DNA of 64,000 bases from Microbacterium candidum (GTDB lineage Bacteria; Actinomycetota; Actinomycetes; Actinomycetales; Microbacteriaceae). Each line of letters opens with the position of its first letter. Position 1 is the first letter of the stretch. The notes below the pieces were generated by a model that searched no databases, was not told the origin of the DNA, and saw only the letters and a program-made list of their open reading frames with translations. This document shows, piece after piece, positions 1 to 64,000 of the stretch. The translations under genes were made by a program, and so were the position numbers. The stretch covers positions 186,001 to 250,000 of the forward strand of contig NZ_JASXSZ010000001.1 in NCBI RefSeq assembly GCF_030315975.1, given 5' to 3'.

Positions 1-352
1 CGTCCGGCCCGATCGGGCCCCGGCCGTCGATCGGCCGCCCGAGGCCGTCGAGCACGCGGCCGAGGACGGCGTCGCCGGTCGGCACGAGCATGGGCGCCCC
101 GGCATGCCGGACTCGCGCGCGAGCCGTGATGCCCTCGACCGGGCCGAGGGGCATGCAGCGCGCGGTTCTGCCCTCGACCGCGACGATCTCGGCATCCACC
201 GGCCTGCCGCCCTCCGTGTCGATCCGCACCCGGTCGCCGACGGCGGCGTCCACACCGCGCACCTCGACGCCGAGCCCGACGACGGCCGCGACGACGCCCG
301 AGCGCTCGGGCCGCGCAGCCCCGAGCACCCGCTGCCATGTCGAGGTCGTCAC
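1..352 (-). CDS. fliI: Flagellum-specific ATP synthase FliI, N-terminal part only
   Basis: The reading frame enters from the left edge, so only about the first 117 residues are here. The protein is the export ATPase of the flagellar type III secretion apparatus. The visible part is the beta-barrel N-terminal domain of F1-type ATPases and ends in the typical run GRVLDGLGRPIDG, which precedes the P-loop; the P-loop itself lies outside the window. The start is a GTG whose GTGA overlaps the fliH stop by four bases, the usual sign of translational coupling. The family is certain; the C-terminus cannot be judged. Confidence 0.9.
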   Translation of the reverse strand, partial: MTTSTWQRVLGAARPERSGVVAAVVGLGVEVRGVDAAVGDRVRIDTEGGRPVDAEIVAVEGRTARCMPLGPVEGITARARVRHAGAPMLVPTGDAVLGRVLDGLGRPIDGRGPIGPD

Positions 353-975
353 GCCGTGTCCCCGTCGTCGCCGCGCAGCGCCCCGGCCGCGCGGTCGAGG
401 GCCGCGGCGATCCGCGCATCCACTGCGCCGTCTTCGATCTCGACGATCGCGCCGCCGGGATCGACGTCGGCGGACGAGCTCACCTCGACGCGCGGCAGCA
501 TGCCGTTCGCCCGCAGCGTCTCCACGTCGCGCTCGTTGAAGGAGACGCGCCGCCACGCGGCGACCGGTGTCTGGGCGAGCGCGCGACGCAGCGCATGGGC
601 CGCGGAGCGCGCGGCATCCGACAGCTCCGCATCCAGGATCGTGGTCGAAAGCTCCACGGCCAGCTCTTCGATCCGAGCGGCCGCGACGCCGGACAGCCGG
701 TCGGCGCGCGCGTCGAACTCCGTCCGGGCGCCGTGCAGCGCGACGAGGGCGGAGGAGAGCGCGCGGCGGGCCTCGGCATCCCTGATCCGCTCCCGCTCGC
801 GTTCCACCGCCAGCTCGCGCTGGGCCTCTTCGAGCGCCGCCCTGCGGCCCTCGGCGAACCCGTCCGCGTAGCCGCGCGCACGGGCCCGCGCGGTCTCGTC
901 GCGGATGTCGACGGGCGCGTCGCCGATACGCGGCGCCACGAGCGGCGTGAAGGCGGAGTCGAACACGGCGGTCAT
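349..975 (-). CDS. fliH: Flagellar assembly protein FliH
   Basis: This is the negative regulator and stator-like partner of the FliI export ATPase, acting at the cytoplasmic face of the basal body. The 208-residue protein has the family layout: a variable N-terminus, a long charged, Ala/Arg/Glu-rich helical stretch (roughly residues 25-120) resembling the ATP synthase b/delta stalk, and a C-terminal globular part containing VDPGGAIVEIEDG, the most conserved FliH segment. It is the first gene after promoter element A and overlaps fliI by 4 bp. No strong ribosome binding site is visible before the ATG, so the exact start is less certain than the identity. Confidence 0.9.
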   Translation of the reverse strand: MTAVFDSAFTPLVAPRIGDAPVDIRDETARARARGYADGFAEGRRAALEEAQRELAVERERERIRDAEARRALSSALVALHGARTEFDARADRLSGVAAARIEELAVELSTTILDAELSDAARSAAHALRRALAQTPVAAWRRVSFNERDVETLRANGMLPRVEVSSSADVDPGGAIVEIEDGAVDARIAAALDRAAGALRGDDGDTA

Positions 976-1016
976 CCCGGAGGTAGATCTCGGTGCCGGT
1001 CCCTGGCCAGGTCGAA

Positions 1017-1069
1017 GAGCGATCCGTGCTCGGTGCCGACTATCGCGACACGCGCGGGCGGCGGTAACC
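1017..1069 (-). promoter_or_regulatory. Flagellar promoter/leader element A (for fliHI)
   Basis: Reading the minus strand, GGTTAC (1069-1064), exactly 14 bases, then GTCGCGATAG (1049-1040). It lies between the fliG stop and the fliH start, with GTCGCGA ending 67 bp before the fliH ATG. Identically spaced copies precede flgB and hag. Further downstream GAGCACGGATCGCTC (1031-1017) also matches the flgB leader with one substitution. I infer a flagellar sigma-factor promoter. It does not fit the classic sigma-28 consensus well, apart from a loose resemblance of CGCGATAG to GCCGATAA. Confidence 0.7.
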
Positions 1070-1074
1070 GCGGC

Positions 1075-2178
1075 CTACTCGACGAATTCGTCCTCGTCGT
1101 CGCGCGAGAGCGTGATCTGCTCCGCCGCCTCCATCTCCCGGATGACGCGGACCACCTCCGCGCGCGCCTCGTCGACCTGGCGCATGCGCACGGGCCCGAG
1201 GGTCCGCGTCTCCTCGGCCAGATTCTCGCGGTTGCGCTCGGTCATGTTGCGGTTGACGACCTCGCCGATCTGCTCGTCCGCGCCCTTCAGCGCGAGGGCG
1301 AGCACGCGCAGATCGAGCGTGCGCAGCACGCGCTGGGCGTCGCGGTCTTCGAGGCGCGCGATGTCCGCGAACGTGACCATGCGACTGCGGATGTCCTCCG
1401 CGAGCGCCTGATCGCGCCCCTCGAGGCTCGCGAGCAGCGACTTCTCGAGCGCCGTGTCGGACCGGTTGATGATCTCGACGAGCGGCTGCACCCCGCCGAT
1501 GGCCTCATGCGCGTCGCGGGTCGCGAAGACGCCGGTGCGCGTCCGCAGAGAGTCCGCCACGATCGAGATCGCCTCCTGTGTGGCGGTGCCCATCGTCGCG
1601 ATCGCCTGGGCGACGTCGGTGCGCAAGGGGTCCTGCAGGGCGGCGAGCACCGCCGCGGCGCGATCGGCGCGCAGGTTGGCGAGCACGACGGCGACCGTCG
1701 TGGGAAGCTCGCCCTCGAGGATCGTCGCGAGCTGTGCGGGGTCGGCCGCGTTCAGGAAGTCGAACGACACGGCCCCTTGCGACATGACGCGGCCGACGAT
1801 CCCCACGGCCTTCTCGCGGCCGAACGCCGTCTCGAGGAGACCCGTGGCGAGCTCCTGGCCGCCGCGCGACGGCACCGAGCCGCCCGACGCGATCCGGCGG
1901 AAGTCGCCGAGCGCGCGCGCCGTGGAGGCGACGTCCACCCCGCCGAGCTGCGTGAGCTCGGCGGCCAGCAGCTCCGCACGGGCCTCCCCGAGACGCCGCA
2001 GCACCTCCGCACTCGTCGCGCGGTCCATGTTGAGCAGCACGATGGCGGCCTTGCGCAGGCCGCTCATCGCCGGGACGACGGCGCTCGAAGGCACCGGCTG
2101 CACCGCCGGCGCCGCCGTAGCCGCCGTGGCCGCCGTGGCCGCTGGGACCGTGGTCGACGAGGGGGCGAGCAGGCTCAT
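1075..2178 (-). CDS. fliG: Flagellar motor switch protein FliG
   Basis: FliG is the rotor protein that transmits torque and links the MS ring (FliF) to the C ring. The 367-residue protein carries an unusual Ala/Val/Pro-rich extension over about residues 1-38, then the N-terminal domain (GLRKAAIVLLNMD), the middle domain, and a C-terminal torque domain with the family's LALALKG and LGPVRMRQVDEA motifs. The EHPQ-type motif of the middle domain is replaced by ELPT in this protein. The ATG overlaps the fliF stop (ATGA), and the gene ends its transcription unit just before promoter element A. Confidence 0.96.
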   Translation of the reverse strand: MSLLAPSSTTVPAATAATAATAAPAVQPVPSSAVVPAMSGLRKAAIVLLNMDRATSAEVLRRLGEARAELLAAELTQLGGVDVASTARALGDFRRIASGGSVPSRGGQELATGLLETAFGREKAVGIVGRVMSQGAVSFDFLNAADPAQLATILEGELPTTVAVVLANLRADRAAAVLAALQDPLRTDVAQAIATMGTATQEAISIVADSLRTRTGVFATRDAHEAIGGVQPLVEIINRSDTALEKSLLASLEGRDQALAEDIRSRMVTFADIARLEDRDAQRVLRTLDLRVLALALKGADEQIGEVVNRNMTERNRENLAEETRTLGPVRMRQVDEARAEVVRVIREMEAAEQITLSRDDEDEFVE

Positions 2179-3815
2179 ACCGTCGCCTCGTCCATCAGGC
2201 TCACGAGGGCCACCGCGACGGCCTCGGGGTCCGTCCGCGCGATCTGGTCGATCTCGCGGCGGCGGCGCTCGACGAGCACCTGGTCGGGTTCGGGCTCGGG
2301 CTCCTGGATCTCCAGCACGGCGGTCGGCAGCGCCTTCGGCGGGTCGGATGCGGGCAGCGCCATGGGCTCGGAGAGGGCGCGCAGCGCGCGCAGCTTCTGC
2401 TCCTCGGTCTCGGTCATCGCGCCGAGCGCCTTGAGCGCAGCAGCATCCTCTTCTGCGTCGCGCCTGCGTCGCGAGCGGACCGCGACGAACACGGCAAGGA
2501 TGATGGCGGCCAGCACGATCGCCCCGCCGATGATCGCGGTGCGGACGAGATCGGCCGTGCGCGCGGCGTCCTTCTCCGCCTGCGCGTCCGCGAGCGCCTT
2601 GTCGGCGGTCGCAGCGCCGGCCGTGCTGAAAGGGACGAACTCGACGGTCACCGTGTCGCCGCGTGCGGCGTCGACGCCTGCGGCGTTGGCGACGAGCGCC
2701 TGCACCTGCGCGGCCGTCACGGTGCCGGCGGCGGCCTGGTTGACCGCGATGCTGATGGTCTGGCGCCGCACCTCCCCCGCGGGGGTCACGGTCTTCTCGG
2801 TCGTCTTGTCGACGGCGTTGTTCCGGGTGGCCTCCTCGGACTGGAACGAGCCGGTTCCGTTCGCGCCGCCCGGCACGGCGATGTTGTCGGGGCCGAGCAC
2901 ACCGGTGCCTCCTCCCGCGCCTCCCGTGTAGGTCTCCTTCTTCACCTTCTCGGCCTGACTGAGGTTCCCCCCGGGCGCGGTGTAGGTCTCCTGCATCCGC
3001 TCGGAGGTCGAGTTGGCGACGTCGGCGGCGACCGTGACGGTCGCGTTGCCCGGGCCGACGATGGTCTCGAGCATCTGCCCGACGGCTGCCTCGACCTTCG
3101 TCTCGTACTCGGTCGCCTGCTTCGACGCCTTGCCGGTGAGGCCGGCGCCCGCCGCCGACAGGACCTTGCCCGCCTGGTCGGTGACCGTCACGTCGTCCGG
3201 CTTCATCCCGGGGACGGCCGCGCTGGTCAGGTGCACGATGGCATCCACCTGCTCGTCGCTGAGGGTGCCGCCCTTCTGGGTCTTGATGAACACCGACGCG
3301 GTCGGGTCCTGCTTCTGCGAGACGAAGACGCTCTCCTTCGGAGTGGCGATCTTGACGCTCGCCCCGGTGACGCCGTTCATGGCGCTGATCGTGTTGGCGA
3401 GCTCGCCCTCGATCGCACGCTTGTACGTCACGTCCTGCTGAAACTCGCTGGCGGTCACCCCCATCTTGTCCAGCAGGGTGTAGCCGCCGGTGGTGTCGCC
3501 GGGAAGACCGGCCGCCGCGGCGGTGAGACGCTGCGTGTACACCTGGTCGTCCGGGACGAGGATCGTGGCGCCGCCCTCGGTCAGCTCGTACGGGACACCG
3601 GCGGACTTCAGCTGCTCGACGACGGCCGACGCATCCGTCGCGCTCAGGCCGGTGAACAGCGGGCTCATCTTCGGCTGGGTGATCCACGCGCCGAGCGCGA
3701 TGGCGCCCATGACGAGCAGCGCCACCCCGATGACGGCGATCGTGCGCTGCGGTACGGAGAACCCCGACACGACGCGCTTGACGCGGTCGACGAAGCTGGT
3801 GAGCATGTGCGGCAT
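2175..3815 (-). CDS. fliF: Flagellar MS-ring protein FliF
   Basis: FliF oligomerises in the cytoplasmic membrane to form the MS ring on which the rotor and export gate are built. The 546-residue length is normal. A first transmembrane helix lies at about residues 25-47, the YscJ/FliF ring-building motifs follow (for example LFTGLSATDASAVVEQLK), then a Gly-rich, low-complexity periplasmic region near residues 290-330, and a second transmembrane helix near 435-457 before a cytoplasmic tail that should bind FliG. A second in-frame ATG three codons in is an alternative start. It is separated from fliE by 3 bp and overlaps fliG by 4 bp. Confidence 0.96.
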   Translation of the reverse strand: MPHMLTSFVDRVKRVVSGFSVPQRTIAVIGVALLVMGAIALGAWITQPKMSPLFTGLSATDASAVVEQLKSAGVPYELTEGGATILVPDDQVYTQRLTAAAAGLPGDTTGGYTLLDKMGVTASEFQQDVTYKRAIEGELANTISAMNGVTGASVKIATPKESVFVSQKQDPTASVFIKTQKGGTLSDEQVDAIVHLTSAAVPGMKPDDVTVTDQAGKVLSAAGAGLTGKASKQATEYETKVEAAVGQMLETIVGPGNATVTVAADVANSTSERMQETYTAPGGNLSQAEKVKKETYTGGAGGGTGVLGPDNIAVPGGANGTGSFQSEEATRNNAVDKTTEKTVTPAGEVRRQTISIAVNQAAAGTVTAAQVQALVANAAGVDAARGDTVTVEFVPFSTAGAATADKALADAQAEKDAARTADLVRTAIIGGAIVLAAIILAVFVAVRSRRRRDAEEDAAALKALGAMTETEEQKLRALRALSEPMALPASDPPKALPTAVLEIQEPEPEPDQVLVERRRREIDQIARTDPEAVAVALVSLMDEATV

Positions 3816-3818
3816 CGG

Positions 3819-4160
3819 CTACGCCTGCATCCTCATGATGTCGTTGAAGGCGGCCACGCCCCGGTCGCGCACCGCGACGACGAGGTCGAGGGTGACGGAT
3901 GCGCGCGCGGCGGCGATCGTCGCCTGGTGGATGTCCTCGAGGTTGCCTGTGACGGCCCTGACGGCCAGATCGTTCGCCGTGGACTGCAGCTGCTGCAGGT
4001 TGTCCACCGCACCCGTGAGCGCGGTCGCGAACGGTCCCGCCGACGCGGGGTCGGCGGGGGTCGCGGCTCCGACGGGATCCGCGGCTCCCGCCCGCTCGAA
4101 ACTCAAGGCCGAGAGCGGACTCACTCCCGCCGCCGAGACGGCGTCCACGGGAAGGGACAT
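3819..4160 (-). CDS. fliE: Flagellar hook-basal body protein FliE
   Basis: FliE is the adaptor between the MS ring and the proximal rod. The 113-residue protein shows the conserved C-terminal half: DIHQATIAAARASVTLDL, then VAVRDRG and the terminal DIMRMQA. The N-terminal third is Ala/Pro-rich and poorly conserved, as is usual. The start was chosen at the ATG that overlaps the flgC stop by one base (TGATG). A longer in-frame reading exists but would run through flgC. Confidence 0.93.
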   Translation of the reverse strand: MSLPVDAVSAAGVSPLSALSFERAGAADPVGAATPADPASAGPFATALTGAVDNLQQLQSTANDLAVRAVTGNLEDIHQATIAAARASVTLDLVVAVRDRGVAAFNDIMRMQA

Positions 4161-4552
4161 CAGCTTCGCCCGATCTGGAGCGCGGCTTCGTAACTGGTCT
4201 TGGCGCGGTCGACGACCGCGGCGTTCGCCTGGTAGCCGCGCTGGGCGAGGATGAGCATGCTCATCTGGTCGCCGAGGTCGACGTTCGGGTACTGCACGTA
4301 GCCGTTCGCATCCGCGTACGGATGATCCGGCTCGTAGACGAGCTTGCCCTGCGCCTGCGACTCCACGACCCCGGAGACGTAGACGCCGGGGCTCTGCGTG
4401 CCTTCCGCGACGACGACGTACTTCTCGCGGAACGCGGCCTGCCCGGGAGGCGTCGCAGTGTTCACGTTGGCGATGTTGTCGCTCAGCGCGTCCAGCCACT
4501 TGCGGTGGACGTTCAGGCCCGTGCCGGCGATGCCGATCGCGTCGAAGGTCAT
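4160..4552 (-). CDS. flgC: Flagellar basal-body rod protein FlgC
   Basis: FlgC is a proximal rod subunit exported through the flagellar secretion system. The 130-residue protein carries the rod/hook N-terminal signature (LSDNIANVNTATP, near residues 23-35) and the C-terminal YPNVDLGDQM and LILAQRGYQANAAV helices typical of FlgC. It overlaps flgB by 4 bp and meets fliE at a TGATG junction, so flgB-flgC-fliE-fliF-fliG are almost certainly one translationally coupled operon. Confidence 0.95.
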   Translation of the reverse strand: MTFDAIGIAGTGLNVHRKWLDALSDNIANVNTATPPGQAAFREKYVVVAEGTQSPGVYVSGVVESQAQGKLVYEPDHPYADANGYVQYPNVDLGDQMSMLILAQRGYQANAAVVDRAKTSYEAALQIGRS

Positions 4553-4896
4553 GCCGACGCCTGCCCGATCGCCTTGGTGACCGCCGACGCCTGGGCGCCC
4601 AAGGCCTGCGTGGCGAACTGGTAGCGCAGGACGGTGTCGATGTTCGACAGCGTCTCGGTGTCGAGGTTCACGTTGTTCCCGTTCAGACGCGTCGGCTCGA
4701 GCGACCGCTCGACGCTCGCCTGCGCGGATCCCGACCCGTCGGCGACGGCGGCGCGCAGCGCATCCTCGAACTGGACGCGCTTGGCGTGATACCCGGGGGT
4801 GTTGATGTTCGCGATGTTCTCGGCGATCGAACGCTGTCGCAGGGACAGGCCGTCGAGGGCGCTCGAGAGCGCGGTGGCGGTGACGGATTCGAGCAC
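4549..4896 (-). CDS. flgB: Flagellar basal-body rod protein FlgB
   Basis: FlgB is a proximal rod subunit. The 115-residue protein has the rod-family N-terminal motif NIANINTPGYHAKRVQFED near residues 27-45 and the C-terminal LNGNNVNLDTE and RYQFATQALGAQ segments specific to FlgB. It is the first gene of the rod/MS-ring operon; promoter element B lies 75 bp upstream of its ATG. Confidence 0.95.
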   Translation of the reverse strand: MLESVTATALSSALDGLSLRQRSIAENIANINTPGYHAKRVQFEDALRAAVADGSGSAQASVERSLEPTRLNGNNVNLDTETLSNIDTVLRYQFATQALGAQASAVTKAIGQASA

Positions 4897-4945
4897 GGCT
4901 GCACTCCGGACGTGGGTGGCGAAGCCGATCCGTGGCCGAGGCGTC

Positions 4946-4998
4946 GAGCGATCCCTGCTCTCGGCCGACTATCGCGACAGCACCGCGCCTGCGTAACC
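4946..4998 (-). promoter_or_regulatory. Flagellar promoter/leader element B (for flgB operon)
   Basis: On the minus strand GGTTAC (4998-4993), 14 bases, then GTCGCGATAGTCGGC (4978-4964), followed by GAGCAGGGATCGCTC (4960-4946). It sits in the gap between the small gene at 5002 and the flgB ATG at 4896. The match to element A continues through the leader for about 50 bases, well beyond a minimal promoter, whereas the hag copy shares only the GGTTAC and GTCGCGA boxes. The GAGC...GCTC ends could pair in RNA or bind a protein dimer. Confidence 0.7.
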
Positions 4999-5001
4999 GG
5001 C

Positions 5002-5280
5002 TCAGCCCTCGACGTCGAGATACGCGGGGGCGTCTTCGCGGCCGGACGGAACCCGGCGCAGTGCCGCGAGCTCGCGCGCGACGTTCGCCCGCGAGAGCAC
5101 GAGACCGTTGATCATCGCCTGCTGGCGTGCCAGCACCATGCGCGCGCGCTCCACGATCTCCGCAGGCGGCGGTCCGGGCGGCGGCTGGAACGGCTCGAAG
5201 GACACCTGCTCGTCAGCGGCGTCGAGCGCGCGTTCGAAATCGTCGAGGACGGCGAGCCAGGCGGCGAGGTTCTCCGACAT
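5002..5280 (-). CDS. Small flagellar-locus protein, FliT-position hypothetical
   Basis: A 92-residue acidic protein with a predicted helix (ENLAAWLAVLDDFERALDAA), a short Pro-rich turn near residues 33-40 (PPPGPPPAEI), and a second long helix. There is no signal peptide or membrane segment. It lies 7 bp after fliS and before flgB, the position often taken by the FliD chaperone FliT, and its two-helix character would fit a small export chaperone. That role is inferred from position and shape only; I do not recognise the sequence. Confidence 0.7.
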   Translation of the reverse strand: MSENLAAWLAVLDDFERALDAADEQVSFEPFQPPPGPPPAEIVERARMVLARQQAMINGLVLSRANVARELAALRRVPSGREDAPAYLDVEG

Positions 5281-5287
5281 GGGCGGC

Positions 5288-5710
5288 TCAGGCGAGGGCG
5301 GCGACGGATGCCCCGACCGGGGTCTGCGCGTCGGCGGCGGCGTGCCACGCGTCGCGCAGGGGCGCGACGATGTCGCGGCACTCGGTCGTGGCGGCGCGGT
5401 CGCGCGAGACGTTCGCGACGACCAGTCGGCCGGTGAGATACGTATAGAGGCCACGCAGCTCCGCGGCGCCGTCCCACGCATCCGTCAACGAGGCGCTGAG
5501 CTCGCCCACGATCTGCTGCGCGTGCATGAGGTGGGTTCCCGCGGCGGACCAGAGCCCGGCGTCCTGCGCAGCAGCGGCTCGGTCGACGTCGACGAGCAGC
5601 CGGTCGTACAGCATCGTGACGAGCCGCTCCGGCGAGGCCGATGCGACCTGCTGCTCGAGGTACTGCTGCTTCGCGTGCGCGAGGGATGCGGCGGACATCG
5701 GGGCTCCCAT
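5288..5710 (-). CDS. fliS: Flagellar export chaperone FliS
   Basis: FliS binds the C-terminus of newly made flagellin and keeps it from polymerising in the cytoplasm. The 140-residue protein is an all-helical FliS, with the tell-tale SPERLVTMLYDRLLVDVDRA near residues 27-46 and LTGRLVVANVSRD further on. A second ATG four codons in (MSAAS) is an alternative start. It follows fliD after 3 bp, as expected for a fliD-fliS pair. Confidence 0.93.
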   Translation of the reverse strand: MGAPMSAASLAHAKQQYLEQQVASASPERLVTMLYDRLLVDVDRAAAAQDAGLWSAAGTHLMHAQQIVGELSASLTDAWDGAAELRGLYTYLTGRLVVANVSRDRAATTECRDIVAPLRDAWHAAADAQTPVGASVAALA

Positions 5711-5713
5711 GGG

Positions 5714-7081
5714 TCAGGATGACGCGGACTTGCTGAGGCCGGCGAGCTGAGAGGTGAGCCAGGACGACTGCGACTGGAAGCCCGAGAGCTGCACTTCGAG
5801 GCTCGCGTACGTCCGCTCGAGGGCGGCGCGGCGGTCTTCGAGACGTCGATCCCATTGCGTCACCTGGTCTTTGAGGGTCTTGACCTCGGACTCCTGGCCG
5901 GTGATGCGTCGGGTCAGCATCCCGTCGTACGTGTCGGAGTACTGGCTCGCCGTCTGCGCGACCCGGCCGGCGACCGCGGTGAAGATCGCCTGCGTGCCTT
6001 CGGGGTCCGCCGCCATCGCCTTCCCGAACTTCTCGGAGTCGAAGGACAGCGCGCCGTAGCGGTCGATCGAGATGCCGACGGACGACGGGGAGACCCCGCC
6101 GACGGGGTACTGCACGGCGTTCGCCAACGCGCTGCGCAGCGACCGCACCGTGCTGTCGCCCGTGAACACGCCGAGCGTCGTCTTCTCTCCCGCGGCCGCG
6201 ACCGTGGCCTTCGACCCGTTGTCGATGCGGGTGAGGAGGCTCGCGATGTCCTTGACGAACGACTCGGCCGTCGCGCTCTGGGCCTTGGGGTCGTATGCGA
6301 CCGAGACCGTCACCGGGTCGATGCTCGCTTTCGAGACGGTGACGTCGATGCCCTGGCCGATGCCGGAGAAGGTGTTGCTCGCGCTCGTCAGCGTCTGCTC
6401 GGCCGCGGTGCCTGCGAACAGGCGGATGCGGGCGTCCGCGCCCTGCGCGAGTATCGCCGCACCGGGCTCGGTCGCCATGTCAGGGGCGACGCCGGCGTCG
6501 ACGCCGGCGGCGGAGCCGCGGTACAGCGTGAACGCGGCCGCTCGGCCGGTCGCGGTGGAGGACAGCTGGATGCGGAAGAGCGGATTCCCGGAGGCATCCT
6601 TCCCGCCCGGGACCACGCTCGCGGTGATGCCCGCCTTCGCCGCGTTGACGGCGTTCGCGAACTCGGCGGCCGTCGTTCCGGGCGAGGCGACCTCGGTCTT
6701 CGTGCCGTCGGAGGCGACGAGCGTGAACGTCCCGCCCCACGCGTCGACTCCGGCGGCCGCGGTCACGACCGAGTGGGCGGATGCCACGGCGTCGACGACG
6801 ACGCTCGTCGAGAACGGGCTTGCGGTGGGCCCTGCCGTGACCGTCACACCGTCGGCCGACGATGTCGCGGCGAATGCCGCGAGCGACTGCGCCGATGCGG
6901 CCGTCTTCGCCTTCGCGGCGAGGGCCTGCAGCGAGGCATTGAGCGTCTGCAGATTCCCGATCATCGTGTTGCGATCGGTGATCTTCGCGGTGATCAGGTT
7001 CTTCGGGATCGCCGCCACGTTCATGAGGGAGTCGATGATGTCGGCCGTCTTCAAGCCCGAGACCATGCCGTCGATCTGCAT
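5714..7081 (-). CDS. fliD: Flagellar filament cap protein FliD
   Basis: FliD forms the cap at the filament tip under which flagellin polymerises. At 455 residues it is a compact FliD. The N-terminal signature is MQIDGMVSGLKTADIIDSLM, the centre holds the variable domains, and the C-terminal coiled coil (about residues 385-450) is clear. The ATG at 7081 was chosen because GAGAGGAAAGG sits just upstream and the protein begins exactly at the family start; the frame stays open further upstream but that stretch contains the terminator hairpin. Confidence 0.95.
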   Translation of the reverse strand: MQIDGMVSGLKTADIIDSLMNVAAIPKNLITAKITDRNTMIGNLQTLNASLQALAAKAKTAASAQSLAAFAATSSADGVTVTAGPTASPFSTSVVVDAVASAHSVVTAAAGVDAWGGTFTLVASDGTKTEVASPGTTAAEFANAVNAAKAGITASVVPGGKDASGNPLFRIQLSSTATGRAAAFTLYRGSAAGVDAGVAPDMATEPGAAILAQGADARIRLFAGTAAEQTLTSASNTFSGIGQGIDVTVSKASIDPVTVSVAYDPKAQSATAESFVKDIASLLTRIDNGSKATVAAAGEKTTLGVFTGDSTVRSLRSALANAVQYPVGGVSPSSVGISIDRYGALSFDSEKFGKAMAADPEGTQAIFTAVAGRVAQTASQYSDTYDGMLTRRITGQESEVKTLKDQVTQWDRRLEDRRAALERTYASLEVQLSGFQSQSSWLTSQLAGLSKSASS

Positions 7082-7122
7082 GCCATCGCCTTTCCTCTCG
7101 TGCATCGCGGGTCGGGTGGGAC

Positions 7123-7157
7123 GACGCCCGGGCGGGTGCGCGACCCGCCCGGGCGTC
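7123..7157 (-). terminator. Terminator hairpin between hag and fliD
   Basis: A perfect 15-bp stem (arms 7123-7137 and 7143-7157) with a 5-base loop, nearly all G/C and without a U-run, lies after the flagellin stop and before fliD. It would let flagellin mRNA be made in large excess over fliD-fliS. Between it and hag, a 15-base sequence (ATCGA[A/G]GCTCTGGGG on the plus strand) occurs twice, 34 bp apart (7181 and 7215). Confidence 0.75.
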
Positions 7158-7265
7158 TGTGCGCGTGAGGCACCGGCTGCATCGAAGCTCTGGGGAAGCT
7201 CGGGCGCCGGATGAATCGAGGCTCTGGGGTCCTCGGGGGATTTTCGGCCCCACAACGCGGCTTGA

Positions 7266-8090
7266 TCAGCGGAGCAGCTGCAGAACGCCCTGGCCCGACT
7301 GGTTGGCCTGCGCGAGCATCGCGGTGCCCGCCTGCTGCAGGATGTTCGACGCGGTGTACTTCACCATCTCCGAGGCCATGTCGGTGTCGCGGATGCGGCT
7401 CTTCGCGGCGGACAGGTTCTCGGCCGAGACCTGCAGCGAGTTGATCGTCGACTCGAAGCGGTTCTGCGCGGCACCGAAGCCCGCGCGGGCCGTCGAGACG
7501 TTGTTGATCTGGGTGTCGACCGAGGCGATCGACGTGAGGGCGTTCGCCGCCGACGTGACGTCGAGGCCCTTGATCGTGGCGCCGAGGCCCGAGAAGTCCG
7601 TGAGGGTGACGCCGATCTGGTCCTCGGCGGCGGTCGAGCCCGCACCGACCTGGAACGTCAGGGTGTTGGTGCTGTCGAGCAGCTTGATCCCGTTGAAGTT
7701 CGTGCCGGCGGCGACGCGCGTGAGCTCGTCGCCGAGGGCGTCGATCTCGGTCTTGATGGCCGTGCGCGAATCGACGTTGTTCGAGTCGTTGCCGGCCTGG
7801 ACCGCCAGATCGCGGACGCGCTGCAGGATCGAGTGCACCTCGGTGAGCGCACCTTCAGCGGTCTGGATGACCGAGATGCCGTCCTGGGCGTTGCGCGTGG
7901 CGACGTTCAGTCCGTTGACCTGCGACCGCAGGCCCTCGGAGATCGCGAGCCCTGCGGCGTCGTCTGCGGCGCGGTTGATGCGCAGACCGCTCGACAGCTT
8001 CTCGAGCGACTTCGAGACGTTGTTCTGGTTGGCGGACAGGTTGCGGTACGCGTTGAGCGCTCCGACGTTGGTTGCGATCTGAAGACCCAT
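7266..8090 (-). CDS. hag: Flagellin
   Basis: This is the filament subunit, exported by the flagellar type III system. The 274-residue protein is a short flagellin made almost only of the conserved D0/D1 helices. The N-terminus starts MGLQIATNVGALNAYRNL and contains LSSGLRINRAADDAAGLA; the C-terminus has SRIRDTDMASEM and ends in QSGQGVLQLLR. The surface-exposed central region is only about 90 residues, so no D2/D3 domains. A strong GGAGGT ribosome binding site and promoter element C precede it; a strong hairpin follows. Single gene, probably monocistronic. Confidence 0.97.
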   Translation of the reverse strand: MGLQIATNVGALNAYRNLSANQNNVSKSLEKLSSGLRINRAADDAAGLAISEGLRSQVNGLNVATRNAQDGISVIQTAEGALTEVHSILQRVRDLAVQAGNDSNNVDSRTAIKTEIDALGDELTRVAAGTNFNGIKLLDSTNTLTFQVGAGSTAAEDQIGVTLTDFSGLGATIKGLDVTSAANALTSIASVDTQINNVSTARAGFGAAQNRFESTINSLQVSAENLSAAKSRIRDTDMASEMVKYTASNILQQAGTAMLAQANQSGQGVLQLLR

Positions 8091-8147
8091 GATTACCTCC
8101 GTGGCTGGGGTCGGATGCAGGCCCTTCCGTGGCCCTGCGGAACGTAC

Positions 8148-8176
8148 ATTCGCGACGTCTCCGCGTGGCCGTAACC
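8148..8176 (-). promoter_or_regulatory. Flagellar promoter element C (for hag)
   Basis: On the minus strand GGTTAC (8176-8171), 14 bases, then GTCGCGA (8156-8150), 59 bp before the flagellin ATG. Both boxes and their spacing match elements A and B exactly, while the flanks differ (GTCGCGAATG here, GTCGCGATAG there). This is the most minimal copy and helps define the two boxes as the shared signal. Confidence 0.75.
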
Positions 8177-8190
8177 ACGCGCCGGAGACT

Positions 8191-9027
8191 TCAGGATGCG
8201 GCGGCCAGCACGCCCGCGGATGCCGGCTTGTCGAAGACGGTGTCGAAGAACTCCGCCTTCGTCTTCGTGGAGCGGTCGCACGTGCCGCCGGTCTCCCACG
8301 CCTCCATCGCCTCGCGCATGAGCGTGAGGCCTGTGGTGCGCAGCTTCGACACGTACGCGTGACTGACCCCGAGGTCTGCGGCGATGTCCTTCACGGTGCG
8401 GTCGTCGAGATAGATTCCGCGGATGACCCGCTGCATCGCGGCGGGCAGCGCCTCGACGACGCGCATCAGCATCCTGCGGCTCTCGGCCTGTTCGGCGGCC
8501 AGCTCGGGCAGGATGACGCTGTCGGTGAGGTCTGCGGCCTGTCGTCCCTCGTCGGCCGCGAAGTGCGCCTCGAAGCTCGTGCCCGTCCGCACCATCTCGT
8601 CGAGCTTCAGCATCTCGCTGACCGCATCCGCATCCAGGCCCGACTCCCGCGCGAGTTCCGCGATCGTCGCGGCACGACCCGTGCGCTCGCGAACGGCGTC
8701 GGCCGCCGCACGCACCTTCTCGATCTTCGCCCGTCCTCGCTCACCGGCGGGGTCCGCGGCGCGCATCTCATCGAGCATCGCCCAGTTGATGTGGTTGCGA
8801 GCGAAGGCGCCGAACGGGATGCCGCGCTCGGCGTCGTACGCGAGAGCCGCCCGGGCGAGCCCGAGACGGGCGGCCGAGAGCAGGTCGTCCAGGTCGACGT
8901 GCGGCACGGTCCGGGCCTTCTCGACCGCGAGATACGTGGCCAGCGGCATGTTGTCCTGAGCGAGCCGCTCAGGCGAAGGCGACGAATGCGACGAGGAACC
9001 AAGAGAGGTGAGAGGAATGCTCGACAA
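8191..9027 (-). CDS. fliA: FliA/WhiG-type RNA polymerase sigma factor
   Basis: A sigma-70-family factor of the flagellar/sporulation (sigma-28) class that should direct RNA polymerase to the flagellar promoters. The 278-residue protein has region 2 near residues 30-95 (VDLDDLLSAARLGLARA and FGAFARNHINWAMLDE), region 3 near 105-160, and region 4 near 195-250 with the helix-turn-helix VKDIAADLGVSHAYVSKL. The chosen start is a TTG with GGAG five bases upstream; the first ATG, at residue 27, would still keep all sigma regions. It lies directly upstream of hag on the same strand. It is the obvious candidate to read the three GGTTAC-N14-GTCGCGA elements. Confidence 0.9.
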   Translation of the reverse strand: MSSIPLTSLGSSSHSSPSPERLAQDNMPLATYLAVEKARTVPHVDLDDLLSAARLGLARAALAYDAERGIPFGAFARNHINWAMLDEMRAADPAGERGRAKIEKVRAAADAVRERTGRAATIAELARESGLDADAVSEMLKLDEMVRTGTSFEAHFAADEGRQAADLTDSVILPELAAEQAESRRMLMRVVEALPAAMQRVIRGIYLDDRTVKDIAADLGVSHAYVSKLRTTGLTLMREAMEAWETGGTCDRSTKTKAEFFDTVFDKPASAGVLAAAS

Positions 9028-9049
9028 TGTGACTCCGTGGCTGAATCGA

Positions 9050-9091
9050 CTCGTTAACGAGCGAAACTAACACATTCTCACGAAATCGTGA
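9050..9091. promoter_or_regulatory. Paired palindromes upstream of the sigma-factor gene
   Basis: CTCGTTAACGAG (9050-9061) is a perfect 12-bp palindrome, and TCACGA-AA-TCGTGA (9078-9091) is a perfect inverted repeat with a 2-base spacer. They sit 17 bp apart in a locally AT-rich stretch just before the sigma-factor start. They look like operator sites governing the entry point of the flagellar cascade. No flagellar master regulator is encoded in the window, so the binding protein is unknown. Confidence 0.5.
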
Positions 9092-9101
9092 CAAAAATTC
9101 C

Positions 9102-9383
9102 TTGACGTACGCGCCGGCGGTCGTATTGCCCCACCGTCCGTCGTCGTCCGACGAGCTGGGACAGGACTACGTCATCAACGGCACGTCGCATGCGCACGAC
9201 CTCTCCGCTGCCGACTACAGCTATGTCGGCTCCGGCTCAGACGTCTTCACCGTGCACTACGCGGACGGCGGTCTCGCGGGCCAGGTGAAGATCTGGTCGA
9301 CCGGGAGCTACGACGCGACCACGGGAATCTCGACCCAGTCGTACTCCGACAAGGGCACCTGCTCGGGATTCAACTGGCCGTAA
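9102..9383 (+). CDS. Small orphan reading frame, possible C-terminal remnant
   Basis: A 93-codon frame with strong G/C third positions throughout, so it looks truly coding. It contains no ATG or GTG, and only TTG codons could start it; no ribosome binding site precedes the TTG used here, which may instead be a TTGACG promoter box. The encoded peptide is Tyr/Ser/Gly-rich with aromatic-rich strands (SYVGSGSDVFTVHYADGG) and ends CSGFNWP. It resembles the end of a secreted or surface protein more than a complete small protein. A strong hairpin follows. Function unknown. Confidence 0.4.
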   Translation: MTYAPAVVLPHRPSSSDELGQDYVINGTSHAHDLSAADYSYVGSGSDVFTVHYADGGLAGQVKIWSTGSYDATTGISTQSYSDKGTCSGFNWP

Positions 9384-9404
9384 CCCGAGCTTCACACAGA
9401 CGAG

Positions 9405-9436
9405 AGGGACGGCAGCGCGATGGCGCTGCCGTCCCT
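9405..9436. terminator. Bidirectional terminator hairpin
   Basis: A perfect 14-bp stem (AGGGACGGCAGCGC and its complement) around a GATG loop lies between two convergent units: the 9102-9383 frame and the minus-strand membrane gene ending at 9456. Confidence 0.75.
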
Positions 9437-9455
9437 CATGTCAGAGCGGGTGGGG

Positions 9456-9860
9456 TCAGGATGCGGAGGTCTCGTCGCCCGTCGCGGCATCCTTCGACTC
9501 GTCCTGGTCGCCCTCATCAGCGGCGGACTCGGCGGGAGCGGGCGCCGAACCGGGGGCGGCAGCATCCTCCGCCGTCTCAGCCTCGGGCGGGAGGAGCACC
9601 GGGCGGTCGACGGGCTTGACGATCTGCGCGGGGTCGATCGCGAGGAGCAGCAGGGCGATCACGAGGAGCGTCACGATGAACGTGATGCCACCCACGACCG
9701 CGGCGACGACGAGCGCGTGCGACGACTCGGACGCGTACCGCTGCTGGAAGAAGCCCATCGAGATCAGCGTCACGAAGAACGCGAACGCGGCCGCGAGGAA
9801 CGCGAGCCCGAGCAGCTGCATGGGCTTCATCAGGTCGCGGCGCGTGGGGCGGTCGCTCAT
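9456..9860 (-). CDS. Two-helix membrane protein with acidic tail, unknown function
   Basis: A 134-residue protein with two predicted transmembrane helices (about residues 15-37 and 47-73, separated by FFQQRYASESSHA) and a long Ala/Glu/Asp-rich cytoplasmic tail from about residue 88. It is probably disordered at the C-terminus. The ATG overlaps the stop of the next upstream membrane-protein gene by four bases, so the two are coupled. I do not recognise the family. Confidence 0.75.
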   Translation of the reverse strand: MSDRPTRRDLMKPMQLLGLAFLAAAFAFFVTLISMGFFQQRYASESSHALVVAAVVGGITFIVTLLVIALLLLAIDPAQIVKPVDRPVLLPPEAETAEDAAAPGSAPAPAESAADEGDQDESKDAATGDETSAS

Positions 9861-10522
9861 GCGGATTCCTCCGAGTCGGTGGGGGATGTCGTGACCTCGG
9901 CCGAGGCGGCGGGCGCTTCGCGACGGGGCGAGAAGCCCGCGATGCCGAGGTAGACGGCGATGACGGCGACATAGCCGCCGAAGATGCCCACGGCGATGGC
10001 GATGCCGGTGAGCGTGAAGGTCTGGTGCGCCTCGGTGATCGTGTAGTTCAGCGCGTACTGAGCCGGCACGAGCAGGAGGCCGAGGCCGAGCAGGACGGTG
10101 ATCGCGCCCACGACGAGGCCGTCGCGGCCGTCGGATCGCGCGGTCGAACGGAGCGGGGCCTGACGCATCGCGCGCCATCCCATGATCCCCTCGATGAGGC
10201 CGGTGATGAGCGCCCAGCCGATCACCATGAAGAAGAACATCGGGATGGTGCGCCAGGGCGGGATGCCGGTGACCATTCCCACGATGATCGAGATGATCCC
10301 GATCGCGCCCAAGGTGGGACGCGTGGCCGGCCCGAGGAGCCACGCGGCGATGGCCAGGACGAGGCCGCTCGTGATCGCGTAGCCGCTGAACACCGCGAGC
10401 CCGAAGGACGCGGAGTGGTCGGCGGAGAAGGTGACCATGGCAGCCGCGAGCGCTGCCAGCAGCGCACGGACGAGCTGCAGGTGGCGCACCTCGAAGGTGC
10501 GCGCGACAGGGCGTGACGACAC
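9857..10522 (-). CDS. Multi-pass membrane protein, DUF308/HdeD-like
   Basis: A 221-residue protein with about six to seven hydrophobic helices in short hairpins, several containing internal Gly and Trp (for example TFSADHSASFGLAVFSGYAI and the WLLGPATRPTLG turn). The repeated two-helix pattern resembles the DUF308/HdeD-like membrane family, in which actinobacterial members are sometimes named acyl-CoA synthetase without cause; no enzymatic motif is visible. It has a Ser/Thr/Glu-rich tail and forms a two-gene unit with the following membrane protein. Confidence 0.7.
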   Translation of the reverse strand: MSSRPVARTFEVRHLQLVRALLAALAAAMVTFSADHSASFGLAVFSGYAITSGLVLAIAAWLLGPATRPTLGAIGIISIIVGMVTGIPPWRTIPMFFFMVIGWALITGLIEGIMGWRAMRQAPLRSTARSDGRDGLVVGAITVLLGLGLLLVPAQYALNYTITEAHQTFTLTGIAIAVGIFGGYVAVIAVYLGIAGFSPRREAPAASAEVTTSPTDSEESA

Positions 10523-10635
10523 GGATGTTCCTCGTTCGCGAGAGGGGATGCCTCAAGTCTACGTCGCGCGCGGCGGAGGCCCTTTCGGGGCGGGCGCTGC
10601 CCGGTCGGCGACCGCCGTCTTCGATGCGGGCGGAC

Positions 10636-10923
10636 TCACCCGAGTCCGCGGTGTGCGGACCACAGCTCCCCGGCGCGGGTCGCGGCCGACTCGATCAGCG
10701 CCGTGAACTCGGGGCGGGCCGGAACGTTGAAGGAGACGTATCCGCCGCGACCACCCGCAACGGGACGCCCGTACGCCTTCGCCGCGAGGGTGCCGTCGGG
10801 CAGCATCCGCACGGTGATCGTGAGGAGCCGGAACGTCTCCCCGCGGCGCTCGTCGGTCCACTGCAGGTCCTCGGGGATGGCGACGTTGATCGCGAGGGCG
10901 GAGATCTCGGGGACGTTCGTCAT
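10636..10923 (-). CDS. Conserved-looking hypothetical protein
   Basis: A 95-residue protein without membrane segment or signal. It begins TNVPEISALAINVAIP and has alternating beta-strand-like segments, suggesting a small alpha/beta fold. Its start overlaps the end of the MocR-type regulator by four bases, so it is probably co-transcribed with it. Function not recognised. Confidence 0.65.
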   Translation of the reverse strand: MTNVPEISALAINVAIPEDLQWTDERRGETFRLLTITVRMLPDGTLAAKAYGRPVAGGRGGYVSFNVPARPEFTALIESAATRAGELWSAHRGLG

Positions 10924-12302
10924 GCCCTCATCGTGGCACCGTGCCGCAGCGCGCGGGCGATGCGGACGGATGCCGCGTCCAGCACGTGCTCAGGCTGTCC
11001 GCCGTAGTGCAGCACGAGTCCCTCGCGCGCCGCCTCCCCCGCGTACAGCGTCGACAGCGGCAGGACGTCGATGCCTTCGCCGGCGAGCCGATCGGCGATC
11101 TCGACGTCGTCGCGCGCCTCGACGACGAGATGGAGGCCCGCGGCGATGCCGCCGATGCGCACGCCCGGGTGCTCGCGTCTGAGCCCCGCCACGAGCGCAT
11201 CGCGCCGCCGGCGATGGTGCAGGCGGACGGTGCGCAGGTGCCGCTCGACGAGGCCGCGCTCGAGGAGCAGCGCGAGGACGAGCTGCGGTACGGCCGGTCC
11301 GCCGAGGTCGGTCGCCCAGCGGAGCTCCACGAGGTCACGGAGAAGGGATGCCGGGGGCACGAGCCATCCCATCCGCAGCGCCGGCGCGAGGGTCTTCGAC
11401 AGGCTCGACGTGTACGCGACCCGCTCAGGGGCGAGCGGCTGCACCGCCCGCACCGGCCGCCGGTCGTAGCGATGCTCGGCGTCGTAGTCGTCCTCGATGA
11501 CGAGCCCGTCACGCTCGTCCGCCCACGCGACGAGGGCACGCCGGCGCTCGGGAGCGAGGACGACCCCCGTCGGATACTGGTGCGCCGGTGTCACGAGGAC
11601 GGCACCTGCGCCGTCGTCACGGAGCGCCTCGACGTCGAGTCCGTCCAGGTCGACAGGGATGCCGGGGACGCGCGGCATCCATCGCTCGAGAAGCGTGCGC
11701 GTGCCCGCGGTGCCGGGGTCCTCGGTCGCGAGCGCGTCGCCGCGGCGCGCGCCGAGGATCTGGGCGAGCAGGCTCAGCGCGCCGGCGACGCCGCCGGTCA
11801 CGACCACGCGATCCGGGGATGCCGCGACCCCGCGCGAACGCGCGAGCCACGCGGCGAGCGCCTCGCGGAGTTCGTGCGCACCGGCGGGAGGCGGATAGCC
11901 CAGCTGCGCGGCCGTCGCACCCGAGAGCACCTCGCGCTCCGCGCGCAGCCACGCCGCGCGCGGGAATGCGGAGACGTCGGGGATGCCGTGGGCGAGGTCG
12001 ATCCGCGGCCGGAGGTCGGGATCGGCGGGATGCGGGTGCGCGCTCTCGGAGCGCGCGGCCACGGCGGCCACGCGCATCCCCCGCCGCGGCTCGGCGATGA
12101 CGAGTGTCTCCTCGACGAGGCGCTGATAGGCCTCGACGACGGTTCCCCGGGCGAAGCCGAGGTCGGCCGCGAGCGCGCGCCCCGGCGGGAGCATGCTCCC
12201 CTCAGGCAGAGTGCCGTCGGCGATGGCCGCGCGCAGCCGGTCGGCCAGCCAATCGGCACGACGGCCGAGCGGAGCATCCGACGGATCGAGCTCGAAGATC
12301 AC
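10920..12302 (-). CDS. MocR-family regulator (GntR helix-turn-helix fused to aminotransferase fold)
   Basis: A PLP-binding transcription factor. Residues 10-75 form the GntR-type winged helix (RLRAAIADGTLPEGSMLPPG, then ALAADLGFARGTVVEAYQRL), and residues 100-455 an aminotransferase class I/II domain with DDYD at 271-274 and the PLP lysine expected at Lys303 in SSLSKTLAPALR. Members act as PLP or aminotransferase-linked sensors, such as PdxR. No pdxS/pdxT genes are nearby; instead it diverges from a broken EamA transporter gene across only 65 bp, as often seen for MocR proteins controlling an exporter. At 460 residues it is full length. Confidence 0.9.
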   Translation of the reverse strand: MIFELDPSDAPLGRRADWLADRLRAAIADGTLPEGSMLPPGRALAADLGFARGTVVEAYQRLVEETLVIAEPRRGMRVAAVAARSESAHPHPADPDLRPRIDLAHGIPDVSAFPRAAWLRAEREVLSGATAAQLGYPPPAGAHELREALAAWLARSRGVAASPDRVVVTGGVAGALSLLAQILGARRGDALATEDPGTAGTRTLLERWMPRVPGIPVDLDGLDVEALRDDGAGAVLVTPAHQYPTGVVLAPERRRALVAWADERDGLVIEDDYDAEHRYDRRPVRAVQPLAPERVAYTSSLSKTLAPALRMGWLVPPASLLRDLVELRWATDLGGPAVPQLVLALLLERGLVERHLRTVRLHHRRRRDALVAGLRREHPGVRIGGIAAGLHLVVEARDDVEIADRLAGEGIDVLPLSTLYAGEAAREGLVLHYGGQPEHVLDAASVRIARALRHGATMRA

Positions 12303-12367
12303 TGGACCAAGTTATCGTGCGTCCTGTGGCTCTGGTCGATGATCCAGGATGCGGGGAGCCTGGTGCC

Positions 12368-13389
12368 ATGAGACCCTCCCTCGACTCCTCGCGCGCGGCG
12401 GCACTGGCGTGCGGCATCCTCGCCATGATCCTCACCGGCAGCAGCGTCGCCGTCATCGGGGCGACCGCCGCCCTGCCCGTCTTCGCCGTGCAGTCCGCGA
12501 GGTACGCGATCGCCGCTGTCATCGTCGGTGCGATCGTGCTGTGGCGTGCACGGCGCCCGGGAGTTCGCGGCCGTCGCGCAGGCGCGTGCGCCTGGCCGAT
12601 GTCGCGTGGGCCGGCGCCGGTGCGGCGACGGGACTGGTCGGCTTCAACCTGCTCATGATCCTCGGGGTCCGGCACGCGGAGCCGGCCGTGCTCGGGTCGG
12701 CCGTCGCGTGCATCCCTCTCGTCCTCGCGATCGTCGCCCCTCTCGGAGCCGGTCGGCTGCCGTCGGGGCGGATCGTCGCGGGCGGCGCGGTCGTGTCCGT
12801 CGGCGCGATGCTGGTGACGGGATGGGGGCGCACAGACGCCGTCGGCATCCTGTGCGCCGCGGGGCTCATCGCCTGCGAGGCCGCGTTCACCCTGTGTGCG
12901 GCCAGGGCGGTCGCCCGCACCGGCGTCTTCGCGTACACCGCGGGGACGTGCGCCGTCGCGGCGGCGGCGTTCGGCGTCCTGAGCGCCGTCACAGAGCGTC
13001 CGGCGATCGACGCGCGCATCGTCGAGCCGATCCTCTACCTCGGAGTCGCCGTCACGGCGGCCGCGTTCGTCCTCTGGTTCACGGCCATCGACCGGCTGGG
13101 CGCGGACGGGGCGGGCCTGTGCGCGGGCATCGCCGCCCCTGCATCCGTCCTCACCGCAGCGTTCCTCGGCGCGGCGCTGCCGTCGCCGACGGTGTGGGCG
13201 GGGATCGCGCTCATCGCGGCGGGGCTGATCGTCGGGTTCGGGCGGCCGTCCCGTTCCGTCGCCATCCGGCCGCAGAACGGCAGGTGGGGACCGCTCAAGC
13301 CCACCCCGCCCGAGGCAGAGGCCCGCGCGGATCCGAAGATGCGGCGATCGGTCAGGATCGGAGAAGCCCTGCCGCGGAGGCCCTCCTAG
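12368..13389 (+). pseudogene. EamA/DMT-family transporter gene, frameshifted
   Basis: The beginning of an EamA-type exporter (MRPSLDSSRAAALACGILAM..., two hydrophobic helices) reads from the ATG at 12368 until about 12560. The rest of the transporter (DVAWAGAGAATGLVGFN onward, about eight helices) then continues one frame earlier to a stop at 13387-13389. A single missing base near the CCCGGGAG at 12556-12563 would rejoin them and give a ten-helix protein of about 340 residues. It diverges from the MocR regulator. Either a true recent inactivation or a one-base sequence error in a G run. Confidence 0.8.
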
Positions 13390-13425
13390 CCTGGAGACAT
13401 CAACCGAGACCAAGGAGCAGACGAC

Positions 13426-13851
13426 ATGTCCGCAACGCTGTCCGACATCGAACGCGAAGCAGTCAAGAACCGTGCGAAGGAGCTGCGCGCCCAGGAGAAG
13501 GCGGGCAAGGACCGCGCCGCCGGCCTCGCCGCCGTCGAGGAGGCGATCGCGAAGCTGGAGGGCCTCGACCAGGAGCTCGCCGCCGGCGTCCACCGCATCG
13601 TGACCGAGGTCGCGCCGCATCTCGTGCCGAAGACGTACTACGGCTTCGCGGCCTACGCGAACGCCGAGGGCAAGGTCGTGTGCTTCTTCAAGCCGTCGAG
13701 CAAGTTCAAGGTCCGCTACGCGACGTTCGAGTTCGAGGCCCCCGCAGCGCTCGACGACGGCGACATGTGGCCCGTGTCGTTCGCCATCCTCGCGCTGACG
13801 CCGGCGACCGAGAAGCGCATCGCCGAGCTCGTGAAGCGCGCCGCGGCCTGA
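13426..13851 (+). CDS. DUF1801/YdhG-like protein
   Basis: A 141-residue soluble protein. The first 45 residues form a charged helix (EREAVKNRAKELRAQEKAGK), followed by the DUF1801-type domain with PKTYYGFAAYANAEGKVVCF and DDGDMWPVSFAI. The family has a small alpha/beta fold of unsettled function; some members are called iron chaperones. It is preceded by a GGAG site and stands alone between the broken transporter and the palindromic repeats. Confidence 0.75.
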   Translation: MSATLSDIEREAVKNRAKELRAQEKAGKDRAAGLAAVEEAIAKLEGLDQELAAGVHRIVTEVAPHLVPKTYYGFAAYANAEGKVVCFFKPSSKFKVRYATFEFEAPAALDDGDMWPVSFAILALTPATEKRIAELVKRAAA

Positions 13852-13878
13852 ACTGCCCGCGCGCGGCGCGCCCGCGGA

Positions 13879-13984
13879 TTCATCCGTCACGATCTGGGCT
13901 GACACCCCCGGATCGTGACGGATGAACCGTGTCGCTCGCCCCCATCCGTGACGATCTGGGCCGACACCCTGATCGTGACGGGCG
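13879..13984. repeat. Two tandem palindromic units (REP-like or terminator)
   Basis: Unit 1 has perfect 16-bp arms (13879-13894 and 13911-13926) around a 16-base loop. Unit 2 (about 13942-13984) repeats the same design with ATCCGTGACGATC and GATCGTGACGGG arms and one arm mismatch. Both loops begin TGGGCTGACACC or TGGGCCGACACC. Conservation of the loops as well as the arms is more than a simple terminator needs and suggests a short dispersed palindromic element. Confidence 0.65.
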
Positions 13985-14075
13985 TACGAGCCACGTGCAC
14001 TCGGGGGCGCGTGACGAGAACGGGAACACCGAGAACGGGCACGGCGACGGATCCAGGGCGCCATACGATCGGGAG

Positions 14076-15440
14076 ATGAGCAACGACGCCCTCGCCGATC
14101 TCGCGGCGCAGCTCCCCGATGACACGCTCCTGACCGGCGGGGACGCGGTCGAGCCCTACCGCCGCGACCGGGCCCTCGACCCGGCAGCCGGTGTGCCCCT
14201 GACGGTGGCGCGGCCGCGCACCACGCACGAGGTGCAGACGATCGTCCGCTGGGCGTCGGACCATGGCATCCCCCTCGTCCCACGCGGTGCGGGCACGGGA
14301 CTGTCCGGCGGCGCGACCGCCGTCGACGGCGGGATCGTCCTGTCGACCGAGCGCATGCGCGAGATCCGGATCGACCGCGGGACGCGCACGGTGACCGTGC
14401 AGCCCGGGCTCCTCAACGCGGAGCTGAAGGCTGCGGTCGCGGCCGAAGGGCTCTGGTACCCGCCGGACCCGGCGTCGTTCGAGATCTGCTCGATCGGCGG
14501 GAACATCGCGACGAACGCGGGTGGTCTCTGCTGCGTCAAGTACGGCGTTACCGCGGACTACGTGCTGGGACTCGAGGTCGTCCTCGCCGACGGCCGCGCC
14601 CTCCGCCTCGGCGGTCCGCTCATCAAAGATGTCGCGGGTCTGAACCTCCTGAAGCTCTTCATCGGCAGCGAGGGCACCCTCGGCGTCGTCACCGAGATCA
14701 CGCTGCGGCTGCTGCCGGCGCCGCCCGCCCCGCGCATCGTCGCGGCCTGGTTCGCGAGCATCGAGGATGCGGCGGCCGCGATCGCCGAGATCTCGACGAC
14801 GATCCGCCCGTCGATGCTCGAGTACATGGACCGCACGTGCATCGACTCGGTCGAGGACGTGCTGGCGCTCGGCATGGATCGGGATGCCGCGGCCCTCGTC
14901 CTCGGCGGATCCGATGACCTCGACCCCGACGGCCGAGACATCGCCTTCATGACGGACGCCTTCATGCGCCATGGCGCATACGACGTCGTGGAGACCTCCC
15001 CCGAGGAGGGCGCCGCGCTCGCCGGCGCGCGGCGCGCCGCGATCCCGGCGGTCGAGCGCCGCGGGCGACTGCTGCTGTCCGACGTCGGCGTCCCGCTGCC
15101 GCGTCTGCGCGAACTCCTCCTCGGCATCTCGAGGCTCGAGGCCGAGCATGAGGTGACGATCGCGATGCTCGCCCACGCGGGCGACGGGAACACGCATCCC
15201 CTCGTCGTCTTCGACCCGGCCGACGACGAAGCCGCCGAGCGCGCGGAACTCGCCTACGGCCGGATCATGAGCCTCGCGATCTCCCTCGGCGGAACGATCT
15301 CCGGCGAACACGGCGTCGGGCGGATGAAGCGGCCGTGGCTGCGCGACCAGGTCGGCGATGATGTGCTCGAGGTCGCCGGCCGCATCAAGCATGCGCTGGA
15401 CCCCGCGGGCATCTTGAACCCGGGCGCGATCTTCGCCTGA
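14076..15440 (+). CDS. FAD-linked 2-hydroxyacid dehydrogenase (GlcD/D-lactate dehydrogenase type)
   Basis: A flavoprotein of the vanillyl-alcohol oxidase superfamily, probably oxidising glycolate or D-lactate in the cytoplasm. The 454 residues hold the FAD-binding domain with VPRGAGTGLSGGATAVDGG near residues 66-84, the ICSIGGNIATNAGG segment, and the C-terminal FAD-oxidase domain with HAGDGNTHPLVVFDP and GTISGEHGVGRMKR. These are the normal active-site motifs, so it looks functional. The ATG at 14076 follows GGGAG; the frame extends upstream through the palindromic repeats and that part was discarded. Substrate not determinable from sequence. Confidence 0.9.
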   Translation: MSNDALADLAAQLPDDTLLTGGDAVEPYRRDRALDPAAGVPLTVARPRTTHEVQTIVRWASDHGIPLVPRGAGTGLSGGATAVDGGIVLSTERMREIRIDRGTRTVTVQPGLLNAELKAAVAAEGLWYPPDPASFEICSIGGNIATNAGGLCCVKYGVTADYVLGLEVVLADGRALRLGGPLIKDVAGLNLLKLFIGSEGTLGVVTEITLRLLPAPPAPRIVAAWFASIEDAAAAIAEISTTIRPSMLEYMDRTCIDSVEDVLALGMDRDAAALVLGGSDDLDPDGRDIAFMTDAFMRHGAYDVVETSPEEGAALAGARRAAIPAVERRGRLLLSDVGVPLPRLRELLLGISRLEAEHEVTIAMLAHAGDGNTHPLVVFDPADDEAAERAELAYGRIMSLAISLGGTISGEHGVGRMKRPWLRDQVGDDVLEVAGRIKHALDPAGILNPGAIFA

Positions 15441-15459
15441 GGCACGGCGAGGAGGCATC

Positions 15460-16248
15460 ATGGGCCCGACATCCACACTCGAAGGCTGGACGCGGTTCGA
15501 GTTCGGAACCCCCGAACGCACGTATGAGTGCTTCGAGAAGGGCGCCGGGCCGGGAGTCGTTCTGATCCCGGAGGTGCCGGGGATCACGCCCGAGGTCCTC
15601 GGGCTCGCCGAGCATCTCGTGGAGTCCGGGTTCACGGTGGTGATCCCTTCATTGTTCGGCACACCCGGGCACGCCTCTTCCCTCGCGTATTCGCTCGGGA
15701 CGATCGTGCGTCTGTGCATCTCGGCCGAGATGCGGGCATTCGCACGCAACGCGCACCGGCCCGTCACCGACTATCTCCGCGCCCTCGCCTCAGATCTCGC
15801 GGCGCGCACCCCGGGCCGGGGCGTGGGCGTCATCGGGATGTGCTTCACCGGCGGGTTCGCCCTCGCGACGGCGGTCGAGCCCGCGGTCCTCGCGCCGGTC
15901 ATGGCCGAGCCGGCCGTTCCCTTCCCGCTGGGTGGTGCCCGTCAAGTCGACCCTGGAGTGTCGCCCGAAGAGCTCACAGCCCTGCAGAGCCGGACCGAGG
16001 AAGGACTCTGCGTCCTCGGTCTGCGGTTCAGCGAGGATGCGACATCCCCCGGCGCGCGCTTCGACACGCTGCGGCGCAGCCTCGGGGACGCGTTCGAGGT
16101 GATCGAGCTGGACTCCGCGCGCGGGAATCCGGACGGCTACAGCCGAGGTGCGCACTCCGTGCTCACCCGCGAGGTCCGCACCGATCCGCCGAACTCGGCG
16201 TTCGCCGCGCGCGAGCGGACCGTGCAGTTCCTGCGCGAGCGCCTGTGA
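15460..16248 (+). CDS. Dienelactone hydrolase family protein
   Basis: A 262-residue alpha/beta hydrolase. The nucleophile elbow GMCFTGGFA carries Cys rather than Ser, as in dienelactone hydrolase, and RGAHSVL near the C-terminus should supply the catalytic histidine. There is no signal peptide. It begins 19 bp after the dehydrogenase stop with AGGAGG just upstream, so the two genes are probably one transcript. The natural substrate is unknown; the DLH fold is shared by many non-aromatic hydrolases. Confidence 0.85.
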   Translation: MGPTSTLEGWTRFEFGTPERTYECFEKGAGPGVVLIPEVPGITPEVLGLAEHLVESGFTVVIPSLFGTPGHASSLAYSLGTIVRLCISAEMRAFARNAHRPVTDYLRALASDLAARTPGRGVGVIGMCFTGGFALATAVEPAVLAPVMAEPAVPFPLGGARQVDPGVSPEELTALQSRTEEGLCVLGLRFSEDATSPGARFDTLRRSLGDAFEVIELDSARGNPDGYSRGAHSVLTREVRTDPPNSAFAARERTVQFLRERL

Positions 16249-16311
16249 GCGCCGGTGCTCCTCCCCGACCCGGGATTCGTGCGAAGAGCGCATCATGAGA
16301 GCGGAAGGGGG

Positions 16312-16683
16312 ATGCGGATGGTGATGGCCCTGTGGATCGTCAACATCGTCACCGCGATCGGGTTCCTCGGGACCGGATCGCTGAAGGCGTTCGTCCCGAA
16401 GCCGACGCTTCGAGCTCGCGGAATCGCCTGGACGGACGACTTCTCCGCGCCGACGATCCGCCTGCTCGGCGTCGCCGAGCTCGCCGGCGCGGTCGGGTTG
16501 ATCGTGCCGATGGCCACCGGCATCCTCCCCGTGCTCACGCCGATCGCCGCCGTGTGCCTCGCGGCGATCACAGCGGGCGCCGTGACCGTGCACGTGCGGC
16601 GCAAGGAGGGATTCGCGCCGGCGCTCGTCATGTGCACGCTGTCGATCGCGAGCGCTGTGCTGGGCTTCATCGTCCTGCTCTGA
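16312..16683 (+). CDS. DoxX-like membrane protein
   Basis: A small integral membrane protein of about 123 residues with four predicted helices, the DoxX architecture (first helix WIVNIVTAIGFLGTGSLK, later ELAGAVGLIVP). Starts at 16312 and 16318 are both possible; GGAAGGGG precedes them and spaces better to 16318. Physiological role of such single-copy DoxX proteins is generally unclear. Confidence 0.75.
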   Translation: MRMVMALWIVNIVTAIGFLGTGSLKAFVPKPTLRARGIAWTDDFSAPTIRLLGVAELAGAVGLIVPMATGILPVLTPIAAVCLAAITAGAVTVHVRRKEGFAPALVMCTLSIASAVLGFIVLL

Positions 16684-16707
16684 GCGTCCGGACGCGGCGC
16701 GCTTGAG

Positions 16708-16771
16708 CAGGAGCTTTCGCGAGAACAGGACGATGACCCCGTCCACCATCCTGTTCTCGCGGAAGCTCCTG
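16708..16771. repeat. Long inverted repeat between convergent genes
   Basis: Two 23-bp arms (16708-16730 and 16749-16771) match with one substitution around an 18-base loop; each arm contains CGCGAGAACAGGA or its complement. It lies between doxX (plus) and the methyltransferase (minus). Able to terminate both, but the arms are longer than a typical terminator. The rest of the 16684-16832 gap shows nothing else. Confidence 0.7.
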
Positions 16772-16832
16772 TTTTGGAGGCCGCGGGAGAAGGCCGACGG
16801 TGCGAGCTGACGCAGAGTGCAGTCGGCGGCGA

Positions 16833-17456
16833 TCAGGCCACGGCGAGGACGAAACCCTGCGGGCGCTTCTCGAACTCCCCGCGCGGGCCGCGCTCGAGCT
16901 TCGTGTGCACGACGAAGCCCGCGTCCGCGAGACCGCCCGCCACGGCATCCACCTCCCGCAGGTACGCGACGAGATCGAGCCCGTCGTGGCCGTACGCCTG
17001 CTCGATCAGCCGCTCGCCCGACCCCGCCTGGAACCCGAGCAGCACCGCACCGCCGTCGCGCACGACCCGCCGGAGCTCGGCGAACACGGTGGGCAGTCCC
17101 TCGTCGGGCGTGTGGATCGTCGAATACCAGACAAGGATTCCGTCGAACGACGCGTCGTCGAAGGGCAGGGCGGCGAGGTCGCCCTCGACGAACTCCACGT
17201 CGGGGACGGCGAGTCGTGCCTGCCGCAGCATCTCCGGCGAGAGATCGGAGCCGACGAGTGACAGTGACGGATGCCGCGCAAGCAGGTGCGCGGTCATCCG
17301 GCCGGTGCCGCATCCAGCGTCGAGGATACGACCCTCTCCGACGAGTTCCGCGAACAGCTCGACCATCTCGAGGTCGAGGGCCGACTCGTATCGGGTGTCC
17401 GGAATGATCTCGGCGTACGAGGCTGCGACGAGGTCGTACGCGCTCTTGGCGTCCAT
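16833..17456 (-). CDS. Class I SAM-dependent methyltransferase
   Basis: A 207-residue cytosolic methyltransferase with motif I ILDAGCGTGRMTAHLL near residues 45-60, VGSDLSPEMLRQAR as motif II, VEFVEGDLAALPFDDASFDG, and the post-motif strand LRRVVRDGGAVLLGFQ. Nothing identifies the acceptor substrate. The ATG at 17456 was chosen because it starts the family fold and lies 4 bp after the preceding hydrolase stop, indicating co-transcription with it. Confidence 0.85.
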   Translation of the reverse strand: MDAKSAYDLVAASYAEIIPDTRYESALDLEMVELFAELVGEGRILDAGCGTGRMTAHLLARHPSLSLVGSDLSPEMLRQARLAVPDVEFVEGDLAALPFDDASFDGILVWYSTIHTPDEGLPTVFAELRRVVRDGGAVLLGFQAGSGERLIEQAYGHDGLDLVAYLREVDAVAGGLADAGFVVHTKLERGPRGEFEKRPQGFVLAVA

Positions 17457-17460
17457 CGGC

Positions 17461-18711
17461 TCAGCGGACGCGGCGGCCCTGGGCGAGGTCGATGAGCCGG
17501 GACAGCACATCGCCGGCGCGCAGGCCGTTGTGCTCGTGCTCGCTCGTGATCCACGTGGTGATGCCGGGCACGAGGGCCGCGGTCTCCATCGAGAACTCGA
17601 GCGGCACGTAGACGTCGTTGACGTACACGGCTGCCGCCCCGCGTGCGCCGGAGGCGGCGATCGCGGATGCGTCGTACAGCTTCGGCCACTCGTGGTCGGC
17701 GAGCGCCAGCGTCACGTCGCGCCACGGGCGGAACCCGGGCACGGTGTCGACCCAGTCGCGGCGGACGTGCTCTCCCGTGAAGAGCGTCGGGTCGTCGCGG
17801 AAGTCGTCGGGCTCGACGCGGTCGGCGGACCAGCGCGTCGCGTAGCCGTCGGCGTAGCTCGACTCATGGAACACGAAGTACAGCGGATTGCGCGCGTCGA
17901 AGGGCATCGCGGCGGCGAGGTCGTGGCGGAACGCGTTCGTGTGCGGCTCGAGTTCGAGGAGCGCCCACAGCTTCTGCCATCCGTCGTTCGTCCCAAGGGC
18001 CGACCCGACAGAGCGCAGGCGCGAGACCGAGACGACCTCGCCGTCCGGGAGGACGATGTCGCCGGAGGCGGCGAGGTCGACGAGCCGCCGCATCGCGTCG
18101 CGGTGCTCCGGGAAGCGCCGGTAGTACCGCTCGGACTCCGCGCGCATCTTGTCGTAGGTGAGCGCGTAGACGTCGTCGGGGTGCCGGCCGACGGCGCTGA
18201 GGCCGCCGGTGATGTAGGAGGTGTCGAGGGATGCGGCATCCGTCGTCAGATACGCCAGCGTCGTGAACCCGCCGAACGACTGCCCGAGGGAGTTCCAGGT
18301 CGTGGCACCCAGGTGCTCCCGCATCGCCTCGCAGTCGCGGACGATCGCGTCGGCGCGCAGGTGCGTGATGCGCTCGACGAGCGCGTCGGTGCCGAGCGCG
18401 AGGTCGGCGTCGCCGACCGGCGTCGACAGGCCGGTGCCGCGCTGGTCGAGGAGCACCACGCGGTAGTGCTCGAGCGCGGCGTCGAGCCACGACGGACCGG
18501 TCGGCGAGTGGAAGGGCCTCGGCGCCTCATGGCCCGGACCGCCCTGCAGGAAGACGAGGAACGGCAGGTTTTCGCCGCCCTCCCGGATCACGACGGCCGC
18601 ATGGACGTCGATCGTTCGGGGATCGGACGCATCGCCCCAGACGAGCGGGACGGTGATCGTGTGGTCCTCGACGGTGAGGTCCTGCATGCGGCGGGTGGTC
18701 ACGGTGGTCAT
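17461..18711 (-). CDS. S33-type alpha/beta hydrolase (proline iminopeptidase-like)
   Basis: A 416-residue cytoplasmic hydrolase with the oxyanion segment FLQGGPGHEAPRP, the VVLLDQRGTGLS strand, the nucleophile elbow LGQSFGGFTT, and a C-terminal TSEHEHNGLR supplying the likely catalytic histidine. These are the hallmarks of the prolyl aminopeptidase branch of peptidase family S33. It lies 4 bp from the methyltransferase gene. Substrate may be a small peptide or an ester. Confidence 0.85.
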   Translation of the reverse strand: MTTVTTRRMQDLTVEDHTITVPLVWGDASDPRTIDVHAAVVIREGGENLPFLVFLQGGPGHEAPRPFHSPTGPSWLDAALEHYRVVLLDQRGTGLSTPVGDADLALGTDALVERITHLRADAIVRDCEAMREHLGATTWNSLGQSFGGFTTLAYLTTDAASLDTSYITGGLSAVGRHPDDVYALTYDKMRAESERYYRRFPEHRDAMRRLVDLAASGDIVLPDGEVVSVSRLRSVGSALGTNDGWQKLWALLELEPHTNAFRHDLAAAMPFDARNPLYFVFHESSYADGYATRWSADRVEPDDFRDDPTLFTGEHVRRDWVDTVPGFRPWRDVTLALADHEWPKLYDASAIAASGARGAAAVYVNDVYVPLEFSMETAALVPGITTWITSEHEHNGLRAGDVLSRLIDLAQGRRVR

Positions 18712-18748
18712 CCTCCGAGCCTATTGGCGTCGTCGGACACGCGTGGTT

Positions 18749-18792
18749 GCGGCTCCGGCCGCGCGACTCGGGATGCGCACGACCGGAGCCGC
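18749..18792 (-). terminator. Candidate terminator after the GH32 gene
   Basis: Ten-bp perfect arms (GCGGCTCCGG at 18749-18758 and its complement at 18783-18792) around a 24-base loop lie just downstream of the GH32 stop. The loop is long, so this is a weaker call than the other hairpins. Confidence 0.45.
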
Positions 18793-18798
18793 GGTCTG

Positions 18799-21249
18799 TC
18801 AGCGCAGGGGGGTCACCACCAGCTGCGCCTGCGCGGTTCCGCCGGACGCGGTCGCCGCGATGCCGGTGCTCGCGGCATCCGGGAACGCCAGCTGCGTCAT
18901 CGCGACCCGCCCGTCCTGCGCGAACACCTCGATCGTGTCGGCGTCGAGATAGATCCGCAGGTTCAGCTTCCCGTTCACGAGCGGGACGGATGCCGTGTCC
19001 ACGGCCGGGAAGGCCGGGTTGAAGGCGACGTTTCCGCTGTGCGTGCGATCGAGGCTCAGCGTTCCGCTGCGCGTGTCGTACTGCAGCGACACATTCTGGG
19101 TGCCGTCCGCCGAGCGCAGCAGCTGCAGTCCGAACGTCTGGGCCGAGCCCGCGCTGAGAACGGCGTCGACGCGAGCCGATCTCGGCGAGGCCGCGAGCGC
19201 CGTCGTCCCCGAGACCGCGGTCTGCTTCACCTTCACGGCGCGGCCGTTGTCCGCGAGCGCGTCGATGCCGGGCACGACCGACTGCACGATGCGAGGCTGC
19301 CCGTCGACGGTCTGGAGGGACAGGATGCGGGGCGCCGACTGTTCGCCGCGCCACGGGGACGTGGGGATGGTGTTCGCGTAATCCCAGTTGTTCACCCATC
19401 CGATCTCGATGCGCTGGTCCTTCGGCGCGTCGTTGTAGCTCACTGCCGCGTAGAAGTCGTGGCCGTCGTCGAGCCAGTGCGCACGCTGCACGGCGCTCTG
19501 CGCCGGCGCGTCGGCGAGCGTCGGCTCGTCGGCGATGAGGTGCCCCCATCCGCCCGTGTTGAGGTCGACGAACTGCAGCTGCGCCTGCTGGCCCTGCAGG
19601 TCGCGCACATCCCAGCTCGCCCAGTCCATGCCCCCGCCGTCGTTGCCGGTGGCGGTGCGGACCACGTGCCCGTCGACGAGGAGGTTGACGCCGGTCTCGG
19701 TGTTCCACGGCTGAGCGATCTGGTCGGAGAACACGATCTCGTCGACCATGAAGTGGCCCCATCCCGTGCTGCCGTCGTTGTCGTCGACGATCTGGAGCGA
19801 CGCCTGCTGGCCGACGTACTTGGAGGCATCGAGGTGCACCCAGTCCATATTGGGAGTGCCGTTGCCGGTCACGCTGTCGACGACCTGCCCGTTCACGACG
19901 AGGTTCACCGACGTCGGGTTCGGCTGTCCCCACGGGTGATTCCCGCCGGCGGTGAGCAGGTCGATGTACGGGTGGGTCACCGTGAAGGTCGGCGACGTGA
20001 TCGTCCCCTTCGAGCCGTCCCCGGAGCCGAACGTGTCGAGCACTCCCGAACCGACCTGGCCGCTCAACGTCTCGTGCGACGGCGCGATGCCGGCGAAGTC
20101 GCCGGTCCCGGTCCAACCCGGGAGCGACGTGCCCTCGAAGTCCTCGAACACGTCACCGGGAGGCGGCGCGATCGATCCGCCGGGCACGTACGGGTGGTGG
20201 CCGCCGGCGATGAGGAGGTTGAGGTACCCCTTGTCGATCGTGAAGGCGGGCGAGGTGAGCGTTCCTGTCTCTGCATCCGAGCCGTGGAACGTGTCGATGT
20301 ATCCCGCGCCGATCGCTCCGGTCGCACCCGTATCGTGCGCGGGGCCGTCACCGAAGGCGGTGCCCGTCGTGGTCCATCCCGGACCGTACGTCGCTCCCTC
20401 GAAATCGTTGAGCACGGTGCCCGTCGGCGGGACGTATGCGCCCTCGCTGTTCGTGAACGTCGTGCCGTCGAACGCCCCGACGAAGTACTCCGCCTTGCCC
20501 GCGACGTTCACGCCCAGCACCCAGCGCGTCTGCTTCTTGTCGCCGTCCAGCTGCATCGGGAAGAGGTCCGGGCACTCCCACACCGCGCTGGTCACACCGT
20601 CCGGGCCGAAGTCGCTCAGGTGCGTCCACGTCTTGAGGTCGGGCGATCCGTAGATCGACGCCTTGTGCTGGTCGGACAGGGCGACGATCATGCGCCACTG
20701 CTTGGCCGGCGCGTACCAGAACACCTTCGGGTCGCGGAAGTTGTGCGACCCGATGTCGAGCACAGGCCCGTCCTTGATCCAGGTCGTGCCGCCGTCGTTC
20801 GAGTGCGCGATGGCCTGGCGCTGGACGCCGGTGGCCTTCACCGCGCTGGTGTACACGGCGACGAGCGGACCTGCTCCGCCGGCGCCCAGCCCGCTCGTGT
20901 TCGACGAGTCGTCCACGACGCTCCCCGACCACACCTCCTCGGTCGCATCCATCGGGATCGCGACAGGCATCTCCGTCCAGTGCGTGAGGTCGGTGCTCAC
21001 CGCGTGCCCCCACGATGCGTTGCCGCCCGTGTCGCCGAACGCGTTGTACTGGTAGAAGAGGTGGTACTTCCCTCCTGAGTAGATGAGGCCGTTCGGGTCG
21101 TTCATCCAGTGCTGCGCCGGCGTGTAGTGATACACGGGGCGGCCGTCATCCGAGGTCGTGCTCGCGTTCGCGGGCAGGACACCTGCGGCGATCAGCCCCA
21201 GTGCGGCGGTGAGCGCGATCAGCATCCTGCGTCTCGGGGGTGTCTTCAT
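18799..21249 (-). CDS. Secreted GH32 fructan hydrolase with nested module insertion
   Basis: An extracellular beta-fructosidase (levanase/inulinase type), 816 residues. A signal peptide covers residues 1-29 (RRRMLIALTAALGLIAAG...ANA). The five-bladed propeller motifs are WMNDPNG at 48-54 (nucleophile Asp51), FRDP at 171-174 and ECPD at 225-228 (acid/base Glu225). The propeller stops at about 270, resumes at about 590 with WLDDGHDFYAAVSYND, and a beta-sandwich follows (690-816). Between them sits a module starting at 281 (NDFEGATYG) whose second half (about 516-580) is displaced by another copy of the same module (about 367-510). The ATG at 21249 is best: GAAGG lies upstream. Last gene of the fructan operon. 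Confidence 0.93.
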   Translation of the reverse strand: MKTPPRRRMLIALTAALGLIAAGVLPANASTTSDDGRPVYHYTPAQHWMNDPNGLIYSGGKYHLFYQYNAFGDTGGNASWGHAVSTDLTHWTEMPVAIPMDATEEVWSGSVVDDSSNTSGLGAGGAGPLVAVYTSAVKATGVQRQAIAHSNDGGTTWIKDGPVLDIGSHNFRDPKVFWYAPAKQWRMIVALSDQHKASIYGSPDLKTWTHLSDFGPDGVTSAVWECPDLFPMQLDGDKKQTRWVLGVNVAGKAEYFVGAFDGTTFTNSEGAYVPPTGTVLNDFEGATYGPGWTTTGTAFGDGPAHDTGATGAIGAGYIDTFHGSDAETGTLTSPAFTIDKGYLNLLIAGGHHPYVPGGSIAPPPGDVFEDFEGTSLPGWTGTGDFAGIAPSHETLSGQVGSGVLDTFGSGDGSKGTITSPTFTVTHPYIDLLTAGGNHPWGQPNPTSVNLVVNGQVVDSVTGNGTPNMDWVHLDASKYVGQQASLQIVDDNDGSTGWGHFMVDEIVFSDQIAQPWNTETGVNLLVDGHVVRTATGNDGGGMDWASWDVRDLQGQQAQLQFVDLNTGGWGHLIADEPTLADAPAQSAVQRAHWLDDGHDFYAAVSYNDAPKDQRIEIGWVNNWDYANTIPTSPWRGEQSAPRILSLQTVDGQPRIVQSVVPGIDALADNGRAVKVKQTAVSGTTALAASPRSARVDAVLSAGSAQTFGLQLLRSADGTQNVSLQYDTRSGTLSLDRTHSGNVAFNPAFPAVDTASVPLVNGKLNLRIYLDADTIEVFAQDGRVAMTQLAFPDAASTGIAATASGGTAQAQLVVTPLR

Positions 21250-21277
21250 CGACGGGACCATCCTTCATCGGGTGGGA

Positions 21278-21320
21278 GGACCGGATCACCGGTCCGGATT
21301 GCCGCGGCCGGCGGCCGCGG
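21278..21320 (-). promoter_or_regulatory. Two inverted repeats between pfkB and the GH32 gene
   Basis: GGACCGG-ATCA-CCGGTCC (21278-21295) and a G/C-only hairpin with 9-bp arms and one central base (21302-21320) fill the gap between the kinase stop and the GH32 ribosome binding site. The first could be an operator or processing site, the second an attenuating terminator. Together they suggest that GH32 is expressed separately from, or at a different level than, the upstream uptake genes. Confidence 0.55.
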
Positions 21321-21327
21321 AGTCTGT

Positions 21328-22254
21328 TCAGGCCGCTCCGGCCGTCGCCCCCACGGCTCTCAGTCCGCGCTCGAGCTCAGCCGCGGTCGGGGGCACGGCC
21401 CCTGCACGTCCGACGGTGATGCCCGCCGCGACCGCCGCGACGCGTCCGATCGAGGCGAGGTCCGCCGGCGCGAGGCGTCCGCCGAGGAGGGTGGGGATGC
21501 CGGCCGTGAGCACAGCGGCGAGGAGCCCCGACATGTACGCGTCGCCGGCGCCGATCGTGTCGACGGCGACGGTCGGGCGCGCGGGCACATCGACGACGAG
21601 GCCCGCGGCGTGGAGCGTGCTGCCCTCCGCTCCCCGCGTCAACGCCACGATGCTCGCGCCGCGTTCCAGGAGCCGCGCAACGGCATCGCCGGACGGGTAC
21701 AGCCAGCCGGCGTCCTCGTCGCTCAGCTTCACGACCGACGCGCGCGCGGCGTACCGCTCGACCAGTTCGCGCGAAGCCGCGACCGGAGGCACGAGCGCAG
21801 GACGGATGTTGGGGTCGAACGTGACGAGCACCTCCGCCGGCAGCGCCTCGACGAGCGCGAGCACGCCGTCGGCCCCGGGTCGGCGCAGCGCCCCGATCGA
21901 CCCGACGTGCACGGCCTGGATCCCGGACACGACGGGCGGCCGGGAGAACTCCCAGTCGAGGTCGAACTCGTACGACGCCGATCCGTCCGGGCCGATCGAG
22001 GCCACTGCCGACGCGGTCGGCCGGGTCCCCGCATCCGTCCGCTCGATCTCGACGCCCGCCGATGCGAGGTGCGCCGCGATCGCGGTGCCGTCCTCGTCGT
22101 CGCCGAACTCGGTCGCGAAGACGGTGGGGATGCCGAGCCGCCCGAGTCCGAACGCCACGTTGAGCGGGCTGCCTCCGACGTGCCTGGTCCGGGCTCCGTC
22201 CCGATCGACGACATCGATGAGGGATTCGCCGACCACGAGGACGCGCCCGCTCAT
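21328..22254 (-). CDS. PfkB-family carbohydrate kinase, probable fructokinase
   Basis: A ribokinase-fold sugar kinase of 308 residues. The N-terminal VLVVGESLIDVV, the substrate-binding HVGGSPLNVAFGLGRLG, the TFDPNIRPAL strand and the C-terminal PfkB signature VDTIGAGDAYMSGLLAA with catalytic Asp are all intact. Its place between a fructan hydrolase gene and a CUT2-type importer makes fructose the likely substrate, phosphorylated in the cytoplasm after ABC uptake; this is inference from context. It overlaps the upstream small gene by 4 bp. Confidence 0.9.
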   Translation of the reverse strand: MSGRVLVVGESLIDVVDRDGARTRHVGGSPLNVAFGLGRLGIPTVFATEFGDDEDGTAIAAHLASAGVEIERTDAGTRPTASAVASIGPDGSASYEFDLDWEFSRPPVVSGIQAVHVGSIGALRRPGADGVLALVEALPAEVLVTFDPNIRPALVPPVAASRELVERYAARASVVKLSDEDAGWLYPSGDAVARLLERGASIVALTRGAEGSTLHAAGLVVDVPARPTVAVDTIGAGDAYMSGLLAAVLTAGIPTLLGGRLAPADLASIGRVAAVAAGITVGRAGAVPPTAAELERGLRAVGATAGAA

Positions 22255-22553
22255 GCCGGCACCGGGTCGAGCCAGGTCAGCGTCGATCCGCCGCCCACGA
22301 CGAGCGGCGCGAACTCCTCGTTGAACCGCGCGCAGTGCGCGGTCGCGAGGTGCGCCTCGAAGGCCGCGGCATCCGCGTACTCCTCGTAGACGAAGAAGCG
22401 CTCGGGTTCGTCCGCCAGGCGGTGCGCGTCGAAGCGCACGTTCCCCGGCTCTGAGCGGACGTCCCGCCGGTACCCGGCGACGAGGGCTGCGACCGCATCC
22501 CCCGCCCCGGGCACCGCGCGGAACTCCGCGTAGAGGTGCTTGCCGACGCTCAT
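22251..22553 (-). CDS. ABM-fold protein in the fructose operon, possible sugar mutarotase
   Basis: A 100-residue dimeric alpha-beta barrel protein of the antibiotic biosynthesis monooxygenase type: HLYAEFRAVPGAGDAV, RSEPGNVRFDAHRLADEPERFFVYEEY, and FEAHLATAHCARFNEE match the usual layout. It overlaps both neighbours by 4 bp (ATGA), so it is an integral member of the uptake operon. Database names for such proteins are usually putative quinol monooxygenase. In sugar operons the related L-rhamnose mutarotase has the same fold, so an anomer-interconverting role for imported fructose is an inference worth testing. Confidence 0.8.
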   Translation of the reverse strand: MSVGKHLYAEFRAVPGAGDAVAALVAGYRRDVRSEPGNVRFDAHRLADEPERFFVYEEYADAAAFEAHLATAHCARFNEEFAPLVVGGGSTLTWLDPVPA

Positions 22554-23329
22554 GCCACCTGGGCGCCGGTCATGATCGCCACCGCGTCGGTCATCGAATG
22601 CGACTGCGGCGTGATCGTCGCGGCGCGCTTGCCGAGCCGCTGGATGTGGATGCGGTCCGCCACCTCGAACACGTGGGGCATGTTGTGGCTGATGAGGATG
22701 ACGGGCACTCCGCGTTCGCGCAGGCGCTTGATGAGCTCGAGCACCTGATTGGACTCGCGGACGCCGAGGGCCGCGGTCGGCTCGTCGAGCACGACGACCT
22801 TCGACCCGAACGCCGCCGCGCGGGCCACCGCGACGGCCTGGCGCTGGCCGCCGGACAGGTTCTCGATCGGCACGGTGACGTCCTGCAGGGTCGAGATGCC
22901 GAGCTCCGTCAGCTCCGCCCGCGCATTCTTGCGCATCGTCTTCGTGTCGAGCATGCGGAACGTCGACCCGAGGATCCCGGGACGGCGAAGCTCGCGGCCG
23001 AGATACATGTTGGCGGCGACGTCCAGCGCGGGCGAGACGGCGAGCGACTGGTAGACGGTCTCGATGCCGGCCTCCCGGGCGTCCTGCGGCCGGCGGAAGT
23101 GCACCGGCTTTCCGTCGAGGCTCAGCTCGCCCTCATCCGGGATCTCGGCCCCGGTGAGGCACTTGATGAGGGTCGTCTTACCGGCGCCGTTGTCGCCGAT
23201 GATCGCGAGGACCTCCCCGGGGTACAGCTCGAGACTGACCCCGTCGAGTCCCACGACGTGTCCGTAGGTCTTGACGAGACGCTTGGCCGCGAGGACGGGT
23301 GTGCGCGTCTCGGTGGTCGTGTCGCTCAT
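22550..23329 (-). CDS. frcA: Sugar ABC transporter ATP-binding protein (CUT2, FrcA-type)
   Basis: The ATPase that powers sugar uptake at the inner face of the membrane. The 259-residue protein has a single nucleotide-binding domain with Walker A GDNGAGKTTLIK, the Q-loop VYQSLAVSP, signature LSGGQRQAVAVARA and Walker B KVVVLDEPTAALG, and the switch region ILISHNM. CUT2 systems such as ribose use a duplicated ATPase; a single-domain one is characteristic of the fructose Frc subclass, which agrees with the neighbouring GH32 and kinase genes. Overlaps the permease by 4 bp. Confidence 0.9.
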   Translation of the reverse strand: MSDTTTETRTPVLAAKRLVKTYGHVVGLDGVSLELYPGEVLAIIGDNGAGKTTLIKCLTGAEIPDEGELSLDGKPVHFRRPQDAREAGIETVYQSLAVSPALDVAANMYLGRELRRPGILGSTFRMLDTKTMRKNARAELTELGISTLQDVTVPIENLSGGQRQAVAVARAAAFGSKVVVLDEPTAALGVRESNQVLELIKRLRERGVPVILISHNMPHVFEVADRIHIQRLGKRAATITPQSHSMTDAVAIMTGAQVA

Positions 23330-24381
23330 TTGCGCACCTTCCGAATCCACTGGTCGATGGAGACCGCGACGATGACGAGGATGCCGACGGCCAAGGTCTG
23401 GTAGAGGACGTCGAGGCCCGCGAGGGCCAGGCCGTTGCGGAACACGCCGACGATCAGTGCACCGAGGAGAGTGCCCCACACGTTGCCGCGGCCGCCGAAG
23501 AGGCTCGTGCCGCCGATGACCACGGCGGTGATGGCGTTGAGGTTCGCGTCGACCGCCGCATTGGGGCTCGATCCGAAGTCGCGGCCGATCTGGATCCAGG
23601 CCGCGAGCGCGACGACCGCGCCGGCGGTGACGTAGACGCTCAGCAGCACGCGGGTGACGCGGATGCCGCTCAGGCGCGCAGCCTCCTTGTCGTCGCCGAC
23701 CGCGTACACGTGGCGGCCCCAGGCCGTGCGGCCCAGCGCGAAGGAGATGACGACGTAGAGGAGGATCATCAGCAGCACGCCGAAGGTGATGTCGACGCCG
23801 AGGTGGAAGGTCGAGCCGGTCCACGTGATGATGTCGGGCAGCTTGTTGCCCTGCACCGTGGCGCCGTTGGAGAGCAGCAGCGTCAGCGCGGTGAAGATGC
23901 TGAGCGTGCCGAGTGTGACGATGAACGGCGGCAGGTTCAGACGTGTGACGAGGATGCCGTTGAGCAGCCCGGTCGCGAGGCCCGTGACGAGGCCGAGGAG
24001 CAGGGCGATGCCGCCCGGGAGCCCGAGGCCTGCGGCGGCGTTGCCGATGACGACGGAGCTGAGGACCATCGCCGCGCCGACCGACAGGTCGATGCCGGCG
24101 GTGAGGATGACGAGCGTCTCCGCGACGCCCAGGGTGCCGATGACGGCGACCTGCTGCGTGATGAGCGACAGGTTGTTCGGCGCGAGGAAGCGCGGGTTGA
24201 TCAGGCCGAAGATGAGCACCGAGATCACGAGCACGATCGCGGGGCTGATCGCGGGGTAGCGGTAGAGGACCGCGCGCACGCGCATCATCGGGGTCTGGCG
24301 GGCGAGGAACTCGTCCGCCAGGTGAAGGGACGACGTCGGGGGCGGAGGTGCCGCCTGCGACGGTGACGAAGTGCTTGACAT
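23326..24381 (-). CDS. frcC: Sugar ABC transporter permease (CUT2, FrcC-type)
   Basis: The membrane-spanning subunit of the CUT2 importer, 351 residues, with about nine to ten helices. Family motifs: LGVAETLVILTAGIDLSVGA, the cytoplasmic EAA-like loop GRHVYAVGDDKEAARLSGI, and GGTSLFGGRGNVWGTLLGAL. The first 45 residues form a Pro/Ser-rich cytoplasmic tail. A single permease gene suggests a homodimer. A hairpin separates it from the binding-protein gene. Confidence 0.92.
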   Translation of the reverse strand: MSSTSSPSQAAPPPPTSSLHLADEFLARQTPMMRVRAVLYRYPAISPAIVLVISVLIFGLINPRFLAPNNLSLITQQVAVIGTLGVAETLVILTAGIDLSVGAAMVLSSVVIGNAAAGLGLPGGIALLLGLVTGLATGLLNGILVTRLNLPPFIVTLGTLSIFTALTLLLSNGATVQGNKLPDIITWTGSTFHLGVDITFGVLLMILLYVVISFALGRTAWGRHVYAVGDDKEAARLSGIRVTRVLLSVYVTAGAVVALAAWIQIGRDFGSSPNAAVDANLNAITAVVIGGTSLFGGRGNVWGTLLGALIVGVFRNGLALAGLDVLYQTLAVGILVIVAVSIDQWIRKVRK

Positions 24382-24410
24382 GACTTTCTCCCGAGTTCTG
24401 GTGGATGCGA

Positions 24411-24434
24411 GGCGCCGACGTCTGCGTCGGCGCC
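24411..24434 (-). terminator. Intra-operon hairpin after the binding-protein gene
   Basis: GGCGCCGACG-TCTG-CGTCGGCGCC, a perfect 10-bp stem, lies in the 62-bp gap between frcB and frcC. It can stabilise the upstream message or partly terminate, raising the ratio of binding protein to membrane components. A comparable hairpin follows the binding-protein gene in the inositol operon (51625-51657). Confidence 0.65.
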
Positions 24435-24443
24435 CCGCCTGGA

Positions 24444-25547
24444 TCACTTGCCCCAGCAGGTGCTGGAGGCCTGGGCGGAGGTCAGGCTGTCGAGGCCGGC
24501 CATCTGCTGGTCGGTCACGAGCTGCTGTCCGGTGCTGAAGAAGTTCAGGCCTTCCGTGGTCTGCGGCTTCGCCCCGCCGCGGGCGATCTTGGCGATGGCC
24601 TCCATGCCGAGCGACGCCATCTTGGACGGGTACTGCTGGGAGGTGGCGCCGATGACGCCGTCCTTCACGTAGCCGACGCCCGTGCATCCGCCGTCGATCG
24701 AGACGATGATGACGTCCTTCTCCTTGCCGGCCGCCTTCAGCGCCTGGTACGCGCCGTAGGCCGCGGGCTCGTTGATCGTGTAGACGACGTTGATGTCGGG
24801 GTTCTTCGACAGGAGGGTCTCCATCGCCGAGCGCCCGCCGTCCTCGGCGCCCTGGGTGGGCTGGTGGCCGACGACCTGGTAGTCGCCGCCCTTGCCGCCC
24901 GTGTAGGTGCCGGTCGGAGCCTCCGAGCCGTTCTTGCTCTTGTCCGGGACCGTGATGCCCAGGCCCTTCAGGAAGCCCTGGTCGCGGTTCGTGTCGACCG
25001 AGACGATCTGGTCGGAGAACAGGTCGAGCATCGCGATGGTCGCCTTCTTGCCGTCGAGCTTCGCGGCGGTCCACTTGCCGATGAGCTCGCCGGCGGCGAA
25101 GTTGTCGGTCGCGAAGGTGATGTCGACGGTGTCGGGGGGCGTCGGCACCGTGTCGAGCGCGATGACATACAGACCGGCCTTGCGGGCCTTCGCGATCTCG
25201 TTGTTGACCGCATCGCCGTTGGGGGTGATCAGGATGCCCTTGTCTCCGCGCGAGATCGCATTCTCGATGGCCTGGATCTGGCTGTCGGTGTCACCGTCCT
25301 TCTTGCCCGCGGCGAGGGTGAGCGAGACGTTGGCGGACTGCGCGTCCTTCTTGGCCGCGTCCTCCATCGAGACGAAGTAGGGATTGCTGGTCGTCTTGAC
25401 GATGAGCGTCACGCCGACCTTGTCGTTGGCGCCGGCGGTGGAGGCGCCGCTCGCGCCGCCGGAACAGGCGGCGAGGGAGAGAGCCGCGACAGCGGCGAGG
25501 GAGGTGGCCGCGATCAGCTTCGTGCGGCGAGTCATCCGGAGGGGCAT
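24444..25547 (-). CDS. frcB: Sugar ABC transporter substrate-binding lipoprotein (FrcB-type)
   Basis: The high-affinity receptor of the importer, 367 residues, anchored outside the membrane. Residues 1-28 are a lipoprotein signal with lipobox LAAC (Cys28), followed by a Gly/Ala/Ser linker and a periplasmic-binding-protein-like type I fold (VGVTLIVKTTSNPYFVSMED, LITPNGDAVNNEIAKA, VVYTINEPAAYGAY, IIVSIDGGCTGVGYV). It is the first gene of the operon; the LacI-type operator lies upstream, and a hairpin follows. Confidence 0.93.
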   Translation of the reverse strand: MPLRMTRRTKLIAATSLAAVAALSLAACSGGASGASTAGANDKVGVTLIVKTTSNPYFVSMEDAAKKDAQSANVSLTLAAGKKDGDTDSQIQAIENAISRGDKGILITPNGDAVNNEIAKARKAGLYVIALDTVPTPPDTVDITFATDNFAAGELIGKWTAAKLDGKKATIAMLDLFSDQIVSVDTNRDQGFLKGLGITVPDKSKNGSEAPTGTYTGGKGGDYQVVGHQPTQGAEDGGRSAMETLLSKNPDINVVYTINEPAAYGAYQALKAAGKEKDVIIVSIDGGCTGVGYVKDGVIGATSQQYPSKMASLGMEAIAKIARGGAKPQTTEGLNFFSTGQQLVTDQQMAGLDSLTSAQASSTCWGK

Positions 25548-25572
25548 CTTTGCTGTCCTTTGCTGGTGGGTG

Positions 25573-25596
25573 CTGACACCCTGACAACGGTGTCAG
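25573..25596. promoter_or_regulatory. LacI-type operator between frcB and lacI
   Basis: CTGACAACGGTGTCAG (25581-25596) fits the LacI-family pattern TGACAA-CG-TTGTCA closely, with the central CG in place. A further CTGACACC half-site (25573-25580) pairs with the same right arm at 8-base spacing. It is centred in the 111-bp divergent region, where the LacI protein encoded at 25659 would block both promoters in the absence of sugar. Confidence 0.8.
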
Positions 25597-25658
25597 ATGT
25601 ATGTTTATCCCATCCGTCTGGGCCGCGCAAGAGCTGAGCGAGAAATACGACATCCTTC

Positions 25659-26693
25659 ATGACATCGTTATCAACGAACCGGCCGCCCCGTGTGACGATC
25701 CGTGAGGTCGCGCACCGCGCGGGCGTCGGGATCAAGACGGTGTCACGCGTCGTGAACAACGAGCCCAATGTCGCGCCGGCCACGGCGGCGCGCGTGCGGG
25801 CCGCGATCGACGAGCTCAAGTGGGAACCGGATGCGCACGCGTCGAACCTCCGCCGCACGACGACGCGGACGAAGTCCGTCGGGCTCCTGCTCGGCAGCGT
25901 GGCCAACCCGTTCTCGGCGACCATCCACCGCGCGATCGAGGACATCGCCATCCATCGCGACGTCGCCGTCTTCGCCTCCAGCCTCGACGATGAGCCCGAG
26001 CGTGAGATCGCGGCCGTCGAGGCGTTCGTGCGGCGCAAGGTCGACGGACTGATCCTCACGTGCGCGGCGCACAGCCAGGCGTACCTCACCGAGCTCGTCC
26101 CGCCCGAGATGCCCGTCGTGTTCATCGACCGCGAGCCCGCGGACTTCGCGGCCGACACCGTCCACTCCGACAACGTCGGCGGCGCCGAGCTCGCGACGCG
26201 ACACCTCCTCGGCTTCGGCCACCGCCGGCTCGCGCTGCTCATCGACCGCCGCGAGATCTGGACCGCCCGCGAGCGCGAGCGCGGCTTCCTCGCGGCGCTC
26301 GCCGAGTTCGGCGTCTCCGCGGACACCGCGACGATCGTCGCGGATCTCTCGGATCAGGATGCGGCGGAGCGCGCGGTGACGACGCTCCTCAGCGTGCCGG
26401 ACGCACCGACCGCGATCGTGAGCGGCCAGAACCTCATCACGGTCGGGGCGGTGCACGCGCTCCGGCGGCTCGGACGGCACCACGACGTCGCCCTCGTGGG
26501 GTTCGACGACGTCGAGCTCGCCGATCTGCTCGAGCCCGGGCTCACCGTCGTCGCCCAGCGACCGCAGGAGATGGGCCGGGTGGCGGCTGATCGCCTCTTC
26601 GCGTCGCTCGACACCGGCCATCGCCTGCCGCCCGCCGCGAAGGTCATCCCGGTCGACCTGATCCCGCGGGGCTCCGGGGAGATCAGGCCCTGA
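25659..26693 (+). CDS. LacI-family repressor, probable regulator of the fructan operon
   Basis: A 344-residue DNA-binding repressor with the N-terminal LacI helix-turn-helix (VTIREVAHRAGVGIKTVSRV, about residues 12-31, and hinge helix near 60) and a sugar-binding type I fold with VGLLLGSVANPFSATIHRAI, VVFIDREP and the C-terminal VALVGFDDVELADLLEPGLT. It diverges from frcB, and a LacI-type operator lies between. The inducer is probably fructose or a phosphorylated derivative, by context. Confidence 0.92.
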   Translation: MTSLSTNRPPRVTIREVAHRAGVGIKTVSRVVNNEPNVAPATAARVRAAIDELKWEPDAHASNLRRTTTRTKSVGLLLGSVANPFSATIHRAIEDIAIHRDVAVFASSLDDEPEREIAAVEAFVRRKVDGLILTCAAHSQAYLTELVPPEMPVVFIDREPADFAADTVHSDNVGGAELATRHLLGFGHRRLALLIDRREIWTARERERGFLAALAEFGVSADTATIVADLSDQDAAERAVTTLLSVPDAPTAIVSGQNLITVGAVHALRRLGRHHDVALVGFDDVELADLLEPGLTVVAQRPQEMGRVAADRLFASLDTGHRLPPAAKVIPVDLIPRGSGEIRP

Positions 26694-26714
26694 CGGTCGC
26701 CGGCGCCGTCTCCA

Positions 26715-27581
26715 TCAGGAGGACGTTTCGTCGATCGCCGCATCCAGCGCCGCGTGCATGACCGCACGATCCGGGTCGAGACCCGTCCACAGCCGCACGT
26801 TGACGGCCGCCTGATTCACGAGCATCGCGCGACCGTCGAGCGTCTCGGCGCCGCGCTCGCGCGCCTCCCGCAGGAAGGACGTGTCGGGGGGATTCGGGAT
26901 GACGTCGCACACCAGCATCCCGGCGGTGATCGTCTCCGGGACGACAGCCACGCGCGATCCGTCCGCGGGGACGAGCCCGATCGAGGTGGCGTTGACGACG
27001 ACCTCGGTGCCGGCATCCACCGCGTACGCGCCCTGCCACGCGCGCGCCGCGGCTTCTGTCGACGTATGCTCGCGCACGACGCGGGCCACCTCCTCCGCGC
27101 GATCCAGTGTGCGGTTCACGACCGTCACGGATGCGGCGCCCGCGAGCGCGATCTCGACGCAGATGGCGCGCGCGGCTCCGCCCGCCCCGAGAACCGTGAA
27201 CCGCCGCCCGCGCGGGTCGACGCGCTCCCGCAGGGCCTCGACGAAGCCCTGGCCGTCGGTGTTGTGCCCGGTGAGACCATCGGGTCCTGACACGACGCAG
27301 TTGACCGCGCCGATGAGCTCTGCCGACGGCGCGAGCCGGTCGAGCAGAGGGATGACGGTCTGCTTGTGCGGGAGGGAGAGGTTGAAGCCGATCCACCCCA
27401 TCGCGCCGGCGCCGCGGACGGCCGCCTCGAGCGCACCGGGCGGCACGTCGCAGTTGACGTAGCGAGCGAGCATGCCGTGATGGGCATACGCCGCCTCGAC
27501 CATCGCACCGGTCGGATTGTCGCCGGCCGGCGACGAGAACGACCCGGTCAGAGCGGGCATCAGCGGGGTGGGCTCGGGCAT
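26715..27581 (-). CDS. Shikimate/quinate dehydrogenase-like protein (AroE family)
   Basis: An NAD(P)-dependent dehydrogenase of 288 residues. The substrate-binding part contains WIGFNLSLPHKQTVI with the catalytic Lys, AELIGAVNCV and GHNTDGQGFVEAL with the catalytic Asp; the cofactor part has VLGAGGAARAI, and near the C-terminus MLVNQAAVNVRLWTG replaces the canonical LLxQG segment. Its place behind a GMC oxidoreductase and divergent from a LacI regulator suggests a catabolic paralogue for a shikimate- or quinate-like polyol rather than the biosynthetic AroE. Confidence 0.85.
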   Translation of the reverse strand: MPEPTPLMPALTGSFSSPAGDNPTGAMVEAAYAHHGMLARYVNCDVPPGALEAAVRGAGAMGWIGFNLSLPHKQTVIPLLDRLAPSAELIGAVNCVVSGPDGLTGHNTDGQGFVEALRERVDPRGRRFTVLGAGGAARAICVEIALAGAASVTVVNRTLDRAEEVARVVREHTSTEAAARAWQGAYAVDAGTEVVVNATSIGLVPADGSRVAVVPETITAGMLVCDVIPNPPDTSFLREARERGAETLDGRAMLVNQAAVNVRLWTGLDPDRAVMHAALDAAIDETSS

Positions 27582-27593
27582 GTCGGAGCTCCT

Positions 27594-29087
27594 TCAGGCG
27601 GCGAGGTCGGATTCGGCGACGACGCGCAGCGCCTGCGCTGCGATCGTCAGGGCGGGGTTCATCGCGGCGCTCGACGGGAAGAACCCCGCGTCCACGATCC
27701 ACAGGTTCGGGATGTCGTGGGCGCGGCACCATCCGTCGACCACCGAGGTCGCGGGGTCGTCGCCCGCCACCGTCGTTCCGCACATGTGGCTGTTCATCTC
27801 GATCCCGAACCACTGCGTGCCGATGATCTGATAGCCGACGCTGTGGAGCAGCCTCTTCGCGTTCCGCATCAGGCGACGGTGCGTCGTCACCCCGAGGGCG
27901 CGCCGATGCGTGACGATGCGGCCGCTCGCATCGACGAGCACGCGATTGTCCGGGGACGGCAGATCCTCGGCCATCACGAGCCATTCGACGCTGCGCCGGG
28001 AGAACTGCTCGAGAGCGGCGGTCGGCGCGAGCGGGACCTCGAGCTTCATCATCGAGCCGCGCACCTTGCCGACGAGCTGCATGACGCCCGCCGCATCCTC
28101 GTCGTGGTACCAGTCGTTGACCGACAGCGTCTTCTGGAAGATGACGTCGCTGCGCCGGCGCACGTCGAACGCCGCGATGTGCGCGTTGTTGTGCATCATG
28201 TAGTTCCGTCCGACGCGGCCGGAGGCGTTGGCGAGCCCGTTCGGATTCTTCTCGTCGGCGGACCGCAGCAGAAGAGCGGCCGAGTTGACAGCGCCGGCGG
28301 AGACGACGAAGCGGGATGCGGAGATCCGCACCTCCCCATCGGGGCCACTGCCGACGGCCGCGACCACGGTCCGGCCGGCGGCATCCGTCTCGAGGCGATC
28401 GATGCGCACGCCGGTGAGCAGTCGCAGGTTCCCGGTGGCGAGCCCGGGGTCGACGGCGCACGTCTCGGCGTCGCTCTTCGCGCCCAGGAGGCACGGGAAC
28501 CCGTCGCATGTCCCGCAGCGGATGCACAGCCCGCCCGGGCGAAGGTCGACGCCCATCGCGTTGGCTGCCGGTGATACGCCCTGCCCGCGGAGCCGGTCCG
28601 CGAGATCGGCGATGTACGGCTCGTGCTCGAGCGCCGGGAACGGATACGGCGAGCTGCGCCACGGCTCCGTCGGGTCCTGCCCCGTGGTGCCGTGCACGCG
28701 GAACAGCTCCTCGGCCTGCGCGTAGTACGGCTCGAGGTCCGCGTACGTGAACGGCCATGCCGGCGAGAGACCGTTGGCATGCTCGGTCGCGGTGAAGTCG
28801 CTCTCGCGGAATCTCGGCAGACTCGCGCCGTAGACCTTCGTGCTGCCGCCGACGACGTAGTGCACGCCGGGCCTGTAGGCATGACCGCGCTCGTCGAGCC
28901 ATGTCTCGTCGGGCTTGTAACGGCGGTCCCGGAACACCGCTTCGGGCGACCAGTTCTGCGGCTCTCGCCGGATGCGCTCACCGCGCTCGACGAGCAGCAC
29001 GTCGATGCCCCGACGCGCCAGCGCGAGGGCCGTGACACCGCCGCCCATGCCGGAGCCGATGACGACGACGTCGGCGGTGATGGCCAT
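27594..29087 (-). CDS. GMC-family FAD-dependent oxidoreductase
   Basis: A 497-residue flavoprotein that should oxidise an alcohol or sugar hydroxyl. The ADP-binding fold begins at residue 5 (VVVIGSGMGGGVTALALARRG), GGSTKVYGASLPRFRESDF follows, and the C-terminal substrate part ends with IVDAGFFPSSAAMNPALTI. A Cys-rich stretch (CIRCGTCDGFPC) near residue 170 is common in the gluconate/glucoside 3-dehydrogenase-like branch. It lacks a Tat signal. Probably co-transcribed with the AroE-like gene, 12 bp downstream, and regulated by the divergent LacI protein. Confidence 0.88.
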   Translation of the reverse strand: MAITADVVVIGSGMGGGVTALALARRGIDVLLVERGERIRREPQNWSPEAVFRDRRYKPDETWLDERGHAYRPGVHYVVGGSTKVYGASLPRFRESDFTATEHANGLSPAWPFTYADLEPYYAQAEELFRVHGTTGQDPTEPWRSSPYPFPALEHEPYIADLADRLRGQGVSPAANAMGVDLRPGGLCIRCGTCDGFPCLLGAKSDAETCAVDPGLATGNLRLLTGVRIDRLETDAAGRTVVAAVGSGPDGEVRISASRFVVSAGAVNSAALLLRSADEKNPNGLANASGRVGRNYMMHNNAHIAAFDVRRRSDVIFQKTLSVNDWYHDEDAAGVMQLVGKVRGSMMKLEVPLAPTAALEQFSRRSVEWLVMAEDLPSPDNRVLVDASGRIVTHRRALGVTTHRRLMRNAKRLLHSVGYQIIGTQWFGIEMNSHMCGTTVAGDDPATSVVDGWCRAHDIPNLWIVDAGFFPSSAAMNPALTIAAQALRVVAESDLAA

Positions 29088-29100
29088 GCCCGTCCTCTCC

Positions 29101-29162
29101 TTCGTTGTGTAACGAATGAATCGTGCGGCTAGGACTGCCGATTTCTCAACGGAATCGGCAGT
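29101..29162. promoter_or_regulatory. Two inverted repeats in the GMC/LacI divergent promoter
   Basis: TTCGTT-GTGT-AACGAA (29101-29116) has 6-bp perfect arms, and a 12-bp-arm repeat (29134-29145 and 29151-29162, one mismatch, 5-base spacer, core ACTGCCGAT) follows 17 bp away. Both lie between the oxidoreductase and the LacI-type gene. One is probably the operator of that regulator. Neither has the usual central CG of LacI operators, so I cannot say which. Confidence 0.6.
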
Positions 29163-29205
29163 ATCTGTAGTGTGAATGGTTAACTGTTGGAGGGATGGTG
29201 CAGCG

Positions 29206-30282
29206 ATGGGCAGACCCGCATCGGATGCCTCGCTCCTGTCGATCGCCCGGGCACTCGGGCTCTCGACAGCCACGGTCTCCAACGCCTTCAACCGGCCCGA
29301 ACGGGTCGGTGCCGAGACGCTCGCGCGCATCCACGCCGAAGCGGACCGGATCGGCTACGGCGGACCGGACCCCGCCGCGCGTCAGCTGCGGCGCGGGCGC
29401 GCCGACGCGATCGGGCTCGTCCTGACCGACGAACTTCCGTTCGCCTTCGAGGACCACGCGGCCGTGGGATTCCTCGCGGGCGTCGCCCAGACGTGCGAGG
29501 AGAGCGGCCGCAGCCTCGTGATGCTGCCGTCCGGCCCGTCCGGCGCCCCGCCGCTCGGAACCGTGGCGATCGACGGCGTGATCGTCTATTCGGTCGCCGA
29601 TCACGACCCCGTGCTCGCCGCGGCGAAGGGGCGCCGCATCCCGATCGTCGTCGTCGATCAGCCGCACGCCGATCCCGCGTGGGACTGGGTCGGGATCGAC
29701 CATGTGTCAGCGGGTCGCGCGGCGGCCGAACACCTCGCGCGCCTCGGCCACCGGTCGGTCGGCCTCGTGACCCCGCGGCTGGGCCGCACTCGCCGGAACG
29801 GCCCCTGGCCCGGCGATGAGGAGCCCGCCTACGCCGTGCTGCGCGATCGGATCGCCGGCTTCCGATCGGTCTTCGCCGATCTCGGGGTCGTGCACCTTCC
29901 GATCGAGGAGCGGACCGTCTCGAGCGAGCAGGCGGGCGCCGCCGGGTTCGAGGCGCTGATGTCACGGCATCCCGACCTCACCGCCGTGTTCTGCCTGTCG
30001 GACGAGCTCGCGCTCGGAGCCCTGGCCCGGGCCACGGACCTCGGGATGGCCGTGCCCGGACGCGTGAGCATCGTCGGCGTCGACGATATCGAGCGCTCCG
30101 AGGCCGCGGGCCTCACCACGATCGAGCAGCCGCTGCAGGCGAAGGGCGCCGTCGCGGGACGCCTCCTCATGAGCCGCATCGACGAGCGGCTCGCGGGCGG
30201 GCGCCAGGGACCGGCGGTCGCGCGCACCCTTCCGACGACCCTGCACGTGCGGTCGACCAGCGCCCCGCCGAACTTCCGCTGA
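29206..30282 (+). CDS. LacI-family transcriptional regulator
   Basis: A 358-residue regulator with the helix-turn-helix ASLLSIARALGLSTATVSNA at about residues 5-24 and a type I periplasmic-binding-protein-like sensor domain (AIGLVLTDELPFAFEDHAAV, VIVYSVADHDPVL, VSIVGVDDIERSEAAGLTTI). The ATG at 29206 follows GGAGGGA. Divergent from the GMC oxidoreductase and AroE-like genes, which are its likely targets. Ligand unknown. Confidence 0.9.
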   Translation: MGRPASDASLLSIARALGLSTATVSNAFNRPERVGAETLARIHAEADRIGYGGPDPAARQLRRGRADAIGLVLTDELPFAFEDHAAVGFLAGVAQTCEESGRSLVMLPSGPSGAPPLGTVAIDGVIVYSVADHDPVLAAAKGRRIPIVVVDQPHADPAWDWVGIDHVSAGRAAAEHLARLGHRSVGLVTPRLGRTRRNGPWPGDEEPAYAVLRDRIAGFRSVFADLGVVHLPIEERTVSSEQAGAAGFEALMSRHPDLTAVFCLSDELALGALARATDLGMAVPGRVSIVGVDDIERSEAAGLTTIEQPLQAKGAVAGRLLMSRIDERLAGGRQGPAVARTLPTTLHVRSTSAPPNFR

Positions 30283-30291
30283 CCGGACGCC

Positions 30292-30924
30292 TCAGCTCGG
30301 AACGTCGACGATCACGTCCGCCGTGTGGCGGCGGGCGCGGATGCGGGCGGCGTTCGGCTCGTCGACGGTCGCCACCCACGCCTCGGCATCCGCCCGCGAC
30401 TTCCCGAACTCGACGTGCCGGTCGACAAGCCGCGCACGGCGGACATCGTCCGGGACGTCGGCGTACCAGACCTCGACCGCGACCTCGCGCACGAGCGACC
30501 ACGGCTCGGCGTCGTCGAGCAGGTAGTTGCCCTCGGTGACGATGAGCGCGGGACCGGACGGGATGACGCGGTCTGCCGCGATCGGCTGCTCGAGGGTCCG
30601 CTCGAACCCCGGCACGTAGACCGGGTGGGAGGCCTCCGCGATGACCCGGCGGAGGGTGGCGAGGTACCCCCATCCGTCGAACGTCTCGATCGCGCCCTTC
30701 CGCGCGCGGAGGCCCAGCTCGTCCAGGCTGCGGTCGCCGAGGTGGAAGCCGTCCATCGGCAGCCAGGCGACGGGCACCCCGCGTGCCCGCAGCGCGTCGA
30801 TGAGCCCGAGGGCGACCGTTGTCTTGCCGGCCCCTGGCTCGCCCACGATTCCGAGGACGACCCGATCGCCCCGAGACGCGAGGGCGGCGGCACGATCGAC
30901 GAGGGCGGGGTCGACATCAGGCAC
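30292..30924 (-). CDS. P-loop nucleoside/sugar kinase family protein
   Basis: A 210-residue cytosolic kinase resembling the uridine kinase/pantothenate kinase branch. Walker A is GIVGEPGAGKTTVA near residues 25-38; MDGFHLGDRSLDELGLRARKG is the substrate region typical of the FrcK/YFH7-like nucleoside kinase family, and LVDRHVEFGKSRADAEAW is the lid. Members occur near sugar loci and several are called fructose transport system kinase FrcK. It converges with the LacI gene 9 bp away, so no operon link. Substrate uncertain. Confidence 0.82.
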   Translation of the reverse strand: MPDVDPALVDRAAALASRGDRVVLGIVGEPGAGKTTVALGLIDALRARGVPVAWLPMDGFHLGDRSLDELGLRARKGAIETFDGWGYLATLRRVIAEASHPVYVPGFERTLEQPIAADRVIPSGPALIVTEGNYLLDDAEPWSLVREVAVEVWYADVPDDVRRARLVDRHVEFGKSRADAEAWVATVDEPNAARIRARRHTADVIVDVPS

Positions 30925-31126
30925 GGCGGATCCTTCCGGGAGACCGCGACGGCGTGGGCCGGCCGCGAGAAAGGGATGCCGGTCCCACTGTCATGTCTGC
31001 TCGCCATGCGCCGGCCTTCCCGGAGCGAACGTACCGTGCGGTCGGCGTCGACGCATGTCCCGGGCGGCGGGGACTCCGTCGCAAGGGGGATGTGATCGCG
31101 ACACGCACGCTGGAAGAATCGCCGAC

Positions 31127-32095
31127 ATGACGCTTTCCACCGAGGTCTCCTGGCGGCTCGACGGTATCGAGATGTTCGGCACGATCACGAAGCCGGCCGG
31201 CGACGGGCCGTTCCCCGGAGTCGTGTTCGTCGCCGGCAGCGGCCCGACGGATCGCGACTGGAACTCGCCGCTGCTGCCCGGCACGAACGGCAGCGCGAAG
31301 CTCATCGCCGAGGCGCTCGCACGGGCGGGGTACGCATCCATCCGCTACGACAAGCGCGCCTCGGGTCCGCATGTCATGGAGAACCTGCCGGCGATGATCG
31401 GGCACATCAGCATGCAGTCGCACCTCGACGAGCTCGTCGCCGCGGTCGCGGCCTTCGCCGCCGACGAGGATGTCGACGCGCAGCGGCTCGCGGGCTTCGG
31501 GAACAGCGAGGGATGCCTCCACGTCCTGCACTACGCGACCTCGGAGCAGCCGCATCCCTTCACCGCGCTCGTGCTGACCGGCGCGCCCGGCCGCTCGATC
31601 GGCTCCGTCCTCGTGACGCAGCTGTCGCAGCAGCTCGCGGCGACGCCCGACCTCATGGTGCTCGTGAACGAGGCCGTCGCCCGGTACGCCGCCGGCGAGC
31701 CCGCCGCCCCCGACGAGCGACTCCCGGAGCCGGTGCGCAACGTCTTCCTCGGCTTCGAGACGCCCGCGAACCTCCCCTTCGCGCGTGAGCTGTTCAACGA
31801 GGATGCGGCGGATTCGCTGCCGCGTGTCACCGTGCCGACCCTCGTGCTGATCGGGGGAAAGGACCTCCAGATCGACGTCCATGCCGACGGCGACCCGCTG
31901 CAGGCGGCGGCCGACGGCATGGAGAACGTGGAGTTCACGTTCCCCGCCGATGCGAACCACGTCCTCAAGCACGAGTCGCACACACGCGAGGAGGTGCTCG
32001 CCGGCCTCGGCACGCCCTACAACGACGACACCGCCGAGCTCGACCCGGAGGCGATGGCCGACATCCTGGAGTGGCTCGGCGAGACCCTCGGCTGA
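31127..32095 (+). CDS. Alpha/beta hydrolase family protein
   Basis: A 322-residue hydrolase with VVFVAGSGPTDRDWNSPL as the oxyanion strand, YDKRASGPH, a nucleophile elbow GFGNSEGCLHVL in which Ser lies in GNSEG, and PADANHVLKHES supplying the histidine. A phage-free, signal-free cytoplasmic enzyme. The chosen ATG at 31127 matches the first strand of the fold; a weak GGAAG precedes it at some distance. Substrate unknown. Confidence 0.82.
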   Translation: MTLSTEVSWRLDGIEMFGTITKPAGDGPFPGVVFVAGSGPTDRDWNSPLLPGTNGSAKLIAEALARAGYASIRYDKRASGPHVMENLPAMIGHISMQSHLDELVAAVAAFAADEDVDAQRLAGFGNSEGCLHVLHYATSEQPHPFTALVLTGAPGRSIGSVLVTQLSQQLAATPDLMVLVNEAVARYAAGEPAAPDERLPEPVRNVFLGFETPANLPFARELFNEDAADSLPRVTVPTLVLIGGKDLQIDVHADGDPLQAAADGMENVEFTFPADANHVLKHESHTREEVLAGLGTPYNDDTAELDPEAMADILEWLGETLG

Positions 32096-32120
32096 ACCGA
32101 CCCGGGTAGGCTCGTTGCCC

Positions 32121-32660
32121 ATGGCCGCGGGCGCAACGATCCTCACCTTCGACGTCGAACTCGCGGACGTCGACCACGGCGTCTACGAATCCCTGTCGCT
32201 GCGCGTGGCGCAGCATCCCTCCGAGACGGACGCGTTCATGGTGACGCGCGTGCTGGCGTACCTCCTCGAATACGAGGAGGGCATCGTCTTCAGCGAGGGC
32301 ATCTCCGCGACGAACGAACCGGCGGTGCTCGTGCGCGACCTGACCGGCGCGGTCACGGCCTGGACCGAGGTCGGATCCCCGGATGCGGAGCGCCTCCACT
32401 ACGGCAGCAAACTCGCCGGCCGGGTCGTCGTCTACACGCACCGCGATCCGGTGAAGGTCGCGGCGCAGTGGTCGGGCAAGAAGATCCACAATGCGGACGC
32501 GATCGTGCTGCACAACTTCGATGCCGGATTCGTGGATGCCGCGGCCGCAGCGGTGTCCCGCCGGAACGCACTGACCCTGTCGGTCACCGAGCGCCGCGTG
32601 TACCTCGAGCTGAACGGCACGAGCCTCAGTTCGGACATCCACGACACGCGCATCGCCTGA
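32121..32660 (+). CDS. yaeQ: YaeQ family protein
   Basis: A 179-residue protein of the YaeQ family, whose fold is a variant of the PD-(D/E)XK nuclease core. Diagnostic segments: VELADVDHGVYESLSLRVAQHPSETD, where Asp-His and Tyr are the conserved features, then VLAYLLEYEEGIVFSEGIS and EVGSPDAERLHYGSK. Biochemical role not established. It lies 25 bp after the hydrolase stop on the same strand. Confidence 0.9.
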   Translation: MAAGATILTFDVELADVDHGVYESLSLRVAQHPSETDAFMVTRVLAYLLEYEEGIVFSEGISATNEPAVLVRDLTGAVTAWTEVGSPDAERLHYGSKLAGRVVVYTHRDPVKVAAQWSGKKIHNADAIVLHNFDAGFVDAAAAAVSRRNALTLSVTERRVYLELNGTSLSSDIHDTRIA

Positions 32661-32724
32661 CGACCGGTCGTCGAGCGAGGAGCGCCGGCGACCAGCCGAA
32701 CGCCGCACGCCGATCTCGCCGGTG

Positions 32725-33111
32725 TCAGCCCTCGCTGATCCGGCGCTGCAGGAGGATGCGCTGCCAGCCGTCGGGCACGCGGTCGGCGGGACCGGGGACG
32801 GTCTGATCGTCGGGGTGATGCTCCGGAGGCGGCAGCGGGATGCCGATGACTTCCGCGTCATCGAGGTAGTCCCAATACCACTGCTCGCCAGGCTCGAAGC
32901 TGCGGATGTAGCGGTGCCCCGTCGCGGCGAAGTGCGCGCGGGCGTGCCGTTCGAGGGAGTCGTCGCAGCATCCGACGTGCCCGCACTCGACGCAGCGGCG
33001 CAAGTGCACCCACCATCCATCCACGGCCTCGCACTCGAGGCATCCGGTCCCCGACGGGGGCGGAGCGTCCGCGAGATCGAGGGGGATGCGGGGCTCCTCG
33101 TCGACTGTCAT
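32725..33111 (-). CDS. UBP-type zinc-finger protein
   Basis: A 128-residue protein built on one UBP-type zinc finger. The ligand pattern is CLECEAVDGWWVHLRRCVEC, then GHVGCC, and HARAHFAATGHRY, with the WWVHLR segment conserved in bacterial members. The N-terminus is acidic and Pro-rich and the tail contains IGIPLPPPEHHP. In eukaryotes the fold binds free ubiquitin C-termini; bacterial homologues have no assigned role. The ATG at 33111 was chosen; the frame stays open further upstream without family similarity. Confidence 0.85.
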   Translation of the reverse strand: MTVDEEPRIPLDLADAPPPSGTGCLECEAVDGWWVHLRRCVECGHVGCCDDSLERHARAHFAATGHRYIRSFEPGEQWYWDYLDDAEVIGIPLPPPEHHPDDQTVPGPADRVPDGWQRILLQRRISEG

Positions 33112-33223
33112 GGCGCCCACTCTAGGCCCGTCCACACGCGCCGGGCCGACTCCATGGCCCCCACTCTGTCCCGATCCACCGTCACTGGTGTTTGCTGTAG
33201 GTGAGAGGCCTGAGGAGGCAGCC

Positions 33224-33550
33224 GTGTACACGTCGACGTTCATCTTCGAGGCGAAGCCGTACGACGCGGAATTCCACCGCTTCAACGACGAGATCGCCGC
33301 ACGGGCACGACTCATCCCCGGATTCCTCGGCGAGGAGGACTGGTACAACGAGGAGACCGGCCTGCACTCCGAGGTCTACTACTGGGAGAGTCGCGAGGCC
33401 ATGCAGCAGCTGATCGGGATGCCCGTCCACAAGGAGGCGAAGAGCATCCACGATCGCTGGATCGGCCCCTATCGCGTCGTCCTCAGCGAAGTGCTCTCGA
33501 CCTACGGGCAGCCCGGACTCGGCCTCGCCCATATTCCGGAGACGGCATGA
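33224..33550 (+). CDS. Antibiotic biosynthesis monooxygenase (ABM) domain protein
   Basis: A 108-residue dimeric alpha-beta barrel protein (VYTSTFIFEAKPYDAEFHRF, IPGFLGEEDWYNEETGLHSE, YYWESREAMQQLIGMPVHKE). The start is a GTG with GAGGAGG six bases upstream, a strong and start-deciding site. Its stop overlaps the start of a 39-codon membrane peptide (ATGA), so both are made from one transcript. Function of this ABM branch is unknown. Confidence 0.82.
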   Translation: MYTSTFIFEAKPYDAEFHRFNDEIAARARLIPGFLGEEDWYNEETGLHSEVYYWESREAMQQLIGMPVHKEAKSIHDRWIGPYRVVLSEVLSTYGQPGLGLAHIPETA

Positions 33551-33666
33551 GTGCCCTGGAGCAGTCGCTCCTGTTCGGGACGACGGTCATCATCCTGGCC
33601 GGCACGCTCGTCGTGTTCGTCGTCCAGTACATCCGCCGCTACGGCCGCAAGAAGGACGACGACTGA
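33547..33666 (+). CDS. 39-residue single-span membrane peptide
   Basis: A very short gene: ATG overlapping the ABM stop by 4 bp, then 38 sense codons to TGA at 33664-33666. The peptide has a 17-residue hydrophobic helix (about residues 9-26, LFGTTVIILAGTLVVFVV) and a basic then acidic tail QYIRRYGRKKDDD, giving a clear positive-inside topology with the C-terminus in the cytoplasm. The tight coupling, G/C third positions and hydrophobic pattern support a real gene despite its size. It may anchor or modulate the ABM protein. Confidence 0.7.
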   Translation: MSALEQSLLFGTTVIILAGTLVVFVVQYIRRYGRKKDDD

Positions 33667-33667
33667 G

Positions 33668-34543
33668 TCAGGGCTGGAGGTTCTCCAGATCCTCGAGGAG
33701 CGAGGGATGCGTCGGCTCCCACCCGAGCGCCTCGCGCGTGATGATGCTCGTCGACGGCTGGTCAGTGGCGAATGCGACCCCGAGCGGCCCGAACGACTCC
33801 TCAGGGAGTGATCTCACCGGAAGGCCCAGCCGGCGCCCGATCACCTCGGCCATGTCCCGCACAGCGACACCCTCGTCATCCACCGCGTGCCACGCCGTGC
33901 CGGGCGGTGCGAACTCGAGCGCGAGACGGAAGACCGCCGCCGCGTCCAGGGCGTGCACCGCGGGCCAGCGCTGCGCGCCGTCGCCCGGATAGCCGACGAC
34001 GCCCGATCGCCGGGCCATCTGCGTGAGAAGGCCCGCGAAGCCACCGGTCCCGTTGTTGTGCACCGTGCGCGGCATCCGCACGGCGATGCCCCGCACGCCG
34101 TCCAGGTCGAGCACCGACTGCACCGTGACGGCGCGACCGGCCACGGGGCCGGACGCGAGCTGCGGGTCGTCCTCGGTCGACGCACGGCCAGGCACCGCGG
34201 GTGTTCCCGCGACGGTCACCAGAGGACGGTCGCCGCCGCGCAGGGCGCCCGCCATCGCGTCGACGGCCGCCGCCTCCTGTGCGATCGCACGGACGATCGC
34301 CTCCGGTGTCGTGAAGTCGTTGTCGAAGGCGAGATGGATGACCCCGTCTGCCCCGCCCGCGACCGCGCGGAGGACGTCGAGGTCGGCGAGATCGCCGCGC
34401 ACCGGCTCGGCACCCGCCGCTCGCACGACATCCGCGGACGCGTCGGACCTGGTGAGGACGATCACGTCGTGCCCGTGTTCGATCAGCTCGGCGACCACCG
34501 CGGAGCCGATGAGTCCGGTTCCGCCGGTGACGAAGATGCGCAT
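33668..34543 (-). CDS. NAD-dependent epimerase/dehydratase-type extended SDR
   Basis: A 291-residue Rossmann protein with MRIFVTGGTGLIGSAVVAEL and the downstream GDLADLDVL. The classical YxxxK active site is not evident: the corresponding region reads VHNNGTGG, so catalysis may be atypical. The ATG at 34543 is preceded by GGAGG at five bases; the GTG four codons upstream is an alternative. Ends one base from the convergent membrane peptide gene. Confidence 0.82.
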   Translation of the reverse strand: MRIFVTGGTGLIGSAVVAELIEHGHDVIVLTRSDASADVVRAAGAEPVRGDLADLDVLRAVAGGADGVIHLAFDNDFTTPEAIVRAIAQEAAAVDAMAGALRGGDRPLVTVAGTPAVPGRASTEDDPQLASGPVAGRAVTVQSVLDLDGVRGIAVRMPRTVHNNGTGGFAGLLTQMARRSGVVGYPGDGAQRWPAVHALDAAAVFRLALEFAPPGTAWHAVDDEGVAVRDMAEVIGRRLGLPVRSLPEESFGPLGVAFATDQPSTSIITREALGWEPTHPSLLEDLENLQP

Positions 34544-34585
34544 GGTGTCCTCCACAGTGATGGGAGTCGTCTCATCCGGACCGAG

Positions 34586-34864
34586 TCAGTCGCGCAAGAC
34601 GATCGTGATGCGCCTTCCCGCTTCGATGACCCCGGGGCCTTTGTCGGGCGATGGTGCGGGCGCGGGGATCTCCTGCTCGACATCCCACTCCTGGCGGGCG
34701 TCGTGCGCGGTCGGCGAGAAGACCTCTTCGATCCCGAAGAGGCCGCCGCCCGCGATTCCGCGGCCGCGGTGCTGACGCCGGCGCGTCGAGAAGGCGGAGG
34801 CGATGATCACGATCGGCACCGCGACCACGACCGCGATCGACCCCCATCCGAGCACTTCGTCCAC
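34586..34864 (-). CDS. Small membrane-anchored hypothetical protein
   Basis: A 92-residue protein with one N-terminal transmembrane helix (SIAVVVAVPIVIIASAF, about residues 9-25), an Arg-rich stop-transfer TRRRQHRGRG and a soluble tail. Forty-two bases upstream of the SDR start on the same strand. Not recognised; the tail is largely Pro/Glu/Asp-containing. Confidence 0.65.
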   Translation of the reverse strand: MDEVLGWGSIAVVVAVPIVIIASAFSTRRRQHRGRGIAGGGLFGIEEVFSPTAHDARQEWDVEQEIPAPAPSPDKGPGVIEAGRRITIVLRD

Positions 34865-34940
34865 ACCTTCACGCTACGCGCGGCAGCGCCGATCCGCCTC
34901 CCCCTCACGATGGAACCCGCCACGGCGGGATGATGGTCGC

Positions 34941-36098
34941 ATGCATCGCGGGCGGCTGCGCTTCCAGGAGCGGGATGCGTCGCGCGCGGACTGGATGGAG
35001 CTCTTCTTCGACCTCGTCTTCGTCGCGCTCATCGGCCAGCTCTCGGCAGGACCGCGCACGACCCCGACGTTCGCCGCGCTCGGGATCTTCCTCGCGCTGT
35101 TCGCCTCGGTGTGGTGGTCGTGGGTCAATCTCACGTTCACCGTCAACATCCAGGTCGGGATGTCACGTCGCGCCCTGGCCGGATTCATGCTCGCGGCGAT
35201 GGCCGCCGTCGGCGTCATCGCCGTCGCCGCGCCCGAAGCCGTCGGGGACCGTGCGTGGCTCTTCGCGCTCGGCAACGCGGCGCTGCGCGCCATCATGCTC
35301 GGCCTGTGGGTGCGCAACAGCTGGGGCACCGGTGTCGGCTCCCGCATCCGGGTGCTCGCCTACAACGGCGGCACCGGGATCATCTGGCTCGTCTCCGCGT
35401 TCGTTCCGTCGCCCGCGCGGTTCGTGCTGTGGGCCGTGGCCATCGCGATCGAGATCGTCCTGCTGTTCGTCTCGGCCCCCGGATTGCTGCGCCGCATCGG
35501 CGCGATCAACGTCGAGCACCTCGCCGATCGGTTCGGCACGCTCGTCATCATTGCGCTCGGTGAATCGGTGCTCGCGATCGTCATCGCGGTGTCGACGTCG
35601 TTCACCCCGATGTCCGCGCTCGCCGGACTCTTCGCGCTCGTGATCACCGCCGGCCTCGCGTGGGCGATGTTCATGTTCGGCATCGACGCGATGCGCACCG
35701 GACTCGGTCAGCTCGTCGCCCGAAGCGACGCCCGCGGAGTCGTCGAGACGGTCGCGTTCCTGCCATTCCTGCTCGTCGCCGGGGTGATGATGCTCGCGGG
35801 CGCCGTGTCGCTGGCCATCGACGCGCCGGCAGTGCCGCTCCCGGCATCCGCGGCCGCCGCGCTCGGCGGCGGCGTCATCCTCTTCTACGCGACGAACGCG
35901 GCGATCTCCCTCCGCTACGGCACGCCGTGGCGCACCGTCCTGCCGTGGGCGATACCGGCGATCATCCTGCCGCTCGCGGTCGGCTTCCTGGCTCTCGTCG
36001 TTCCCGCGGTCTGGGCCGCCGCCGCGATGGCGGTGGTGATCGCCGGGATCGTCACGCTCTCCGAGGTCCGCGCGCGGGCCTTGGATGCGGCGTCCTGA
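34941..36098 (+). CDS. Low temperature requirement protein A (LtrA) family
   Basis: A 385-residue integral membrane protein with about ten to eleven helices. The diagnostic N-terminal LtrA motif RADWMELFFDLVFVALIGQL is at about residues 13-32 and RFGTLVIIALGESVLAIV near 198-215. LtrA was first described in Listeria low-temperature growth; molecular function unknown. The ATG at 34941 begins just before the LtrA motif and is preferred over an upstream ATG in frame. Confidence 0.9.
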   Translation: MHRGRLRFQERDASRADWMELFFDLVFVALIGQLSAGPRTTPTFAALGIFLALFASVWWSWVNLTFTVNIQVGMSRRALAGFMLAAMAAVGVIAVAAPEAVGDRAWLFALGNAALRAIMLGLWVRNSWGTGVGSRIRVLAYNGGTGIIWLVSAFVPSPARFVLWAVAIAIEIVLLFVSAPGLLRRIGAINVEHLADRFGTLVIIALGESVLAIVIAVSTSFTPMSALAGLFALVITAGLAWAMFMFGIDAMRTGLGQLVARSDARGVVETVAFLPFLLVAGVMMLAGAVSLAIDAPAVPLPASAAAALGGGVILFYATNAAISLRYGTPWRTVLPWAIPAIILPLAVGFLALVVPAVWAAAAMAVVIAGIVTLSEVRARALDAAS

Positions 36099-36104
36099 GC
36101 GTCG

Positions 36105-36785
36105 TCAGAGGCCGGTGGCGCCGCGCACCCGGTGGCCGACGGCGATGGATTCGCCGCTGATGGAGCCCGCCAGCGGGGAGGCGAGGAAGGCGATCAGATC
36201 GGCCACCTGCGCCGGCGTGCACTGACCGCTGCGCCCGAGTTCGACGTCGGGAGATGGCATGTCGACGACGATCCCCGGGCTGACGGCGTTGACCGTCACC
36301 CCCGACCCTGCGACCGCGTCGGCGAGGTTCTTCGCGGCGATGACGAGTGCCGCGTTGCGCACGGAGCCGGTGACGTTGCCGATGAGGAACGCGTTCTGAC
36401 CGCTGACTCCGATCACGCGGCCGTAGCCCGCATCCACCATCCCGGGGATCACGGCGTTCGCGAGCCGCAGGAACGTGAGCGTCTTGGCGGCGAAGGCCTC
36501 GAGGACCTGCTCCGGGTCCGAATTGCGCGCCGGGTCGAGGGTGCGCGCGCTCGGCGCCGCGGCGACGACGAGGGCGTCGAGGCGCCCGTGCTCTTCACGG
36601 ATCCGCGCGAGTCCGGATGCGACGGACTCGTCGCTCGCGGCATCCATGACGATCCCGTCCTGGGCGTGCCGCGATGCGGGAACCACGACCGCTCCTTCGG
36701 CGCGCAGCCGCTCGACGACCGCACTCCCGATGAGCCCGTGCCCGCCGACGACGAGCACGACGCGCTCATCAAGCCGAAGATCCAT
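36105..36785 (-). CDS. Short-chain dehydrogenase/reductase
   Basis: A 226-residue SDR with VVLVVGGHGLIGSAVVERL as the glycine motif and ALVVAAAPSA in place of NNAG. The Ser/Tyr/Lys triad is altered: the Tyr-containing strand reads GQNAFLIGNVTGSVRNAALVIAAK, without the usual YxxxK, though a Lys follows further on. It may therefore be a binding protein or use a different acid. GAAGGGA precedes the ATG. Divergent from a cupin gene across a 24-bp palindrome. Confidence 0.8.
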   Translation of the reverse strand: MDLRLDERVVLVVGGHGLIGSAVVERLRAEGAVVVPASRHAQDGIVMDAASDESVASGLARIREEHGRLDALVVAAAPSARTLDPARNSDPEQVLEAFAAKTLTFLRLANAVIPGMVDAGYGRVIGVSGQNAFLIGNVTGSVRNAALVIAAKNLADAVAGSGVTVNAVSPGIVVDMPSPDVELGRSGQCTPAQVADLIAFLASPLAGSISGESIAVGHRVRGATGL

Positions 36786-36839
36786 GTCGTTCCCTTCGTC
36801 GAGTACCGCTCCACTGTAAGTCGGCTCGGCGCGCGCGTG

Positions 36840-36863
36840 ATGTTTCGATCGACATCGAAACAT
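36840..36863. promoter_or_regulatory. 24-bp palindromic operator between SDR and cupin genes
   Basis: ATGTTTCGAT-CGAC-ATCGAAACAT: perfect 10-bp arms with a 4-base spacer, located 36 bp before the cupin start and 55 bp before the SDR start. Size and symmetry suit a TetR-, MarR- or HxlR-type dimer. No matching regulator is encoded beside it. Confidence 0.75.
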
Positions 36864-36898
36864 TGGAGCGACCGCAGCGCGGGGACGAGGCTCACCTC

Positions 36899-37267
36899 AT
36901 GACCACTTCACCTACCGCTTCGAGCACCGCACCGACCTTCGCCACCGCTGCGGAACTCCTCATCGGCACCCGTGGCACCCGCCGCTTCGAAGGGCGCGAC
37001 TTCGGCGCCGGCATCTCCTACTTCTTCGTCGACAACCAGCCCGGCGAGGGTGCCGACCTGCACTGGCACCCGTATCCGGAGACGTGGCTCGTCATCAGCG
37101 GCACCGCCCGCGCGACGATCGGCGGCGACGAGTTCATCCTGCGCGACGGAGACACCGCGACCGTTCCGCCGAACACGTGGCACGGCTTCGTCAACGCCGG
37201 CCCCGGGAAGCTGCAGCTCCTCGGCATCCACGCCTCCGACACCATCATCCAGACCTTCGCCGACTGA
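36899..37267 (+). CDS. Single-domain cupin protein
   Basis: A 122-residue cupin. Metal-binding motif 1 reads GADLHWHPYPETWLVISG and supplies two His and a Glu; motif 2 reads PPNTWHGFVNAG with a His. All four ligands are intact. Small cupins of this kind include isomerases and oxygenases of small polar compounds. It shares its control region with the SDR at 36105. Confidence 0.88.
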   Translation: MTTSPTASSTAPTFATAAELLIGTRGTRRFEGRDFGAGISYFFVDNQPGEGADLHWHPYPETWLVISGTARATIGGDEFILRDGDTATVPPNTWHGFVNAGPGKLQLLGIHASDTIIQTFAD

Positions 37268-37340
37268 GGGGACCCGCCTGTCGTTCCAGGCAAAATCCCC
37301 TGCACGATCTAACGGGATCTCGGTGTGATCACCTCTTCTC

Positions 37341-37402
37341 ATTGACTTGCGGCATATGGCGGGAATCGCACAGCGCATTCCCGCCATAAGCCGCAAGTCG
37401 AT
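37341..37402. repeat. Long inverted repeat between convergent genes
   Basis: Arms 37344-37366 and 37377-37399 (23 bp, one mismatch; 26 bp with two if extended outward) with a 10-base loop, CGCACAGCGC. The arm contains GACTTGCGGC and ATGGCGGGAAT. It separates the cupin (plus) from the amidohydrolase (minus) and can terminate both. Sequence is unrelated to the repeats at 13.9 and 16.7 kb. Confidence 0.75.
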
Positions 37403-37411
37403 GGCACAGGA

Positions 37412-38653
37412 TCACCCCATCCAGGAGTCGCGGCCGAAGCGCTCCCAGCGCTCGACGACCTTCGGCGCACCGCCGTCGGCGGAGGGCTCGTACACCGGGC
37501 GTCCCTCGATGAAGACGCGCTGCACGCGCGAATCGACGTCGAGCGGGTCGCCGGACCACACGACGACGTCGCCGTCGCGGCCGACCTCGAGAGCCCCGAC
37601 CCGCTCCTGAAGCCGAAGGATGTCAGCCGGATTCGACGTCAGCGCCGCGAGGGCGGTGGATGCCGGCAGCCCCTCCCGCACCGCGAGGATCGCCTGCAGA
37701 CGGATCTGGTCGATCGGCACGACCGGGTGATCCGTCGTGATCGCGACCTTGACGCCGGCGGCGGCGATGAGCGCCAGGTTGCCGATCGCGCGGTCGCGCA
37801 GTTCGACCTTCGACCGGGACGTGATCAGCGGCCCGAAGATGACGGGGATGTCCTTCTCCGCGAGCACGTCGGCGATCTTGTGCGCCTCGGTGCCGTGGTT
37901 GACGACCAGCTTGTAGCCGAACTCCTCGGAGATCCGGATGGCGGTCGCGATGTCGTCGTGGCGGTGGCAGTGCTGGTCCCAGAGCAGGTCGCCGGCGAGG
38001 ACGGCGGCGAGCGTCTCCTTGCCGAGGTCGCGCTCGAAGGGCTCCTCCTTCGCGGCGGCCGCATCCCGCTTCGCCGCGTATGCCTCCGCGGCCACGAACG
38101 CGTCGCGGATGACGGATGCGACGCCCAGACGCGTCGCGGGGGTCTTGCTCTTGTCGCCCCACACGCGCTTCGGGTTCTCGCCGAGCGCGGACTTCACCGA
38201 GACGTCCGACGCCAGCACCTGTTCGTCGACCGTGCGGCCGCCCCACGACTTGATCGCGACCGTGCGACCGCCGATCGGGTTGCCCGAACCGGGCTTCACG
38301 ACGACCGTCGTCACGCCGCCGCGCAGGGCGTCGCGGAAGCCGACCTCCTCGATGTCGATGCCGTCGATCGCACGGAACCGCGAGCCGTTGGGGTCGGTCA
38401 TCTCGTTGGTGTCGTTTCCTGACCAGCCCTCGCCGTCCTCGTGCACGCCGAGGTGGCCGTGCGCCTCGACGAAGCCGGGGACGACCCAGCTGCCCGCGGC
38501 ATCCACGACCTCCGCGCCCTCCGGGATCACGGTCTCGGGCCCGCCCACCGCGGTGATAACGCCGTCGGTGACGACGACGGTCCCACCGGAGATGGGGTCG
38601 GAGGAGACAGGGACGACGTAGCCGTTCGTGACGGCGAGGATGCGGGTCATCAT
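37412..38653 (-). CDS. Amidohydrolase superfamily protein
   Basis: A 413-residue metal-dependent hydrolase related to imidazolonepropionase and D-aminoacylase-like enzymes. The HxH motif is VEAHGHLGVHED; the second His pair falls in LLWDQHCHRHDD and LVVNHGTEAHK, and a late Asp in ITTDHPV completes the site. There is an N- and C-terminal beta-sandwich (VEVVDAAGSWVVPGF, GRDGDVVVWSGDP). No signal peptide, so a cytosolic enzyme. Substrate unknown. Confidence 0.85.
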   Translation of the reverse strand: MMTRILAVTNGYVVPVSSDPISGGTVVVTDGVITAVGGPETVIPEGAEVVDAAGSWVVPGFVEAHGHLGVHEDGEGWSGNDTNEMTDPNGSRFRAIDGIDIEEVGFRDALRGGVTTVVVKPGSGNPIGGRTVAIKSWGGRTVDEQVLASDVSVKSALGENPKRVWGDKSKTPATRLGVASVIRDAFVAAEAYAAKRDAAAAKEEPFERDLGKETLAAVLAGDLLWDQHCHRHDDIATAIRISEEFGYKLVVNHGTEAHKIADVLAEKDIPVIFGPLITSRSKVELRDRAIGNLALIAAAGVKVAITTDHPVVPIDQIRLQAILAVREGLPASTALAALTSNPADILRLQERVGALEVGRDGDVVVWSGDPLDVDSRVQRVFIEGRPVYEPSADGGAPKVVERWERFGRDSWMG

Positions 38654-38715
38654 CTGTTCAACCTACGCCCGCGTGCACGTCGATTAGCCTGGGAGGGAAG
38701 AGCGGAGGCCGACGG

Positions 38716-39129
38716 ATGCGGGTCACATCGAGCGCCGACTGGCGGGGGAACCTGGAGTTCGACACTCCTGTGCTGGTCGCAGACATCCTTCCCGGTGAAC
38801 CGGCGAGGTGCTCGCTGTGCGTGTATGGGACCGATCCGTGGCCGCGCACCGAGCTGTGGGCCGTGAAGCTGCACCATCCCAAGCACCACGACGGCGATGT
38901 GCGCTTCTACTGCGCGGAGCACGTGCCGGCGGCGAAGGCCGCCCCCGAGCCCATCGCACAGCCGGCGAAACGCTCCTCCCCGCGCTCGAGTGCGGTGCGC
39001 GCACCGCGGACGCCCCGGCCGACTCCGGCCGCCGAGCGCCCGCGCGCGGTCTGCCCGAACTGCTTCATCGAGGTGCCGCCCACGGGGATCTGCGGGATGT
39101 GCGGGGAGACGGTCCCTCTCGCGGGCTGA
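38716..39129 (+). CDS. Actinobacterial small zinc-ribbon-like protein
   Basis: A 137-residue protein with RCSLC, FYCAEH, and a C-terminal ribbon CPNCFIEVPPTGICGMCGE, providing seven to eight Cys/His that suit one or two zinc sites. The N-terminal MRVTSSADWRGNLEFDTP is a recurring start of actinobacterial proteins that are sometimes mislabelled glucose-6-phosphate dehydrogenase. Function unknown. Lies 6 bp upstream of the histidine kinase, so possibly part of that operon. Confidence 0.7.
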   Translation: MRVTSSADWRGNLEFDTPVLVADILPGEPARCSLCVYGTDPWPRTELWAVKLHHPKHHDGDVRFYCAEHVPAAKAAPEPIAQPAKRSSPRSSAVRAPRTPRPTPAAERPRAVCPNCFIEVPPTGICGMCGETVPLAG

Positions 39130-39135
39130 CACGCG

Positions 39136-40338
39136 ATGACCCCCGACGTCACGAGCGCGCCGCGCATCCACCTGCCGGCGATGGACCTCGCGGTCGACAT
39201 CGGGTTCTTCGTGCTCCTCATCGTCTCGGGTGCGCGCTACTTCTCGCACCATCCGCTGCGCGGGGACGCCGCATCCATCACGGTCCTCGTGCTCGCGATC
39301 GGCGCGGGGGTGAGCTACGCGGTCGCGGTCATCGGTCCGCACCGGGCGCCCACCTCGCGATCGACGGCGCTCCGCGAGTTCGCGACCCGGCAGGGCATCG
39401 GCCTCCTCGCGGCGACGGCGTTCTGGATCCCTCTCACGATCCTGGCGCCGTCCTTCGGGTGGTGCGCGTTTGCGCTCTTCTTCGCCGTTCACCGCGTGCT
39501 GCGCGGCCCCATCGCGTACGTCGTGTCGAGCCTCGTCGTGATCGCCGTCAGCATCGGACTGTTCATCATGTCGGAGGGCGAGGATCTCGGACTCGTCCTC
39601 GGGCCGTTCTTCGGCGGACTGGTCCTCACGTACGCCTATGCCGCCCTCGACCGGGCGATCTCGTCGCAACGGGCGCTCATCGCCGAACTCCTCGACACGC
39701 GCGAGCAGCTCGCGCGGTCTGAGCGGGACGCCGGCGCCCTCGCGGAGCGCAACCGGGTGGCGAGCGAACTCCACGACACCGTCGTCCAGCGCACCGCGAG
39801 CGCGCTGCTGCTGCTCGAGGCGGACGATCAGCGCCCGGGCGGATCGTCCGCGGTGGTCGTACAGGCGCGGGAGGGACTGCGGGAGGCGCTCGTCGAGACC
39901 CGGCAGCTGCTGCACGGGCTCGCCGACGCCGGCCCCGCGACCGAGTCGCTGCCCGCGCTTCTCGCCTCTCAGGCCGCGGCCGCCGGTGCGGGTTTCGCCA
40001 TCGTCGGCGAGGAGCGAGCGGTGCCCGGCACCGTGACCCAGGCGCTGCAGCGCGTCGTTCAGGAATCCCTGATCAACATCGCAAAGCACGCGGATGCGGA
40101 GACCGTCCGCGTCACCCTCACCTACTTCCCGGATGCCGTCGGCATCGACGTCTCGGACGATGGCGTCGGCTTCGCCGCCGCGGACAAGGCGGACGACGCC
40201 GATGGGTTCGGCATCCGCGCGATGACCTGGCGCATCCAGAATCTGGGCGGCGAACTGACGATCGAGTCGCGCACCGGCGGCGGAACGGTGGTCGCCGCCA
40301 GCGTGCCGACCGTCCCCTCCGAAGGGGCGGCTCCGTGA
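39136..40338 (+). CDS. Sensor histidine kinase (NarL/HisKA_3 family)
   Basis: A 400-residue membrane kinase. Six hydrophobic helices occupy residues 15-175, forming an integral sensor; the dimerisation/phosphoacceptor segment reads RNRVASELHDTVVQRTASAL with His213; the ATPase part has QESLINIAKHA (N box), DVSDDGVGF and GFGIRAM (G boxes). It overlaps the response-regulator gene by 4 bp, and the pair should form one two-component system. Input signal unknown. Confidence 0.92.
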   Translation: MTPDVTSAPRIHLPAMDLAVDIGFFVLLIVSGARYFSHHPLRGDAASITVLVLAIGAGVSYAVAVIGPHRAPTSRSTALREFATRQGIGLLAATAFWIPLTILAPSFGWCAFALFFAVHRVLRGPIAYVVSSLVVIAVSIGLFIMSEGEDLGLVLGPFFGGLVLTYAYAALDRAISSQRALIAELLDTREQLARSERDAGALAERNRVASELHDTVVQRTASALLLLEADDQRPGGSSAVVVQAREGLREALVETRQLLHGLADAGPATESLPALLASQAAAAGAGFAIVGEERAVPGTVTQALQRVVQESLINIAKHADAETVRVTLTYFPDAVGIDVSDDGVGFAAADKADDADGFGIRAMTWRIQNLGGELTIESRTGGGTVVAASVPTVPSEGAAP

Positions 40339-40961
40339 TCCGCATCCTGCTCGTCGACGATCACCCGGTGCTCCGCCACGGCGTCGTCGCGCTCCTCGGC
40401 ACGCAGCCCGACTTCCAGGTCGTCGCAGAGGCCGGATCGGCCGACGACGCGACACGGATGGCCGAGGCCTACCTGCCCGACGTGGCCCTCGTCGACCTGG
40501 ACCTCGGCGCCGACAAGCCGACCGGGTTCGACGCGACCGGGGGCATCCTGCGCGCGAGCGCCCGCACGAAGGTGCTGATCTTCAGCGCGTACGACTCGGA
40601 TGCCGACATCGTGAAGGCGATGGATGCGGGTGCCATCGGCTACCTCGTCAAGGACAGCCGCCCGCCCGAGCTGTTCGGCGCCGTACGGGCGGCCGCGGCC
40701 GGTGACTCCGCCCTCGGCGGCCGGGTCGGCGCGCGGCTGATGCAACGGCTCGATCGCCCCGACGACACCCTCACGCCCCGCGAGCTCGAGGTGCTGACCC
40801 TCGCGGCCTCCGGCCTGTCGAACCGCGATCTCGCGAGCCGCCTCCAGGTCAGCGAAGCGACGGTCAAGACGCATCTGCACCACGCGTTCACCAAGCTCGG
40901 CGCCGACAGCCGACAGGCCGCGATCGCCACGGCGGTGAAGCTCGGCCTCATCCGGCTCTGA
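40335..40961 (+). CDS. LuxR/NarL-type response regulator
   Basis: A 208-residue regulator. The receiver has Asp8/Asp9 (LLVDDH), phospho-acceptor candidate Asp54 in ALVDLDLG, and Lys in YLVKDS. The C-terminal LuxR helix-turn-helix reads LTPRELEVLTLAASGLSNRD, then RLQVSEATVKTHL. The partner is the overlapping kinase. Target promoters cannot be read off the sequence; the secreted-protein gene at 41044, 83 bp downstream, is a plausible one. Confidence 0.93.
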   Translation: MIRILLVDDHPVLRHGVVALLGTQPDFQVVAEAGSADDATRMAEAYLPDVALVDLDLGADKPTGFDATGGILRASARTKVLIFSAYDSDADIVKAMDAGAIGYLVKDSRPPELFGAVRAAAAGDSALGGRVGARLMQRLDRPDDTLTPRELEVLTLAASGLSNRDLASRLQVSEATVKTHLHHAFTKLGADSRQAAIATAVKLGLIRL

Positions 40962-41004
40962 GCCGCGTGCCCCAGTCAGCTCGCAGGGAGGTTCAACCTT
41001 TCGA

Positions 41005-41033
41005 TTGACGGGTCGCGCGAATTCGGTTCATAA
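41005..41033 (+). promoter_or_regulatory. Promoter candidate before the secreted-protein gene
   Basis: TTGACG (41005-41010), 17 bases, then TCATAA (41028-41033). The predicted start would fall only a few bases before the ATG at 41044, giving an almost leaderless message; a GGAAG (41037-41041) lies just ahead of the ATG. Confidence 0.5.
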
Positions 41034-41043
41034 CGTGGAAGAC

Positions 41044-41652
41044 ATGAACCTCAACACGATCTCACGCCGCGCGGTGCTCACCGCATCCACCATCGCGATC
41101 GCCGCTGTCGGCGTCCTTCCCGCCACCGCCGCGTTCGCGGACGCGCCCGCCACGGCGACCGTCTCGGCCGGCCAGAAGGCCGTCGCCCAGACGCCGTCCG
41201 ACGTCCTCGCCTCGACCCCGTGGAAGACGACGAGCGCGCTCGACGCCAACGGGAACAAGGTCGCCCTCGACAACCCGGCCGTCTCGAACTTCGTGGGCTG
41301 GGCCTACTTCAAGGCCGACGGCACCTTCACGATGTACAACCTCGACAACAGCCCGAAGATGCACGGCGACTGGACCGTCCCGGCCGACGGCTCGTCGCGC
41401 TGGATCGCGGCGAAGGACGCCAACGGCAACGTGCTCTTCCAGCGCGTCGTGCCGATCGTCGAGCTGGACAAGCACGCGTTCACCTACCGCGTCTTCCCGA
41501 ACGCGGCCGACACGAGCGTCTACTACGACATCGTGCACACCCCGACCAACCACGTCGAACCCGGCACCGACGCGAAGGGCCCGGGCACGAACGGCACGCA
41601 GGGCAACCAGGGCAACGGCGGCTACCACTTCAACAACGGCAACCAGCACTGA
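41044..41652 (+). CDS. Secreted DUF4822-like protein
   Basis: A 202-residue exported protein. Residues 1-32 are a signal peptide (SRRAVLTASTIAIAAVGVLP, then TAAFA), possibly with a twin-arginine-like SRR start. The domain from about residue 48 (TPSDVLASTPWKTTSALDAN, FVGWAYFKADGTFTMYNLDN, KMHGDWTVPADGSSRWIAAK) resembles the DUF4822 family. The last 30 residues are a Gly/Asn/Gln-rich tail. It stands alone, after the two-component system and before a strong terminator. Confidence 0.8.
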   Translation: MNLNTISRRAVLTASTIAIAAVGVLPATAAFADAPATATVSAGQKAVAQTPSDVLASTPWKTTSALDANGNKVALDNPAVSNFVGWAYFKADGTFTMYNLDNSPKMHGDWTVPADGSSRWIAAKDANGNVLFQRVVPIVELDKHAFTYRVFPNAADTSVYYDIVHTPTNHVEPGTDAKGPGTNGTQGNQGNGGYHFNNGNQH

Positions 41653-41660
41653 GTTCTGAC

Positions 41661-41702
41661 AGACGGATGCGGGGCGCGAGCGATCGCGCCCCGCATCCGT
41701 CT
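41661..41702. terminator. Strong bidirectional terminator hairpin
   Basis: A perfect 19-bp stem (41661-41679 and 41684-41702) with a GCGA loop, the longest perfect stem in the window, lies between the convergent secreted-protein and esterase genes. Confidence 0.85.
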
Positions 41703-41730
41703 CTCCGTCGCGCTCAGCCCGGAGGGCCGT

Positions 41731-42420
41731 TCAGTCCTCAGGCGGCCAGGCTCCCGACGCGACCTCCAGCACCGTGCTGATCGCCTCGGGGTTCGCCATC
41801 ACACGGAAGTGGCCGCCGTCGTCGAGCGTGAGATTCCGCGCGCCGTCGAGACGTGCCGTATGCGGAATATGCGGGTCGAACTCGCCGGTGATCGTCGTGA
41901 TCCGGGAGTTGATCTCGAGCAGCTCCTGCAGGTGGACCGTGGTCGGGTGCTCCGGCGAGAACTCGCGCAGCGCCGGCACGGTCATGAACCGTGCGTAGTC
42001 GGACCCCTCGAAGGGCGTGCAGATCGCGACCATCGAGCGCACGCGGTCGTCGGGATCGAACTCGGCCATGAGGTACTTGCCGATGAGGCCGCCCTTGCTG
42101 TGCGCGACCAGCACGACGTCGCGCAGGTCTTCGCCGGCGATGTGCGCCGCGACGATCTCCGCGGCGTCGGCGACCGGACGGTTGTTGCGATGCAGCTCGG
42201 GAACGACGTGCACCGGGTGACCTGCGTCATGCAGCGCATCGATGAGCGGCCGCAGGAACCCCCACGTCTCCCAGACGCCGGGCAGCATCACGACCGGCCG
42301 CGCGTCACCGGTGCGGAGCACGTCTACGCGCCCGGGATGGACGGTCGCGCGCACCTGCCAGTACGCCGCGTACACATAGTCGCGGGCCCACCACGACAGC
42401 GCACGACCGATCGAGACCAT
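41731..42420 (-). CDS. Alpha/beta hydrolase, lipase/esterase-like
   Basis: A 229-residue hydrolase with the elbow LVAHSKGGLIGKYLM (Ser in HSKGG), preceded by PVVMLPGVWETW as the oxyanion strand and TTITGEFDPHIPHT and DDGGHFRVMANPE supplying Asp and His. The Ser-x-Lys-Gly elbow and GVWETW resemble cutinase-like triacylglycerol lipases. The N-terminus WWARDYVYAAYWQV is aromatic, perhaps membrane-associating; no cleavable signal. Confidence 0.82.
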   Translation of the reverse strand: MVSIGRALSWWARDYVYAAYWQVRATVHPGRVDVLRTGDARPVVMLPGVWETWGFLRPLIDALHDAGHPVHVVPELHRNNRPVADAAEIVAAHIAGEDLRDVVLVAHSKGGLIGKYLMAEFDPDDRVRSMVAICTPFEGSDYARFMTVPALREFSPEHPTTVHLQELLEINSRITTITGEFDPHIPHTARLDGARNLTLDDGGHFRVMANPEAISTVLEVASGAWPPED

Positions 42421-42462
42421 ACGCCAACGATATCCGCGTGGGGGGATGCCGCATCCCGGGCC

Positions 42463-43347
42463 TCAGCCCGCGAGCGCCTCCGCCGCGATCTGGACGAGCC
42501 GATCATAGTCCGGGTCCTCGTGGGCCGTGATGGTCACGACAGCGTCGCGCGCCTGATCGACGTAGACGTACTGCCCGTAGAACCCGTCGAGGCGCCATCC
42601 GTCGCCCGGGCCCGACCACACCGCGAGGCCGTAGAGCGCGGAGTCGCCGCCCCATCCGGTCGCGACCCAGTCGCTGTGCATCGCGTCGACCCAGGCCGCA
42701 TCCACGATCCGCTGCCCGCGCCACTCGCCGCGGTCGCGGAGAACACGTCCGATGCGCGCGAGCTCTTCGGTGCGCAGCTCGAGTCCGCTGCCGCCGACGA
42801 TGAATCCGCGCGGACAGCGGTGCCACTGCGGGTTGTGGATGCCGAGCGGGTCGAACAGGCGCGGCAGAAGCCAGTCGCGCACGTCGCCGACGGCGGCCGC
42901 CACCATGCGCATCGCGACATAGATGCTCGCGTCCGTGTACTGGTAGCGCGTGCCCGGCCCGGCGGTCGGGTGCCGCAGCATCTCCTGCGCGACGTCGGGC
43001 CACGGAGCCTCGTCGCTGCCGAACCACGAGAAGTCGATCCCGCTCGTCATCGTCAGCAGATGCCGCAGAGTCACGTTCTCCACGCCATCGCCGAGCTCCA
43101 TGTCGGGGAGCATCTCGCCGACGCGGGTGTCGAGGGTCAGGATGCGCTCGTCGATCGCGATGCCGGCCGCGAGTGCGGAGACGCCTTTCGAGACGGAGTA
43201 GACGTTCACGCGGTCATCGCTGCGCCAGCGCTGCTGCGCCTCGTCGTCGCCGATGAGGACGTGCACGCCGTAGGCGCCGAGCGACTCGGCGTCGATCGCC
43301 TCCGCCATGCGTGCGACGACGGTTGCTGCAGGGACTGCGCTGTTCAC
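42463..43347 (-). CDS. Serine hydrolase of the beta-lactamase/class C family
   Basis: A 294-residue penicillin-binding-protein-like hydrolase. The SxxK motif is SVSKGVSALAAG, the second motif is QYTDASIYV (Tyr-Thr-Asp in place of Tyr-x-Asn), and a possible third motif lies near the C-terminus. It lacks a signal peptide, so it is probably a cytoplasmic esterase or peptidase rather than a resistance enzyme. It ends 42 bp from the esterase on the same strand. Confidence 0.85.
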   Translation of the reverse strand: MNSAVPAATVVARMAEAIDAESLGAYGVHVLIGDDEAQQRWRSDDRVNVYSVSKGVSALAAGIAIDERILTLDTRVGEMLPDMELGDGVENVTLRHLLTMTSGIDFSWFGSDEAPWPDVAQEMLRHPTAGPGTRYQYTDASIYVAMRMVAAAVGDVRDWLLPRLFDPLGIHNPQWHRCPRGFIVGGSGLELRTEELARIGRVLRDRGEWRGQRIVDAAWVDAMHSDWVATGWGGDSALYGLAVWSGPGDGWRLDGFYGQYVYVDQARDAVVTITAHEDPDYDRLVQIAAEALAG

Positions 43348-43394
43348 CGCTTCACGCTATCGGCGTGCACGGACATCGGCCGCCGGCGAGGCGC

Positions 43395-45323
43395 TCAGGA
43401 GAGCGGAGCGTCGCCGAGCAGCGGCCGCTGCGCGACGACCTGGCCTTCGTACTCCGCACGGGCGGCGCGCGTCGAGGCGAGCTCCGACACCTCGGCGACC
43501 GGCACATCCCACCAGCCCTCGCCATCCGGCGCGTAGACGAGCGGGTCGCTCTCGATGTGGATGACCGTCGCGTGCTGGGATGCCTTGGCGGTGGCGATCG
43601 CGGCGCCGAGCCGGGCGGCCGCATCCGGACCCGGTTCGATCTCGACCACGTCCAGCCCATAGCTGCGAGCGTTCATCGCGAGATCGACGGGCAGGCGCCC
43701 GTCGCCCTGGAAGCCGCGTGTCTCGGCGTCGTACGTGCGGTACTTCGTGCCGAAGCGCTGCGATCCCACCGTCTCGGACAGATGCCCGATCGAGGCGTAC
43801 CCCTGGTTCTGCACGATGATGACGATGAGCTTGACGTCCTCGGCGACGATCGTCGCGAGCTCCGAGCTCAGCATGAGGTACGACCCGTCGCCGACCATGA
43901 CGACGACGTCGCGGTCGTCCCCGGCGGCCTCGAGCCCGCGCTTCGCGCCGAGCCCGCCGGCGATCTCGTAGCCCATGCAGGAGAACGCGTACTCGACGTG
44001 ATAACCGAGCGGATCGCTGGTGCGCCACAGCTTGTGCAGGTCGCCCGGAAGCGAACCTGCGGCCTGCACGATGACATCGCGCGGGCTGATCGCCGCGTTG
44101 ACGGCGCCGATGATCTCCGGCTGGCCGGGAAGGGCGGCGCCGGTCGGGGCGACCGCGGCGTCGACCGCGGCATCCCATCCGCTCTTTTCCCCGGCGACGC
44201 GCTGCGCGTACGCGGGCGCGACCGCGAAGCGATCGAGCTCCCGCGCCAGCGCCTCGAGGGTCTCGCGCGCGTCCGCGATCACCGGCAGCTGCGAGCCGTG
44301 CTTGTAGGCGTCGAAGGCAGCGACGTTGATGTTCACGAACCGCACGTTCGGGTCCTGGAACGCCGTGCGCGAGGCGGTCGTGAAGTCGCTGAAGCGGGTC
44401 CCGATGCCGATCACGACATCGGCCTCGGCGGCGAGTCGGTTGGCGGCCGTCGATCCAGTGGCCCCGACGCCGCCGACGTACTGCGGGTGGTCCCACGGCA
44501 GCGAGCCGCCGCCGGCCTGGGTCGTGCCGACCGGGATGCCGGTGGCTTCAACGAGGGCGCGCAGCGCATCCTCCGCGCCCGAGTAGATGACTCCGCCGCC
44601 GGCGACGATGAACGGCCGCTGCGCTGCACGGATCGCGGCAACGGCCTGCGCGAGAGGTTCGCGCTCGGGCAGCGGACGGCGGATGCGCCACTCGCGGTCC
44701 TGCAGGAACTCGAGGGGGACGTCCAGGGCCTCCGCCTGCACGTCCTCGGGGAGCGCGATCGTCACCGCGCCCGTCTCGGCGGGGTCGGTGAGCACGCGCA
44801 TCGCGGACAGCGCGATGGAGTAGAGCTGCTCGGGGCGCTGGACGCGGTCGAAGAAGCGCGAGAGCGGACGGAACGCGTCGTTCACCGTGAGGCCGATGTC
44901 GTGCGGCTGCTCGAGCTGCTGCAGCACGGGGTCGGCGACGCGCGTCGCGAAGGTGTCGGACGGCAGCAGGAGGGCGGGGAGGCGGTTCGTCGTCGCGAGC
45001 GCCGCGCCGGTCAGCATGTTGGTCGCGCCGGGTCCGACGGATGCGGTGGACGCGAAGGTCGCCCGCCGGCGGTGCATGCGCGCATAGCCCACGGCCTGGT
45101 GCACCATCGCCTGCTCGTTGCGGGCCTGGCGGTACGGCATGAGATCCGGGCGCGTCGCGTTGACCTCGGCCAGCGCCTGACCGATGCCGGCGACGTTGCC
45201 GTGGCCGAAGATGCCGAAGACCCCGGGGATGGTGCGCTCCCGGATGTCGCCATCGACGGTCCACTGGTGCGCCAGGAACTCGATCAGCGCCTGACCGACC
45301 GTCATCCGTCTCGTCTGCGCCAT
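43395..45323 (-). CDS. iolD: 3D-trihydroxycyclohexane-1,2-dione hydrolase IolD
   Basis: A thiamine-diphosphate enzyme that opens the inositol-derived ring dione to 5-deoxy-glucuronate. At 642 residues it has the three ThDP domains: VFGIFGHGNVAGIGQAL near residue 36, the central ALRALVEATGIPVG, and the PP domain with VMVGDGSYLMLSSELATI and the NQG that binds diphosphate-Mg. The ATG shares one base with the iolB stop (TGATG). It is the last gene of the operon; no clear terminator follows. Confidence 0.94.
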   Translation of the reverse strand: MAQTRRMTVGQALIEFLAHQWTVDGDIRERTIPGVFGIFGHGNVAGIGQALAEVNATRPDLMPYRQARNEQAMVHQAVGYARMHRRRATFASTASVGPGATNMLTGAALATTNRLPALLLPSDTFATRVADPVLQQLEQPHDIGLTVNDAFRPLSRFFDRVQRPEQLYSIALSAMRVLTDPAETGAVTIALPEDVQAEALDVPLEFLQDREWRIRRPLPEREPLAQAVAAIRAAQRPFIVAGGGVIYSGAEDALRALVEATGIPVGTTQAGGGSLPWDHPQYVGGVGATGSTAANRLAAEADVVIGIGTRFSDFTTASRTAFQDPNVRFVNINVAAFDAYKHGSQLPVIADARETLEALARELDRFAVAPAYAQRVAGEKSGWDAAVDAAVAPTGAALPGQPEIIGAVNAAISPRDVIVQAAGSLPGDLHKLWRTSDPLGYHVEYAFSCMGYEIAGGLGAKRGLEAAGDDRDVVVMVGDGSYLMLSSELATIVAEDVKLIVIIVQNQGYASIGHLSETVGSQRFGTKYRTYDAETRGFQGDGRLPVDLAMNARSYGLDVVEIEPGPDAAARLGAAIATAKASQHATVIHIESDPLVYAPDGEGWWDVPVAEVSELASTRAARAEYEGQVVAQRPLLGDAPLS

Positions 45324-46234
45324 CAGTCCGCGTCCTTCTCGTCTCTCGTGTACGGCAGGCGGGGGTCCGGGCGCTGAGCCGCCCACGTGTCCCGCACCCA
45401 GGCGTGCGCCGGGTCGTCGGTGATCAGCCATTCCCGTTCGGGGTCGGGTCCAGCCATGACGTTCAGATAGTAGAGGTCGTACCCGGGGGCGGCGACGGCG
45501 GGGCCGTGATAGCCGAACGGAACGAGCGCGATGTCGCCGGTGTGCACGCGCGCGTCGATCTCGATGCGGCCGGCCGGCGACGAGTAGGTGCTGAACACGC
45601 CGAACGGGTCGGCCGCGGGCGAGGCATTCGCCCCGCGCTCGGGCGCCGCCTCGAAGTAGTAGATCTCCTCGAGCCGCGACTCGTGGCCCGGAGCGTGCTC
45701 GTCGTGCTTGTGAGGCGGGTACGACGACCAGTTCCCCGCCGGCGTGATCACTTCGCACACGATGAGACGCGCCGCGTCGAGCGCGTCGGGCGTGCCGAAG
45801 TTGTGCACCTGTCGGCTCGATGCGCCGGCGCCGCGCAGTTCGACGGGCGTCTCGGATGCCGCGATCCGGCGGGTGGGGTGCACCGCATCCGTCGGCGACT
45901 CCGCCACCGCGACCCGCCCGGTCCCGGTGATCGTCGCGGTCGCCGCGCTCGAGAGGTAGAGGACGTCGGTCGGGCCCGCGAAGACGGAGGGACGGCCGGC
46001 GAGTTCGGTGACGATCGTGGTGGCGTCCTCGACGTGCTCGACGCGGAACGACCCCTCGAGCGGCACGACGATCCGCTCGACGCCCGTGCCCTCGAGGTCG
46101 AGCCGGCGGTCCGCATCCAGTTCGCCGATGCGCAGGCCCGTGTGCGCCCAGCCCGGGATGTCGCCGTCGACGACGCTCTGCCAGCCGTCGCGGGCGAGCT
46201 CGCCCCGGCGGTGGAACCAGTGCGCGTCGGTCAT
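45323..46234 (-). CDS. iolB: 5-deoxy-glucuronate isomerase IolB
   Basis: IolB converts 5-deoxy-D-glucuronate to 5-dehydro-2-deoxy-D-gluconate in the cytoplasm. The 303-residue bicupin has the iolB signature in NWSSYPPHKHDEHAPGHESR, where the His and Glu ligands sit, and EEIYYFEAAPE and VPFGYHGPAVAAPGYDLYYL in the second cupin. The length is normal. Overlaps the aldolase gene by 4 bp and iolD by 1 bp. Confidence 0.94.
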   Translation of the reverse strand: MTDAHWFHRRGELARDGWQSVVDGDIPGWAHTGLRIGELDADRRLDLEGTGVERIVVPLEGSFRVEHVEDATTIVTELAGRPSVFAGPTDVLYLSSAATATITGTGRVAVAESPTDAVHPTRRIAASETPVELRGAGASSRQVHNFGTPDALDAARLIVCEVITPAGNWSSYPPHKHDEHAPGHESRLEEIYYFEAAPERGANASPAADPFGVFSTYSSPAGRIEIDARVHTGDIALVPFGYHGPAVAAPGYDLYYLNVMAGPDPEREWLITDDPAHAWVRDTWAAQRPDPRLPYTRDEKDAD

Positions 46235-47157
46235 CGCGTCTCGCTCCGGCGGAGCGCGCCCACACCGGGATGCACGAGCCCCGCGGCGATGTCGACCGCC
46301 GCGGCGACGTCGCCGTCGGGCGGATACAGGAGCGTCCGTCCGACCGTGAGCCCGCGCACGCCCGGAAGGCACAGCGCGTCCTCCCACGACGCGAAGGTCT
46401 CGTCGGGGTCGACGCCGGAGTCTCCGCCGAGGAGGAGCGTGGGAAGGGTCGTCGCGGCCATCACGCGCTCCATGTCGGCCACCACGGGCAGCTTCATCCA
46501 CGTGTACGCGCTCGAGGCGCCGAGCCCGGCCGCGATCGCGATGGAGAGGATGACGGCGTCCGGCGAGAGATCGTTCACCACACGACCATCCACCCACCGG
46601 CTGAGGAACGGCTCCAACATGATCGGGAGGCGCGCATCCGCCGCCTCGGACACCGCGCGCGCGGTCGCCTCGAGCGTCGGCGCAGTCGCCGGGTCGTCGA
46701 GGTTCACGCGCATGAGCGTCTTGGCGAAGTCGACCCCGGAGGCGACCATCCGCGGCACGTCGTACCCCGTGAAGCGGTCGTCCATCTCGAACGTCGCCCC
46801 GCGCAGGCCGCCGCGATTCATGGACCCGACGACGATCTTGTCGTCGAGCAGGCCGAGCGCCGCGAGGTCGTCGATGATGTCGGGCGTGCCGAGCACGCCG
46901 TCCACGCCGGGACGCTCGAGCGCGATCGCGAGGCGGTCGAGCAGGTCGTAGCGGTCGGCCATCGCGGACGCATCCGCGCCGACCGCGAGCGCTCCGCGGG
47001 CCGGGTGGTCGGCGGCCACGATGAACAGGCGCCCGTCGCCACGCAGCACCTCCCGGCGCCGACGGCCGGCGAGCGCCTCGCGCACCGCCTCCGGCCGGTC
47101 GGCGCGGAGGTCGCGGAGGCGCGTGAAGTCGTCCTCGGTCAGGTGTCGCAGGGTCAT
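46231..47157 (-). CDS. Cgl0158-type (beta/alpha)8-barrel aldolase in the inositol operon
   Basis: A 308-residue TIM-barrel protein of the deoxyribose-phosphate-aldolase-like Cgl0158 group. Recognisable strands are LFIVAADHPARGALAVGA, DDKIVVGSMNRGGLRGA, FAKTLMRVNLDDPATAP, and YTWMKLPVVADME with a candidate Schiff-base lysine. In inositol catabolism the missing step would be IolJ, cleavage of the 6-phosphate to dihydroxyacetone phosphate and malonate semialdehyde, and this gene is placed exactly there beside iolC. That assignment rests on position. Confidence 0.85.
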   Translation of the reverse strand: MTLRHLTEDDFTRLRDLRADRPEAVREALAGRRRREVLRGDGRLFIVAADHPARGALAVGADASAMADRYDLLDRLAIALERPGVDGVLGTPDIIDDLAALGLLDDKIVVGSMNRGGLRGATFEMDDRFTGYDVPRMVASGVDFAKTLMRVNLDDPATAPTLEATARAVSEAADARLPIMLEPFLSRWVDGRVVNDLSPDAVILSIAIAAGLGASSAYTWMKLPVVADMERVMAATTLPTLLLGGDSGVDPDETFASWEDALCLPGVRGLTVGRTLLYPPDGDVAAAVDIAAGLVHPGVGALRRSETR

Positions 47158-48104
47158 GCGCGGTCCTCCGCCAGGAGGTCGTCGACCTCGGTCGTGGTGG
47201 GCATCGCCGTGGAGCACTCCAGGCGGGATGCGACGATGGCACCGGCCGCGTTGGCGAAGCGCAGCATCCGCTCCAGGCCCCATCCCTCGAGCAGGCCGTG
47301 GCAGAGAGCACCGCCGAACGCGTCGCCGGCGCCGAGTCCGTTGAGGACCTGGACGGGATGCGGCGGCACCTCGACGGTCTCCTCCGCCGTCTTTGCGAGC
47401 ACGCCCTCCGGTCCGCGCTTGACGATCGCCAGGCGCACGCCGCGCTCGAGCAGCGCATCCGCGGCACGATGCGGGTCGGTCTCGCCGACCGCGACCTCGC
47501 ACTCCTCGCGGTTGCCCACCGCGACGGTGACCAGGGAGAGCGCCTTCTCCACCTGCTCGTGCGCCGCCTGGCGATCACTCCAGAACATCGGGCGGAAGTC
47601 GAGGTCGAGCACGGTGTGCTCGCGTGCCGCCCGCGCCGCGAGGGCGGCATGATGCGCCGCGCGGCTCGGCTCCTGGCTGAGACCCGTGACCGTCAGCCAC
47701 ATGATCCTGGCCGAGCGGACCGCATCCAGGTCGAGGTCGCCGGGCTCGATGTCGAGATCCGGTGCCTTGGGCTCGCGGTAGAAGTAGAGCGGGAAGTCGT
47801 CCGGCGGGAAGATCTCGCACAGGGTGATCGGAGTCTTGTACAGCGGGTCGACCCCGACGTACCGCGCATCCACGCCCAGTCGTCCGAGCTCGCGGGTGAG
47901 GTAGCGGCCGAACGGGTCGTCGCCGACGCGGGAGACGAGCGCCACGTCGCGGCCGTGACGGGCCGCGGCGACCGACACATTGGCCGCGCTGCCACCGAGG
48001 AACTTGCCGAACGTGTCGACGTCCTCGAGGCCCACGCCGCTCTGCAGCGGGTAGAGGTCGACGCCGAGCCGGCCCATCGCCAGCACGTCGAGAGTGCCGT
48101 TCAT
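47154..48104 (-). CDS. iolC: 5-dehydro-2-deoxygluconokinase IolC
   Basis: A PfkB-family kinase of 316 residues that phosphorylates 5-dehydro-2-deoxygluconate. The motifs LAMGRLGVDLYPLQSGVGLE, GKFLGGSAANVSVAAARHGR and LNGLGAGDAFGGALCHGL (catalytic Asp in GAGD) are IolC-like; LYFYREPKAPDLDIEPGD is a typical IolC insert. Overlaps the aldolase gene by 4 bp. Confidence 0.92.
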   Translation of the reverse strand: MNGTLDVLAMGRLGVDLYPLQSGVGLEDVDTFGKFLGGSAANVSVAAARHGRDVALVSRVGDDPFGRYLTRELGRLGVDARYVGVDPLYKTPITLCEIFPPDDFPLYFYREPKAPDLDIEPGDLDLDAVRSARIMWLTVTGLSQEPSRAAHHAALAARAAREHTVLDLDFRPMFWSDRQAAHEQVEKALSLVTVAVGNREECEVAVGETDPHRAADALLERGVRLAIVKRGPEGVLAKTAEETVEVPPHPVQVLNGLGAGDAFGGALCHGLLEGWGLERMLRFANAAGAIVASRLECSTAMPTTTEVDDLLAEDRA

Positions 48105-49027
48105 CGCTGTGTGCTCCTCGTCCGAGTCCCGGCGAGCTCGCCGGCTGCTTCTGCTGCGGCCCACGCCGCGGCGGCTCCGCCCATCGCGCCCGAGCGGTGG
48201 CCGCACGTGGCGATCGCCACCTCGGCCGCCCCGGGGCGACGCCCGGTGCGCGCACGGTACCGCGTGATCAAGGAGTGACGCACGAGCGTGTCCGCGGATC
48301 CCAGGCCGCCGCCGAGCACGACTCCGTGCGGATCGAGCACGCCGACGACGTCGGCGAGGATGTCGCCGAGCGCTTCGCCCGCCGACACCAGGACCGCGCG
48401 AGCCCGGTCGTCGCCACTCGCCGCGGCCGCAACGAGCTCGCGGCCGGTGCGGGTCTCACCGGTGACCGCCGCATAGCGGGCCTCGATGCCGGCGCCCGAG
48501 GCGTACTGCTCGATGTTCAGCCCCTCGGCGGCCGCAGGGCGGCATTCGCCGAGCGCGATGGCCTCGCCTCGGGCACCGGGCCACACGCGTCCGTCGACGA
48601 CGAAGGCGGAGGAGAGTCCCGTGCCGAGGGAGACGTAGAGGAAGGACGGCACGTCGCGTCCGGCGCCGTACACGGCCTCGCCCTGCGCCCCGAAGCGCAC
48701 ATCAGATCCGATCACGCACCGCTCGGCGGGCATCCCGAACGCCGCTTGAAGGGCCTCGCTCGGGTCGACGTGCCAGCGCAGCACCTCGTCCGAGACGACC
48801 CGCCCGTCGGCGGTCACATACTCGGGCACGCCGACGGCCACCGCGAGCGGAGCGCCGGAGAGGTCGGAGGCGGATGCGGCCGCGAAGCCGATCGCAGCGG
48901 CGATCTCGTCGTCGCCCGCACCACGGGTCGGCTGCATCCACTCGCCGAGGACGGCGCCGTCGCGACCGATGGCGCCGACGAGCGTCTTCGTGCCCCCGAC
49001 GTCGACGGACAGGACCCAATCGGTCAT
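48101..49027 (-). CDS. ROK-family sugar kinase lacking the zinc-binding motif
   Basis: A 308-residue actin-fold kinase with LSVDVGGTKTLVGAI at the N-terminus, LYVSLGTGLSSAFVVDGRV and the C-terminal GVVLGGGLGSADTL. The ROK signature that binds zinc (CxCGxxGCxE) is replaced by GECRPAAAEGLN near residues 161-172, so it lacks the usual structural zinc. Joined to its neighbours by 4-bp overlaps on both sides, between iolC and a NagB-like isomerase. Its substrate may be an amino-sugar or inosamine, by context. Confidence 0.85.
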   Translation of the reverse strand: MTDWVLSVDVGGTKTLVGAIGRDGAVLGEWMQPTRGAGDDEIAAAIGFAAASASDLSGAPLAVAVGVPEYVTADGRVVSDEVLRWHVDPSEALQAAFGMPAERCVIGSDVRFGAQGEAVYGAGRDVPSFLYVSLGTGLSSAFVVDGRVWPGARGEAIALGECRPAAAEGLNIEQYASGAGIEARYAAVTGETRTGRELVAAAASGDDRARAVLVSAGEALGDILADVVGVLDPHGVVLGGGLGSADTLVRHSLITRYRARTGRRPGAAEVAIATCGHRSGAMGGAAAAWAAAEAAGELAGTRTRSTQR

Positions 49028-49818
49028 GCCGAGGACCCCGCCGCGGACGCGTCGGCGTAGAGCGTCGCACCCGGGATGAGGTGGTAGACGGTCGCCGGCC
49101 AGCTCTCGTCGTAGTCGTCGCCGGCCGACAGCCGCTCGAAGGCCAGCTGCTTGTCCGCGCCGAGGACGATCATGGCGCCCTCCGCGCTGAGCTCCGCGAT
49201 CGTCGCGATGCCCATCGTGATGCCGTGCGTGGGGACCGCGTCGAGCCCGGCGAAGTCCGGGAAGGTCGCGATGTTGTCCGTGCGCGTGGCCTCCGCGAGC
49301 GGCGTGATGCGCGAGCGCGAGTCACGTGCCGATCCCGCGGGGTTGAACGCGACGTGCCCGTCGCTGGCGCCGCTGGCGAGGATGAAGAAGTCGATGCCGC
49401 CCGCATCGCGCAGACGTGCGTCGTAGGCGGCCGGGTCGGCGACGTCGGGGAACCACACGTTCTCGTCGGGGATGGCGCGGTCGGTGCCGACGGCGGCGTT
49501 CAGCACCGCCTGGATCTCCTCGCGGGCGAAGCGGCGGCACGAGTTGTGCGCGTCCGCGTCGACCGGCATCCATCCGTCGCCCGCCGGGACGACGTAGTCG
49601 TCCATCATCGCGATGACCACGGTGCGAAGGTCGAGCCCGCGCTCGGCGGCCTCGGCTGCCAGCGCTGCATACGTCGTCTGCGGGGTGCGCCCGCCCGGGC
49701 AGCCGAGGATGAATCGGCGTCCGGCGGCCAGGGCGGCCTCCATGCGGTCGGCGATCGTGCCGGCCACCTCGCGGCCGACGGCCTCGGCGTCGGGCAGGAT
49801 GCGGGTCGTGGACGTCAT
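49024..49818 (-). CDS. NagB/6-phosphogluconolactonase-like isomerase in the inositol operon
   Basis: A 264-residue protein of the glucosamine-6-phosphate deaminase superfamily. The phosphate loop reads FILGCPGGRTPQTTYAALA, the catalytic region AMMDDYVVPAGDG, and SDGHVAFNPAGS retains the His of the DGHxAFN motif. The loop GCPGGRTP differs from the canonical GxxTGxTP of NagB. AAAGAGGA precedes the ATG. It lies between transporter permeases and the ROK gene; a kinase plus isomerase/deaminase pair suggests an amino-substituted substrate. Confidence 0.85.
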   Translation of the reverse strand: MTSTTRILPDAEAVGREVAGTIADRMEAALAAGRRFILGCPGGRTPQTTYAALAAEAAERGLDLRTVVIAMMDDYVVPAGDGWMPVDADAHNSCRRFAREEIQAVLNAAVGTDRAIPDENVWFPDVADPAAYDARLRDAGGIDFFILASGASDGHVAFNPAGSARDSRSRITPLAEATRTDNIATFPDFAGLDAVPTHGITMGIATIAELSAEGAMIVLGADKQLAFERLSAGDDYDESWPATVYHLIPGATLYADASAAGSSA

Positions 49819-49844
49819 GGGTTCCTCTTTCATGTCTTCGCGCC

Positions 49845-50675
49845 TCATTCCTTGACGGCGCCGGCCGCGATTCCGGTGATGAAGCGTCGCTGGAAGATCG
49901 CGTAGACGACCAGGATCGGCAGGGCCACGATCACCGCGGCCGCAGCGGTCACCGACGGGTCGAAGTTGCGCGTCGCGCCGGCGAAGAACGACAGCGCCAG
50001 CGGTGCGGTCTGCACCGCGGGGTTCTGCGGCACGAGGACGAGCGCCATGAGGAACTCGTTCCACGTGTACAGGAAGAGCAGGGTGCCGAGCGTCGCGATC
50101 GCGGGCAGGGAGATCGGGAAGTAGACCGTCCACAGGATCTTCCACCGCGAGGCGCCGTCGATGGCCGCCGCCTCGGACAGCGAGCGCGGCACGCCCTCGT
50201 ACGCGGTCCGCATCCAGAGCACGCCGAGCGGGACGGAGGTCGCGATCTGCGGCAGGATGAGCGCCCAGTACGTGTTCAGCAGACCGAATCCGTCGAGCAG
50301 GTAGTAGAGCGGCACGATGATGCCCTCGTAGGGGATGATGACGCCGATCAGCAGGATGGCGAGGATCAGTCCTTTGCCCGGGAAGCGCAGCACCGCGAAC
50401 GCGTAGCCGGCGAGGATGCCGACGAGGATGGCGCCGATGACGACCGCGACGGCGACGATGAGCGAAGACCACAGCGCCTGGCCGAAGGCGCCGCGCGTCC
50501 AGGCCTCGATGAAGTTGTCGAACGTGATCGTCGTGGGCAGCGACAGCCCGCCCGCGCGCTGACCCTTCGGGGTCACCGCGAGCAGCACGATCGACAGGAA
50601 CGGGGTCAGCGCGAGGATCGCGCCGAGGACGAGCAGCACGTACGCGAACGTGCGCTCGGATGCCTTGACCTTCAC
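49845..50675 (-). CDS. Carbohydrate ABC transporter permease (MalG-type)
   Basis: A 276-residue inner-membrane permease of the CUT1 family with six helices; the EAA loop reads YEGVPRSLSEAAAIDGASRW. The start is a GTG overlapping the upstream permease stop (GTGA), preferred over later ATGs because the first helix would otherwise be cut. Pairs with the MalF-type permease. Confidence 0.92.
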   Translation of the reverse strand: MKVKASERTFAYVLLVLGAILALTPFLSIVLLAVTPKGQRAGGLSLPTTITFDNFIEAWTRGAFGQALWSSLIVAVAVVIGAILVGILAGYAFAVLRFPGKGLILAILLIGVIIPYEGIIVPLYYLLDGFGLLNTYWALILPQIATSVPLGVLWMRTAYEGVPRSLSEAAAIDGASRWKILWTVYFPISLPAIATLGTLLFLYTWNEFLMALVLVPQNPAVQTAPLALSFFAGATRNFDPSVTAAAAVIVALPILVVYAIFQRRFITGIAAGAVKE

Positions 50676-51598
50676 GCGCGGACCCCCTTGCGTGAGACGG
50701 TGTCGGGGTTCCGCGTGAGACGCATGACGAGGCCGACGAAGGCGAAGATGATGACGGTCAGCACGATGGCGATCGCCGAGGCACGGCCCACGTGGTGGGT
50801 GAGGAACGCCTCGCGGTAGATGTAGTACGACGGCACGGTGGTCGACGTGCCGGGACCGCCCGAGGTCGTGTTCCACACGATGTCGAAGTTGCGCAGGGCC
50901 GCGGTGATCATGAGCACGAGCGCCACCTGGATCTCACCGCGCAGGGACGGCAGCGTCACGGCGAAGAACTCGCGCACGGGCCCGGCGCCGTCGAGGCGTG
51001 CGGCTTCGAAGAGCTCGGACGGCACGTTCTGCAGGCCGCTGAGGAACAGCACGAACGCGAGGCCGAACATGATCCACGTGCCGATCACGCCGACCGACGG
51101 GAGCGCGGTGGCGAAGTCGCCGAGCCACGCCCTGGTCAGGTCGCCGAGGCCGATCGCCCGCAGCACGGCGTTGAGCGGTCCGTTGATCGCGAAGATCCAG
51201 CGCCAGGCGATCGCGACGACGACCGTGGAGAGGATGTAGGGGATGAACAGGGCCGCGCGGTAGAACGCGAGGCCGCGTACGCGGACCCGCGCGATGACGC
51301 CGATGAACACCAGCGCGAGCACCATCGGCAGCAGCGCGTAGAAGATGATGAACACGAACGAGTGCAGCAGCGCCTCGCCGATGAGCGGGTCGGTGAGGAC
51401 GTCGGCGTAGTTGCCGAGTCCCACGAAGGTGCTCGCGGTGATGCCGTCCCAGTCGTAGAGGGAGATGTACCCCGACTCGAAGACCGGCCGCAGGAGGAAG
51501 ACCGCGTAGAACGCGAGTGCCGGCAGCAGGTAGAGGTACGCGTCCCAGTCGTAGCGACGCAACAGGGACGCCCGCCGGGGACGGGTCGGATTGCTCAT
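50672..51598 (-). CDS. Carbohydrate ABC transporter permease (MalF-type)
   Basis: A 308-residue permease with a basic N-terminal stretch (RPRRASLLRRYDWD), six helices and an EAA loop QNVPSELFEAARLDGAGPV. It overlaps the MalG-type gene by 4 bp; a long hairpin separates it from the binding protein. No ATPase gene belongs to this operon, so a shared MsiK-type ATPase elsewhere is probably used. Confidence 0.92.
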   Translation of the reverse strand: MSNPTRPRRASLLRRYDWDAYLYLLPALAFYAVFLLRPVFESGYISLYDWDGITASTFVGLGNYADVLTDPLIGEALLHSFVFIIFYALLPMVLALVFIGVIARVRVRGLAFYRAALFIPYILSTVVVAIAWRWIFAINGPLNAVLRAIGLGDLTRAWLGDFATALPSVGVIGTWIMFGLAFVLFLSGLQNVPSELFEAARLDGAGPVREFFAVTLPSLRGEIQVALVLMITAALRNFDIVWNTTSGGPGTSTTVPSYYIYREAFLTHHVGRASAIAIVLTVIIFAFVGLVMRLTRNPDTVSRKGVRA

Positions 51599-51624
51599 CT
51601 CGGCTCTCCTGGACAGGGTTGGGG

Positions 51625-51657
51625 ACCCGGCCGGGCGAGGTCCTCGCCCGGCCGGGT
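51625..51657 (-). terminator. Intra-operon hairpin after the binding-protein gene
   Basis: A perfect 14-bp stem ACCCGGCCGGGCGA with its complement around GGTCC lies between the binding-protein stop and the first permease. Same placement as the hairpin after frcB, so partial termination or 3'-end protection of the binding-protein message is likely. Confidence 0.7.
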
Positions 51658-51662
51658 GTTGA

Positions 51663-53009
51663 TCACTTGGTGTGGAACTTCGTCCAGTCGGCCTGCACCT
51701 TCTGCAGGAAGTCCTGCGAAGACATCTGGCCGGCGAGAACGGACTGGAGGCCGCTCGTGAACGTGTCGAACATCGTGTCGGTCGCCCAGTCGTACCAGAA
51801 CAGCGGTCCGGCACCGGAGAGCTGGTCGGACGACGCCTTCAGCAGTTCGCCGAACATCGCGTTCGATCCCGCGTCGACCGTGTGGATCGGCACGCGGTTG
51901 ACCTTGGCGAGCATGGGGGCTGCGTCGGCCGAGTTCACCATGCCGACGAAGGCGAGGGCGGCGAGCTCCGACTTCGTCTGCGAGCTCACGTGCCAGTCGA
52001 GGCCGAAGGAGCCGTTGGTCGCGTACTTGCCGTCCTCGAGGCCGGCGGTGAAGCCGTACTTCGCGCCGTCCGTGATGGTGCCGGCGTACCAGTTCCCGCC
52101 GACGAAGAAGACGCCGCTGCCCTTGGAGAACGCGGCGGCCGCGTCATCCGGGCTCGTGCCGTCGTATCCGGCGGAGACGTAGCCGTCCTTGACCCAGCCC
52201 GCGAACGTGTCGAGCGCCTTGGCGTTGCTCGCGTTGTCGAACGAGGTGCCGTCGACGCCCGTGATCCAGGAGCGGGTGTCCTTGGCCGGGGTCAGCGCGC
52301 CCTGGATGATCGACAGCGACTGCATCGCCGAGCCCTTGTCGGAGTTGCCGAGCTCGAGCGGGACCTCGCCGCCGGCCTTCGCCGCGGCCATGGCCGCCTC
52401 GAGCTCCGGCAGGGTCTTCGGCACGGACAGGCCGAGCTTCTGCAGCTTCTCCTTGTTGTAGAAGAGGCCGACCATCTGGTTGTCGGGCGACAGGCCGTAG
52501 ATCGAACCGGTGCCGAACTGCTTGCCGTCCTTCGACCACTTCAGCTGCGAGATGGCCTCGCCGGCGACCTGCTGGTAGCCGTAGGCGGTCGCGAGGTCGT
52601 CGAGCGGGCGGACCAGCCCGGCCTTCACGAGCGCGCCGTCGGTGGCCCAGCCCTGGTTGCCCTGGGCGACGTCGGGGGCGTTGTTCGAGTTCATCGCGTT
52701 CAGCACGGTGGCCGTCAGGTCGTTGAAGCTCTTGAACTGGATCTTCACGGTGACGTTCGGGTACTTCTTCTCGAACGCGGGGACGAAGTCCTGCATGAAC
52801 TGCTGCTCGCCCTGGTCGGCCCACACGCTGAGGTTGACCTTCCCCAGCTTGGCGACCTGCTCGGCGGTGATGGGGGCGGTGATCTGCTCGCCGCCGGCTG
52901 CAGCCGTCTTCGTGCCGCCGCCAGGGCCGCTGCACGCGGCGAGTCCCAGGACGACGACCGCGGTGGATGCCGCGGCGATCGCGGTGCGCATTCCTCTGCG
53001 AATGGGCAT
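51663..53009 (-). CDS. Extracellular sugar-binding lipoprotein (family 1)
   Basis: The receptor of the CUT1 importer, 448 residues. A lipoprotein signal with lipobox LAAC (Cys at about residue 26) is followed by a Gly/Thr linker and the family 1 binding fold (KVNLSVWADQGEQQFMQDFV, FEKKYPNVTVKIQFKSFNDL, VFFVGGNWYAGTITDGAKYG). Ligand unknown; the catabolic genes downstream suggest an inositol-related compound. Confidence 0.92.
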   Translation of the reverse strand: MPIRRGMRTAIAAASTAVVVLGLAACSGPGGGTKTAAAGGEQITAPITAEQVAKLGKVNLSVWADQGEQQFMQDFVPAFEKKYPNVTVKIQFKSFNDLTATVLNAMNSNNAPDVAQGNQGWATDGALVKAGLVRPLDDLATAYGYQQVAGEAISQLKWSKDGKQFGTGSIYGLSPDNQMVGLFYNKEKLQKLGLSVPKTLPELEAAMAAAKAGGEVPLELGNSDKGSAMQSLSIIQGALTPAKDTRSWITGVDGTSFDNASNAKALDTFAGWVKDGYVSAGYDGTSPDDAAAAFSKGSGVFFVGGNWYAGTITDGAKYGFTAGLEDGKYATNGSFGLDWHVSSQTKSELAALAFVGMVNSADAAPMLAKVNRVPIHTVDAGSNAMFGELLKASSDQLSGAGPLFWYDWATDTMFDTFTSGLQSVLAGQMSSQDFLQKVQADWTKFHTK

Positions 53010-53056
53010 GGTGTTCCTTTCGGGTATCAGATCGGGTATGTCGAGCGTTGGAGGGC

Positions 53057-53947
53057 TCAGGCGCCGAGGTGCCGGCGGAGCCAATCGAGGTTGGCGGCCT
53101 GGTCGGCGACCACGGCGGCGTACTCCTCGACCACGAGGGGTGCGCGGTCCTGTTCGACCACGACCCAGCGGTCGTAGCGGGTGTCGCGCAGCGCCGCTGC
53201 GAAGGCGGGAAGATCGGAGTCGCCTTCGCCGAGGCGGGTCGAGACACCCGACCACCAGGCGTCGAAGTCCTCGCGCCCCTCGCGGCGCGCGTCCTCCAGG
53301 ACGTCGATGCGCACGTCCTTGATGTGCACATGGTTGATGCGGTCGCGCCAGCGGCGGAACAGCTCGACGCCGTCTCCGCCGGCGAGGACGACGTGCCCCA
53401 CGTCGAACGTGAGCCCGACGTCGGTGGACTCGAGCAGACGCTCGATCTCGTCGGGCAGCTCGACATAGGTGGCGATGTGCGGGTGGAACGACACCTCGAG
53501 GCCGCGGTCGCGGGCCTGCCCCGCGGCGCGGTTCACCGTGTCGACGAGGCGGCGCCAGCCGTCGGCGTCGAGGCTGAGGCTCGGGTCCTTGCGGGGCGAG
53601 CGCAGCAGCATCTCGTCGCCCTCGTCGGCGAGGATGACGAGGGCCGACCGGTCGACCGCCTCGATCTCGTCGAGGGTGATCGCCATGCGCGCGAGATCGC
53701 GGTCGAGGACCGCGCCGGGCTCCTGGGTGTGCAGCGGCACGTAGGCGCCGACCGCAGCGATCGGGGCACCCGCGAACGAGGCGACCATGTGCGGGATCTC
53801 GCCGAAGAATCCGGGGGGACCGAGCTCCGACCCCTCGTAGCCGGTCTCGGCCATCGTCCGCAGCAGTTCTTCGGTCGTCGTCGCGCCCTCGACGGTGATG
53901 TCCCCGAAGACGCCGTAGGAGACGGGTGCGTTCGCGAAGCGCATCAC
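53057..53947 (-). CDS. Sugar phosphate isomerase/epimerase, IolE-like
   Basis: A 296-residue TIM barrel of the xylose isomerase-like family. Metal-binding residues fall in GLEVSFHPHIATYVEL, VGLTFDVGHVVLAGGD, INHVHIKDVR and VVVEQDRAP. In the iol pathway the expected enzyme is inosose dehydratase IolE, which has this fold and often begins with a similar SWGV segment; here NAPVSYGVFGD starts the protein. Overlaps the IolG-like gene by 4 bp. Assignment as IolE is probable but not proven. Confidence 0.82.
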   Translation of the reverse strand: MMRFANAPVSYGVFGDITVEGATTTEELLRTMAETGYEGSELGPPGFFGEIPHMVASFAGAPIAAVGAYVPLHTQEPGAVLDRDLARMAITLDEIEAVDRSALVILADEGDEMLLRSPRKDPSLSLDADGWRRLVDTVNRAAGQARDRGLEVSFHPHIATYVELPDEIERLLESTDVGLTFDVGHVVLAGGDGVELFRRWRDRINHVHIKDVRIDVLEDARREGREDFDAWWSGVSTRLGEGDSDLPAFAAALRDTRYDRWVVVEQDRAPLVVEEYAAVVADQAANLDWLRRHLGA

Positions 53948-55062
53948 GCCTCCGTCCCGACCTGCTGGCCGAGGGATGCGGCGACCGCCTGCGCGAGGCG
54001 CTGGAGCTGTGCGATGTCCTGCTTGGCGCCGGCGAACGCTGCGCGGTTCAGCTCGCCGGTGCGGATCGCCGTGGCGAATGCGTCGAGCTGGCGCAGGAAC
54101 CCGGTCTCGTGGCCCGCGGTGTAGTCCGTGTCGGCGCGGAGCTCGCCGTCGTGCCGACGGCTCGTGAGCCGGCTGCGCTCCTCGACGAGGTACGGCTTCG
54201 CGAGGTGGAACTCGAGCCGTCCGTTCGCCGCGAGAACCGTCAGCTCCTCGTCGTACTCGGGGTAGTCGGGCAGCCAGTTCCAGCTGAGGACGTAGGCCGC
54301 GTCATCCACGGTCGCCGTCGCCAGCAGGCTCGGCGGCTCCGTGCCGTCGAGCGGCGTGACGGTCTGCGCGGTCCACTCCTGCGGAAGGGGCAGGTCGAGC
54401 GCGCGCATCAGGCTGAGCTCGTGGATCACGGACCCGTTCAGCACGTTGGAGTAGTAGGAGAGCAGGGCGTCGCTCGCGCCGGGCAGCGCTTCGCGGGCAC
54501 GGTCGCGGTCGTACGCGACGGCGGCGGCGATGCGTGCGGGATCGGCGTCCGGGGCGGGCGGGTCGAGACGCAGGTGGGCGATCTGAGGCTCGTCGGCCGG
54601 ATGCATCACGGTGACGCGCACGAGACGGATGCCGTGCAGCTCGCCGACCTCCGACGCCGCCTTCGGCAGCAGCGGGTCGAACATCTTCATGTAGCCGACC
54701 TGCGTGATGACGCCCGCCTCGGCGGCGAGCGCCTCGAGCTCCTCCACCTCGCGGACGGTGAACGCCAGCGGCTTCTCGGCCAGCACGTGCTTGCCCGCGC
54801 GGATCGCCTGAGCGGCGAGCTCCGCGTGCGAGCCCGGAGTGGCGATGAGCACGGCATCCACGTCGGAGGCGAACACATCGGCGGGGTCCGTCATGGCGAT
54901 CGCTCCGCAGGATGCGGCGACCTCGGCGGCGCGGGACGGCGACAGGTCGCACACGATGCGCAGGTCGAATCCTGCCCGGCGCAGACTCGTCACGTGGACC
55001 GACTGCGAGATCGTGCCCGCTCCGATCAGCCCGATCGTGATCCGCTCACCGATGCCGCTCAT
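53944..55062 (-). CDS. Gfo/Idh/MocA-family oxidoreductase, IolG-like
   Basis: A 372-residue NAD-dependent dehydrogenase and the first gene of the operon. The Rossmann motif is TIGLIGAGTISQSVHVTSLR at about residues 9-28, and EKPLAFTVREVEEL is the conserved EKP segment with the catalytic Lys. Oxidation of an inositol hydroxyl to an inosose would be the first pathway step. It is longer than canonical IolG (about 340) and diverges, so a derivative such as an inositol glycoside or methyl ether is possible. Confidence 0.85.
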   Translation of the reverse strand: MSGIGERITIGLIGAGTISQSVHVTSLRRAGFDLRIVCDLSPSRAAEVAASCGAIAMTDPADVFASDVDAVLIATPGSHAELAAQAIRAGKHVLAEKPLAFTVREVEELEALAAEAGVITQVGYMKMFDPLLPKAASEVGELHGIRLVRVTVMHPADEPQIAHLRLDPPAPDADPARIAAAVAYDRDRAREALPGASDALLSYYSNVLNGSVIHELSLMRALDLPLPQEWTAQTVTPLDGTEPPSLLATATVDDAAYVLSWNWLPDYPEYDEELTVLAANGRLEFHLAKPYLVEERSRLTSRRHDGELRADTDYTAGHETGFLRQLDAFATAIRTGELNRAAFAGAKQDIAQLQRLAQAVAASLGQQVGTEA

Positions 55063-55226
55063 GCCGTCCCTTTCGCCGTTGACCGTAACTTGAGCTAATG
55101 TTCACACATATTCACCAATTAGTCCAATGTGGGCCCCCGACGCTCCGCTGACGCGGAATCCGAGGCGACAAACCCCCACGAACGTATGATTGTCGCGACA
55201 TTCTGTCCGATGCCGAGGAGACACTG
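55063..55226. promoter_or_regulatory. Divergent promoter region of the inositol operon and GntR gene
   Basis: 164 bp between two divergent starts. An AT-rich core around 55085-55135 stands out against the GC-rich surroundings and contains CTAAT...ATTAG inverted arms (55095-55099 and 55118-55122) flanking a TTCACACATATTCACC stretch. It probably holds the operon promoter and operator for the adjacent GntR/UTRA protein; a precise site cannot be fixed from one copy. Confidence 0.55.
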
Positions 55227-55988
55227 ATGGCCGGCGATGAGGTCTACTGGCCCGACGAGCTGTTCGCCGATCTGGATCGCACCGGGCCGGTGCCGCTGTA
55301 TTTCCAGGTGTCGAGCCGGCTGCAGGAGGCGATCCGCTCCGGCGCGATCCCGGGCGGCGCGCGGCTCGACAACGAGATCTCGATCAGCCAGCGCCTCGGG
55401 CTGTCGCGCCCGACCGTGCGCCGCGCCATCCAGGAGGTCGTGGACAAGGGACTGCTCGTGCGCCGGCGCGGGATCGGCACGCAGGTGGTGCAGGGCCAGG
55501 TGACCCGCCAGGTCGAGCTGACGAGCCTCTACGAGGATCTGCAGAGCGCCCATCATGAGCCGGGCACGACGGTGCTCGCCCACGACACGGTTCCCGCGAC
55601 CGCCGTCGTTGCCGAGAAGCTCGGCGTCGCGAAGGGCTCGGACGTCATCTATCTCCGCCGGCAGCGCCGCACCGACGGCGTCCCCGTGGCGGTGCTCGAG
55701 AACTACCTCCCGCCGGAGTTCGCCGACATCACGACGGGTCAGCTCGAGTCGCACGGCCTCTACCAGGTGCTCCGCGCCCGCGGCGTGACGATCCGCGTGG
55801 CGCAGCAGAAGATCGGCGCGCGACGCGCGCAGGGCGACGAGGGCGAGCTTCTCGACATCGAGAAGGGCGGCCCCGTCCTGACCATGGAGCGGGTCGCCTA
55901 CGACAACTCCGGCAGGGCCATCGAGTACGGCCACCACTGCTATCGCCCCGACATGTACAGCTTCGAGACGACGCTCGTCGCGAAGTGA
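55227..55988 (+). CDS. GntR-family regulator with UTRA domain
   Basis: A 253-residue HutC-type regulator and likely controller of the divergent inositol operon. Residues 15-85 form the winged helix (RLQEAIRSGAIPGGARLDNE, then LGLSRPTVRRAIQEVVDKGL), and residues 100-245 a UTRA ligand-binding domain (DVIYLRRQRRTDGVPVAVLE, RVAYDNSGRAIEYGHHCYRP). In other bacteria the inositol regulator is often LacI, DeoR or MurR type; a HutC type is used here. Ligand probably a pathway intermediate. Confidence 0.92.
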   Translation: MAGDEVYWPDELFADLDRTGPVPLYFQVSSRLQEAIRSGAIPGGARLDNEISISQRLGLSRPTVRRAIQEVVDKGLLVRRRGIGTQVVQGQVTRQVELTSLYEDLQSAHHEPGTTVLAHDTVPATAVVAEKLGVAKGSDVIYLRRQRRTDGVPVAVLENYLPPEFADITTGQLESHGLYQVLRARGVTIRVAQQKIGARRAQGDEGELLDIEKGGPVLTMERVAYDNSGRAIEYGHHCYRPDMYSFETTLVAK

Positions 55989-56015
55989 TCGGACGGGCCG
56001 CTCGTGCGGCCCGCC
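55985..56015. terminator. Terminator at the end of the GntR gene
   Basis: GATCGGA and CGGGCCGC pair with GCGGCCCG and CCCGATC around TCGT, starting at the GntR stop codon and ending before the convergent GH76 gene. Confidence 0.65.
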
Positions 56016-56023
56016 CGATCGCG

Positions 56024-57181
56024 TCACATCGCTGCGACCATCAAGGATGCGCCCGAGTCCTGCCGGCCGATGTCGGAGCGGTCGAACGGGCCGCCCCACT
56101 TCAGGCCATAGAGGTCGGTCGCGGTGCGGTCGGCGGCGTAGGCCGTCGCCGCCTGGGTGCGCAGCCACGGCGTGTACGGATGCCCCGGCAGCACGTCGTT
56201 CAGCTCCGCGATGTTGCGGGCGAAGATGCCCTTGAACGCCGACTGGTCGGAGTTGCAGCGTGTCGCCTCGCACGGCTCGGTGAGCACGCCTGCGGGTGAC
56301 AGCGCCGGGCTCGAGATCGTGGCGTCCGCGATCTGGCGGGCCTGCGTCAGGAGGCTCCGGTCCCCGGTCGCCTTCCACAGCTCGGTGAGTGCGCCCGCGA
56401 GGACGCCCTGGTTGTAGGTCCACGTCGTCCCGCCGTTGTTCACGCAGCCGTCGGTGAGGCCGTCGTTGACGAGGTGGTCGGCGTTGATCATGCCGCTGCC
56501 GCGGAACCAGTCCCACGTCTCGGTCGCACGGGACAGGTAGTACGTGTCTCCGGGGATCGCGTTGTGGAGGGATGCGGCGAGCTTTAGGTACAGCGAGTTG
56601 CTGATCGCGTTCTTGTAGCCGAGCGACGGGATGTCCCAGATCACTCCGCCCCCGCAGCGGTCGTCCCAGAAGCTGTGGATGTACGCCTCGTCGCGCTTGG
56701 CGATGTCCAGGTACTGCGTGTCGTGGGTCAGCTCGTAGAGCCGCACCATCGCGAGCGCGTACCAGCCGGTGTCGTCCGTCGAGTCGGTGCGGAAGTCGCC
56801 GCCGCCCTGAGGCCACCAGTCCTGCGGTGCACGCAGGGTCTGCACGGCCTGCTCGATGAGCGGCAGGTAGCTGCGGTCGTGCGCGCGCTGTTCGTAGTCG
56901 AGCACCACCTGCAGCGAGTTGCCGGTCTGCCACCACGAGGGACCCGGGTCGAACCGTCCGTTGTCCGGGTTGTAGAAGCCGACGAGCGCCTTGACGGCGT
57001 TCGTCGCGCGGTGTCGGTGGTTCGCATCTGCGGGCGCGGCGCGACCGGTGTCCGTCGCGCCTGCCGATGCAGTCGCTGCGGGGTCGGCCGCGAGCGCGGG
57101 AGCCGCGCCCGCCATCGTCGCCGCCACGGCGATCGCAGCCGCTCCCGCGATCACCTTGAATCTGCTCTTCATCCTGCGCAT
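56024..57181 (-). CDS. Secreted GH76 family alpha-1,6-mannanase
   Basis: An exported glycosidase of 385 residues that probably attacks alpha-1,6-mannan from fungi or actinobacterial glycans. A signal peptide lies at residues 4-34 (RFKVIAGAAAIAVAATMAGA, then APALA). The (alpha/alpha)6 barrel has GH76 motifs: FWDDRCGGGVIWD with the catalytic Asp region, KNAISNSLYLKLAASLH, and TWTYNQGVLAGALTEL. Starts at 57181 and 57172 are both possible. A TTGTC-CA-GACAA palindrome lies about 110 bp upstream. Not in an operon. Confidence 0.9.
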   Translation of the reverse strand: MRRMKSRFKVIAGAAAIAVAATMAGAAPALAADPAATASAGATDTGRAAPADANHRHRATNAVKALVGFYNPDNGRFDPGPSWWQTGNSLQVVLDYEQRAHDRSYLPLIEQAVQTLRAPQDWWPQGGGDFRTDSTDDTGWYALAMVRLYELTHDTQYLDIAKRDEAYIHSFWDDRCGGGVIWDIPSLGYKNAISNSLYLKLAASLHNAIPGDTYYLSRATETWDWFRGSGMINADHLVNDGLTDGCVNNGGTTWTYNQGVLAGALTELWKATGDRSLLTQARQIADATISSPALSPAGVLTEPCEATRCNSDQSAFKGIFARNIAELNDVLPGHPYTPWLRTQAATAYAADRTATDLYGLKWGGPFDRSDIGRQDSGASLMVAAM

Positions 57182-57288
57182 GTCGTCCGTCCTGCTCCTT
57201 CGCTGACGCGGCGCGGCCACCCGTGTTCGAGCGCCGTCGCTCTCGGCCGATGGGCGCGTCGACCGTGCGTCGCCGCGCCTCATCAGAT

Positions 57289-57300
57289 TTGTCCAGACAA
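57289..57300. promoter_or_regulatory. TTGTCCAGACAA palindrome upstream of the GH76 gene
   Basis: Five-bp perfect arms with a CA centre, in the region before the GH76 start, 108 bp upstream. It resembles GntR- or ROK-type operators for sugar control such as TGGTCTAGACCA. The 57182-57404 gap otherwise shows nothing clear. Confidence 0.5.
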
Positions 57301-57404
57301 TAGCAGATTGGGTGTTTCTTACACACGCCTGAATCTTCCGCCTCCGCGACGACCGGCGCGGGCCGCACCTTCGGTACGCACGCGGGGGCGGTTAGTCTGC
57401 TGAG

Positions 57405-58001
57405 ATGCTGACTGCCACGGAGTCGCGGCTGCTGCGGGTGCTGATCGCGCTGCGAGATGCGACCGGCGCGAAGACCCGCACGCCCGTCGCGGAGTCATCC
57501 GTCATCGAACTGCTTCAGGACGATCCGGATGCCGCGGGCTCGGTTCCGGCCGTGCTCGATGACCTCGAACGCCAGGGATTCGCGCAGATCACGATGTCCG
57601 GCGGCGTCCGCGAGGTGCAGATGACCGCACCGGGCAAGATCAAGGCCGCGGAGTACGACGGCCTGCGCGCCCGCGCGATCGTCCCGCCCGCGCCGACGGC
57701 ACGCGCTTCGGCAAGGCCGGCGGCTCCGTCTACGCCCACGGTGTCGGCGGACTGGCGGAATGACGTGACCGACGTGCTCGACGCGGCGACGCAGGCGGTT
57801 CCCCTGCTCCCGGAAGACAGCGCCGTCGTCGTCCGCGCCCTGCTCGAGGACGCGCGCGATGCCGTCGACGACGACACTCGACCCCGCGCCCGCCGGGCGC
57901 TCACGGCTTTGGGCGGGTACCTCGGCGACCCGGCATCCGGATCCCTCGCGAACGTCCTCGCCGCCCAGATGGTCGCGCAGGCCGGACGCCTCGCCGACTG
58001 A
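57405..58001 (+). CDS. Hypothetical protein with N-terminal winged-helix-like segment
   Basis: A 198-residue soluble protein. Residues 3-72 (ATESRLLRVLIALRDATGAK, VIELLQDDPDAAGSVPAVLD, FAQITMSGGVREVQMTAPGK) have the helix-helix-wing layout of small winged-helix proteins; an Ala/Pro-rich linker (about 90-110) and a helical C-terminal half (PLLPEDSAVVVRALLEDARD) follow. Single gene that ends one base from the convergent hydrolase. A DNA-binding or adaptor role is conceivable. Not recognised. Confidence 0.65.
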   Translation: MLTATESRLLRVLIALRDATGAKTRTPVAESSVIELLQDDPDAAGSVPAVLDDLERQGFAQITMSGGVREVQMTAPGKIKAAEYDGLRARAIVPPAPTARASARPAAPSTPTVSADWRNDVTDVLDAATQAVPLLPEDSAVVVRALLEDARDAVDDDTRPRARRALTALGGYLGDPASGSLANVLAAQMVAQAGRLAD

Positions 58002-58002
58002 T

Positions 58003-58863
58003 TCAGCTGCTCCCCAGCGCCTCCCAGATGGGATGCGCGCCGTCGAGCAGCGTGAAGTGCCCGCCGTCGACGAAGTGCGCGGTGACGTCCGGGAGGCGCG
58101 AGGTGATCGCGCGCCCCGCCGCCGGACGCACGTTGCCGTCCTGCAGTCCGTGCCACCACTCGACGTGCCCGTGCACGTCCTCGACGCGGAACCCCCAGGG
58201 CAGGCAGACGACCCGCGCATCCTCCGTCGGCCCGCGCGAGCCCTGCCGGAAACCGTCCGCGACGGCCTCGAGCGCAGCCCGCGTCTCGTCGGGATGCGTC
58301 CGCGCGTACACGGCGTCGGGCGAGTCGCCGCGCGAGATCATGCCGATCGTCCGGTCGATGGACTTCGCCGTCCGCGGCGTGCTGCTCTGCAGCACGGCAC
58401 CGAAGACGCGCGGGGCACGCCGGGCGAGGCCGTAGAACGTCTTCGACATCCCCGGGATCTCCGCCTCGGCGCGGAACCACTCTTCCGCGTAGGGACCCGA
58501 CCCTGCGCCGATCACGGTCGCCGTCACGCGATCAGGCAGCCGGTGGGTCACCGCGAGCGCGGTCGCGCCGCCGGCGGAGTGCCCGAGCACGCCCACCCGC
58601 TCGAGCCCCTGCTGGTCGAGGAGTTCGGCGATGTCGTCCGGCACATCGACGAGCCTGCGTGCGGGCGCGGGATCGGAGTGCCCGAGACCCGGCCGATCGA
58701 TCGACAGCAGACGGATGCCGGCGGCCTGCGCCGGCGCGTCGATCCCGCGCCCCGCGAGCCCCGAGCTCGACGAGCCCGGGAAGAAGAGCACCGGCCGGCC
58801 GGCCGCATCCCCGAACTCGTGCCATGCCAGGGCCCGTCCATCGTGCAGCGTGATCTCGTTCAT
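58003..58863 (-). CDS. Alpha/beta hydrolase
   Basis: A 286-residue hydrolase with PVLFFPGSSSSG, LLSIDRPGLGHSDPAP, the elbow VGVLGHSAGGATALAV (Ser in GHSAG) and VDGGHFTLLDG supplying the histidine. Epoxide hydrolase- or haloperoxidase-like, without signal. The ATG at 58863 overlaps the MarR stop (ATGA), so the regulator and this enzyme form an operon, the usual arrangement for a substrate-responsive MarR and its detoxifying target. Confidence 0.88.
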   Translation of the reverse strand: MNEITLHDGRALAWHEFGDAAGRPVLFFPGSSSSGLAGRGIDAPAQAAGIRLLSIDRPGLGHSDPAPARRLVDVPDDIAELLDQQGLERVGVLGHSAGGATALAVTHRLPDRVTATVIGAGSGPYAEEWFRAEAEIPGMSKTFYGLARRAPRVFGAVLQSSTPRTAKSIDRTIGMISRGDSPDAVYARTHPDETRAALEAVADGFRQGSRGPTEDARVVCLPWGFRVEDVHGHVEWWHGLQDGNVRPAAGRAITSRLPDVTAHFVDGGHFTLLDGAHPIWEALGSS

Positions 58864-59306
58864 CGCGTCGCCTGCCATTCGTCGAGGAGCTGCGGCATCC
58901 GAGCCGCCAAGAAGGCGTTCAGGGATGCGGTCGCCTCGAGCAGCGCGCGCTGGCCGGCATCCTCGGTCAGCCCGAGCCCGGCCTGCGCGATCTCGGCCGC
59001 CTCCCGGTAGCGGGTCGCGTCGAATCCGCGGGTCTCGTCGAAGACGAGCCGGACCCGATCGGCGCGCTCACCCGCGCCGCGGGCGCGGCGCACGAGTCCG
59101 TTCAACTCGAGGACCTTGACGCTGCCGACCACCGCGCTGCGGCTCGCTTGCAGTGCCATCGCCAGCTCGTCGATGCTCTGCGCCGCCGGGTCGCACACGT
59201 ACAGATAGCCCGCGATCCGGCCGGCGATCGGCGGGACCCGATATCTCGATGCCCACACCTCGGCCACGCGATCCGCGTACGCCAGCCGCTCCTCCATCGT
59301 CGTCAT
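58860..59306 (-). CDS. MarR/GbsR-type transcriptional regulator
   Basis: A 148-residue winged-helix regulator. The helix-turn-helix spans IAGYLYVCDPAAQSIDELAM, ALQASRSAVVGSVKVLELNG with RRARGAGERADRVRLVFDET as the wing, and the C-terminal helices dimerise. The GbsR-type pattern (helix-turn-helix preceded by IAGRIAGYLYVC) fits better than classical MarR. Operon leader with the alpha/beta hydrolase; likely operator upstream at 59337-59363. Confidence 0.85.
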   Translation of the reverse strand: MTTMEERLAYADRVAEVWASRYRVPPIAGRIAGYLYVCDPAAQSIDELAMALQASRSAVVGSVKVLELNGLVRRARGAGERADRVRLVFDETRGFDATRYREAAEIAQAGLGLTEDAGQRALLEATASLNAFLAARMPQLLDEWQATR

Positions 59307-59336
59307 GTCGGCACTCTACGCCTCGAATGACTTTAA

Positions 59337-59363
59337 TGACAGTTTTTTGTGTTATTTCTGTCA
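59337..59363. promoter_or_regulatory. AT-rich inverted repeat before the MarR-type gene
   Basis: TGACAG-N15-CTGTCA (59337-59342 and 59358-59363) encloses TTTTTTGTGTTATTT. The low GC content and position just before the MarR start suit an autoregulatory operator-promoter. The remainder of 59364-59458 shows nothing further. Confidence 0.55.
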
Positions 59364-59458
59364 CGGCGGGATTCGGAGAGTCGCGCGGAAATCGGAGTTG
59401 CGGCCCGTCATCCCCCGAAGACGGCGTCAGACTCCGACATCGCGCGGCACGAACCGGC

Positions 59459-60436
59459 TCACGGCCGCAGCAGCACCTTCCCTGCGCGACCCTGTCGCCC
59501 GCTCGCCGCGACTGCGGCACGGATATCTTCGAGCGGGTGGATGCTGTCGACCGGCAGCGTGAGCCGTCCGCCGGCGATCAGGCCGACGAGCTCGCCGAAG
59601 AGCGCCTGCCGGGTCTCGGTGGGCATCGCCTCGGAGATCTTGCTCGCCCAGAACCCCTTGACGACGGCTTGCTTGAAGATGAGGTCTCCGGAGAGCAGCT
59701 CGAGCTGCGGCGACGCCATCGCACCGAACGACACGAGCATGCCGCCGTCGCCGAGCAGGTGCAGGAGATCTCCCGCCGCGCGCCCGCCGACGGAGTCCAC
59801 CGCGGCGCGGATGGGGCGATCGCCGGCGAGCTCTCGCACCTGCACCTTCCAGTCCTCCTGGTCGGTCGCCACGACGTCGTCGATCCCGGAGACGGCGAGT
59901 GCCGCCGCATCCTCCGACCGACGTACGACCCCGATCACGCGGATGCCGCGACTCGTCGCGATCTGCGCGACCATCCGGCCCACTGCGCCGTTCGCTGTGT
60001 TCTGGATGATCACGTCACCTGCGCCGACCTCGAGGAAGTCGACGAGCGTGATCGCGCTGAACGGCATGGAGACGAGCTGCGCCGCGACCTCGTCGGAGAT
60101 GCCGTCCGGCACCGGGACGAGTGCACCGGCCTTCGCGATGAGGTACTCGCTCCAGGCTCCGAACGTGCCGCCTGTCGCGACCCGCTGCCCGACCGCGAAG
60201 CCCTGGACCTCGGCGCCGACCGCATCGACGACGCCCACGGCCTCCGTGCCGGCGCGCGCCGGCAGCTCGGGCTTGTACCCGTAGCTGCCGCGGACGGTCC
60301 AGAGGTCGTGATTGTGGATGGGCGAGAGGAGCACGCGGATGCGGACCTCGCGCGGTCCCGGTTCGGGCAGGGGGACGTCTTCGACGGCGAGGACCTCGGC
60401 CGGGTCGCCGAACTGTTGTTGGATGAGCGCACGCAT
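59459..60436 (-). CDS. Zinc-binding-type quinone oxidoreductase (MDR family)
   Basis: A 325-residue medium-chain dehydrogenase/reductase of the QOR branch: GroES-like N-terminus (VEDVPLPEPGPREVRIRVL), Rossmann part with NTANGAVGRMVAQIATSRGI, and no cysteine-rich structural zinc lobe. Likely reduces quinones or enones with NADPH. Transcribed toward the MarR gene, from which 152 bp separate it. Confidence 0.88.
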   Translation of the reverse strand: MRALIQQQFGDPAEVLAVEDVPLPEPGPREVRIRVLLSPIHNHDLWTVRGSYGYKPELPARAGTEAVGVVDAVGAEVQGFAVGQRVATGGTFGAWSEYLIAKAGALVPVPDGISDEVAAQLVSMPFSAITLVDFLEVGAGDVIIQNTANGAVGRMVAQIATSRGIRVIGVVRRSEDAAALAVSGIDDVVATDQEDWKVQVRELAGDRPIRAAVDSVGGRAAGDLLHLLGDGGMLVSFGAMASPQLELLSGDLIFKQAVVKGFWASKISEAMPTETRQALFGELVGLIAGGRLTLPVDSIHPLEDIRAAVAASGRQGRAGKVLLRP

Positions 60437-60501
60437 GGCCAGAGCCTACGCTCGCGACGGGGACTTGACTGGGGTAGTGAGGGCGGCATCAGAATCGATC
60501 T

Positions 60502-61119
60502 ATGGGTCGGATGACACGGATACGAGCCCGACTGCGCGAGGCACAGCGCGACCAGATCATCGTGCGCGTCCAACGCGCATCGGACCGTCAGACGTACGAC
60601 GGATTCGTCGTCGGCGTCGGTAAGACGTGGATGCTGCTCACGCGCACGATGGAGGGCGGCTACTTCGACGGTCATGCGGCGATTCGCATCGATGACATCC
60701 GAAGGCTGCGCATCGACACCAGCTTCGAGTCACGGTTCTCACGGACCCGGCCGGAATGGCCACCCAGCCGGCCCGAGGGCGCCGCCGAGATCGACCTCGA
60801 TTCCACGCTCGGCGTGCTCCGAACCTTCCCTCAGCCCGGCCGGCTCGTGGGCATCGAGTCAGCGAAGAGGCCGTCCTGCACATGGATCGGCGTACCCGAC
60901 GAGATCCTCGGCCGATGGTTCTACTTGTGGGAGGTGCGCCCGGATGCGACCTGGCACGAGTCTCCGCGTGGCTACCGCCGTCGCGACATCGCGATGGTGT
61001 ACTCCGGCTCGCACTACCTCACTGGGCTGACGTCGATCGCGGGACCCCCTCCGGCGCGTGTCGGAGAGAACTGGTCGACGCCCGCTTCCACGCCGACGGC
61101 GACAGCGACGGGCAGCTGA
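60502..61119 (+). CDS. Hypothetical protein
   Basis: A 205-residue soluble protein with basic N-terminus (RIRARLREAQRDQIIVRVQR), a beta-rich middle (YDGFVVGVGKTWMLLTRTME, AIRIDDIRRLRIDTSFESRF), and a Thr/Pro/Ala-rich tail (TPASTPTATATGS). The middle looks like a small barrel of the kind seen in Sm-like or YjgA-type folds, but I do not assign a family. One base from the next gene, so the two are one unit. Confidence 0.65.
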   Translation: MGRMTRIRARLREAQRDQIIVRVQRASDRQTYDGFVVGVGKTWMLLTRTMEGGYFDGHAAIRIDDIRRLRIDTSFESRFSRTRPEWPPSRPEGAAEIDLDSTLGVLRTFPQPGRLVGIESAKRPSCTWIGVPDEILGRWFYLWEVRPDATWHESPRGYRRRDIAMVYSGSHYLTGLTSIAGPPPARVGENWSTPASTPTATATGS

Positions 61120-61120
61120 C

Positions 61121-61828
61121 ATGGCCAGCGACGACGAGCACCTGCACGCATACACAGCGATCCGCGGCGGGGACGTGGAGCGCCTGCGCGTCCTGCTCGC
61201 GGCGCATCCGGACCTCCCCTCCTGGATGCTGGGGCCTCCCGGTCGGGAGCGCCGGCCACTGCACCTCGTCACGGACTGGCCGGGCTACTTCCCGAACGGA
61301 CCCGCCGTCGCGGAGCTGCTCATCGCGGCGGGCGCCGACGTCGACTGGCGCGGACCGGACGGGACCGGAGAGACACCGCTGCACTGGACCGCGAGCAGTG
61401 ACGACGCCGACGTCGCGCGCGTGCTCATCGACGCCGGAGCGGACATCGAGGCGCCCGCCGGCTCCATCGGGACACCGCTCGACAACGCCGTCGGCTACGG
61501 CTGCTGGAACGTCGCCGGGCTCCTGGTCGAGCGCGGCGCCGTCGTCGACAAGCCGTGGCAGGCGGCGGCTCTCGGTCTGCTCGACCGGCTGCGCGAGCTC
61601 TTGGATGCCGACCCGCCGCAGGAGCTGATCGACCAGGCCCTCTGGCACGCCTGTGCGGGTGGGCAGCGCCGCGCCGCGGAGCTGCTCGTCGACCGCGGCG
61701 CGGACCTCGCCGTCTCACCCGAGTACGCGCACGGCACCGTGGTCGACGCCGCATCCATGCACGGGACGCAGCGCAGCAACGTCATCGAATGGCTCGAAGG
61801 GCTCGGCATCCGCCGTTCGGATGCATAG
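61121..61828 (+). CDS. Ankyrin-repeat protein
   Basis: A 235-residue cytosolic protein made of about five to six ankyrin repeats: [81 protein letters not shown]. Such proteins bind other proteins; the partner here may be the upstream 205-residue protein, whose gene stops one base before. No signal peptide. Confidence 0.85.
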
Positions 61829-61884
61829 AGCGCACAACAGCGCGCGCGGAACAATGGGTCGAGACACCTGACGGAGGAGAAGTC

Positions 61885-62934
61885 ATGCAGCTGGGTATGG
61901 TCGGCCTCGGGCGCATGGGCGCCAACATCGTGCGACGCCTGATGCGCGACGGACATGAATGCGTCGCCTTCGACGTGAATCCGGAGTCCGTGGCATCCCT
62001 CGCCGCCGAGGGCGCGACGGGTGCCGACAGCCTCGCTGACCTCGCTGCGAAGCTGCAGGCGCCGCGCGTCGTGTGGCTCATGATTCCGGCGGGACTCACC
62101 GGCCAGGTCGTCGAGCAGGTCGCCGCCGTCCTCGAGCCCGGCGACATCATCATCGACGGCGGCAACTCCAACTACCGCGACGACGTGCGCCGCGCCGCCG
62201 CCCTGAAGCCGACCGGCATCCACTACGTCGACATCGGCACGAGCGGCGGTGTGTTCGGCCTCGAGCGGGGGTACTGCCTGATGGTGGGCGGGCCGGACGA
62301 GGCGGTGTCGACCGTCGAGCCGATCCTCCGGACGATCGCGCCCGGCCCCGGCGAGATCGACCGGACGCCCGGCCGCAGCGGCGAACTGGCGCCCGAGGAG
62401 CTCGGCTACCTCCACTGCGGCCCGTCCGGCTCCGGGCACTTCGTGAAGATGGTCCACAACGGAATCGAGTACGGCATCATGGCGGCCCTCGCGGAGGGTC
62501 TCAACATCCTGCACAACGCGGACGCGGGCGTGCGCGAGGCCGAGCATTCCGCCGAGGTCGCGCCGCTCGAGGAGCCCGAGTTCTACCAGTTCGACATCGA
62601 CACCGCGAAGGTCGCCGAGCTGTGGCGGCGCGGCTCGGTGATCTCGTCGTGGCTCCTCGACCTCACGGCAGCCGCCCTCGAGGCGAATCCCACCCTGAAC
62701 GGCCTCGCGGGCCGCGTGTCAGACTCCGGCGAGGGCCGGTGGACGGTCAAGGCGGCGGTGGATGTGGGCGTCCCGGCGCCGGTGCTCGCAGCATCCCTGT
62801 TCGAGCGATTCGCCTCGCGAGACGAGGACCACTTCGCCAATCAGGTGCTGTCCGCGATGAGGCAGCAGTTCGGCGGGCACCAGGAGCTCCCCGCCGGCGA
62901 CGTGCTGGAGGCCGGCGGCCGCAAGGCCGATTGA
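61885..62934 (+). CDS. gnd: 6-phosphogluconate dehydrogenase, decarboxylating (short GndA/YqeC type)
   Basis: An NAD(P)-dependent enzyme of the oxidative pentose phosphate route. The 349-residue length belongs to the short bacterial GndA-type subfamily rather than the 470-residue form. Cofactor motif [20 protein letters not shown], the [11 protein letters not shown] segment, the catalytic [17 protein letters not shown] and the [18 protein letters not shown] helix with the catalytic Lys are intact. GGAGGAG precedes the ATG. Confidence 0.94.
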
Positions 62935-62940
62935 CCCGGC

Positions 62941-63369
62941 TTACGCCCGGCGCAGCTCCAGCACGGGGATGGTGCGGATGCCGGCGGTCTTCACCTCGTA
63001 CTCGCCGAAGCTCGGCACGGCGCGCACCTGCTCGGCGTAGATGCGGTCGCGATCGGCACCGGTGACTTCGTGCACGGTGACGGGATACGTCTCCTCACCG
63101 ACCTCGACCGTGGCGGTGCCCGCATCCACGAGGTTGTAGTACCAGCCCGGGTTGTCGGGCGAACCGCCCTTCGTCGCGAAGACGTAGATGCTGCTCGGGT
63201 CGGCCTCGTTCGGGAGGTAGACCGCAGGAGTGACGCGCTCGTGGCCGCTCTTGCGCCCGCGATGGTGCATGAGCACGAGGTGCTTGCCCTCGAAGTAGCC
63301 GCCGACCTTTCCCTTGTTGGCGCGGAACTCCGCGATCGTCGGGTCGGTCCAGCCGCTTGCGTCGCTCAT
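62941..63369 (-). CDS. F420-dependent (Ddn-type) nitroreductase-like oxidoreductase
   Basis: A 142-residue protein of the split beta-barrel deazaflavin-dependent nitroreductase family. Marker segments are FRANKGKVGGYFEGKHLVL, GRKSGHERVTPAVYL, FATKGGSPDNPGWYYNLV and the RIYAEQVRAVPSFGEYEVKT tail. Members use reduced F420 and act on quinones or nitro compounds. Convergent with gnd, 6 bp apart. Confidence 0.9.
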   Translation of the reverse strand: MSDASGWTDPTIAEFRANKGKVGGYFEGKHLVLMHHRGRKSGHERVTPAVYLPNEADPSSIYVFATKGGSPDNPGWYYNLVDAGTATVEVGEETYPVTVHEVTGADRDRIYAEQVRAVPSFGEYEVKTAGIRTIPVLELRRA

Positions 63370-63427
63370 GTCGTCTCCCTCGTCGGCGTGCTCAACCGAG
63401 GCTAGGGGACGTTCGGTGACGTGTCAA

Positions 63428-63760
63428 CTAATTTCGCGGCGTCTTGATGAGAGCGCCCGCCGCGATGAACACCACGGCCGCTGCGGGCTGGGCGATGAGC
63501 CAGAGCGGCCCCGAGAACGGGAACGGGAAGACGGGGTTCCAGAGCACGGCGATGACGGCGAAGACCGGGATCCACCACCACTGCTTCGCCTGCGCGGCGA
63601 AGTACAGGACGATGAGCGCGAGGATCGAGACCGCGTACAGGAGGATCTGCGGCCACACGCTGAGAAGGAACGGCCCGGAGAACAGCACCGCCGCCGCGAG
63701 CAGGCCCGGCGCCAGGGCATTGCGCTGGGCGCCGGATGCGGTGCGCGACTTGTCGCTCAT
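63428..63760 (-). CDS. Small polytopic membrane protein
   Basis: A 110-residue protein with four predicted helices (ALAPGLLAAAVLFSGPFLL, PQILLYAVSILALIVLYFAA, and two more around WWWIPVFAVIAVLWN and AAAVVFIAAGALIK). The pattern resembles actinobacterial DUF6804-like proteins. Function unknown. Confidence 0.7.
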   Translation of the reverse strand: MSDKSRTASGAQRNALAPGLLAAAVLFSGPFLLSVWPQILLYAVSILALIVLYFAAQAKQWWWIPVFAVIAVLWNPVFPFPFSGPLWLIAQPAAAVVFIAAGALIKTPRN

Positions 63761-63907
63761 GAACTCCCCTGTGCTCGCGATCGCGACCGATGCCGCCATC
63801 ACATCGACGGTACCCGACGGCGGTCCGGCCGGCCGACGCCCTCGGAGTTCTCGATGAGTCTTCACGCCGGGGGCGCAGGTCCCAGCGTCGGCGGTACCGT
63901 TCAGATA

Positions 63908-64000
63908 TGCGCAGGAACTACTGGGTGTACAGCGTCGGACTCGCCGTCGCCTGGGCGATCATCTTCGTGATCGTCGCCATCGTCGACGCGCAGAAGCTGC
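63908..64000 (+). CDS. Membrane protein, 5'-end only
   Basis: An ATG with the first 31 codons, MRRNYWVYSVGLAVAWAIIF and then VIVAIVDAQKL, before the window ends. One strong transmembrane helix starts at about residue 7. The remainder lies outside, so no family can be given. Confidence 0.55.

Follow-up and report, generated by a model that had tools for sequence, protein, structure and literature searches.

What signal starts the flagellar operons of this Microbacterium genome, and which protein reads it? The answer matters because motile bacteria that are only distantly related have very similar flagellar start signals, and Bacillus SigD uses the same sigma-28 consensus as the FliA/WhiG factors. 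E. coli FliA and Streptomyces WhiG share one common consensus, with a -35 element TAAA and a -10 element GCCGATAA (PMC8325347, PMC2859248). The window (the whole 64,000-nucleotide stretch of DNA analysed here) carries a different two-part motif, GGTTAC-N14-GTCGCGA, with three exact matches at 1043-1069, 4972-4998 and 8150-8176, all on the minus strand. A preliminary description had placed these copies 59-75 bp ahead of fliH, flgB and hag, and the scan agrees: GTCGCGA lies 67, 75 and 59 bases from the starts of fliH (975), flgB (4896) and hag (8090), respectively. Chance is ruled out as their origin, as 100 dinucleotide shuffles yielded no copy; GTCGCGA by itself is unremarkable (56 occurrences in the window vs 72 expected), and only the two-part motif is special. 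The scan also bears out that no copy stands ahead of the sigma factor gene of the block, fliA1, where TGTTAGTTT and the palindrome CTCGTTAACGAG occur instead, possibly as a housekeeping -10 element and an operator. The features of the window are collected in Table 1.

Table 1. Flagellar genes, predicted promoters and predicted leader elements of the window
Feature	Position (strand)	Details
Predicted FliA1-type promoter of fliH	1039..1069 (-)	-35-like GGTTAC 1064-1069, N14, -10-like GTCGCGATAGT 1039-1049
fliH leader, two CsrA sites predicted at a distance of 23 nt	994..1031 (-)	two hairpins; R1 52.7 bits, the sequence itself being part of the R1 model
fliH leader hairpin 1	1017-1031 (-)	GAGC[ACGGATC]GCTC
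fliH leader hairpin 2	within 994-1009 (-)	GCC[AGGGACC]GGC, 3 pairs
fliH	349..975 (-)	name by reading
fliF	2175..3815 (-)	name by reading; basis of cluster tree
Predicted FliA1-type promoter of flgB	4968..4998 (-)	GGTTAC 4993-4998, GTCGCGATAGT 4968-4978
flgB leader tandem hairpins, predicted CsrA pair upstream of start codon	4923..4960 (-)	
flgB leader hairpins	4946-4960; within 4923-4938 (-)	GAGC[AGGGATC]GCTC; GGCC[ACGGATC]GGCT
flgB	4549..4896 (-)	name by reading
Predicted FliA1-type promoter of hag	8146..8176 (-)	GGTTAC 8171-8176, GTCGCGA 8150-8156
hag leader hairpin, ACGGA loop, predicted upstream CsrA site	8117..8138 (-)	covariation, 43 distinct sequences
Predicted second hag CsrA site	8091..8104 (-)	CCACGGAGG over hag Shine-Dalgarno
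hag, flagellin	7266..8090 (-)	Pfam Flagellin_N
fliA1, divergent FliA-type sigma factor	8191..9027 (-)	predicted reader of motif
Upstream of fliA1	9050..9072 (-)	TGTTAGTTT 9064-9072 and palindrome CTCGTTAACGAG 9050-9061 where motif would stand

The three copies counted earlier hold for the window; the genome (4.35 Mb), however, has six, all within C1:172080-194176, a single 22-kb flagellar block, the additional ones lying upstream of fliP, a small FlbD-like gene and flgN. All six precede flagellar operons, with gene names partly by reading: fliH, flgB, fliF, fliP and the FlbD-like gene were named from reading and from tblastn between relatives, while flagellin, FlgN, FlhB, FliR, FliO, FliN, FliM, MotB and the sigma regions have a Pfam basis. 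The consensus is longer than first stated, GGTTAC-N14-GTCGCGATAGTCGG, from which hag deviates after GTCGCGA; five sites read GGTTAC with GTCGCGATAGT, and the sixth, at hag, GTCGCGAATGT. After GTCGCGA the hag site has ATGT and the other five TAGT. Scans allowing up to three mismatches added three N14 sites (2-3 mismatches; reversed control 5) and ten N13 sites (every one at three; reversed control 1), 13 weak matches in all; outside the block there was none with fewer than two mismatches. The genome likewise holds no canonical sigma-28 promoter above noise (three matches at one mismatch, control 8).

Among 366 genomes of the same genus, 46 encode FliA1 (a sigma factor closely related to the FliA-like one of the window), 61 encode only sig2 (an ordinary FliA), and 259 have neither. 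The motif occurs in all 46 FliA1 genomes, although all 11 FliA1 clusters placed in the FliF cluster tree fall into a single clade and the 46 of 46 therefore counts as one evolutionary event. At least two copies are present in 45 of them, and they account for 175 of the 188 matches; the remaining 320 genomes hold 13, one per genome. Four of these 13 (G020, G070, G282 and G311) are identical in sequence, and the same sequence is one of the seven matches in G016. The preliminary description had proposed enrichment at flagellar genes of relatives as a check, and this was found: 137 matches, from 38 FliA1 genomes, have listed positions, and of these 129 are no more than 30 kb from fliA1, seven are on other contigs and one is far away. 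Because the motif follows the presence of FliA1, an ordinary housekeeping promoter is rejected. A general actinobacterial motif is rejected as well, with none in 15 genomes of other families and, in an evenly spread sample of the order that did not tell flagellated from non-flagellated genomes, 3 of 396 genomes and 1 of 109 genera (only this genus). The canonical TAAC-N15-GCCGATAGG has a different distribution, occurring in 44 of 61 sig2-only genomes, in 1 of 46 FliA1 genomes (G187, on another contig) and in 1 of 259 with neither. The distribution of the motif in relatives supports the earlier suggestion of a flagellar promoter that is specific to this lineage and linked to the FliA-type sigma factor of the block.

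Orthologous sites in sister genomes reveal what stands in the place of the motif. In sig2-only sisters, near-canonical sigma-28 promoters (TAAC/TTAC-N15-GYCGATA) precede hag, flgB and flgN in 10 of 10 genomes each, the flgB site being TAAC/TTAC-N15-GYCGATAG throughout; at fliH neither promoter type was found in the same ten. In 11 closely examined FliA1 genomes the canonical promoter is absent from all six genes, and most carry the motif at fliP, the FlbD-like gene and fliH also. The new motif was found in no sig2-only genome wherever the gene was available for comparison (fliP and the FlbD-like gene were checked in three of the ten, the other seven being covered by 20 kb each). The distinct hag leaders number 62: the new motif stands in 37 and the canonical promoter in 16, none has both, and nine, from other families, have neither. 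The invariant spacing described earlier is true of the six sites of this genome and fails in relatives, which have N13 or N14: 23 and 14 of the hag sites, respectively, and 10 and 67 of the distinct sites ending in GTCGCGAT. Measured from TTAC to CGCGATAG, the distance in FliA1 genomes is 15 bases with N13 and 16 with N14, in line with the roughly 15 bases of sigma-28 promoters; canonical hag sites have N15 in 16 of 16 (14-16 allowed in the scan). At the 37 hag sites with the new motif, GTCGCGA is followed by TAGT in one and ATGT in 22, the ATAG half of the -10 element being dropped. The preliminary description was thus right that the letters of the classic consensus are not matched, but the motif is not unrelated to it, since it occupies the position of the relatives' near-canonical sigma-28 promoters.

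The sigma factor differs as well. FliA1 is homologous to FliA/WhiG proteins in sigma-70 regions 2, 3 and 4 (Pfam; region 2 barely at the cut-off), and its best solved relative is E. coli FliA (PDB 6pmi, E = 2.6e-17). Region 2.4, however, has DPAGE/DPAGV in 35 of 35 FliA1 rows in place of DW..R, which from our own reading of the alignments appears to mark the FliA/WhiG family and which 23 of 25 sig2-type rows retain (it is lost in G116 and G149). The recognition helix of region 4.2 is also changed, from SQ to SK. FliA1 forms one clade (support 100/100), and its branch measures about 2 changes per column vs 0.38 for FliF of the same clusters, in a tree that warns of long branches.

Taken together, GGTTAC-N13/14-GTCGCGATAGT very probably serves FliA1 as its promoter, with CsrA-type leaders downstream; FliA1 itself is a rapidly evolved protein of the FliA (sigma-28) family in one Microbacterium clade. 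We infer the pairing of FliA1 and motif, and the best reading is a sigma-28-type promoter that would have changed jointly with its sigma factor. If the sig2-type promoter is ancestral, as we infer, TAAC would have become (GG)TTAC in the -35 element and GCCGATAG would have become GTCGCGATAG in the -10 element at hag, flgB and flgN, while FliA1 would have lost DW..R and exchanged SQ for SK.

Could sig2 read the motif instead? Its gene is retained in 27 of 46 FliA1 genomes and in this genome lies about 4 kb from the closest motif copy, but the other 19, which have no strong sig2 match among the seven candidates scored per genome (so that sig2 may have been missed in some), carry the motif all the same. 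Moreover, sig2 keeps DW..R in G000, G001, G021, G322 and G353, and sig2-only genomes have canonical promoters. We reject sig2 as the reader, an assignment that is highly improbable. It is also quite unlikely that the motif is the site of a dimeric activator or repressor overlapping a promoter read by sig2 or the housekeeping factor, with FliA1 merely coinciding. Since TCGCGA is a palindrome, that half of the motif could belong to a dimeric regulator; it is also the part retained at hag where ATAG was lost, and sig2 persists in 27 of 46 FliA1 genomes. Against this, the motif replaces sigma-28 promoters with their spacing kept (N13 equals the canonical distance from the -35 element to CGATAG, and N14 is one more), both of its halves differ along with the sigma factor, and it persists in those genomes lacking a strong sig2 match.

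For the promoter read by FliA1, transcription starts would be expected 5-10 bases past GTCGCGATA, just ahead of leader RNAs that the first reading missed. Conserved hairpins with mostly ANGGA loops occur in the flgB, fliH and hag leaders and look like CsrA sites. Of the suggested promoter plus operator, the operator half is better read as these CsrA-type hairpins in the downstream RNA leaders. At hag, ACGGA is present in 62 of 62 leaders, as is (by eye) A(C/A)GGAGG ahead of the start, where a second predicted site overlaps the Shine-Dalgarno sequence. The hag hairpin shows compensatory change, with 77 doubly changed cells vs 24.9 +/- 4.3 in shuffled alignments (0 of 500) and mostly 7-15 or fewer in slid controls. 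The window's own hag hairpin has one mismatch, or else a 7-nt loop.

The tandem element of flgB lies 22-26 nt ahead of the gene in 10 of 10 sig2-only relatives and also precedes flgB in other families. All 39 aligned flgB, fliP and fliH leaders have ANGGA in each of their two hairpins, a figure due partly to selection, as nearly all were picked by the ANGGA pattern. The R1 model was built from 39 sequences, whose own matches are by construction; outside these, L134, L023:5883, L133:9226, L147 and, barely, L046 (24.4 bits) exceed the noise level of 23.9 bits, and a match in L056 equals noise by score (23.9), yet lies 22 nt before flgB. In 38 genomes searched, CsrA was found in 17, FliW in 16 and flagellin over the cut-off in 16; the same 16 carry all three, and G034 has CsrA without the other two. 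That the hairpins serve as ordinary stabilising stem-loops, or as binding sites of another RNA-binding protein, is unlikely. Such a reading would suit the weak covariation of the flgB-type leaders, whose stems are nearly invariant (the observed pairing was reached in 160 of 500 shuffles and the covariation score in 8 of 500), and the GAGGA that replaces ANGGA in flgB hairpin 1 of 2 of the 10 sig2-only genomes (G022 and G379). It sits poorly with the ANGGA and ACGGA loops, with A(C/A)GGAGG before the hag start, and with csrA and fliW in every genome with flagellin over the cut-off.

In the CsrA reading, dimers would bind the leader hairpins of transcripts predicted to start just ahead of them, while fliA1 itself would be made from another promoter. 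Repression at hag would follow the Bacillus pattern, CsrA covering the Shine-Dalgarno sequence and FliW acting as its antagonist. The flgB, fliH and fliP leaders each have two predicted sites 21-24 nt apart; as these lie close to the predicted 5' end and ahead of the Shine-Dalgarno sequence, CsrA may either stabilise or repress there. One Microbacterium branch appears to have altered both the start signal of its flagellar operons and the protein that reads it, leaving unchanged the predicted RNA switches behind the signal. We consider it rather probable that the flagellar sigma factor and its regulon's promoters switched specificity together within one genus, the older FliA being orphaned, decaying or lost, and that a cassette of flgB promoter and CsrA leader then spread to fliH and fliP in the cluster, bringing about three promoters to six under shared two-layer control. 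G353, an early-branching genome with the new sigma factor, the new promoters and one leader cassette, would be an intermediate. Several observations tell against the reading of a FliA1 promoter with CsrA-type leaders: the hag promoters without the ATAG half, the palindromic TCGCGA, the FliA1 genomes that keep sig2, the ten N13 matches of this genome, the single clade of FliA1 clusters, the long-branch warning of the FliA tree, the weak flgB-type covariation and the GAGGA of G022 and G379. Sigma factor and promoters that differ jointly from one sister clade to the other, together with a single early-branching member, offer a natural case in which sigma-promoter co-evolution becomes testable; they also show annotators which promoter is the correct one in a group of motile bacteria, and the leaders predict that CsrA controls basal-body operons in actinobacteria.

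Among the matches listed in a literature search, most subscription journals lying outside its coverage, no paper treats this promoter or CsrA leaders in Microbacterium. Compared with the sigma-28 promoter, the motif is likewise two-part, stands ahead of flagellar operons at the position which that promoter has in relatives, and has a near-equal distance from CGATA to the -35 element. It differs in its -35 element (GGTTAC vs TAAA/TAAC), in a -10 element GTCGCGATAGT without GCC before GATA, in constant GG and GT flanks and in N13-14 between the named blocks. FliA1 resembles E. coli FliA (PDB 6pmi) in matching sigma-70 regions 2, 3 and 4, but has DPAGERxR for DWVPRSVR in region 2.4, SK for SQ in region 4.2 and a long branch. 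As in the Bacillus subtilis CsrA-FliW-Hag switch (PMC7652899), the hag leader has a pair of predicted sites, of which one covers the Shine-Dalgarno sequence, and csrA and fliW are present; unlike that switch, the one predicted here belongs to an actinobacterial order and has extra predicted tandem sites at flgB, plus fliH and fliP in the FliA1 clade. In Campylobacter jejuni, CsrA binds several flagellar 5' UTRs with FliW as antagonist, and flgB is hardly enriched (1.6-fold) (PMC4894983), whereas here the predicted leader sites of flgB are the most widely kept after those of hag.

The three copies of GGTTAC-N14-GTCGCGA that the preliminary description had placed on the minus strand upstream of fliH, flgB and hag are exact, with none expected by chance. 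The 4.35 Mb genome of M. candidum, in which the window spans C1:186001-250000, holds six copies, every one inside C1:172080-194176, the remaining three lying upstream of fliP, a small FlbD-like gene (both named by reading) and flgN (named from Pfam). Built on 43 distinct exact sites, which come from 11 genomes, a weight matrix lengthens the consensus to GGTTAC-N14-GTCGCGATAGTCGG. No convincing near-canonical sigma-28 promoter (TAAC/TTAC-N15-GYCGATA) was found in this genome, which has 3 matches at one mismatch versus 8 for a control.

The motif follows the window's divergent FliA-type sigma factor (FliA1) through the genus. When 366 same-genus genomes were scanned for the motif and for FliA1 (called at 46 percent identity or more) and the two lists compared, the sigma factor was found in 46 genomes; all 46 carry the motif, 45 of them in at least two copies (175 in total). 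Of the 320 genomes without FliA1, 13 carry a single copy; one of them is G259, which is 79 percent complete and has the second, more ordinary FliA-type sigma, sig2, without FliA1 ("sig2-only"). The reversed pattern, as a control, gave 10 matches when counted over the same 366-genome table. The proposed enrichment near flagellar genes was borne out: among matches with listed positions, from 38 of the 46 FliA1 genomes, 129 of 137 lie within 30 kb of fliA1, seven are on other contigs and one is distant. The near-canonical sigma-28 form TAAC-N15-GCCGATAGG shows the opposite trend, occurring in 44 of 61 sig2-only genomes, 1 of 46 FliA1 genomes (G187, on another contig) and 1 of 259 with neither sigma. 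When 396 genomes, flagellated or not, were sampled evenly across the order, the longer motif occurred in three, all of the same genus; of 11 named loci encoding a sigma closely related to FliA1, 10 are from Microbacterium and one from an unplaced Microbacteriaceae bacterium. In G011 an exact GGTTAC-N14-GTCGCGATAGT, some 560 kb away from fliA1, precedes a gene that by reading resembles a coiled-coil M23-type peptidase, which may hydrolyse the cell wall to let the flagellum through.

DNA upstream of orthologous genes was compared between 11 FliA1 and 10 sig2-only genomes. In the latter, hag, flgB and flgN are each preceded in 10/10 by TAAC or TTAC, 15 bases and GCCGATA or GTCGATA; the new motif stands at no gene checked, and neither promoter type was found at fliH (10/10) or at fliP and the FlbD-like gene (three genomes checkable). 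In FliA1 genomes the pattern places the new motif at hag, flgB and flgN (10/11 each), the FlbD-like gene (11/11), and fliH and fliP (8/11 each), and the canonical promoter at none of the six (0/11 each). Among the misses, hag of G021, flgB of G001 and fliP of G322 have the exact original motif, lost to the pattern or a locus edge; the fliP site of G149 ends in GTCCCGATAGTC (the pattern's entry there, actually the flgN site, was discarded); the flgN site of G116 is degenerate; and G353 lacks the motif at fliH and fliP. Across all fetched loci, 62 distinct hag leaders (the RNA between promoter and start codon) comprise 37 with the new motif, 16 with the canonical promoter, none with both, and nine, from other families, with neither pattern. 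Outside the genus, flgB (G026, G029, G031) shows, by eye, CTCAAG or CTTAA followed by a GCCGATGA-like or weaker element.

Pfam recognizes sigma-70 regions 2, 3 and 4 in the window's sigma, region 2 barely at the cut-off, and E. coli FliA is its best solved relative. Region 2.4 reads DPAGE in 33 of 35 FliA1 rows and DPAGV in two (G149, G150), and DW..R in 23 of 25 sig2-type rows; the region 4.2 helix has VSK in 33 FliA1 rows, ISK in G011 and VNK in G353, against SQ in most rows outside FliA1. A tree built on 16 FliA1 rows and 25 sig2-type rows, for which the tool flags long branches (G353 included), recovers FliA1 as a single, fully supported group whose branch is about 2 changes per column long; FliF from these clusters gives a tree in which the 11 FliA1 clusters form one clade (stem 0.38), sister to the 10 sig2-only clusters. 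The match of sigma factor and promoter is one evolutionary event. A sig2-type gene was found in 27/46 FliA1 genomes; that of M. candidum, near an HU-like protein, keeps the DW..R signature, lost in the diverged copies of G116 and G149.

Positions of features (C1, the M. candidum contig; L, fetched loci)
Feature	Position	Strand	Remark
sig2	C1:167055-167852 (= L013:17056-17853)		outside window
HU-like protein	C1:168082-168459		
fliW	C1:168844-169191		
csrA	C1:172108-172350		
hag site (example)	window 8146-8156		
GCCACGGAGTCACATTG	window 9025-9041	minus	fliA1 Shine-Dalgarno region
TGTTAGTTT and palindrome CTCGTTAACGAG	window 9050-9072	minus	upstream of fliA1
distant G011 site with the gene after it	L143:828-2180	minus	

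Within the FliA1 clade, the hag promoters are a gene-specific variant, deviating from GATAGT past GTCGCGA: hag sites read GTCGCGA-ATGT in 22/37, with N13 in 23/37, and distinct GTCGCGAT sites continue AGT in 73/77, with N14 in 67/77. The deviation may tune strength or be a sign of a second reader. Upstream of fliA1 itself, TGNTANNTT is found near 32/35 FliA1 genes versus 0/25 sig2-type genes, and a CTCRTAAACG-like half near 25/35 versus 2/25. With up to two mismatches allowed, the window has nine occurrences of the palindrome where 1.9 would be expected, the exact copy only upstream of fliA1, where it is a possible operator for some regulator of that gene. The fliA1 Shine-Dalgarno region resembles the predicted hag CsrA site and is retained in many of the FliA1 genes compared, G277 being without it.

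In the flgB, fliH and fliP leaders, two short hairpins, 21 to 24 bases apart and mostly with ANGGA loops, lie 3' of the promoter, and transcripts made by the FliA1 holoenzyme would begin a few bases 5' of the first. A model of these leaders (R1, built on 39) finds three strong sites in the M. candidum genome, at fliP, fliH and flgB (52.7 to 64.9 bits, all from the building set), the next best scoring 23.2 bits (E 0.01); matches of 18.7 to 23.9 bits elsewhere were treated as noise. Over the fetched clusters, FliA1 genomes have three sites in eight cases, two in G063 and G149 and one in G353. Each sig2-only genome has a single site in its fetched cluster, 22 to 26 nt upstream of flgB (10/10), the weakest (G379, 28.1 bits; G022, 24.4 bits) with GAGGA in hairpin 1. 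In other families one site precedes flgB in G026, G029, G031 and G035, G032 scores at noise level, and G023, G034, G036 and G037 have none within the DNA fetched. This pattern makes the leader at flgB the old one and assigns the added copies to the FliA1 clade. Mean leader identities within a genome (flgB-fliP 0.77, n=9; flgB-fliH 0.74, n=6) and for flgB (0.79 within the clade, 0.70 to sig2-only genomes) are compatible with, though no proof of, copying from flgB to fliP and fliH. Stem covariation is weak in these flgB-type leaders.

Covariation of the hag hairpin is strong: 43 distinct sequences gave 77 doubly changed cells versus 24.9 +/- 4.3 after shuffling (0/500), and slid controls 7 to 15; seven pairs show double change, a number reached in 34/500 shuffles. 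All 62 hag leaders carry an ACGGA hairpin and A(C/A)GGAGG upstream of the start, the window's own hairpin having one mismatch or a 7-nt loop. Among 38 genomes, flagellin is above cut-off in 16, and FliW and CsrA occur in the same 16; G034 has CsrA without flagellin or FliW.

A paper on flagella in Actinobacteria includes CsrA, FliW and FliA among its searched genes, and a text search of it found neither "promoter" nor "Microbacterium" (PMC10746217). As described in PMC7652899, CsrA recognizes ANGGA in loops and bridges pairs of sites separated by 10 to 63 nt, represses at the hag Shine-Dalgarno sequence with FliW as antagonist, and protects the 5' end of flhDC. By analogy of position, the predicted hag sites would match the repressive case, and those of flgB, fliH and fliP the 5'-proximal one, where CsrA might stabilize or repress. 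CsrA of C. jejuni binds many flagellar leaders (PMC4894983), so that CsrA control of many such leaders would not be new in kind.
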